IMG/VR virus record: IMGVR_UViG_3300042453_001598
Coordinates: 1-24,216 of that record
Strand: one strand, 5' to 3'
DNA: 24,216 nucleotides
Source of the DNA: a virus
Shown here one piece after another: positions 1-24,216 of the stretch. A model generated the notes under the pieces. The model searched no databases. It had not been told where the DNA came from and saw nothing but the letters and a program-made list of their open reading frames with translations. Made by a program: the position numbers and the translations under genes. The first letter of the stretch is position 1. Every line of letters begins with the position of its first letter.

Positions 1-84
1 GCTTCATTAGTTAAAGCCATACAAGAGCAACAAGCCCTCATTAAAGCCCTTGAACAAAGAATTATTAACCTCGAAAATAAATAA
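1..84 (+). CDS. Tail fibre/tip protein, C-terminal end only (partial)
   Basis: The first 84 bases are open in frame 1 and end in TAA at 82-84, giving 27 residues that read ASLVKAIQEQQALIKALEQR and then a short tail. This heptad-like, Q/E/K-rich helix closely resembles the extreme C-terminus of phage tail fibres carrying an S74-type intramolecular chaperone domain, where a phrase such as 'LVKAIQEL...' closes the protein. That assignment is family knowledge applied to a very short piece; the bulk of the gene lies to the left of the window. Its position directly before the secreted protein, holin and amidase fits the end of a tail module. It could instead be the coiled-coil end of another tail protein. 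Confidence 0.6.
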   Translation, partial: ASLVKAIQEQQALIKALEQRIINLENK

Positions 85-85
85 A

Positions 86-682
86 ATGAGATACCTATTT
101 TTATTCCTTCCTTTGTTTTCCTTTGCTCAAGACGTTGTCAAAGACACTGTTTACATTCAAAAGCAAGGCAACATCTATTACATTATTCAGCAAACTACTT
201 TGTCGGATAGCACTGTGACAGGCTCAAAACAAATATTGGGCGATTCTGCAACTGCCATTCAAAGCCTTGTTACCGATGCAGAAAGGCAAAGTAACACGTT
301 AGCCATTCATGCAAAGCCTATTATCACAAAGGGCAAAGCGGTGCAAAGGATAAATTATTACAATGACTTGCACGTTCAAATAAGTGGTAAGCCTGTCTAT
401 TTTACAACGGCTCAAAGAGACACGGCAAAGTTTTTGGGAGACTGGAAATTAAATTTTAACGGTGAAATTATTGATGGTGTAATTGAATTAAACAACAATA
501 AGCGTTTTATTTTCAATCCTGATAATGGTAAAGTGTACACGATTTCAACCAACTTACTTTTAGCCACATTTACCAATCAAATATCTTTTACCTTTAACTC
601 CGTTAAATACGACTTGTACAAATATGCTGATGGCAAGTTTGCAACGGTGGATGGAGATGTTAGGTTAATAAAACTTGAATAA
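86..682 (+). CDS. Secreted protein of unknown function between tail fibre and holin
   Basis: A 198-residue protein starting at the ATG one base after the tail-fibre stop. An in-frame TTG start at 50 would lie inside the previous gene and is less likely. The N-terminus MRYLFLFLPLFSFAQ is a clear short signal peptide of the Bacteroidota kind, with predicted cleavage around residues 14-15, so the product should be exported to the periplasm or envelope. The mature part has no cysteines and alternates polar and aromatic residues (a likely beta-rich fold), with a segment near residues 125-160 (GDWKLNFNGEIIDG) that looks like a small beta-sandwich. I recognise no family. Its stop overlaps the holin start by one base (TAATG), so it is translated with the lysis genes. 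A role in lysis (spanin-like, outer-membrane disruption) or in envelope modification is only inference. Confidence 0.75.
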   Translation: MRYLFLFLPLFSFAQDVVKDTVYIQKQGNIYYIIQQTTLSDSTVTGSKQILGDSATAIQSLVTDAERQSNTLAIHAKPIITKGKAVQRINYYNDLHVQISGKPVYFTTAQRDTAKFLGDWKLNFNGEIIDGVIELNNNKRFIFNPDNGKVYTISTNLLLATFTNQISFTFNSVKYDLYKYADGKFATVDGDVRLIKLE

Positions 683-1086
683 TGAAAGCAGTTATTTACA
701 ACATTTTTAAACTTGGTTACGATGGCATTGCCTATTCCATTTGCTGCGGAGTGCTATTCTCGTTTTTTCTACCCATCAAACATTTCTTGATTTTTACAAT
801 CTTTGTAGTTTTTGCAGACACGGTCACGGGAATCATGGCGGCAAGGAAAAGGGGAGAGGCGATAACAAGCAAAGGGCTTTATCGCACATCGCAAAAGGTG
901 GTAACCTATTTCTGCGGTATAATGATTTTTCACGGGGCAGGAATAACATTTGGATTGCCTTCGCAAATAACATATTCTGTGAGCTTTATTATTGCAGCTA
1001 CGGAATTGTTTAGTATTTCGGAAAATATAAAATCCATTACTGGCACAAATATCGGTACAATTATTCTTAGATTTTTCAGACGTTAA
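682..1086 (+). CDS. Phage holin family protein
   Basis: A 134-residue membrane protein that should permeabilise or trigger the inner membrane so that the downstream endolysin reaches the wall. Four hydrophobic segments are visible at about residues 17-31, 34-53, 74-92 and 97-112. Between the second and third lies the diagnostic phrase DTVTGIMAARKRGEAITSKG (residues 46-65), matching the D-x-x-[TS]-G-I-x-A-A-x-x-x-G-E-x-x-x-S-K-G block of the phage_holin_4/toxin-secretion holin family. The C-terminus is basic (LRFFRR), as in many holins. It overlaps the previous stop by one base and is followed by a hypothetical gene and the amidase, a normal lysis cassette. Family membership is well supported; its actual lysis function is inferred from context. 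Confidence 0.88.
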   Translation: MKAVIYNIFKLGYDGIAYSICCGVLFSFFLPIKHFLIFTIFVVFADTVTGIMAARKRGEAITSKGLYRTSQKVVTYFCGIMIFHGAGITFGLPSQITYSVSFIIAATELFSISENIKSITGTNIGTIILRFFRR

Positions 1087-1097
1087 AAACAAATAAT

Positions 1098-1397
1098 ATG
1101 CAGACTAATTTAAAAGAGGCTTTAAAAAGCGCAGACACAATCAATAGTCCATTGGGCGACGTGGCTTGTTTTGCTTTCAATTTTGCGGAACTTGCGCAAG
1201 AGGTAAATGTACTTCTTACGGACGATGGGAAAAAAGTCAAATTAACCTGGCGAGAATATGTTAAACTTGCTCAAATCATTTGGGACAAGATTAAGGAAAC
1301 AAGCAAAGAATGTGCTGGGAAAGAGATAGAGGTGAAACTTCCTCCTAAATTATCGCTCGTAGCTGCAGGTTTTTCGCTCATCGGGTTTAAGTTATAG
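1098..1397 (+). CDS. Hypothetical phage protein in lysis cassette
   Basis: A 99-residue soluble protein, mostly helical by composition, without signal peptide or clear membrane anchor. The C-terminus (LSLVAAGFSLIGFKL) is mildly hydrophobic. I recognise no domain. It lies 11 bases after the holin stop and 70 bases before the amidase, so it belongs to the lysis operon; a regulatory (antiholin-like) role would be conjecture. It uses an ATG preceded by the A-rich stretch typical of this genome and has codon use like its neighbours. Confidence 0.75.
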   Translation: MQTNLKEALKSADTINSPLGDVACFAFNFAELAQEVNVLLTDDGKKVKLTWREYVKLAQIIWDKIKETSKECAGKEIEVKLPPKLSLVAAGFSLIGFKL

Positions 1398-1424
1398 GCG
1401 CAGAGAAGTCGCTACCTTAGTGCC

Positions 1425-1465
1425 AAGGGGAGTTGATTAATTTCTTCTCCCCTTAAAAATATAAA
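1425..1465 (+). promoter_or_regulatory. Hairpin leader in front of the amidase
   Basis: Bases 1425-1432 (AAGGGGAG) and 1447-1454 (CTCCCCTT) form a perfect 8-bp stem with a 14-nt loop, just upstream of the amidase ATG at 1468. The stem is followed by CTTAAAAATATAAA (1452-1465), and the identical 14-mer follows the hairpin in front of the connector gene at 23397-23410. There is no U-tract, so I read it as an mRNA stability/processing or translation leader element and not as a classic terminator. Confidence 0.5.
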
Positions 1466-1467
1466 AT

Positions 1468-2130
1468 ATGAAAGCAAATGAATTTTTAATATGCCTTGAT
1501 GCCGGGCATGGTGGCATGAGAAACGGAACGGGCCCAGAGAAATATGTTACCTATCCTTCAAAGTGCTACCAACATCGCACAGGCAAGTTTCATTCCTATG
1601 GATGGTTTTTTGAAGGAGTGTTTAATCGCTCTTTAGCTAACTATTTAGAGCAGTACCTCCTTGACTATGGCTTTAAAGTTAAAAAGATATACGAGCCTAT
1701 CAATGACACAACATTGAATAAACGCTGCCAACTTGCCAACTCCTACGCATCTGTAGCTAAACACTCTGTCCTTGTTTCTATTCATGGCAATGCTGCCGCA
1801 GCAACAACTGCCAGAGGATGGGAGATATTTACATCACCTGGACAAACGAAAGCGGATCTCCTTGCGACTTGCATCGGGGAGCAGGTAAAGAGTAGTACAC
1901 CAGGCTGGGTGCATAGAGCTGATTATTTAGATGGTGATTTAGATAGGGAGGCAAGGTTTACTATGCTTACCGGTGTATCAATGCCTGCGGTGTTGTCGGA
2001 GAATGGATTCTTTACCAATTATTCTGATGCAGGATTAATGATTGATTTGTCTTGGCAGCAGAGTATTGCTAAAGCGCACGCAAAGGGCATCTTAGACTAC
2101 GCTGTGCAGCAAGGTGTAATGTGGGAATAA
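1468..2130 (+). CDS. N-acetylmuramoyl-L-alanine amidase endolysin (Amidase_3)
   Basis: A 220-residue zinc amidase that cleaves the lactoyl-L-alanine bond of peptidoglycan and serves as the phage endolysin. The Amidase_3 signature is complete: LDAGHGG with zinc ligand H14, EGVFNRSLA with ligand E49, SIHGNA with ligand H106, and LSENGFFTN with catalytic E178. The catalytic domain fills the whole protein; there is no signal peptide and no separate wall-binding domain, so it depends on the holin encoded 380 bases upstream for release. A long insertion between residues 17 and 44 precedes the second zinc ligand. It is the last rightward gene before a bidirectional terminator whose A-tract includes the stop codon. 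Codon use is like its neighbours. Confidence 0.95.
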   Translation: MKANEFLICLDAGHGGMRNGTGPEKYVTYPSKCYQHRTGKFHSYGWFFEGVFNRSLANYLEQYLLDYGFKVKKIYEPINDTTLNKRCQLANSYASVAKHSVLVSIHGNAAAATTARGWEIFTSPGQTKADLLATCIGEQVKSSTPGWVHRADYLDGDLDREARFTMLTGVSMPAVLSENGFFTNYSDAGLMIDLSWQQSIAKAHAKGILDYAVQQGVMWE

Positions 2131-2158
2131 AAAAGGCGCAAGTATCTCTCTTGCGCCT
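2129..2158. terminator. Bidirectional intrinsic terminator between late and early operons
   Basis: Perfect 9-bp stem 2134-2142 (AGGCGCAAG) with 2150-2158 (CTTGCGCCT), 7-nt loop. Leftward transcripts read the stem and then six T (complement of 2129-2134), an excellent rho-independent terminator 27 bases after the stop of the gene at 2186. Rightward, the stem is followed by a weaker TCTT. It separates two converging transcription units. Confidence 0.9.
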
Positions 2159-2185
2159 CTTAAACACCTTAAACATCAACAAACA

Positions 2186-2479
2186 CTAATTAACAACTAT
2201 ATCCTGCAGTAACTTATTTAATAATCTAACGGCTGATTCTTTTACATCTTCTTTCTCGTTGTTAATTTTAACTACTTGCCATAACAAAGATACCATTCTT
2301 TCTGGATTCATATACTGGTAAAATTGTTTGTTTCTTTCATCTTTGGAATTGTAAAAAGATACAAGTGTTGATGCTGATGATACAACATTATTTGTCTTAA
2401 TTCCTTTTGGATACTTTGCTATCATAGCATCACAAAGTGCTATCTGCTTCTTATCCAGTCCATAGTTTTTAACAGCCAT
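2186..2479 (-). CDS. Hypothetical protein, last gene of leftward operon
   Basis: A 97-residue soluble protein with no family I recognise. Two helical halves are visible: residues 8-22 (charged/hydrophobic) and 57-95 (MVSLLWQVVKINNE then a leucine-rich helix). The start ATG at 2479 lies inside the last codons of a short upstream gene (2469-2645), so the two are coupled. It is the terminal gene of the leftward operon and is followed by the strong terminator at 2129-2158. Confidence 0.7.
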   Translation of the reverse strand: MAVKNYGLDKKQIALCDAMIAKYPKGIKTNNVVSSASTLVSFYNSKDERNKQFYQYMNPERMVSLLWQVVKINNEKEDVKESAVRLLNKLLQDIVVN

Positions 2480-2645
2480 GTGTACCTATTTTTAAAAGTG
2501 ATAGTTTAGTTTTCTCTTGTTTCATGCGTTGTTCAATAATGCCCATAAACCATTTATCTTGTTTTCTCCGATCCTTCATTGATTCGGCTATGTATATTTG
2601 TTCAAGATTGTTAAGACGTTTTCTGATAACTTTTTCCTGTATCAT
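2469..2645 (-). CDS. Short charged helical protein, 58 aa (easily missed)
   Basis: An ATG at 2645 overlaps the TGA of the RuvC-like gene (ATGA at 2642-2645), and the frame stays open to TAA at 2469-2471, which lies 11 bases inside the next gene. The 58-residue product begins MIQEKVIRKRLNNLEQIYIA and is rich in K, R, E and Q, so it should be a basic, mostly helical, possibly coiled-coil protein. No family is recognised. Without it there would be a 162-base hole in an otherwise gapless operon; the tight overlap at both ends is the main evidence that it is real. It may be a partner of the resolvase, but that is inference. Confidence 0.7.
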   Translation of the reverse strand: MIQEKVIRKRLNNLEQIYIAESMKDRRKQDKWFMGIIEQRMKQEKTKLSLLKIGTHGC

Positions 2646-3100
2646 TTGAAATATGCTTTTGATATTAACGCTAATTGGAAAGCGTCAATTTCATCTTGTG
2701 ATAATTTTTTGTTTCCAGTCACTTCAAGCTTCATTCCTTTAATTACGGACATGGCATAATCCAATGTCCATTTGCTTCCTTTATCCTGTGGTGATATTCC
2801 TTTTACTGTATGTCCATACAACTCCAACCAATCAATGGTAAATCTACTGGCACCTTGGTTCATGCCTACATTTCGACTAATCTTCGTTCGTGCCTTACCA
2901 TCAACATATTTTCTAAAGGTAATATTCTGTAAAGATGAATCTTCTACAACTACTTTTATATCCGTTGACCAAGTCAGTGCATCCCTTGCCCAGTCAGCAA
3001 GTTTCTTGTACTTTCCAAAATAAACTTTATCCTCATCAATAATACACACGGCAAATCCGTTAAGCCTCATAGATGGGTCAATGCCTACGAATTTTGCCAT
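2642..3100 (-). CDS. RuvC-like Holliday junction resolvase (RNase H fold)
   Basis: A 152-residue nuclease of the RuvC/RNase H-like superfamily, expected to cut four-way junctions during phage replication or before packaging. The fold markers are in order: strand 1 FVGIDPSMRLNGFAV with catalytic D8; strand 4 VVVEDSSL with E53; the NVGMNQGASR helix (77-86) characteristic of RuvC-type phage resolvases; a KGISPQDKGSKW segment; and a C-terminal LSQDEIDAFQLAL with acidic D136 and D139. The length agrees with phage and bacterial RuvC (about 150-175 aa). It overlaps the preceding membrane-protein gene by 23 bases and the following short gene by 4. Confidence 0.85.
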   Translation of the reverse strand: MAKFVGIDPSMRLNGFAVCIIDEDKVYFGKYKKLADWARDALTWSTDIKVVVEDSSLQNITFRKYVDGKARTKISRNVGMNQGASRFTIDWLELYGHTVKGISPQDKGSKWTLDYAMSVIKGMKLEVTGNKKLSQDEIDAFQLALISKAYFK

Positions 3101-3980
3101 AAGTTATTTTTTTATTTAAAAAGTTACGTTTAAAATATTTGCTTACAAATTTTAGCAATTCAATATAGTCATAGTATTTATTTTTATACTTCCATAAACC
3201 TGCTACTGGATAGTATTCAAAGTTCTGTGTGCCGTAAGTCATAAACATAGTATTATCATAGGTTGTCCTACTGTAGCCATCCCACAAATTAATGCCAGAT
3301 AACATATCATAGGTAATCGTATCAACTGTATAGCTTTCATCTGCCTCACTGTAATAGCGTCTTTCCAACAAGCCTTTATCTATCTTTTCAAGGCTCATGG
3401 TATTGTATGCAAAAAAATGATTATTCTGTGCTGGTAAATAGGCAACTGTTAGCATAAAGCAAACGGCCATTGTAAACTTGATCGGCTGCGTGCTGCTAAT
3501 GTTTGTTGTAGTCGTTTCTTTAACTAACCTTCTCCTCCTTGTCCTTGGCTCTTTAATACCTATGCCGTATGCCTCTATGCCTTTCTCAATAAACTGTATT
3601 TCAAGAACATATCCAAAGCAGATAATAGCACCAATGAAGAAAAACATAGCGTAAAACTCTGCACCAGTGCTTTGCCCTTGTATGCTAAACCATAACTCTA
3701 ACAATGCTATTACTGTAGCAGCAGCAGCAACACGCGGAGGAAATTTACTGCGCTTGTCGGATGGGTTAAGGAAATCAATAAAGACAACGGCAAATCTGCC
3801 AAACTGGAGCATAAGAGAGGCAGGGATAGATAGCAGCAGAGGAAGGGGAAGAAAGTACACATTGAGAGCTGCGGTAATAAGGTAAGTTAATATTATACCT
3901 GTAAAAATAATCTTTGGCATTGAGGAGGTAATGTCCTGGAATAGCCATTCAAAGTTCTGATTGTTAAAATTCTTTTTCAT
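3078..3980 (-). CDS. Multi-pass membrane protein of unknown function
   Basis: A 300-residue protein with hydrophobic stretches at about residues 23-43, 45-70, 82-101, 108-127 and 167-183, a strongly basic cytosolic stretch RTRRRRLVK at 146-154, and a C-terminal soluble region of about 110 residues rich in Tyr, Asp and Asn. I do not recognise the family. It is the first gene after the promoter at 4010-4026 and overlaps the resolvase gene by 23 bases. Such a large membrane protein in an early operon could act in superinfection exclusion or membrane-anchored replication; both are conjecture. The C-terminal part has a different composition from the N-terminal part, so a fusion is possible. Confidence 0.75.
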   Translation of the reverse strand: MKKNFNNQNFEWLFQDITSSMPKIIFTGIILTYLITAALNVYFLPLPLLLSIPASLMLQFGRFAVVFIDFLNPSDKRSKFPPRVAAAATVIALLELWFSIQGQSTGAEFYAMFFFIGAIICFGYVLEIQFIEKGIEAYGIGIKEPRTRRRRLVKETTTTNISSTQPIKFTMAVCFMLTVAYLPAQNNHFFAYNTMSLEKIDKGLLERRYYSEADESYTVDTITYDMLSGINLWDGYSRTTYDNTMFMTYGTQNFEYYPVAGLWKYKNKYYDYIELLKFVSKYFKRNFLNKKITYGKIRRH

Positions 3981-4009
3981 GTTTGTGATGTTTTAATAAT
4001 TAATGATAG

Positions 4010-4026
4010 CAAATATACAAAGTATA
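4010..4026 (-). promoter_or_regulatory. Leftward promoter/operator, 17-bp conserved box
   Basis: Read leftward, the box TATACTTTGTATATTTG contains the Bacteroidota -7 element TATATTTG (complement of 4010-4017) and a 5-3-5 inverted repeat TATAC-TTT-GTATA that overlaps it. The same 17 bases occur at 9139-9155. It lies 30 bases upstream of the membrane-protein start and just past the terminator of the preceding operon. No good -33 TTTG is seen here. Confidence 0.6.
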
Positions 4027-4046
4027 TTTATATATTATAATAAAAT

Positions 4047-4077
4047 AAAAAAAAAATGGGAAATAAAATACTTCCCA
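4047..4077 (-). terminator. Leftward intrinsic terminator
   Basis: Complement of 4072-4077 and 4057-4062 forms a 6-bp stem (TGGGAA/TTCCCA, 9-nt loop), followed on the leftward strand by ten T (complement of 4047-4056). It lies 15 bases after the stop of the gene at 4092 and ends the nucleotide-metabolism operon. Confidence 0.85.
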
Positions 4078-4091
4078 CTACAAACCACTAA

Positions 4092-4280
4092 TCACTCCTT
4101 TTGGAAAAGTTCTTCTCTGCGCTTGTGCATCTCATCTGCTGGCATAATAGTTAACTCTTTTGCGGTTGTTTCAATCCGTAGTTCTTTAAATCTTTCAATA
4201 GCCTCTGCCACATCATTAGCAGCTACACTTACAATTCCTTCTCTGTACTTTATTATAAAGCGCTTTGTTTTAACTTCCAT
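4092..4280 (-). CDS. Small hypothetical protein, 62 aa
   Basis: Begins MEVKTKRFIIKYREG, with a beta-hairpin-like N-terminus followed by an amphipathic helix (VAEAIERFKELR) and a charged end (HKRREELFQKE). I chose the ATG at 4280 because the stop of the preceding 42-aa gene overlaps it by one base (TAATG); an upstream ATG at 4289 would add three residues inside that gene. No family recognised. It is the last gene before the terminator at 4047-4077. Confidence 0.7.
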   Translation of the reverse strand: MEVKTKRFIIKYREGIVSVAANDVAEAIERFKELRIETTAKELTIMPADEMHKRREELFQKE

Positions 4281-4408
4281 TAGTACCATTTTTTTAAAGT
4301 GTCAACAATAAAATAAATGGCATAAGATAGTGTTATAATACCTCCAATGGCTACAATAATAACTGCAATGTCTTTGCCTAATTTCTGTTTTTCTTGTTCT
4401 GTTAGCAT
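4280..4408 (-). CDS. Small single-pass membrane protein, 42 aa (easily missed)
   Basis: ATG at 4408, two bases after the dCTP deaminase stop, open to TAA at 4280-4282, whose last base is shared with the next start. The product has a charged N-terminus (MLTEQEKQKLGKD), one hydrophobic helix at about residues 14-35 (IAVIIVAIGGIITLSYAIYF) and a short basic end (LKKWY). This N-out/C-in or N-in/C-out arrangement cannot be settled from sequence. The exact fit between neighbouring genes supports it as real. Function unknown; phage one-pass microproteins often act in lysis timing or superinfection exclusion. Confidence 0.7.
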   Translation of the reverse strand: MLTEQEKQKLGKDIAVIIVAIGGIITLSYAIYFIVDTLKKWY

Positions 4409-4410
4409 GG

Positions 4411-4944
4411 TTATCTGTTTAAATAGTTTTTACTTGCGACTGGATCTTTGCCCTGGTCTTTATACTTTGCATCTGCCTTGCTGGCATAGTCGGTGTACGG
4501 CATTTCGCTAATGTCGTGGTAGCAAATTTGGGCAATCTTCATGCCAGGATATATTTTAACTGGCTGTACACAAACAAGCTCTAAAGTCCAATGCCCTCTA
4601 AAATTTACATCTCCAAATCCTGCAGTCACATGAACAAATAAACCTAATCTTCCTAAACTCGATTTACCTTGTATAATTGGAACGTGGCGAAGTGTCTCCG
4701 TATATTCTACAGTTGAGGCAAGGTATAAAATGTTAGGCTGCAAAATCATTCCTTCTTCTGGAATAATCATAGGAGCGTAGGCATTCTTCTTCCTGGTATC
4801 AAGAATATGGTCAGTGTACATTAGCAAAGTATTGCTTAGTGTTAAGTCAACACTATTAGTACCAATGTTTGCCTCTATTAATGGCTCAATGACGATGTTT
4901 TTTAATGCTATTTCGTCAATAATGGTCTTGTCTGTTAAAATCAT
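4411..4944 (-). CDS. dcd: dCTP deaminase, possibly bifunctional DCD-DUT
   Basis: A 177-residue enzyme converting dCTP to dUTP (or directly to dUMP in bifunctional members) for thymidylate synthesis. It has the trimeric dUTPase-like fold motifs: NSVDLTL (30-36), the phosphate-binding QGKSSLGRLGLFVHVTAG (92-109), FRGHWTLEL with the catalytic-type E122, YPGMKIAQICYH, and a C-terminal KYKDQGKDPVAS corresponding to the YxxQxGPxxS tail that closes over the nucleotide. The TAG after HV resembles the bifunctional deaminase/dUTPases of Mycobacterium and Methanocaldococcus more than the TAH of E. coli Dcd. No separate dUTPase is encoded in the window and ThyX lies three genes upstream, which fits a bifunctional enzyme, but this remains inference. 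Confidence 0.92.
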   Translation of the reverse strand: MILTDKTIIDEIALKNIVIEPLIEANIGTNSVDLTLSNTLLMYTDHILDTRKKNAYAPMIIPEEGMILQPNILYLASTVEYTETLRHVPIIQGKSSLGRLGLFVHVTAGFGDVNFRGHWTLELVCVQPVKIYPGMKIAQICYHDISEMPYTDYASKADAKYKDQGKDPVASKNYLNR

Positions 4945-4954
4945 TTTATTGGTT

Positions 4955-5266
4955 TTAAGATATTGATTTTGTTAAAATATTTTTAATATCCTCTAAAGTA
5001 ATTATTTCAGTATTATTTATACATTCAAGAATACTATCAATAGCAAATTTCATTTTTGGAGCTAAGCAAATTAACTCGGCATCTTTCATTGATAACCCTC
5101 CTTTAATATCTTTATTAACTTCATTTAATCCAATAATCATTAAGTTTTCTGATTCTCCATTATCGTCAGCTTCTATATCTCTAATTATAATTTGAGAACC
5201 ATTTAACATTGGTTTAAATTGATTTATATCTATATACCAATCTTTATATTTTTTTTGCTTACTCAT
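4955..5266 (-). CDS. Hypothetical protein, 103 aa
   Basis: An AT-rich gene for a soluble 103-residue protein. The N-terminal half is mixed alpha/beta with an acidic stretch (IEADDNGESEN, residues 31-41). The second half (LSMKDAELICLAPKMKFAID, 58-77, then a helix to the end) is typical of small phage proteins carrying an 'AELI..AP.M...L' motif, which recur in many phages without assigned function. It overlaps the upstream gene by four bases (ATGA at 5263-5266), so it is translationally coupled to the nucleotide-metabolism genes. Confidence 0.7.
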   Translation of the reverse strand: MSKQKKYKDWYIDINQFKPMLNGSQIIIRDIEADDNGESENLMIIGLNEVNKDIKGGLSMKDAELICLAPKMKFAIDSILECINNTEIITLEDIKNILTKSIS

Positions 5267-5568
5267 TTCTTTAAATCATTTAGTTCTGGATGAGTAAAAT
5301 AAAACTCTGTCAGCATTGCAGCATTGCACATCAAGTGTGCTGAGTGCAGTAGTCCACTTTCAGCGTCAATCATTTCACCAAGGCGCATTGCTTCCAGGTG
5401 ACGCATAGCGGAGGCAATGACAACGGAGAAGGGAAAGCCTTTCTCCCAGTTACCGGCAGGATACTTTTCTAAACCTTGTGTCCATACTTTGGCATATTCT
5501 CTTTGGGCAATGGCTGGGCAAAGGTCGTAGCGTAGCTTATTTTCATTGTGTCGCATAGCTTCTTTCAT
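5263..5568 (-). CDS. DUF5664-type dATP/dGTP diphosphohydrolase-like protein
   Basis: A 101-residue protein with the hallmarks of the phage family annotated as dATP/dGTP diphosphohydrolase N-terminal domain (DUF5664): KLRYDLCPA, a helix YAKVWTQGLEKYPAGNWEKG, then MRHLEAMRLGEMIDAESGLL and HSAHLMCNAAMLTE. The K-Y-x-x-x-N-W phrase, the R-H-L-E, and the E-S-G-L-x-H-x-A-H segment (acidic/His metal-binding candidates) are conserved features of that all-alpha NTP-pyrophosphatase-like group. It would hydrolyse purine dNTPs or adjust the dNTP pool. It sits between ThyX and the downstream deaminase, sharing ATGA overlaps on both sides, which supports nucleotide metabolism. Biochemical activity is inferred from family naming only. 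Confidence 0.75.
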   Translation of the reverse strand: MKEAMRHNENKLRYDLCPAIAQREYAKVWTQGLEKYPAGNWEKGFPFSVVIASAMRHLEAMRLGEMIDAESGLLHSAHLMCNAAMLTEFYFTHPELNDLKK

Positions 5569-6206
5569 AGGTGAAATGCTTCTAAAGATAATATAAATTT
5601 ATTTGTAAGTTTTAATTCATGCAGCATCTCCATAGCTATATATCTTGTTTCTGCCTGGGCATTTGCGTCAATGCGTAGCTTAAACATATTTATGTACGCG
5701 TAGAGAGATCCAGTCCAGATAAAGGTAGTATTTAAGTTTAACGGTAAAATAGTACGCGCTTGTTCCTTTGATACTCCAAGTTCTATTAACGTGTGATACG
5801 CTCTTTTAGCATGGTCAATCATTTGGTCTTCTATAAACTTTGCCTTCTCTGCCACATCAGTAAACAACATACCTTCGCTGCCTTGCTTACTTGACTTGCT
5901 TTGTTTCCTCCATACATTGACCTTAGTGTATGTATCGGAAAAATCAACGTATCTGCCAGATATACTATTGGCAGATAAGCCTACCTGGTGCTTGAACAAC
6001 TGCCGCTCAACATAGATAGGGCAAGTTATCCGGTACTGTATCTGCGGATGGCGAAAGGGCGAAGTGTGACCATGTGAGGCAAGGTAATTTATTAGGCTTT
6101 TGTTTTCGCCACTGGTGTAATTGGTTGCGTCCTTGCCATAGCTGACGCGAGCTGCGTTAACTACCATTTCATCATTGCCAAATATTTCTAATAGTTCTAT
6201 TTTCAT
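5565..6206 (-). CDS. thyX: Flavin-dependent thymidylate synthase ThyX
   Basis: A 213-residue FAD-dependent enzyme making dTMP from dUMP with methylenetetrahydrofolate and NADPH. Supporting motifs are NAARVSYGKD (17-26), the HTSPFRHPQIQYRI segment (47-60), VERQLFKHQVGLSANSISGR (66-85) as the ThyX signature, and the C-terminal ARTILPLNLNT...LRIDANAQAETR substrate-binding block (150-188). The classical RHR-X7-S signature is here KHQ followed by a spacer one residue longer before S83, as in a phage-type subgroup with FKHK/FKHQ. The ATG at 6206 lies downstream of a 360-base non-coding region, so thyX heads a coupled run of thyX, the DUF5664-like gene, a hypothetical and dcd. Confidence 0.93.
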   Translation of the reverse strand: MKIELLEIFGNDEMVVNAARVSYGKDATNYTSGENKSLINYLASHGHTSPFRHPQIQYRITCPIYVERQLFKHQVGLSANSISGRYVDFSDTYTKVNVWRKQSKSSKQGSEGMLFTDVAEKAKFIEDQMIDHAKRAYHTLIELGVSKEQARTILPLNLNTTFIWTGSLYAYINMFKLRIDANAQAETRYIAMEMLHELKLTNKFILSLEAFHL

Positions 6207-6217
6207 TTTATCATTTT

Positions 6218-6229
6218 GTTGACGTCAAC
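6218..6229. repeat. 12-bp perfect palindrome just upstream of thyX
   Basis: GTTGACGTCAAC reads identically on both strands and lies 12 bases upstream of the thyX start codon, where a dimeric repressor could block translation initiation or transcription. A 12-bp palindrome is expected a few times by chance in a window this size, so only the position makes it notable. Confidence 0.35.
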
Positions 6230-6243
6230 GATATGGTTAAAAG

Positions 6244-6487
6244 TGCCTGTCTTTCCAGGCTGTCACTCGTTTATTTTGCGCTCTCTGGACTTTATGAGTT
6301 AAGCCCTGTTAACCGTAAGCGTTTCGGTTCGTCTGCAATAATATGTAAACCTGTGACGAATTTTCCTTAGCGTTTACATCTTGCTAAGTTGCAAGGGTGG
6401 GATTTGAACCCACAATGTCAGCAAAACTTCGCTTTGCGCTACCCATCCGCTACCTTGCTAAAATGCCTGTCTATTTCCAGGCTGCCA
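6244..6487 (-). repeat. Pair of direct repeats forming hairpins that flank the tRNA-like element
   Basis: Copies at 6244-6265 and 6464-6487 share TGCCTGTCT, then TTCCAGGCTG and CA, differing by a 2-base insertion and one substitution. Each folds as GCCTG/CAGGC with a 6-8 nt loop and, read leftward, is followed by ACTTTT or ATTTTA. They could be weak terminators or processing sites bounding a small RNA, or a trace of duplication/insertion. Confidence 0.55.
6389..6459 (-). tRNA. Degenerate tRNA-like element, anticodon position GAA (Phe-like)
   Basis: Read leftward, the T-arm is textbook: GTGGG-TTCAAAT-CCCAC (complement of 6397-6413). The acceptor stem is GCAAGG/CCTTGC (complement of 6453-6458 and 6391-6396) with an A-A mismatch at the terminal pair. 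The anticodon arm is a perfect GCAAA/TTTGC stem (6421-6425/6433-6437) enclosing GCGAAGT, which puts GAA at positions 34-36. Defects are C instead of U at position 33, only a 2-3 bp D-stem that competes with the anticodon stem, and a 7-nt variable loop. CCA is not encoded. It may be a decayed phage tRNA or a tRNA mimic inside a larger RNA. tRNA detection software and aminoacylation data would decide. Confidence 0.45.
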
Positions 6488-6567
6488 ATTCATCCTCTGA
6501 CGCAATAGGATGGAAAGAAATGTTTAATCAGTAAACAAAACATCCTACTCCGAGGTCTGCAAATATC

Positions 6568-6978
6568 TTATGTAGTCATGTGTCCTACTAATATTCTTTC
6601 CTGCCTAAAGCTACTAAGCAAAGTTCGGTAGTTATCACTGGTTATAAGTAATAGCTGCTTAACCGCTCTACATTGCTCAAAGATAGCAGTGGCTTTGGGA
6701 TATTTTCCTTTGACATAATAATCTGTCAAAGTAGAAGAGTGCTTTATTCTTTTATACTCATCCTCTGCCATGTCACGGATGCACATCATTAGTAGCTGGC
6801 TATATATACTTTCATTCATGCCAGAGATAACGGTGTAGCGTGAATAGTAAGCGGATAACTGTCGAAGATACTGGTCACATTCGTCAAGCATTTCCGCAGA
6901 TGGTGCAACGGAAATAAAAGTATTTACTTCATCGCAAAAGGCTTTAATCTCCATCATTTGAGTGTTATACTCTTTCAC
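6568..6978 (-). CDS. Hypothetical phage protein, 136 aa
   Basis: A soluble, all-helical 136-residue protein starting at a GTG that overlaps the stop of the nuclease gene (GTGA at 6975-6978). The sequence has many Met, Tyr and Cys residues and repeated patterns of the type LRQLSAYYSRYTVISG. I recognise no family. The tight overlap ties it to the PD-(D/E)XK nuclease immediately upstream, so a partner or adaptor role is conceivable. The gene is followed by the structured, gene-free region leading to thyX. Confidence 0.75.
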   Translation of the reverse strand: MKEYNTQMMEIKAFCDEVNTFISVAPSAEMLDECDQYLRQLSAYYSRYTVISGMNESIYSQLLMMCIRDMAEDEYKRIKHSSTLTDYYVKGKYPKATAIFEQCRAVKQLLLITSDNYRTLLSSFRQERILVGHMTT

Positions 6979-7871
6979 TTTGCGTCTTTTACCGTTAGCA
7001 ATGTAATTGTCTTTGTTTCCTCTGTTGCTACACCGTAAAGTATTTCCTGTTTCTTCTGTTCAGCCAGTTGCTCCTCTCTTTCTTGTAGTTCCGGGCTATG
7101 GGTATAGGACTTTTTCTCATAAGTGCTATAACTTAATATCTTATCTTTAAATTTTTTAGTATATCTACTATTTTGCAACTTATCTTCTATTTTTTTTCTA
7201 ATAATATCTCTTTGATATGTTGCTTGTTTAATAAAAATATCTAAATCAGTATATGTTTCTGTTAAAAAATATATTTGCCGATCACAATGCAGCTCATATG
7301 CTTCCGCTATTTCCTCCGCTGCTTTTTTTATCCTAATCTCTGTCTTTGCCAAGTCTTGCATTGTGAAGGTGTGCTGATATGTTTCATGCACATCTGTCCA
7401 CTCCATGCTTTTGCCTTTTATTCTTGTCTTGTAATAATCAATAAAACAAGTAGGGATAATGCCATATTGCTGAAATATTACATAGCTATAGGCTTGCATT
7501 TGTAAACTGTTTTCTAATCTGTCTTGTGTCCAGGCAGCAGTGCCTGTTTTAAAGTCTCGGATAATCTCAAATTTTTCGGAGGCATTGTCAATGTATCCAA
7601 GAAATTTAAAGTCACCGAAATCGTACTCTAACTTATGCTCAACATGAGGATAAATTAATATATCGTTTAGAAAGTTATTAGGAAAATTAAACTCTCTTTT
7701 CTCTCCCTTGCAATAGTCCTCAATGTCACTGGCAAACTGCTTTCCAAATTCCATCATAGGAGAAGGAGCATCCGGTATGTTTAGAAAATACCTCTTCATG
7801 TAGGCGGAGGGATCGGACTCCCAGAGATTAATCTGCGAGATAGAAAGGTGTGGTCGTGGTAGTTTAAACAT
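6975..7871 (-). CDS. PD-(D/E)XK (RecB/Cas4-like) nuclease
   Basis: A 298-residue protein of the PD-(D/E)XK superfamily, likely a phage exonuclease for recombination or replication. With the ATG at 7871 as start, the features are LSISQINLWESDPSAYMKRY (residues 9-28), typical of RecB/Cas4-like N-termini; EFGKQFASDIE (41-51); the acidic residue of GYIDN (D95); the core IIRDFKTGTAAW with D106 and K108; and LQMQAYSYVIFQ, equivalent to the QxxxY helix. The C-terminus (about 200-298) is a charged helical extension. A TTG at 7898 would add nine residues and a 35-base overlap; the ATG, eight bases before the preceding stop, is preferred. No Cys cluster is seen, so this is not an iron-sulfur Cas4. Confidence 0.85.
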   Translation of the reverse strand: MFKLPRPHLSISQINLWESDPSAYMKRYFLNIPDAPSPMMEFGKQFASDIEDYCKGEKREFNFPNNFLNDILIYPHVEHKLEYDFGDFKFLGYIDNASEKFEIIRDFKTGTAAWTQDRLENSLQMQAYSYVIFQQYGIIPTCFIDYYKTRIKGKSMEWTDVHETYQHTFTMQDLAKTEIRIKKAAEEIAEAYELHCDRQIYFLTETYTDLDIFIKQATYQRDIIRKKIEDKLQNSRYTKKFKDKILSYSTYEKKSYTHSPELQEREEQLAEQKKQEILYGVATEETKTITLLTVKDAK

Positions 7872-8112
7872 TGTCTTCTGTTGTGTATGGTGTTTCAATA
7901 AATTTCTTTAAATCATGTATAATGTAATCCAATGCTTTTTTAATTTCTTCTTCTTTATTTATATTGTTAGCCTCTATTTTATCTTTTTGAGATGTAATAG
8001 TATGTACCAATAATGCTAATCTTGAACTTCCTTTAAATGCCCAATTTTGTATTTTTTGTTCTTCATTGTCATAAAATGAAACATTGAACGGAGTTTTTCT
8101 ATCTAAAGCCAT
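7864..8112 (-). CDS. Hypothetical protein, 82 aa
   Basis: An 82-residue protein beginning MALDRKTPFNVSFYDNEEQK. The pattern is a beta-strand followed by a helix (RLALLVHTITSQKDKIE) and a lysine/glutamate-rich helix (EEEIKKALDYIIHDLKKF), which suggests a small, possibly nucleic-acid or nuclease-associated protein. Family unknown. The start is only 22 nt after the U-tract of the terminator at 8135-8162, with the leader TTAAAACAAAACAAA-ATG. Its stop overlaps the nuclease ATG. Confidence 0.7.
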   Translation of the reverse strand: MALDRKTPFNVSFYDNEEQKIQNWAFKGSSRLALLVHTITSQKDKIEANNINKEEEIKKALDYIIHDLKKFIETPYTTEDNV

Positions 8113-8134
8113 TTTGTTTTGTTTTAAAGTTGTT

Positions 8135-8162
8135 AAAAAAGAGGCAGCGCAGTTACTGCCTC
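8135..8162 (-). terminator. Leftward intrinsic terminator directly before the 82-aa gene
   Basis: Perfect 7-bp stem (8141-8147 GAGGCAG with 8156-8162 CTGCCTC, 8-nt loop), followed leftward by six T (complement of 8135-8140). It lies 12 bases after the stop of the gene at 8175 and 22 bases before the next start, leaving no room for a promoter in between. Confidence 0.88.
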
Positions 8163-8174
8163 ATTATAAGTCAT

Positions 8175-8579
8175 TCACCTCAATTTCTGAAATACCTGTA
8201 TAAAGATAGTGCTTGTCGCTGCCGTTGCATTCTCATGCGGCACTCCAGCTTCACTTATCTTGTTATAAATGTCAATGTATGCCTGTGAGTAAATGGCAGA
8301 CATCTCAAAGACTAATGCAGCCAAGTCTGGCTTTTCGCTTTGCTCTGGCTGTGCAGCAGGTGTCTGTGCCTCATCCTCTACTACCTTGTATTTGCCTTTA
8401 TCATCTATTAGCTGTATGTTCTGCCCAGACTTGTACCTTTCTATAACATCACCAGGCTTTCCGTACACTCTGACTTGGCTTTGATCATCCAGAGTTACGA
8501 GGATGTTTATTGAAGGCCCATATTGTCCTTCCCTTGGCGCACCTGCACCATATTTTACCACACCTTTAACGATTTTCAT
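8175..8579 (-). CDS. Hypothetical protein with OB-fold-like N-terminus
   Basis: A 134-residue protein starting MKIVKGVVKYGAGAPREG. I chose this ATG because it overlaps the upstream stop by 14 bases; an open stretch further upstream lies inside the neighbouring gene. Residues 1-65 form short alternating strands with Gly/Pro turns (PSINILVTLDDQSQVRVYG then GDVIERYKSGQNIQLIDDKG) that look like a small OB-fold, so nucleic-acid binding is possible. Residues 70-85 are a Pro/Ala/Gln linker, and 88-134 a helical domain (LAALVFEMSAIYSQAYIDIY). It sits in the replication half near the nuclease. The OB assignment is by pattern only. Confidence 0.7.
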   Translation of the reverse strand: MKIVKGVVKYGAGAPREGQYGPSINILVTLDDQSQVRVYGKPGDVIERYKSGQNIQLIDDKGKYKVVEDEAQTPAAQPEQSEKPDLAALVFEMSAIYSQAYIDIYNKISEAGVPHENATAATSTIFIQVFQKLR

Positions 8580-8826
8580 AATCTTCCTTTTTGCAGTCAA
8601 TAATTTCTTGCTCGTATCTATCCCACACATCTGTGAGCTGCTCCGCTATCCAAGGCACATCAAGTGCTTCTGTCATGATTTCGTTAAATAAAACTTGCTG
8701 GGCATCGTCAAGTAATTCGTAGCGGAAGATTTTGTTAATAGCTTTGTCAACATCTTCTTCTGTCGTTCCTTTAATCTTGTAGTCATCCATGAGATAGGAT
8801 GCAAATCTTTTACTAATGTCGTTCAT
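8566..8826 (-). CDS. Hypothetical acidic protein, 86 aa
   Basis: An 86-residue acidic helical protein (MNDISKRFASYLMDDYKIKG at the start, then DEEDVDK-like helices and WIAEQLTDVWDRYEQEI). No family recognised. The start is 19 nt downstream of the U-tract at 8846-8853, and the stop overlaps the next gene by 14 bases. Expression therefore appears to depend on read-through of the terminator at 8846-8871. Confidence 0.7.
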   Translation of the reverse strand: MNDISKRFASYLMDDYKIKGTTEEDVDKAINKIFRYELLDDAQQVLFNEIMTEALDVPWIAEQLTDVWDRYEQEIIDCKKEDYENR

Positions 8827-8845
8827 GTTTGTTTTTATGAAGGTG

Positions 8846-8871
8846 AAAAAAAAGGCAGCTGGGGGACTGCC
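8846..8871 (-). terminator. Leftward intrinsic terminator directly before the 86-aa gene
   Basis: 5-bp GC-rich stem (8854-8858 GGCAG with 8867-8871 CTGCC, 8-nt loop), followed leftward by eight T (complement of 8846-8853). It lies 15 bases after the stop of the 68-aa gene at 8887 and 19 bases before the next start codon. Confidence 0.85.
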
Positions 8872-8886
8872 CTGTGAAAATATAAT

Positions 8887-9093
8887 TTAAAATCTATTAT
8901 CAAATGAATATTTGCTATTTATTGTTGTTTTATATCCTTCTTTGTCTAATGAAAAAGTTAATACGCAAATGCTATTCATATCTTTTTTAACAAACAATTC
9001 ATTTAAAAGATATTTAAACATATCTTTTTTTGTACTAAATTCTTTTTCAATTTCTGTTTCCCAAGCCGTAACAATGTAAGTTGAGTATTTCAT
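8887..9093 (-). CDS. Small hypothetical protein, 68 aa
   Basis: A 68-residue AT-rich gene beginning MKYSTYIVTAWETEIEKEFS. Alternating strand-helix-strand pattern (KYSTYIVTAW, DMFKYLLNELF, SICVLTFSLD) suggests a compact alpha/beta fold, but I know no family. It is alone between its own promoter (9139-9170) and a terminator (8846-8871), so it may be made at a high level early in infection, as many host-takeover microproteins are. Confidence 0.7.
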   Translation of the reverse strand: MKYSTYIVTAWETEIEKEFSTKKDMFKYLLNELFVKKDMNSICVLTFSLDKEGYKTTINSKYSFDNRF

Positions 9094-9138
9094 TATGTTT
9101 TGTTTTAAGGTGAATCATCGTGTCTTTTTTACGATTAT

Positions 9139-9170
9139 CAAATATACAAAGTATAATTATAATATACAAG
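9139..9170 (-). promoter_or_regulatory. Leftward promoter with conserved 17-bp box
   Basis: Leftward -7 element TATATTTG (complement of 9139-9146), with CTTG (complement of 9167-9170) 20 bases upstream as the -33-like element. Bases 9139-9155 are identical to 4010-4026 and include the inverted repeat TATAC-TTT-GTATA. The start codon of the 68-aa gene is 46 bases downstream. Confidence 0.65.
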
Positions 9171-9198
9171 CATAAAGTAAAAATAAATTAAAATATTT

Positions 9199-9927
9199 TC
9201 ATTTTTTTATCACCTTCCTCCACACTGCCAATTTCTGCGCAATTACTACTGCTCTTTTCATGTTGCCCTGTTCTATTTTCTTTGCATGGCTGCGGATAGT
9301 AAGAAGGTCTAATGACTCTGGTGGCTCTTTGAGTGCAATGGCCTGGGCTTCATCCCATAATGCTCTTTTCTCTCCTTCCTCGTATGTTATCATGTCAAAC
9401 TTTAAGCACATATCATACCAATACAGCGGCACATCTTCAAAGGTCTTACCGGTAAACTCTTTTATCATCGTTGGAAATTCTGCATACAATTTCTCTCTTT
9501 CTGCCTTTCCCCTTTCCTCCATCTGCACCTGGTGTCGGAGTGCTGCTACTTCATTGTCATGGCTTGCTATTATTTTCCTCCGGTAAGTCATATAGCCATT
9601 TAATATTTTGCCAATGGTGTGCATATTTGCTTTGCCATAGAATTTAATATCATCATCAAGTTCTAAACTTTCAGCAGAGAAAAGGCGGAAAGCTATCTCA
9701 ATCTCATTGGCTGCTATTTGCCCAAAGGTCTTTACTATCTCCTTGGCTATGTTGGCAAAGAATGCTAAGTCTCCATCAATGCCGTACATTGGAAAAACCG
9801 AGCTAATAACATTCAATGTTTGTTTGTACGCATCCTTTTGCTCCATGTTGGCAATGCGATTTGATCGGGCGGATATTATTGCCTGCTCGTCGGAGTTACG
9901 CGGTTGGTACTGTGTTAAATTACTCAT
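9199..9927 (-). CDS. Hypothetical protein next to replication initiator, 242 aa
   Basis: A 242-residue soluble protein starting MSNLTQYQPRNSDEQAI. It is predominantly helical, with a long charged helix around residues 120-155 (HDNEVAALRHQVQMEERGKA) that could be coiled coil, and a basic C-terminus (KRAVVIAQKLAVWRKVIKK). No Walker motif or nuclease motif is present, so it is not a helicase or a typical AAA+ loader. Small helical phage proteins placed after an initiator are sometimes helicase loaders or replisome organisers, but I see no motif that shows it. Its ATG lies in copy B of the 25-bp junction repeat and overlaps the HNH stop by eight bases. Confidence 0.75.
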   Translation of the reverse strand: MSNLTQYQPRNSDEQAIISARSNRIANMEQKDAYKQTLNVISSVFPMYGIDGDLAFFANIAKEIVKTFGQIAANEIEIAFRLFSAESLELDDDIKFYGKANMHTIGKILNGYMTYRRKIIASHDNEVAALRHQVQMEERGKAEREKLYAEFPTMIKEFTGKTFEDVPLYWYDMCLKFDMITYEEGEKRALWDEAQAIALKEPPESLDLLTIRSHAKKIEQGNMKRAVVIAQKLAVWRKVIKK

Positions 9928-10297
9928 TAGTGAATTGTTTTAGTTGTTCAAAATAAAATACTATCTCTCTGGGAGTTTCATGTACTAAATAATACTTTTT
10001 AGCAAATCTATAGTTAGATGAATATGAATTTAACCTATGTATCTGTTCTTTGATTTCATTGCGAAATGCTTCAAGTGAGTAAGCTGATTTCCATTTATTA
10101 CACACGCGACAACTGGGCATCAAGTTGTCAATATCATTTAGTTCCTTGTCAGTATATATAAAATTAGATTTTAAACTGAAACTTAATTTACTAACCAGAT
10201 GATCCACTTGCATTTCTTTAATGGTCATTTTTATTCCACAATACGCACAATGTCCATTGTACTTTTCGTGTATAAATTTTCTTGTTTCTTTATTCAT
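9920..10297 (-). CDS. HNH endonuclease inserted between two genes
   Basis: A 125-residue stand-alone HNH nuclease of the McrA-like/zinc type. The beta-beta-alpha metal motif is evident: CAYC (C17, C20), QVDHLVS with D32-H33, N58, and CRVCN (C63, C66, N67); the two CxxC pairs bind structural zinc. It would cut double-stranded DNA, plausibly as a homing-type nuclease. The gene is bracketed by a 25-bp direct repeat (9921-9945 and 10291-10315), so its last residues LKQFTNE copy the end of the upstream gene, and its start sits where the downstream gene's start would have been. This is a seamless insertion structure. Confidence 0.9.
   Translation of the reverse strand: MNKETRKFIHEKYNGHCAYCGIKMTIKEMQVDHLVSKLSFSLKSNFIYTDKELNDIDNLMPSCRVCNKWKSAYSLEAFRNEIKEQIHRLNSYSSNYRFAKKYYLVHETPREIVFYFEQLKQFTNE
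9921..9945 (-). repeat. Junction direct repeat, copy B (downstream side of the HNH gene)
   Basis: Matches 10291-10315 at 23 of 25 positions. Read leftward it encodes KQFTNE-stop of the HNH gene and, shifted one frame, the ATG of the 242-aa gene. Both differences from copy A fall at third codon positions of the KQFTNE frame and are synonymous there. The repeat period is exactly 370 bases. Confidence 0.9.
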
Positions 10298-10499
10298 TAG
10301 TAAATTGTTTTAGTTTGTGATAGGTTCTCTGGTACTCTATATACTTCTGCCTTTCCTCATCGGTCATGGCATGGTACTTAGCACGGAGGCGGTGGTTCTC
10401 TCGTTCGCGGATCTTCTTGTAAGTATATTCGTTCATAGTTGCGCGGTACTTCTTCATGTACTCACGCATATACGCATTGCGGTCTTTTTTACATTGCAT
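10290..10499 (-). CDS. Small basic protein, 69 aa, zinc-ribbon-like N-terminus
   Basis: Begins MQCKKDRNAYMREYMKKYRA and continues with Arg/Glu/Tyr-rich helices (YKKIRERENHRLRAKYHAMT, then DEERQKYIEYQRTYH). The start is taken as the ATG at 10499, because the upstream extension is a TTG inside the preceding gene. The composition resembles the N-terminal 'C..C...R..Y...R' segments found in front of many HNH domains, which is curious because an HNH gene follows directly. The C-terminal LKQFTNE is repeated at the end of that HNH gene. Overlaps the previous gene by 11 bases and the next by 8. Likely nucleic-acid binding, by charge only. Confidence 0.65.
   Translation of the reverse strand: MQCKKDRNAYMREYMKKYRATMNEYTYKKIRERENHRLRAKYHAMTDEERQKYIEYQRTYHKLKQFTNE
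10291..10315 (-). repeat. Junction direct repeat, copy A (upstream side of the HNH gene)
   Basis: Partner of 9921-9945. Read leftward, it contains the KQFTNE-stop codons of the 69-aa gene and the ATG of the HNH gene. It marks the boundary at which the 370-bp HNH unit entered or was duplicated. Confidence 0.9.
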
Positions 10500-10728
10500 A
10501 CATTCCAATATTTACTATTTCAACTTCAACTTCTTCCCAGTATGAATGTGCTTTGTATTTTTTTTCATCCCACTTCTCTTGCTGCATTTGCATTGCAAAA
10601 AATAGAGCGCATTGTTCAGCGAGAATTGTAACAAGAATTTCATTTCCCAATTCACCTCCAATAGCTGTGATAAGGATATGGTAGTGGTCAAAGAGCTCCT
10701 TGGCCTTTTCTTTGGGTGTTTGTTTCAT
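10489..10728 (-). CDS. Small phage protein, paralogue of the next gene upstream
   Basis: A 79-residue protein starting MKQTPKEKAKELFDHYHILI (ATG at 10728, overlapping the previous stop by four bases; upstream in-frame codons lie inside that gene). It shares with the 90-aa neighbour the frame MKQTPKxKAxEL, a central helix containing AEQCALFFAMQM (NAKQCVLIAVDEI in the paralogue), and a C-terminal YWEEVEVEI (FWQKVKEEI in the paralogue). This small family is frequent in Bacteroidota phages, often in tandem copies, without known function. Copies are divergent at the DNA level apart from the first codons. Confidence 0.75.
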   Translation of the reverse strand: MKQTPKEKAKELFDHYHILITAIGGELGNEILVTILAEQCALFFAMQMQQEKWDEKKYKAHSYWEEVEVEIVNIGMYAM

Positions 10729-10997
10729 AGCTTTTCTATTTCTTCTTTTACTTTTTGCCAAAAATGAAGTGCTTGCGTTTTTTGAGCATCGTAATAATAT
10801 CGATGTTCTCCGCCACAATCATCCCAATCAGCAAAGTTTGGGTTTAGTGGGCTTGAATTTAAAATTTCATCCACTGCAATTAAAACACATTGTTTAGCGT
10901 TTATTAATGCTCTTTTATCATCAAATCCATTCCAATCTACATAAGGCATATAATTAAGTACTAATTCTTCAGCCTTTTTTTTAGGTGTTTGTTTCAT
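10725..10997 (-). CDS. Small phage protein, paralogue in tandem
   Basis: A 90-residue protein, MKQTPKKKAEELVLNYMPYV at the start, NAKQCVLIAVDEIL in the middle, and ALHFWQKVKEEIEKL at the end. The pattern 'KxKAxEL ... NAKQCALIAVDEI ... FWQxVKxEI' is a recurring short phage family of unknown role. It overlaps the initiator stop (ATGA, 10994-10997) and its tandem paralogue (10725-10728), so the initiator and both copies are translated as one coupled block. Dimerisation through the conserved amphipathic helix is plausible but not shown. Confidence 0.75.
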   Translation of the reverse strand: MKQTPKKKAEELVLNYMPYVDWNGFDDKRALINAKQCVLIAVDEILNSSPLNPNFADWDDCGGEHRYYYDAQKTQALHFWQKVKEEIEKL

Positions 10998-11920
10998 GGT
11001 TGAAATTCATTTACTAAGCGATCAATTTCCTCCTGCCTCCGCTTCTCCTGTGCGGCAGGGTTGGAATACATAAATTTAGTATAGATGTTATTTGCCTGGG
11101 AGTAAATATTGCTAATAGTAAAATTAGCTTTAAGCCACTTGTCGCTAATTTGCCATGCAGCCGTGGTAAACATTCTTACCATTTCATCGGGTGCCTGCTC
11201 ACTGGCACTTACCTTCTTTAGCCAACTTACTAACTTTTTGCAGTTTGCACCATCCTTGGCTGTCATGATATAATTATTCTTGTCAGAAGGATACGTAACA
11301 CCTGCAAGCCGTTCATAGGTGGAGGCAAAGGCGGTAAAGCATAAGTAGGTCTCGGAGGGCTCGCGATCCTTTACCTTTTCTTTTTTCGCAAAATTTTCTT
11401 TTGGGTCAGAGTCAGTGTTCAGAGAATCATGGTAAGCCTGGCGAGAGAAAGGATTTTTAATTTTTGTTTTGGGGAGTGGATTTTCAAATTCACATTCTAA
11501 AATATTATTAATTGTACTATTATTTTTAGTACTATTATATGTCGGATTATTTTCCGTCTTTTTTCGGATATTTTTCCGAGTATCATCGGATTTATTTCCG
11601 ACTGTTGTGTTTAGACTATTCCATTGCTTTCCTTTTTCAGTAATTCTTATACAATCTTTTTCGCCAAATTTCTTCCAATCAATTACTCCTTTAGTTTGTA
11701 ATGATTTGTATAAACGATAAACTGTATCTGATTTATCTGAAATAATAGGCATTTCATCTATGGCTTTATTTCTACTTGCAAAAAACCATACTTGATTATC
11801 TACAAATATTTGTTCTGCCCAGGATGGCACAGAGTATAAAAAGCTAAACATTGCAGCTTCGCTTAAACTTAATCCCCATGCTATACTATGTGTCTGGTCT
11901 ATAGATATTGTGTATTTCAT
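10994..11920 (-). CDS. Winged-helix replication initiation / DnaD-like protein
   Basis: A 308-residue protein of the phage replication-initiator type. Residues 1-105 form a winged-helix domain (LSLSEAAMFSFLYS at the start, SDTVYRLYKSLQTKGVIDWK as recognition helix and wing, and CIRITEKGKQW closing it). Residues 106-190 are a low-complexity, Asn/Lys/Thr-rich linker. Residues 195-300 form a helical domain with SDKWLKANFTISNIYSQANN, a phrase common to C-terminal parts of phage replication proteins that bind origin DNA and recruit the helicase. Family resemblance is good; the origin itself is not identified and, as in lambda O, could lie within the gene (the linker DNA at about 11460-11590 is AT-rich and repetitive). 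Confidence 0.78.
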   Translation of the reverse strand: MKYTISIDQTHSIAWGLSLSEAAMFSFLYSVPSWAEQIFVDNQVWFFASRNKAIDEMPIISDKSDTVYRLYKSLQTKGVIDWKKFGEKDCIRITEKGKQWNSLNTTVGNKSDDTRKNIRKKTENNPTYNSTKNNSTINNILECEFENPLPKTKIKNPFSRQAYHDSLNTDSDPKENFAKKEKVKDREPSETYLCFTAFASTYERLAGVTYPSDKNNYIMTAKDGANCKKLVSWLKKVSASEQAPDEMVRMFTTAAWQISDKWLKANFTISNIYSQANNIYTKFMYSNPAAQEKRRQEEIDRLVNEFQP

Positions 11921-11922
11921 TA

Positions 11923-12432
11923 TTAAACTGTTATTTTATTATCCATTAAATTAAAAATATGTTCAATTTCATCCATTTCAAGATTAAACCATTCTCCTCT
12001 AACATTTTTATTAGAAAATAAAGAATGTAAATATCTTTCACTTACTATGCTTTCTAAACATTTATTAATAAGTATAATTTTTGGTGTTTGGCTTGATAAA
12101 GTTTTTTCTCTAAATTCTGGATTTATTGATTTACCTATTTTATATAAACCACTTATTTCATCATACATAATGTAAGTAAATCTTATTTTATTAGAATCCT
12201 TAATACATTTATCAACATTTACAATTTTATTAGTAAAATGATTTTGATTTTCAGATATCATTTTCTTAAAATAATCAATTAAATATGATACAGATGTACC
12301 TTCATCACATTCAAAATGTAAAATTATTTCAGATTTATTTTTACTAAAACTTTTAGTAGATATTATAGTAATATCTAAATCTGATTTTTTATAATCTTTT
12401 AATGCTTCTTGTAAAAAATAATCAATTCCCAT
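11923..12432 (-). CDS. GIY-YIG family protein, T5orf172/MUG113 type
   Basis: A 169-residue protein whose C-terminal half is a T5orf172/MUG113-type GIY-YIG nuclease domain: FTYIMYDEISGLYKIGKS (residues 85-102, containing Y-I-M and Y-K-I-G in place of GIY and YIG), R108 after NPEFREKTL, E132 within SERYLHSLF, and GEWFNL (146-151). The N-terminal 80 residues are of unknown fold. The coding DNA is markedly AT-rich (by my count about 17-20% GC in bases 12181-12300), lower than the flanking genes, which suggests recent acquisition. Its start is 12 nt downstream of the U-tract at 12445-12449, so expression needs read-through. Likely DNA cleavage; mobile homing function is inferred. Confidence 0.82.
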   Translation of the reverse strand: MGIDYFLQEALKDYKKSDLDITIISTKSFSKNKSEIILHFECDEGTSVSYLIDYFKKMISENQNHFTNKIVNVDKCIKDSNKIRFTYIMYDEISGLYKIGKSINPEFREKTLSSQTPKIILINKCLESIVSERYLHSLFSNKNVRGEWFNLEMDEIEHIFNLMDNKITV

Positions 12433-12437
12433 TTGTT

Positions 12438-12542
12438 TTAAAATAAAAAGAGCCCAATAGGTGCAAGACTACTGGGCTCATGTGAACAAAGTTTATTTTG
12501 TTCGAAATTCTTTAGGTGACTTGCACACCATCTAAAGAACAT
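12438..12542 (-). ncRNA. Candidate structured leader RNA or small RNA with three hairpins and complementary loops
   Basis: Read leftward from about 12541: hairpin H3 (stem of 12508-12515 with 12532-12539, TTCTTTAG/CTAAAGAA, plus inner GTG/CAC); hairpin H2 (12484-12490 with 12497-12503, GAACAAA/TTTGTTC); and H1 (12450-12456 with 12473-12479, GAGCCCA/TGGGCTC, extended by TAG/CTA), then a T-tract. The H3 loop (TGCAAGT) and H1 loop (TCTTGCAC) are complementary over six to seven bases (12461-12467 with 12520-12526), a kissing-loop geometry. A promoter-like TATCTTTG lies immediately upstream. The same strand is also open for 34 codons (12542-12438), so a leader peptide is an alternative. No transcript evidence is available. 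Confidence 0.5.
12445..12479 (-). terminator. Leftward intrinsic terminator ending the H3-H2-H1 element
   Basis: Stem 12450-12456/12473-12479 (7 bp, extended by three more after one mismatch), with T5 then ATTTT on the leftward strand. The start codon of the GIY-YIG gene is 12 nt further on. Confidence 0.88.
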
Positions 12543-12544
12543 TG

Positions 12545-12552
12545 CAAAGATA
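12545..12552 (-). promoter_or_regulatory. Leftward -7 element TATCTTTG
   Basis: Complement of 12545-12552 matches TAnnTTTG exactly. The predicted start of transcription falls at about 12541-12538, right at the 5' strand of hairpin H3. No -33 TTTG is visible at 19-23 bases upstream, so strength is uncertain. Confidence 0.45.
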
Positions 12553-12560
12553 ATACTTTT

Positions 12561-12794
12561 CTAATTCTTTTCATTTATTTGTTTCACCTCATTCCTATCT
12601 TCTATAAAGCCACTGCCATGACTCCCTCCCACTATCTTTAGATACTGGTTCTCAACACTGGCACTATTAATAATCACCTGTGCAACATCTGCCACAACCT
12701 TGGCCTTGGCAATGTCGTAAGTGGAATCGGGGTCGGTCAGTTCTTCGAGAACGGAAAATAGGTGGTTGCGTAAATCGCTGATTTTGTTCTTCAT
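12561..12794 (-). CDS. Hypothetical phage protein, 77 aa
   Basis: A 77-residue protein beginning MKNKISDLRNHLFSVLEELT. It resembles a small phage family of the form 'I.DLRNHLF..LE.L.D......A K.V..VAQ.II..A.VE..Y', seen in many prophages next to early genes, with no assigned function. The middle helix KAKVVADVAQVIINSASVEN contains the conserved core. Start overlaps the preceding stop by four bases (12791-12794). It is the last gene before the promoter/RNA element at 12438-12552. Confidence 0.75.
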   Translation of the reverse strand: MKNKISDLRNHLFSVLEELTDPDSTYDIAKAKVVADVAQVIINSASVENQYLKIVGGSHGSGFIEDRNEVKQINEKN

Positions 12795-13006
12795 TTTGTT
12801 AATCTTTTAATTAAGTCGTTAAAATTATCTTGGGTTGTTCTACCATTTCTGCGTTTATCATCGCCAAAAATTTCTAATTTGTATTGCAAATCAAATAGTT
12901 TGTCAAACACTCCTAATTCTTTATAATGAGGATTTTCTACTACTTTGTACTTATACTCTGCCATTGCTTCCGCTAATATCCGAGCTTCATCTTTTGTTAG
13001 TCTCAT
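12791..13006 (-). CDS. Hypothetical phage protein, 71 aa
   Basis: A 71-residue helical protein starting MRLTKDEARILAEAMAEYKY, with a second helix (VFDKLFDLQYKLEIFGDDKR) and a basic end (DLIKRLTK). The N-terminal phrase 'LTKDEARILAEAL.E.KY' occurs in small uncharacterised phage proteins; I cannot give it a role. Overlaps at both ends by four bases (ATGA), coupling it to the HNH gene upstream and the 77-aa gene downstream. Confidence 0.75.
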   Translation of the reverse strand: MRLTKDEARILAEAMAEYKYKVVENPHYKELGVFDKLFDLQYKLEIFGDDKRRNGRTTQDNFNDLIKRLTK

Positions 13007-13647
13007 TTTACAATGTCTTTAATCTGGTTAATTAATATTTGCACTTCTTTTAATTCCTGCGGTAATTGTTTATGATTGCGATTTAACATAGCCAAATCTT
13101 TCCTGGTTACAAGGCAGAGGTTACTAATGTCATCATTGTATTTATTACCATCCAATTTAAACACACACATATCTTTAGGCACTGGGCCGTGGACTTGTTC
13201 CCAGTTGTATCGGGCAAGGCTCATCCATTTATGATTAGCGTATTTAATTTCATTATAAGAGTTAATGTCTCTAATACTACCAATCGGCATTTCATTATGT
13301 GGTACATTACCTTTTTTAAATACACCGGTTAGTTTTTCTATATGCTGTGGGGACATTTTTTGTCCTTTGTTCCAGGGAATGTGTCCTTTATGAAAACAAG
13401 TTCTTCTTACTATGCTACTTGTTTTGACATTTGCCCATTGTGCTATAGATACATTACGGCAATTAGTTGTAATATACTCCTTTGTTTTCCTTAAACCCAT
13501 GGCATAGGCTTTGTTGCTGATAGATGTAGAAGTGTGAGGCATCCAGGTGGCAATGACCTTGTTAGGAGTGTTAGCATATAATCTTCTAATTATTTCTATC
13601 TCCTCATTACTAAACATCTGTTTATTCCTTTTACTACCTTTTACCAT
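13003..13647 (-). CDS. HNH endonuclease with N-terminal helix-turn-helix
   Basis: A 214-residue protein. Residues 10-55 (FSNEEIEIIRRLYANTPNKV, then SISNKAYAMGLRKT) form a Myb/HTH-like DNA-binding segment that often precedes phage HNH nucleases. Residues 85-118 include FHKGHIPWNKGQK, a NUMOD-like motif. Residues 135-192 form the nuclease: YANHKWMSLARYNWEQVHGP with H153, then VFKLDGNKYNDDISNLCLVT. The usual His of the central H-x-D-G-N is replaced here by K164/L165, as in a phage-type subset with F-x-D-G-N. Likely homing-type nuclease. It shares four bases with the downstream gene and lies nine bases after the MAF-like gene. No flanking repeats were found, unlike the 9920 HNH. Confidence 0.83.
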   Translation of the reverse strand: MVKGSKRNKQMFSNEEIEIIRRLYANTPNKVIATWMPHTSTSISNKAYAMGLRKTKEYITTNCRNVSIAQWANVKTSSIVRRTCFHKGHIPWNKGQKMSPQHIEKLTGVFKKGNVPHNEMPIGSIRDINSYNEIKYANHKWMSLARYNWEQVHGPVPKDMCVFKLDGNKYNDDISNLCLVTRKDLAMLNRNHKQLPQELKEVQILINQIKDIVK

Positions 13648-13656
13648 GACTAATAA

Positions 13657-14373
13657 TTATAAAACAATAGAATAATCATTACCTTCATGATTGCTATATG
13701 TTAAATCACTTGATCCATACCTTGCAGAAATATGTGTGAAAGTAATCCCTTTTGGTTTTAAAAACTCCTGTAATGATTTAAAACTGTTCATCGTGCGAAT
13801 AGAATGCCCAGTAACAAAATAAGGATCCTCTGGATATAATTCTCTATATTTACTATAATAAGAATGACCTTGAAATTGACCTCCATCAAATCCCATTAAA
13901 TAGAATTTTTTAATACCTAAATGCAAACCAAGTCCAATAGCATCAAATAATATACTACCTCCAACAAATAAAGTATTAGGTATTTTTTCTACAATCGGCT
14001 TAACATAGACTTTTGTAGATTCACATACTGGCATACCTTTGTACTTGTAAAAATCTCCTTCCATTTGTGTTACACCTCTTCTTTCATCATTGCAGTCAAA
14101 CTCTGGCAATATGTGTTTGTTAGGATGTTTGTAAATCTCTTCTTGCCATAATTGTAAATATCCTTCTGGTAAATCTTTTACTGTATGGTGATTTATACAA
14201 TAATCGTATTTTATTTTATCATCTTTCCACATATCATTTACACAAATAATTAAATCGTCAATCCAAAAACTATTACATATATCTGCATATGGTAAATGAT
14301 CTAATGATGCTCCGCTGCCTATTAATAAACAGCTATCATAATATTTATGTGATAAATTATCTATCCATTTCAT
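13657..14373 (-). CDS. DUF115/MAF_flag10-like protein (putative glycosyltransferase)
   Basis: A 238-residue Rossmann-type protein resembling DUF115 (MptE-like/MAF flagellin-glycosylation family). Motifs are CLLIGSGASLDHL (residues 15-27, nucleotide-binding loop), DLIICVNDMWK, and GGSILFDAIGLGLHLGIKKF then YLMGFDGG and HSYY, equivalent to the 'GG.....AL..A..LG...I.L.G.D.....H' block of the family. The family includes glycosyl/sialyl-type transferases acting on surface sugars and phosphotransferases. In a phage it may modify host glycans, phage structural proteins or nucleotides. It lies one base from the glucosaminidase gene. Substrate unknown; I am fairly sure only of the fold family. Confidence 0.7.
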   Translation of the reverse strand: MKWIDNLSHKYYDSCLLIGSGASLDHLPYADICNSFWIDDLIICVNDMWKDDKIKYDYCINHHTVKDLPEGYLQLWQEEIYKHPNKHILPEFDCNDERRGVTQMEGDFYKYKGMPVCESTKVYVKPIVEKIPNTLFVGGSILFDAIGLGLHLGIKKFYLMGFDGGQFQGHSYYSKYRELYPEDPYFVTGHSIRTMNSFKSLQEFLKPKGITFTHISARYGSSDLTYSNHEGNDYSIVL

Positions 14374-14374
14374 T

Positions 14375-15136
14375 TTAATATTCCATTTCGGGAAAACTGG
14401 CTTTTACTGTCCAGTATTCAGTTGATAAATTACTTCTTACTTTCCAAAGATTACTGGTATGGTATCCGCTTTTGTAAAAGCATTTACAAGTAGCATCTAC
14501 AATGTTTTTAGCACTCATGCCTCTGTTATACTTAGCAAACATATATCTTTTGCAATTCTTGTACCTTGGTAAGTTTAAAACATTTGCCCAGCCTTGCACC
14601 ATGGCATTATAAGAGGAGAAAGCCTGGAAGGCGCAAGGTATCTTTTTACCATTCTTATAACAGTCATCTATAGCATTCATCTTCTTACCGGTGCCTCTGT
14701 ATTTTATTCCTCCAGGGTTAAACGCTTTTGCCATTAGTTTACTTTCTATTCCGGCATTGGTTGCCTCAATTATAAAGAAAGCATAAATGACAGAGATAGG
14801 AAGATCAGTTTTCTTGTGCATAGTGTAAAAGAAATCTTCATACATAAAGCCTAACCATATACGACGTAAATCTACCAGACTTTTATTCTTTAATCTTCTA
14901 AAGCCTTGTCCTTCTAAAAAGTCCTGCAATTCATCTTTGCCCATGTTTTTAATCTGTGTTCCTGGCAGATTCTTCATGTCAATAATCATAAGATTATCTT
15001 GTGGATATTCTTTTGCAGGATTAGGTCTATTGTCCTTGCTTTTGGCATTTGTACCTTTGCCGGAAAAGGAGATAAACAGCGATGAGATAACGAGGATTAA
15101 AAGCAGATAGCCTTTAATTTTTGTTTGTTTGTTCAT
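14375..15136 (-). CDS. Secreted glucosaminidase-domain protein
   Basis: A 253-residue protein with an N-terminal signal or anchor (basic MNKQTKIKGY, then hydrophobic LLLILVISSLFISFSG), so it should act in the periplasm. Residues 105-240 resemble the glucosaminidase (FlgJ/LytG-like) domain: SVIYAFFIIEATNAGIESKL with putative catalytic E124, FNPGGIKYRGTGKK in place of the usual N-N-L-F-G-I-K, CAFQAFSSYNAMVQGWANVL and the conserved RYKNC segment. It would cleave the glycan backbone. Unlike the amidase/holin pair it is encoded in the early leftward operon, 23 bases after SSB, so it may serve remodelling or exclusion of other phages. Three or more Cys could form disulfides. Confidence 0.75.
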   Translation of the reverse strand: MNKQTKIKGYLLLILVISSLFISFSGKGTNAKSKDNRPNPAKEYPQDNLMIIDMKNLPGTQIKNMGKDELQDFLEGQGFRRLKNKSLVDLRRIWLGFMYEDFFYTMHKKTDLPISVIYAFFIIEATNAGIESKLMAKAFNPGGIKYRGTGKKMNAIDDCYKNGKKIPCAFQAFSSYNAMVQGWANVLNLPRYKNCKRYMFAKYNRGMSAKNIVDATCKCFYKSGYHTSNLWKVRSNLSTEYWTVKASFPEMEY

Positions 15137-15159
15137 ACTAATTGGTTTATAAATGTTGT

Positions 15160-15543
15160 TTAAAATGGCAAATCTTCGCCAAGGTCTAATTTACCTACTG
15201 GCGGAGTAGTTGTGTGTGGTGTAGCTTCTGCGGTAGGCTTGCCTCCAAATTCTAAAGATGTGATTCTGCAGTTTATCATACCAACAGGCTCTCCGTTTTT
15301 ATTATAGGCATTAACTGTGCCAGATCCTTCTGCGACAATATAAGTGCCTTTTGTAATGAATGGCGCAAGTTTAACGGCTCTTTCTCCCCATACAGAACAA
15401 CCTACCCAGATTGTTTTTTCTCCAGGACTTGCACCATACACTTTTTCGGTGTGGGCAATAGAAAAAGAGCATACAGTTGTATCTCCAACTGTTTTTAATT
15501 CAGCATCACTGCCTACTCTTCCAGAAACTATTAATTTTATCAT
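15160..15543 (-). CDS. ssb: Single-stranded DNA-binding protein
   Basis: A 127-residue OB-fold SSB: MIKLIVSGRVGSDAELKTVG, SFSIAHTEK, TIWVGCSVWGERAVKLAPFI, YIVAEGSGTV and the C-terminal acidic tip DLGEDLPF, which recruits partner proteins. The length is short for bacterial SSB (about 170) but typical for phage versions; the linker is brief. It binds ssDNA at forks and in recombination. It is the first gene of the leftward half, 24 bases downstream of the putative -7 element at 15560-15567, so it is an early gene. Confidence 0.93.
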   Translation of the reverse strand: MIKLIVSGRVGSDAELKTVGDTTVCSFSIAHTEKVYGASPGEKTIWVGCSVWGERAVKLAPFITKGTYIVAEGSGTVNAYNKNGEPVGMINCRITSLEFGGKPTAEATPHTTTPPVGKLDLGEDLPF

Positions 15544-15555
15544 AATTATTTTTTA

Positions 15556-15587
15556 TTTGCAAATATATATAAAATTGTATAACTTTG
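15556..15587 (+). promoter_or_regulatory. Rightward promoter, TTTG-N20-TAACTTTG
   Basis: TTTG at 15556-15559, 20 bases, then TAACTTTG at 15580-15587, matching the Bacteroidota -33/-7 consensus. Transcription should start near 15592, and the first gene (RHH-like) starts at 15606. It drives the rightward packaging/head operon. Confidence 0.75.
15560..15567 (-). promoter_or_regulatory. Leftward -7 element facing SSB
   Basis: Complement of 15560-15567 reads TATATTTG, the same -7 core as in the 4010 and 9139 promoters. It interleaves with the rightward promoter, so the two would compete for RNA polymerase. No -33 TTTG is visible. Confidence 0.5.
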
Positions 15588-15605
15588 CATAAATAATATA
15601 AAAAA

Positions 15606-15770
15606 ATGGATGTACTAACGAAAAAAAAGAAAAGCGTGTTATTAGATGAGGATAGTCATAGGATGCTCATTACTACACAGATTAAACTATCGGCAAAGAC
15701 TGGAAAGAAGATGCCACTGGTTGAGATTATTAATTATCTATGTGCAGATTGGCAAAAAAACAATAAATGA
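15606..15770 (+). CDS. Small ribbon-helix-helix-like protein, 54 aa (easily missed)
   Basis: ATG at 15606, stop TGA at 15768-15770 overlapping the glycosyltransferase start (ATGA). The product has a basic N-terminus (MDVLTKKKK), a strand-like SVLLDEDSHRMLITTQIKLS and then KTGKKMPLVEIINYLCADW, which is the shape of a CopG/Arc-type RHH protein (short beta strand, helix, turn at T-G-K, helix). RHH proteins bind DNA as dimers and usually repress promoters. Its place as first gene after the divergent promoter fits an autoregulating switch between leftward and rightward transcription. The family call is by pattern; it could also be a partner of a nearby nuclease. Confidence 0.65.
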   Translation: MDVLTKKKKSVLLDEDSHRMLITTQIKLSAKTGKKMPLVEIINYLCADWQKNNK

Positions 15771-16753
15771 AGGCTACTATATTTACATCTTCTAAGAGTC
15801 AAGCGACAGACTATTACCGCACTATTGGGCCGTTTTCGCGATTAGCTCTGCAAAAGAAATTTGAATTAGTTATCTGCCAACAAGAAAAGGCAGCCTGGTA
15901 TGATATTTATAACACCGATATAGTAATTATTCAGCGTCCTAATTCAACTGCCTCCCTTGGTATAATGGCAGATGCAAAGCGAATGGGAAAGGCTGTTATA
16001 ATTGACTTTGACGATCACTTATTAAATGTGCCGGAAGATAATCCTGCGTCTGCTTATTTTAGCAATCCGCAGGTGCAAAAGCAAATACAAGATACTTTCT
16101 TATTTGCCGATGTCATTATAGTATCTACTCAAAAGCTATATGACTTATATAAACCTTTGAGCCATGATAAGCCTATGTTTGTCATACCTAATGGATGGTC
16201 ACCTACTGACCTACCTATGACAAAGGTGGAAGAGCAGCATAATCCTCCAAGGTTTGTTTGGCGTGGTGGCAGTACACACTTTGCAGACTTACACACAATA
16301 AAGGAGCAGCTTAACAAGGCGATGGAGTTAGATACTGAATTTACATTCTTTGGTATGCCTAAGTTCATGATGTACGACTTTAGCAAGAAGGCTAACTTTG
16401 TAGAATGGAATAGTATGTTTATCTATTTTACATTCATGCAAAGAATAGAAGGTGACTATGGTTACTATCCATTAGTAAGAAATGAGTTTAATGAGAGTAA
16501 GTCTAATATCTTTGCTATTGAATGTTTAGCAAATGGTATGCCAGTCTTAGCAGATGTTTACTTTAAGGAGTTTAATATACCTGGTGTAATGTGTTACGAT
16601 ACACCTCACCAGTTTTTTGACCTTGTATTAGCTATTATAGCTGGCAACATTAATAAGCTATCTCTCGTTAAGGATGGAAGGAAGTACCTTAATGAAGTGT
16701 TACACATAGACTTACTTAATCAGCAGCGATACAAGATACTAAAAGGACTATAG
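15767..16753 (+). CDS. Glycosyltransferase (GT4-like)
   Basis: A 328-residue GT-B type glycosyltransferase. Segments seen: TDYYRTIGPFSRLALQ near the N-terminus, AVIIDFDDHLLNVPEDNPAS (residues 75-94), VSTQKLYDLYKP, a domain linker with VIPNGWSP, WRGGSTHFADL (the acceptor/phosphate loop), and NEFNESKSNIFAIECLANGM followed by PVLA, resembling the donor-binding E-x7-E region. It would move a sugar onto an unknown acceptor (host surface glycan, phage protein or DNA). No signal peptide, so cytoplasmic. Overlaps the small upstream gene by four bases. Neighbour to the terminase block, an unusual place, but phages of Bacteroidota often carry such genes. Confidence 0.8.
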   Translation: MKATIFTSSKSQATDYYRTIGPFSRLALQKKFELVICQQEKAAWYDIYNTDIVIIQRPNSTASLGIMADAKRMGKAVIIDFDDHLLNVPEDNPASAYFSNPQVQKQIQDTFLFADVIIVSTQKLYDLYKPLSHDKPMFVIPNGWSPTDLPMTKVEEQHNPPRFVWRGGSTHFADLHTIKEQLNKAMELDTEFTFFGMPKFMMYDFSKKANFVEWNSMFIYFTFMQRIEGDYGYYPLVRNEFNESKSNIFAIECLANGMPVLADVYFKEFNIPGVMCYDTPHQFFDLVLAIIAGNINKLSLVKDGRKYLNEVLHIDLLNQQRYKILKGL

Positions 16754-17191
16754 ATGCCATATATAAGTAAGGGAATAGGTAGTACCATACATAAGGCTAA
16801 GATGCAGCGCACACCATCGGGTGAGCAAGGTAGCTACAATAACGCATGGCAGAAGGTTAGCGTAAACTATAGACGTGCCAATCCATTGTGTGAGGTGTGC
16901 TTGGTATTAGGTGAGATGGTTGACATAACACCAGGTGATTATAAGGGATGTGTTGACCACATGATACCTATCACAAGAGGTGGTAGTATGTATAACTTAG
17001 GCAACCTCTTAGCATTATGTAAGTCATGTCATGATACTAAGTCAATACTGGAGAAGACATCTGTTGCACCTGTTCCCATTTACATGGATGCTGATGCAAA
17101 GATACTACCGAAGGACAAGGCTGATGTCGTGTCATGGCTGGCAAAGCAGGTGCAGAGGAAGCGGAGCATAGAACAACAAGGAGGAGCATGA
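16754..17191 (+). CDS. HNH endonuclease adjacent to terminase (packaging-associated)
   Basis: A 145-residue HNH nuclease with CEVC (C46, C49), VDHMIPI (D68, H69), GNLLALCKSCHD (N84, C89, C92, H93), the zinc-bound beta-beta-alpha-metal fold. HNH genes beside terminase in cos-type phages (HK97 gp74 group) assist terminase cutting of concatemers. Start ATG at 16754 directly follows the previous TAG. The following 150 bases are non-coding and unusually purine-rich, where a cos site would be expected. C-terminal residues 110-145 are a basic helical tail. Confidence 0.9.
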   Translation: MPYISKGIGSTIHKAKMQRTPSGEQGSYNNAWQKVSVNYRRANPLCEVCLVLGEMVDITPGDYKGCVDHMIPITRGGSMYNLGNLLALCKSCHDTKSILEKTSVAPVPIYMDADAKILPKDKADVVSWLAKQVQRKRSIEQQGGA

Positions 17192-17342
17192 GGAGAACGA
17201 GCGGACAAGGTCGGAGAGGCACGAAGGACCGGGGGAGGGAAGGAATTACCTCGAAAGCCTAAACATCGTACTGTGCAGAAAAGAAGACATTAATTCAATC
17301 TCCAAAAGGGGGGTTTAACCAAAGCATAAAAAAGCAAAATAA
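17192..17342 (+). other. Non-coding purine-rich stretch between HNH and terminase genes (cos/pac candidate)
   Basis: No convincing gene. In 17181-17240, 49 of 60 bases are purines and G makes up half (my count), about 65% G+C against a low-GC genome, with runs such as CCGGGGGAGGGA. Further on is AAAAGGGGGGTTTAACC (17305-17321). Position between the packaging HNH and small terminase is the usual location of cos. A 24-codon frame at 17188-17262 exists but looks accidental. Confidence 0.45.
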
Positions 17343-17792
17343 ATGAGAGCAAAGTCATTGAAAACAAAAGAACTTCAAGGTACATTGATACCTTCCCGTA
17401 TCAAATCCTTTTCTGGTAGCCCAGTCGGCAGGTCATTGTTAAAACTGAATGAGGACGAGGTAAAGATTTATGAGAAATTAAAAGACCATCTCCAAGCCCA
17501 CAAGGCAAGCAAGGATGTTGATGACATTTTTTTGAGCATTGCTACGCGTGCCATTGGTCATCTACTTTATAATGCCGAGGTTCTTGCAGTTGCCGGTGCA
17601 GTTATGGTTCATCCAAACGGTGCAAGGCAGGTAAGTGCCGAATGGACTGCATTTAAGCAATCTATGGATATGTTTTTGGAGATTAGCAAGAGTTTAGGAC
17701 TTGATCCGGGCAGCCGTTTAAAATTGGACTACTTTAGAGATAGTAACGAAGATGAGGATGACGAGATAGCTAAACTTTTAAAAATGAACTAA
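17343..17792 (+). CDS. terS: Terminase small subunit (P27-like)
   Basis: A 149-residue protein with the profile of phage P27-family small terminase subunits, which recognise phage DNA and regulate the large subunit. The central helices (DVDDIFLSIATRAIGHLLYN, then the AVMVHPNGARQVSAEW segment) and the C-terminal MDMFLEISKSLGLDPGSRLK (residues 109-128) match the family's 'F......LGL.P..R..L' end. The tail is acidic (DSNEDEDDEIAKLLKMN). Start ATG at 17343 with an A-rich leader; its TAATG overlaps the next small gene by one base. Context immediately before TerL supports the assignment. Confidence 0.85.
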   Translation: MRAKSLKTKELQGTLIPSRIKSFSGSPVGRSLLKLNEDEVKIYEKLKDHLQAHKASKDVDDIFLSIATRAIGHLLYNAEVLAVAGAVMVHPNGARQVSAEWTAFKQSMDMFLEISKSLGLDPGSRLKLDYFRDSNEDEDDEIAKLLKMN

Positions 17793-18001
17793 TGAAACAA
17801 GGCATTTTTGAAACATTGACCTTTATCATTGTTATAACTATAATGGTAACAGGTTTAGCCGTTCCTTTTTACTACCTATGGAATTGGTTGTTTGTAAAAT
17901 TTTTTTGGTTTGATTATATTGACTATGCGGAGGCTGTTGGTTTTGTTAGCTTTCTTTTTCTATTTAGATTTATTGCCATAGAAATTAAAACACCTAAATG
18001 A
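17792..18001 (+). CDS. Small two-pass membrane protein between terminase subunits
   Basis: A 69-residue hydrophobic protein with membrane segments at about 8-33 and 47-63 joined by an aromatic loop (YYLWNWLFVKFFWFDYIDYA). The 'LWNWL...F....I.Y..A.G...L' pattern is recognisable in small membrane proteins of Bacteroidota and other Gram-negatives, function unknown. It overlaps the terminase small subunit by one base and TerL by four, so it is made with them. Why a membrane protein sits inside the packaging operon is unclear; membrane-tethered packaging or host interference are conjectures. Confidence 0.75.
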   Translation: MKQGIFETLTFIIVITIMVTGLAVPFYYLWNWLFVKFFWFDYIDYAEAVGFVSFLFLFRFIAIEIKTPK

Positions 18002-19665
18002 AGTTTATTGAGGATGTTGTATCGGGGCGTTTAATATTAGGCAACTATGCAAGGCTGGCAGTTGACAGGCATTTAGCTGATTTAAAAAATAACGATTGGG
18101 AGTATGTTTTTTCAGAGGAGAAGGCAACCAGGGCTTTCTCCTTTATTTCTGCACTCCGACACACCAAGGGAGAGTTTGCTGGGCAGCGATTTAACATCCA
18201 ACCTTTCCAAGAGTTTTTTATCAAAGTATTATTTGGATGGCAGAAAAAGACTGGTGGCAGACGATTCCGCAAGGCTTACCTTGAGATTGCCAGGAAGAAT
18301 GGCAAAACGGAGTTAGCAGCTGCGATTGCAGTTTATTGTTTCCTGTTAGACAATGAAACTGGAGCGGAGGTGTACACAGCTGCAACGACAAGGGATCAAG
18401 CGAGGATAGCTTTTGATACTGCTAAAGTATTTTTAAAGAATTTAAAGAATGATTCTAAAACATTTAACAAGTTGGTTAATGTTTTAAAATATAATTGTAA
18501 TGTACCTACCACAAATACAAAGTTCGAATCGGTTAGTGCCGATGCTGATACCTTAGATGGTCTTAATCCACATTGTGCTATTATTGACGAATATCACGCG
18601 CATAAGACAAGCGATGTACTTGAAGTTATGGAAACAGGCATGGGAGCAAGATTGCAACCATTACTCCTAATTACTACTACTGCTGGCTTTAATCGTGAAT
18701 CTCCCTGCTATATGTACAGAAAGGTAATGGTTGACATTTTAGAGAAAAGGAAAATAGATGAGTCTGTTTTTCCATTACTATTTTGTTTAGATGAAGGAGA
18801 TGACTGGCAGGATAAAAAGAACTGGACAAAGAGCAATCCTAACCTTGGTGTAACTCCCTACATGGACTACATGGACAATCAATACCAAAAGGCATTGAAC
18901 GAAGGGGCCGCAAAGCAAATACAATTCATGACAAAGAATCTAAACGTATGGACATCTACCTCCTCCGTTTGGATTTCGCAAAGCTACATTGATGCAACCA
19001 GGTTATTTATTGATGATGCTACGCTGTATAATAAAAAATGCTTTGCTGGCTTAGACTTGGCATCTACGCGTGACATTTGCGCACTTGTACTTTGTTTTCC
19101 AGTGCAAGAAGGATTAAGTAAACCACACATAAAATCTTATTACTTTTGCCCAGAGGATAATGTGAGAGAGCGATCTCTTAGTGATGGTGTTCCATATCTT
19201 CAATGGCAGCAAGATGGGCATTTAACTATGACAGATGGTAACGTAACGGATTATGATTTTATAAAGAATAAAGTAATAGAAATAACGGCTAAGTATAAAA
19301 TAGAGTGCATTTGTTTTGACAGATGGAATGCCTCGCAGCTTGTTATTCAATTAACAAATGATGGCGCAACCATGAAACCATTTGGTCAAGGCTTTATTTC
19401 TATGTCTGCTCCAACCAAGGAGGTAGAAAAATTGTTTTTATCTCATGAAATTACTCATGATGGCAATCCAGTGTTAGAATGGATGATGAGCAATGTTATG
19501 TTGCGGTTAGATCCTGCTGGCAACATTAAAATAGATAAAGCAAAGAGTACAGAGAAGGTAGATGGAGCGGTAGCGATGGTTATGGCCTATGCACAAATAA
19601 TGCAAGGAGATAGACCAACTATATACGAGGGCAAGGAAAGGGAAGGAGGATTGTTGATGTTATAA
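17998..19665 (+). CDS. terL: Terminase large subunit
   Basis: A 555-residue packaging motor (Terminase_1/HK97-type). The ATPase domain has Walker A-like ARKNGKT (residues 98-104, K103), a TTRDQARIAFD segment, and Walker B CAIIDEYH (193-200, D197-E198), with TTTAG motif III at 226-230. The C-terminal RNase H-like nuclease has acidic residues D353 (AGLDLASTRD), D441 (CICFDRWNA) and D522 (EKVDGAVAMVMAYAQ). It translocates DNA into proheads and cleaves concatemers. Start overlaps the small membrane gene (ATGA). Length is usual for the family. Confidence 0.95.
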   Translation: MKFIEDVVSGRLILGNYARLAVDRHLADLKNNDWEYVFSEEKATRAFSFISALRHTKGEFAGQRFNIQPFQEFFIKVLFGWQKKTGGRRFRKAYLEIARKNGKTELAAAIAVYCFLLDNETGAEVYTAATTRDQARIAFDTAKVFLKNLKNDSKTFNKLVNVLKYNCNVPTTNTKFESVSADADTLDGLNPHCAIIDEYHAHKTSDVLEVMETGMGARLQPLLLITTTAGFNRESPCYMYRKVMVDILEKRKIDESVFPLLFCLDEGDDWQDKKNWTKSNPNLGVTPYMDYMDNQYQKALNEGAAKQIQFMTKNLNVWTSTSSVWISQSYIDATRLFIDDATLYNKKCFAGLDLASTRDICALVLCFPVQEGLSKPHIKSYYFCPEDNVRERSLSDGVPYLQWQQDGHLTMTDGNVTDYDFIKNKVIEITAKYKIECICFDRWNASQLVIQLTNDGATMKPFGQGFISMSAPTKEVEKLFLSHEITHDGNPVLEWMMSNVMLRLDPAGNIKIDKAKSTEKVDGAVAMVMAYAQIMQGDRPTIYEGKEREGGLLML

Positions 19666-19698
19666 AATGTACCTAATTAAAATAAAAACCTTTTAATT

Positions 19699-19929
19699 AT
19701 GGAAAAATTAATGGCAAAGCATGAGTACGCTCAACAGGTTAGACAAATTAATTCAACAAGCGGATATTTTCATAGGTTTTACGAGTTATCCGGAGAATGT
19801 CGTACACATCAAGAGGCATGGATAAAATTGGAGGAAGAGAGAGATGAATTTGGATTGGATGAGAAATATAAGACCTACGAAAGTTTTAGAAAAGCAAAAA
19901 GCAATTATATGATATTACGCTTTGTTTAA
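19699..19929 (+). CDS. Hypothetical protein between terminase and portal, 76 aa
   Basis: A 76-residue soluble, charged protein starting MEKLMAKHEYAQQVRQINS, ending in a helix (YESFRKAKSNYMILRFV). No family recognised. Start ATG at 19699 with AT-rich leader. Position between TerL and portal is shared by several small unassigned phage genes. Confidence 0.65.
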   Translation: MEKLMAKHEYAQQVRQINSTSGYFHRFYELSGECRTHQEAWIKLEEERDEFGLDEKYKTYESFRKAKSNYMILRFV

Positions 19930-19968
19930 GATGTTACCATAACTCCATTACTTCATACTATCTTGGTT

Positions 19969-19976
19969 TATATTTG
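19969..19976 (+). promoter_or_regulatory. Possible -7 element immediately before the portal start
   Basis: TATATTTG matches TAnnTTTG and ends five bases before the portal ATG at 19981. Transcription starting there would give an almost leaderless mRNA. No -33 TTTG is found at the right distance, so it is tentative. Confidence 0.4.
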
Positions 19977-19980
19977 CCGC

Positions 19981-21207
19981 ATGGGAATAATTAACTCCAT
20001 GCGGTCTTTTTTTTCTAATACTCGTGCCAGTATTGAAAATCCAAGTACACCTATCAACGGTGATACTTTAGGCGCATTATTTCAAAGAGGATCTGCAGCT
20101 GGTGTTGCGGTGGATGAATATTCAATCATAGGTCTTCCTGCATTTTACCGTGCTACACAAATACTTGGAGGTGTTGTAGCATCTATTCCTTTTGACATCA
20201 TAGAAAAATTGGATAATGGTGGCACAAGAATTGCAACTGAACATCCTAACTACAAAATAATAGCAAGAGAGCCATCGGAGTTATATACCTCACATACTTT
20301 TTATAAAACAATGGTGTTGCATTACTTGGCTCATGGTGCATTTTACGCAGTCATCAATAGGAATAGCATAACTACAAGAATAAACAGCCTTACTATTTTA
20401 AATCCTACCAAAATGGAATTAGGATATAATAGTAGGAATGAATTAATTTTTAAGAATAAGGAAAACAACAAAACATATAGAGGTGACAATATCATCTATA
20501 TACCTAACCTTGCGTGGGATGGTGTTAAGGCTTTGTTAGTGCCAGACGTTCACCGTGACAACTTTGGGTTAGCGTTAGCCAATAGAAATTATGGTGCTAA
20601 CTTTTACAAAAATGGTGCGCACTTAAACGGTGTTTTAAAACATCCTGGAAGATTAACAAACGAGGCATACGATAGATTAAAAGGTAGCTTTAACCGTGCT
20701 TTTGGTGGAAGTCAAAACGCTGGAGGTACTGCCATCTTAGAGGAAGGCATGGACTTTCAGAAAGTAGGGCTTAATCCTGCCGATGCAGCATTTAATGAAA
20801 CAAAGAAAGCTACTATCTCCGACATTGCAAGGATAACTGGTGTGCCAGGTGTTTTATTAGAAGATATGGAAAAGGCAACATTTGGCAACATGGAGCAACT
20901 TAGCCAGATGTTTGTAAATTATACAATAATGCCATTGTGTGAAACAATAGAGGCAGAGTTTAATAGGAAGATATTTTTTGAGGCAGAAAAGTACACTTAT
21001 TGTACACGTTTTAATCTTGATGGATTATTAAGAGGTGATATAGCAGCGAGATCATCTTATTATACTACTATGCGTAATGTACTGGCGATGTCACCTAATG
21101 AAATTCGAATTAAGGAGAATATGAATCCTTACACAGGTGGAGATAGTTATGAATTGCCTCTTGCATCTAACATAAAGATAGAACCTACAACCGATGCCGT
21201 ACAGTAA
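19981..21207 (+). CDS. Portal protein (HK97 family)
   Basis: A 408-residue HK97-type portal protein forming the dodecameric channel at the capsid vertex. The N-terminus runs MGIINSMRSFFS, then IGLPAFYRATQILGGVVASI, the family's 'S.VYAC....A..IA..P' region, YTSHTFYKTMVLHYLAHGAF with 'G.Y....R', VLKHPGRLTNEAYDR, and the GLNPADAAFNETKKATISDI then RITGVPGVLLEDMEKATFGN segment, a typical portal signature (IA..FGVP...LG...K.TY.N). Start is the ATG at 19981; an upstream TTG would extend it by six codons across the promoter-like element. Its last 14 bases overlap the protease gene. Confidence 0.93.
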   Translation: MGIINSMRSFFSNTRASIENPSTPINGDTLGALFQRGSAAGVAVDEYSIIGLPAFYRATQILGGVVASIPFDIIEKLDNGGTRIATEHPNYKIIAREPSELYTSHTFYKTMVLHYLAHGAFYAVINRNSITTRINSLTILNPTKMELGYNSRNELIFKNKENNKTYRGDNIIYIPNLAWDGVKALLVPDVHRDNFGLALANRNYGANFYKNGAHLNGVLKHPGRLTNEAYDRLKGSFNRAFGGSQNAGGTAILEEGMDFQKVGLNPADAAFNETKKATISDIARITGVPGVLLEDMEKATFGNMEQLSQMFVNYTIMPLCETIEAEFNRKIFFEAEKYTYCTRFNLDGLLRGDIAARSSYYTTMRNVLAMSPNEIRIKENMNPYTGGDSYELPLASNIKIEPTTDAVQ

Positions 21208-22126
21208 CTATCCACAATCAGCAACTAATGCAGCAAAGAAAGCATTGCAGCATAAAGAAGATAATGGCAGCCAGTGTGGAACTTCCGTGGGCTGGTCAAG
21301 AGCTAAGCAGTTGTCAAGCAGAGATGCATTAAGTGATGATGAGGTTATAAGAACATATAGTTTTTTAAGTAGAGCCAAGGTATATGACCAAGGCAAATAT
21401 TTTAATGAAGATGATAATGAAATATGCGGTTCAATCATGTATGACGCTTGGGGTGGTTCAACCATGTTGCCCTGGGCAGAAAGAACTGCTAATAAAATAA
21501 TGGACGAAAGGTCAAAAGAAGAAACTATGGAAAAGAGAAGTATAAATTTTGAACTAAGGGCTAAACCGGAAAGCCGTACTATCTTTGGTACTGCCACAGT
21601 GTTTAACTCTTCCTATGACATGGGATGGTATGATGAGGAGATGTCATCTGACTCATTAAATGAAGCTGACATGAAAGATGTAGTTGCTTTGTTTAATCAT
21701 GACATGAACATGGTATTGGCAAGAACAAGCAGTGGCACATTAAAGCTAAATGTCACAGGCAATGCGATGGAGTACGAATTTGAGGCACCAAATACTACAT
21801 TAGGCAATGATTTGCTTGAAATGGTAAAACGTGGTGATGTTTACCAGAGTAGTTTTGCCTTTACCGTAGAGGCAGAGGACTGGCAAGAAAGATCGGGAAT
21901 GAAACCAAAAAGAGTCATACGTTCTATTAAAAAAGTGTATGATGTTTCTCCGGTAACTTATCCTGCTAACCCAGATACAATGGTTGCAAAAAGAGGCTAC
22001 GATGCTACAAAGCAAATAGATGAAGATTTGCAAAAAGTAATTGATATATCTGTTGAATCAGAAATTAATATACAAAATGAATTACGCAGGAATGCCCTGC
22101 ACTTACTTAAATTAAAAACAAAATAA
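21194..22126 (+). CDS. Prohead protease (HK97/S78 family) with N-terminal extension
   Basis: A 310-residue protein. Residues about 112-285 form the HK97-type prohead protease that matures capsid proteins: RTIFGTATVFNSSYD (N-terminal strand), ALFNHDMNMVLARTSSGTL with catalytic H169, MEYEFEAPNTTLGNDLL, and VYQSSFAFTV with the catalytic serine at S220 (S219 adjacent). VSPVTYPAN is the conserved end motif. Residues 1-110 are a separate domain with SQCGTSVGWSRAKQLSSRDA and CGSIMYDAWGGSTMLPWAER, found fused to or beside proteases in related phages. An internal ATG at codon 112 (MEKRSINFELR) might give a short form. It overlaps the portal and ends in TAATG with the capsid gene. Confidence 0.9.
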   Translation: MPYSNYPQSATNAAKKALQHKEDNGSQCGTSVGWSRAKQLSSRDALSDDEVIRTYSFLSRAKVYDQGKYFNEDDNEICGSIMYDAWGGSTMLPWAERTANKIMDERSKEETMEKRSINFELRAKPESRTIFGTATVFNSSYDMGWYDEEMSSDSLNEADMKDVVALFNHDMNMVLARTSSGTLKLNVTGNAMEYEFEAPNTTLGNDLLEMVKRGDVYQSSFAFTVEAEDWQERSGMKPKRVIRSIKKVYDVSPVTYPANPDTMVAKRGYDATKQIDEDLQKVIDISVESEINIQNELRRNALHLLKLKTK

Positions 22127-23352
22127 TGAACTCTAAATTGCTAAGAGAAAAGCGGGCTTCCGATTATGCTATAATGGAAGACTTGCAGAAGAGAGCAGCT
22201 GGCGAAGGACGTCTAATGAATGCCGAGGAATTGGCACAATGGGATGCAGCAGATGCTAACTTTAAAAACTATACAGACCAAATTTCAAGACTTGAAAGAT
22301 GGAATGACATTAACACGGAGGAGAGAGGTGTTAATGCAGTTGAGCAGACAATTAATAATTTGCCAAGAGATGCAAGGGAGATTGTAAAGTCACCAGAGTA
22401 TCACACAGCATTTATGAAAGCTCTTGCAAAGCGTGACTTAACAAGCAATGAGCAATCAATGCTTAGAGAGATGCGTGGAACTGCAACAATTACAACTGCC
22501 GAGACTGGCTTAGCTGGTGGATATGTCATTCCTTACCAATTTTCTTATGAGTTGGAAAAGACAATGGCTTACTACGGCCCAATGCTACAGGTTAGCCGTA
22601 TAATCACTACTCCACAGGCAGGTACATTGTACTGGCCAAAAGTAAATGATACTGCTACGGCAGGTTCATGGCACACTGAAGGTGGAACGGTTACTGTACA
22701 GGACATGACCTTTACAAGAGAGACTTTCTCAGCTCACGTTTTAAACACACTTGTAAAAGTGTCTGTTGAATGGGCAAATGACGAGTTTGGTTTATTAAAC
22801 ACAGAGTTACCAATTATGTTAGGTGAGCGTTTAGGTCGTGGCTTAAACACTGCATTTACAACTGGTGATGGTTCTGGTAAACCAACAGGATTCAGAGACG
22901 TAGCACCATCCGGTGTTGAATCTGCTTCTACCGGTGCATTTACTGCCGCTAACTTGGTTGAGCTTGTTCACTCTGTTGACATTGCTTACCGTAACTCACC
23001 ATCTGCTGCATTTATGATGCATGACCAGATTTTAAGTGCAGTTAGAAAGTTAAACTTAGACACTAACAACACTACTTTGTTCCAACCATCTCTACGAGAA
23101 GGTACACCAGATAGATTATTAGGTTATAATTTCTTTATAAACAATGATCTTCCATCTGCACAGGCTGCTGATGCAAAGATAATCTTCTTTGGAGATTGGT
23201 CTAAGTACATCATTCGCCAGGTAGCTAACAATGTCCTTGTGCCGTTGCGTGAAAGGTTTATGGATGAGATGGAGTTAGGATTCTTAATGTACGCTCGTTT
23301 TGATGGTAAATTAATTCAGACTGCTGCAATTAAGCACTTGAAGAATCTGTAA
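22126..23352 (+). CDS. Major capsid protein (HK97 fold)
   Basis: A 408-residue HK97 gp5-type capsid protein. Residues 1 to about 115 form a helical, charged scaffolding (delta) region (MNSKLLREKRASDYAIMEDL; EELAQWDAADANFKNYTDQI). The mature region starts near AETGLAGGYVIPYQFSYELE (about 126-145), with SRIITTPQAGTLYWPKVNDT, the E-loop-like TAGSWHTEGG, VKVSVEWANDEFGLLNTELP, TGDGSGKPTGF and the P-domain/A-domain end GLFVPL-like VLVPLRERFMDEMELGFLMY. The protease upstream should remove the delta domain. A strong hairpin (23370-23395) follows the stop. Confidence 0.95.
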   Translation: MNSKLLREKRASDYAIMEDLQKRAAGEGRLMNAEELAQWDAADANFKNYTDQISRLERWNDINTEERGVNAVEQTINNLPRDAREIVKSPEYHTAFMKALAKRDLTSNEQSMLREMRGTATITTAETGLAGGYVIPYQFSYELEKTMAYYGPMLQVSRIITTPQAGTLYWPKVNDTATAGSWHTEGGTVTVQDMTFTRETFSAHVLNTLVKVSVEWANDEFGLLNTELPIMLGERLGRGLNTAFTTGDGSGKPTGFRDVAPSGVESASTGAFTAANLVELVHSVDIAYRNSPSAAFMMHDQILSAVRKLNLDTNNTTLFQPSLREGTPDRLLGYNFFINNDLPSAQAADAKIIFFGDWSKYIIRQVANNVLVPLRERFMDEMELGFLMYARFDGKLIQTAAIKHLKNL

Positions 23353-23369
23353 TCAATAGGGGATAGTAA

Positions 23370-23410
23370 AGGGATAGGGAGAAATCTCTATCCCTACTTA
23401 AAAATATAAA
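23370..23410 (+). promoter_or_regulatory. Strong hairpin between capsid and connector genes
   Basis: An 11-bp stem (with one G-U) of 23370-23380 with 23385-23395, GAAA loop at 23381-23384. It is followed by CTTAAAAATATAAA (23397-23410), the same 14-mer as after the hairpin before the amidase. No U-tract, so partial termination or 3' protection of the abundant capsid mRNA is more likely than full stop. Confidence 0.6.
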
Positions 23411-23411
23411 G

Positions 23412-23972
23412 ATGGCTTGGAAAGTAACAACGGCACCTGCTAAAGAAGTTTTTACATTAAATGAAGTTAAGAATTATCTAAAAGTAGATACTTCTGCTGA
23501 CGATACTTTGATTACTACTTTATTGCAGTCAGCTCGTGAAGTTGCAGAGCGTTATCTTAATCAAGCGTTAATTACACAAACTATAACAGAAAAGTTAGAT
23601 AGGCTTAATAATCCTATTATTTACTTATCTGTCTCTCCAGTAATTGCCGTTAGCTCATTTCAATATAACGATGGAGTTAATAGCGTACAAACTTACAATT
23701 CTGCTAATTATGTTGTAGATACTTTTTTAAAACCTGGAAGATTAGCTTTAGCATACGGTGCTACATGGCCAACACTTTACGGTAATATAAATGATGTAAC
23801 AATTACATACACGGCAGGATATAGCACAGAGCCATCTGGAGTGCCAATGCAGATAAGACAGGCTGTATTAATGATGATTGCAGATGGTTACGATAATAGA
23901 GAAGATTATATAAAGAAATTACCTACGGCATCGGAGTATTTACTTGATCAATATCGCGTTCAATTATTCTAA
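23412..23972 (+). CDS. Head-tail connector protein (gp6-like)
   Basis: A 186-residue head completion protein. The first part AKEVFTLNEVKNYLKVDTSA, then DDTLITTLLQSAREVAERYL, is the helical signature of HK97 gp6/phage head-tail connector proteins ('EV K.YL.VD...DD.LI..LI..A....E.YL'). The central beta region has IIYLSVSPVIAVSSFQYNDG (the 'L...PV..V..V.Y' motif), and VTITYTAGYSTEPSGVPMQI is the usual penultimate motif before the last helix. It forms a ring below the portal. Start ATG at 23412 follows a hairpin and AT-rich leader; its TAATG overlaps the next gene. Confidence 0.92.
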   Translation: MAWKVTTAPAKEVFTLNEVKNYLKVDTSADDTLITTLLQSAREVAERYLNQALITQTITEKLDRLNNPIIYLSVSPVIAVSSFQYNDGVNSVQTYNSANYVVDTFLKPGRLALAYGATWPTLYGNINDVTITYTAGYSTEPSGVPMQIRQAVLMMIADGYDNREDYIKKLPTASEYLLDQYRVQLF

Positions 23973-24216
23973 TGAGATACAACAAGAAAGAAGAAATAGG
24001 AAAGTTAAGAGAAAGAATAATAGTACAGAGTGTTTCTCGTACTGTTGGTACTACTGGTTTTGGAACAGAGACATGGAGTAATTTTGCCGAGGTGTGGGCA
24101 ATAGTAGATTATAAAGGAGTAAACAAGGAGGAGGTAGAAGGTGGCAAGATAACAGCATTAAGCCAGGTGAGAGTTACCTGTCGAAATAGGACAGACATAA
24201 ACGAGCAACAAAGAAT
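23972..24216 (+). CDS. Head-tail adaptor protein (SPP1 gp16/PF05521-like), 5' part
   Basis: Starts at the ATG overlapping the connector stop by one base and runs off the window after 81 codons. Residues MRYNKKEEIGKLRERIIVQS, then GFGTETWSNFAEVWAIVDYK, follow the pattern 'L...I.I......D..G......W......VWA.....G.E' of phage head-tail joining/adaptor proteins. Ends in-window with VRVTCRNRTDINEQQR, the typical strand 'R....I...M RI.Y'. Expected total length about 105-120 residues. Order after the connector supports the call. Confidence 0.88.
   Translation, partial: MRYNKKEEIGKLRERIIVQSVSRTVGTTGFGTETWSNFAEVWAIVDYKGVNKEEVEGGKITALSQVRVTCRNRTDINEQQR

Follow-up and report, generated by a model that had tools for sequence, protein, structure and literature searches.

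A three-hairpin RNA element with covarying kissing loops and a terminator-like third hairpin in the leaders of phage replication and DNA-modification operons

The put RNA of phage HK022 consists of two hairpins, with no kissing contact and no terminator of its own. In the late leader of phage lambda (pR′-tR′), a constitutive-looking promoter is followed by a short leader, a terminator and then the operon, and the Q protein acts there by way of a site in the DNA and a polymerase pause; a kissing RNA is not involved. Pairing between RNAs is a feature of other systems. The terminated leader and the read-through mRNA of Gifsy-1 IsrK interact, and the CI RNA of P4 has been discussed alongside them (PMC4825925). 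In the guanidine-IV riboswitch a kissing loop hinders completion of the terminator and raises read-through (PMC11611296), and the prohead RNA of phi29 uses inter-molecular 4-bp pairing in the packaging motor (PMC7357161).

Here we describe an RNA element of an uncultivated tailed phage, found in a virus record of 24,216 bases (the window, that is, the whole stretch of DNA that was analysed). Like put, it is a promoter-proximal structured phage RNA heading an operon, but it has three hairpins, a kissing contact and a U-tract; with lambda pR′-tR′ it shares the order of promoter, short leader, terminator and operon. In logic, IsrK of Gifsy-1 and the P4 CI RNA would be its closest phage analogues: IsrK, P4 CI-seqA-seqC and C4 likewise combine a phage promoter, a structured leader, a terminator, read-through into replication or regulator genes, and RNA-RNA pairing. 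However, the IsrK, P4 CI and C4 antisense RNAs act in trans through complementary strands and belong to prophages, whereas here the contact is a 7-nt loop-loop match within one leader. The phi29 prohead RNA is also a phage RNA of about 100 nt with two complementary loops, but it is not a leader. Finally, kissing in the guanidine-IV riboswitch is ligand-induced and confined to one aptamer class, whereas the present element has more than 20 interchangeable kissing sequences and occurs in phage operons only. The features of the locus, in the direction of transcription, are as follows.

12561..12794, minus strand: 77-aa ORF upstream, same direction (phrog_2044 match)
12545..12552, minus strand: -7 promoter box TATCTTTG, of the Bacteroidota sigma-A type TAnnTTTG (box conserved in homologues)
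12540, minus strand: predicted transcription start, first base of H1 (from the Flavobacterium box position, -12..-5; PMC9723704)
12507..12540, minus strand: hairpin H1 (fold and pair counts)
12520..12526, minus strand: kissing sequence GUGCAAG in the H1 loop (complementary to 12461-12467; covaries in relatives)
12484..12503, minus strand: middle hairpin H2 (fold; 7 pairs with compensatory changes in homologues)
12450..12479, minus strand: terminator-like hairpin H3, 11 bp stem, 8-nt loop (fold and terminator scan)
12461..12467, minus strand: kissing sequence CUUGCAC in the H3 loop (complementary to 12520-12526; covaries in relatives)
12440..12449, minus strand: U-tract UUUUUAUUUU after H3 (kept in homologues)
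11923..12432, minus strand: GIY-YIG/MUG113-type ORF, 169 aa, first gene behind the leader (Pfam MUG113 and T5orf172)
10994..11920, minus strand: replication-type protein, 308 aa, second gene (a phage record names a relative 'replication protein')

The minus strand of 12430-12560 folds into three consecutive hairpins with an MFE of -34.8 kcal/mol (z = -4.4), and none of 200 shuffles gave an equally stable fold. In a terminator scan of 9000-16000, H3 ranks highest, with 11 bp, 6 of them G-C, followed by TTTTTATTTT; a G-C-rich hairpin with its U-tract UUUUUAUUUU, the signature of an intrinsic terminator, is thus present between the promoter box and the first start codon. These results bear out the preliminary description, which had proposed three consecutive hairpins on the leftward strand, the last a terminator, with complementary first and last loops: at the coordinates it gave, GUGCAAG of the H1 loop is the exact reverse complement of CUUGCAC of the H3 loop (7/7). 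Its distance of 12 nt to the GIY-YIG gene has to be corrected, as the ATG of this ORF, at 12432, lies 17 nt past H3 and 7 nt past the U-tract. On the other side, the 77-aa ORF ends 8 nt before the -7 box, so that the upstream promoter DNA lies inside it. This ORF is present in six of ten long relatives, directly upstream of the element in most of those; the annotation of phrog_2044 as 'RNA polymerase beta subunit' looks doubtful. The 308-aa replication-type gene marks the operon in relatives (44 related loci). The leftward cluster of the window also holds two more HNH endonuclease genes (9920-10297 and 13003-13647, minus strand), and a tRNA gene is located at 6389-6459 on the same strand (Rfam RF00005, 34.5 bits).

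Relatives were collected in several ways. Searches with the window proteins led to about 90 IMG/VR loci, and blastn of the element itself returned about 30 divergent copies. Sixteen copies served to build a covariance model (R1) of the three stems only, with the loop-loop pairing left out; of 36 related contigs, 31 gave a hit with it. Together with loci from a DNA-pattern scan, R1 hits make up a first set of 89 hits, or 57 unique sequences. A second set was fetched via two neighbouring genes, the ParB-like/methyltransferase and the replication initiator, and yielded 70 hits with a rebuilt model (R2), 37 of the sequences being new; since some of the 70 hits sit on first-set contigs, unique sequences are the proper count. 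In total, about 94 different natural copies were obtained, all from IMG/VR phage contigs. Weak minus-strand model hits, with E-values no better than 0.0002, coincide with true copies on the opposite strand and were treated as self-complement noise. Contigs G002 and G242 carry one locus twice, in two versions (L006/L137 and L135/L136), probably because the assembly joined strain variants whose contig ends overlap, and both were left out of the count of genomes with two modules.

Although the loop-loop pairing was not part of model R1, it is kept throughout. All 57 unique first-set copies have a loop-loop match of 6-8 bp, the sole imperfect one being L131 (a 6-bp match with an A-C mismatch at the seventh position), and the 37 new second-set sequences all retain the match as well. 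At the same time, more than 20 different kissing sequences occur among relatives, and an H3 loop compared with H1 of another type gives best matches of mostly 3-5. In the first set, 99.0% of the cells of the kissing helix are paired (57 distinct rows, one G-U in 393 cells), compared with 29-43% in slid control versions of the helix; all seven kissing pairs have changed on both sides, with 112 double-change cells against 27.5 in shuffles. The second set gave a similar picture, with 100% of 276 cells paired and 78 double-change cells against 17.0 in shuffles. The smallest such change is seen between L121 and L109, which differ at 2 positions in 97 nt, a G->C in the H1 loop and a C->G in the H3 loop, belonging to one kissing pair, while L064 and L121 have switched the loop pair in otherwise near-identical elements. 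A tree computed without the kissing columns implies at least 24 changes of kissing type, a rough figure because the element is short and recombining. The stems are conserved in the same manner: among homologues, compensatory changes affect all ten modelled pairs of H3, and in H1 the two basal U-A pairs are invariant and the remaining pairs covary according to pair counts. A free-standing descriptor (H1, H3 with U-tract, loop complement) gave 74 hits of at least 7 bp in 679 kb of related loci and 0-1 in dinucleotide shuffles. Covariation analysis over homologous phage regions, which the preliminary description had put forward as one of its checks, found both stems and loop complementarity conserved, and at the level of sequence the covariation in about 94 copies identifies a structured RNA with true kissing loops.

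The complementarity ends at the edges of the loops, which indicates a loop-loop contact of two intact hairpins rather than a long alternative helix: past the loops and into the H3 arm it is at chance level (-2.7 kcal/mol within the same copy and -3.3 kcal/mol between mismatched copies). An extended antiterminator, in which the H1 loop and 3′ arm would pair with the 5′ arm of H3, had been hinted at by prefix folds in about half of the copies; it was rejected because mismatched copies extend just as well. A non-exhaustive search for further antiterminators yielded no conserved alternative helix. Moreover, kissing and a complete H3 stem are not mutually exclusive, so kissing need not switch anything. 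The two loops could instead pair between molecules and give RNA dimers or rings, as in the phi29 prohead RNA, which likewise uses two complementary, non-palindromic loops per molecule (PMC7357161). This is extremely improbable, considering that the element precedes start codons of unrelated genes, that a genome holds one or two different types, and that the large terminase and major capsid protein of the window match those of ordinary tailed phages and not of phi29.

Both flanks of the element are constant as well. A TAnnTTT[GA] box stands just before H1 in 89/89 first-set homologues, with a spacing of 5-7 nt to the base of H1 in 85 of them, and a TAnnTTT(G/A) box precedes the element in all 70 second-set hits; the -7 element seen directly before the hairpins of the window is thereby corroborated. 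A consistent -33 TTG element is absent among the 89 first-set homologues. The Flavobacterium sigma-A box lies at -12 to -5 (PMC9723704), which would place the start of the transcript at the first base of H1. Downstream, each of the 57 unique homologues has 6-9 T among the nine bases that follow H3, and an ATG-started ORF begins 5-26 nt beyond the model end in all 159 hits (89 of the first set and 70 of the second). The 34-codon frame that is open through the element in the window, and the leader peptide suggested on its basis as the switch of the folding, did not withstand the comparison: 14 of the 57 unique copies have no start codon, lengths range over 7-60 codons, and the length of the element is distributed over all three reading frames. 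As neither start codon nor frame nor length is conserved, a leader peptide was rejected. Separately, 18 of the 57 unique copies (e.g. L061, L062, L044, L048 and L071) have an ATG behind AAAGGA at the H1-H2 junction, at the base of H2, which often opens an ORF of 8-9 codons such as MKQIFVSP*, with neither frame nor presence conserved; TTG occupies the junction in 25 other unique copies. The AAAG of H1 is nearly invariant, beside which the AAAGGA-ATG at the junction is curious.

A promoter-proximal, structured RNA that opens long operons of the replication type also brings to mind cis antitermination of the put kind, in which the folded RNA would bind RNA polymerase and make it ignore H3 and the later terminators of the operon; no protein factor would be required. 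We consider this quite improbable, given that put RNA has two hairpins and lacks both kissing and a U-tract, and that an Rfam match is absent.

The genes behind the element are diverse. Downstream ORFs of the first set fall into ten groups at an E-value of 1e-5. ParB-like/DNA methyltransferases follow 44 of the 89 copies, a family in which single linkage may have merged sub-families, and the others include HNH, helicase-HNH, GIY-YIG, Dam, replication proteins and further families. The proposal of an attenuator controlling the GIY-YIG gene is therefore sustained as regards the leader position, with the box on one side and the start codon on the other, but not as regards GIY-YIG specificity, about ten unrelated families following the element. 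Kissing type is independent of the downstream gene family, and 34 pairs of copies share 97% or more of the element sequence yet are followed by unrelated DNA. Such near-identical elements with unrelated DNA behind them show the element to be a cassette, with a promoter module on one side and a gene module on the other; it is a modular 5′ leader. L014, L020, L024, L030, L052, L063, L104 and L120 all carry one identical 92-nt element, though both the promoter before it and the gene behind it differ; genes are exchanged at this site as at a hot spot, the usual cargo being DNA methyltransferases and HNH/GIY-YIG nucleases. The element is dispensable, judging from a leader-less close relative (L013/G031, on the same contig as L053 and L138) in which, at L013:1937 and beyond, the same promoter region (TATCTTTG) is followed by an HNH gene with no element in between. 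The exchange as a cassette before unrelated genes, together with the prediction that the RNA starts with the structured H1, would also suit an unregulated 5′ UTR module, in which the compact kissing fold would shield the mRNA at its 5′ end and H3 would block transcription arriving from upstream, with no switching. We regard this as unlikely: protection needs no U-tract, yet the T-rich stretch is kept in every unique copy, and the natural place for an insulator would be ahead of the promoter, not between promoter and gene.

In many genomes a second copy of the element stands before the replication initiator, and loci with two modules always contain two different kissing types. With so many types in existence, however, chance alone could give a genome two types that differ. 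This bears on the possibility that the terminated leader, of about 95 nt, is a small RNA whose loops pair with other transcripts (its own read-through mRNA, the second module or a co-infecting phage), the kissing types being specificity classes. A promoter and a terminator together would yield an RNA of defined length, the kissing sequences number more than 20, the loop pair has been switched between L064 and L121, all two-module loci hold two different types, and IsrK offers the precedent of a phage leader that terminates into a small RNA and reads through into mRNA (PMC4825925). Nevertheless, the start codon is always 5-26 nt away, as would be the case for a leader, the complementarity lies inside the same molecule and covers 7 nt, and the types of a genome would differ by chance. 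Lysogenic immunity may also be unlikely, as a search restricted to integrases of family PF00589, not of the serine type, gave no match in 20 contigs, which may be incomplete. A stand-alone small RNA is thus less likely than a leader, a possible but rather unlikely explanation. It is clearly unlikely that the element forms a specificity system in trans, in which a terminated leader would recognise leaders with the same loop pair and stop their transcription, so that kissing types would act as immunity or incompatibility groups of co-infecting phages and insulate the two modules of a genome. The two different types per two-module genome were dropped as evidence of such insulation, since chance suffices.

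To place the element among known RNAs, we searched the window and 12 relatives against Rfam 15. Apart from tRNA matches, no family exceeded its gathering cut-off; the best sub-threshold matches, rli38 and Qrr, were far below it, and the C4 and phi29 pRNA models gave no match. A known RNA family was accordingly rejected. Membership in the guanidine-II/IV classes finds no support either, as there is no Rfam match, the loops vary freely with compensation and no conserved ligand pocket was seen. The RNA family is therefore new, while its general kind, a structured 5′ leader with a terminator, is known; in open-access full text we found no description of the three-hairpin kissing architecture. Blastn of three query regions against named phages did not find the element, nor were there significant model hits in the regions of Flavobacterium phages FCL-2 and tant8-1, Croceibacter phage P2559S and Parabacteroides phage PD691P4. 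Flavobacterium and Croceibacter phage regions with related replication genes lack it, and most methyltransferase loci from other lineages of phages are without it. The replication-type gene of the window turned up on a single cellular contig, in a Chitinophagaceae MAG, and the carrier viruses probably infect Bacteroidota. The element was detected in none of 197 genomes of the family of this MAG and none of 395 of its phylum, a soft negative, 10-21 candidates having been scored per genome.

Taken together, the position between promoter and start codon and the terminator signature speak most for a conditional terminator close to the promoter, a role to which we assign about an even chance. In this reading the element would be a cis-acting attenuator in which H1 holds the loop of the terminator. 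In the proposed scenario, a sigma-A-like promoter would start transcription at the first base of H1, and the nascent RNA would fold at once into H1, H2 and H3, with the 7-nt H1 loop pairing with the loop of H3. H3 and the U-tract would serve as a promoter-proximal intrinsic terminator before the start codon of the first gene, at which many transcripts would end. By catching the H3 loop while H3 is being synthesised, the H1 loop may set the level of read-through into the replication and DNA-modification genes; by the guanidine-IV precedent kissing would favour read-through, although the effect may also have the opposite sign. A phage or host factor may adjust this level, with a phage protein, another RNA or the rate of transcription as conceivable triggers; the analysis revealed neither a ligand pocket nor a trans factor for the leader.

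The phages whose replication and DNA-modification operons begin with this leader form a group that we encountered only in contigs from metagenomes. With more than 20 natural, interchangeable loop pairs and a minimal pair of two bases, possible control of a terminator by a tertiary contact to its loop becomes directly testable, and the natural loop pairs could be used as orthogonal parts without further design.
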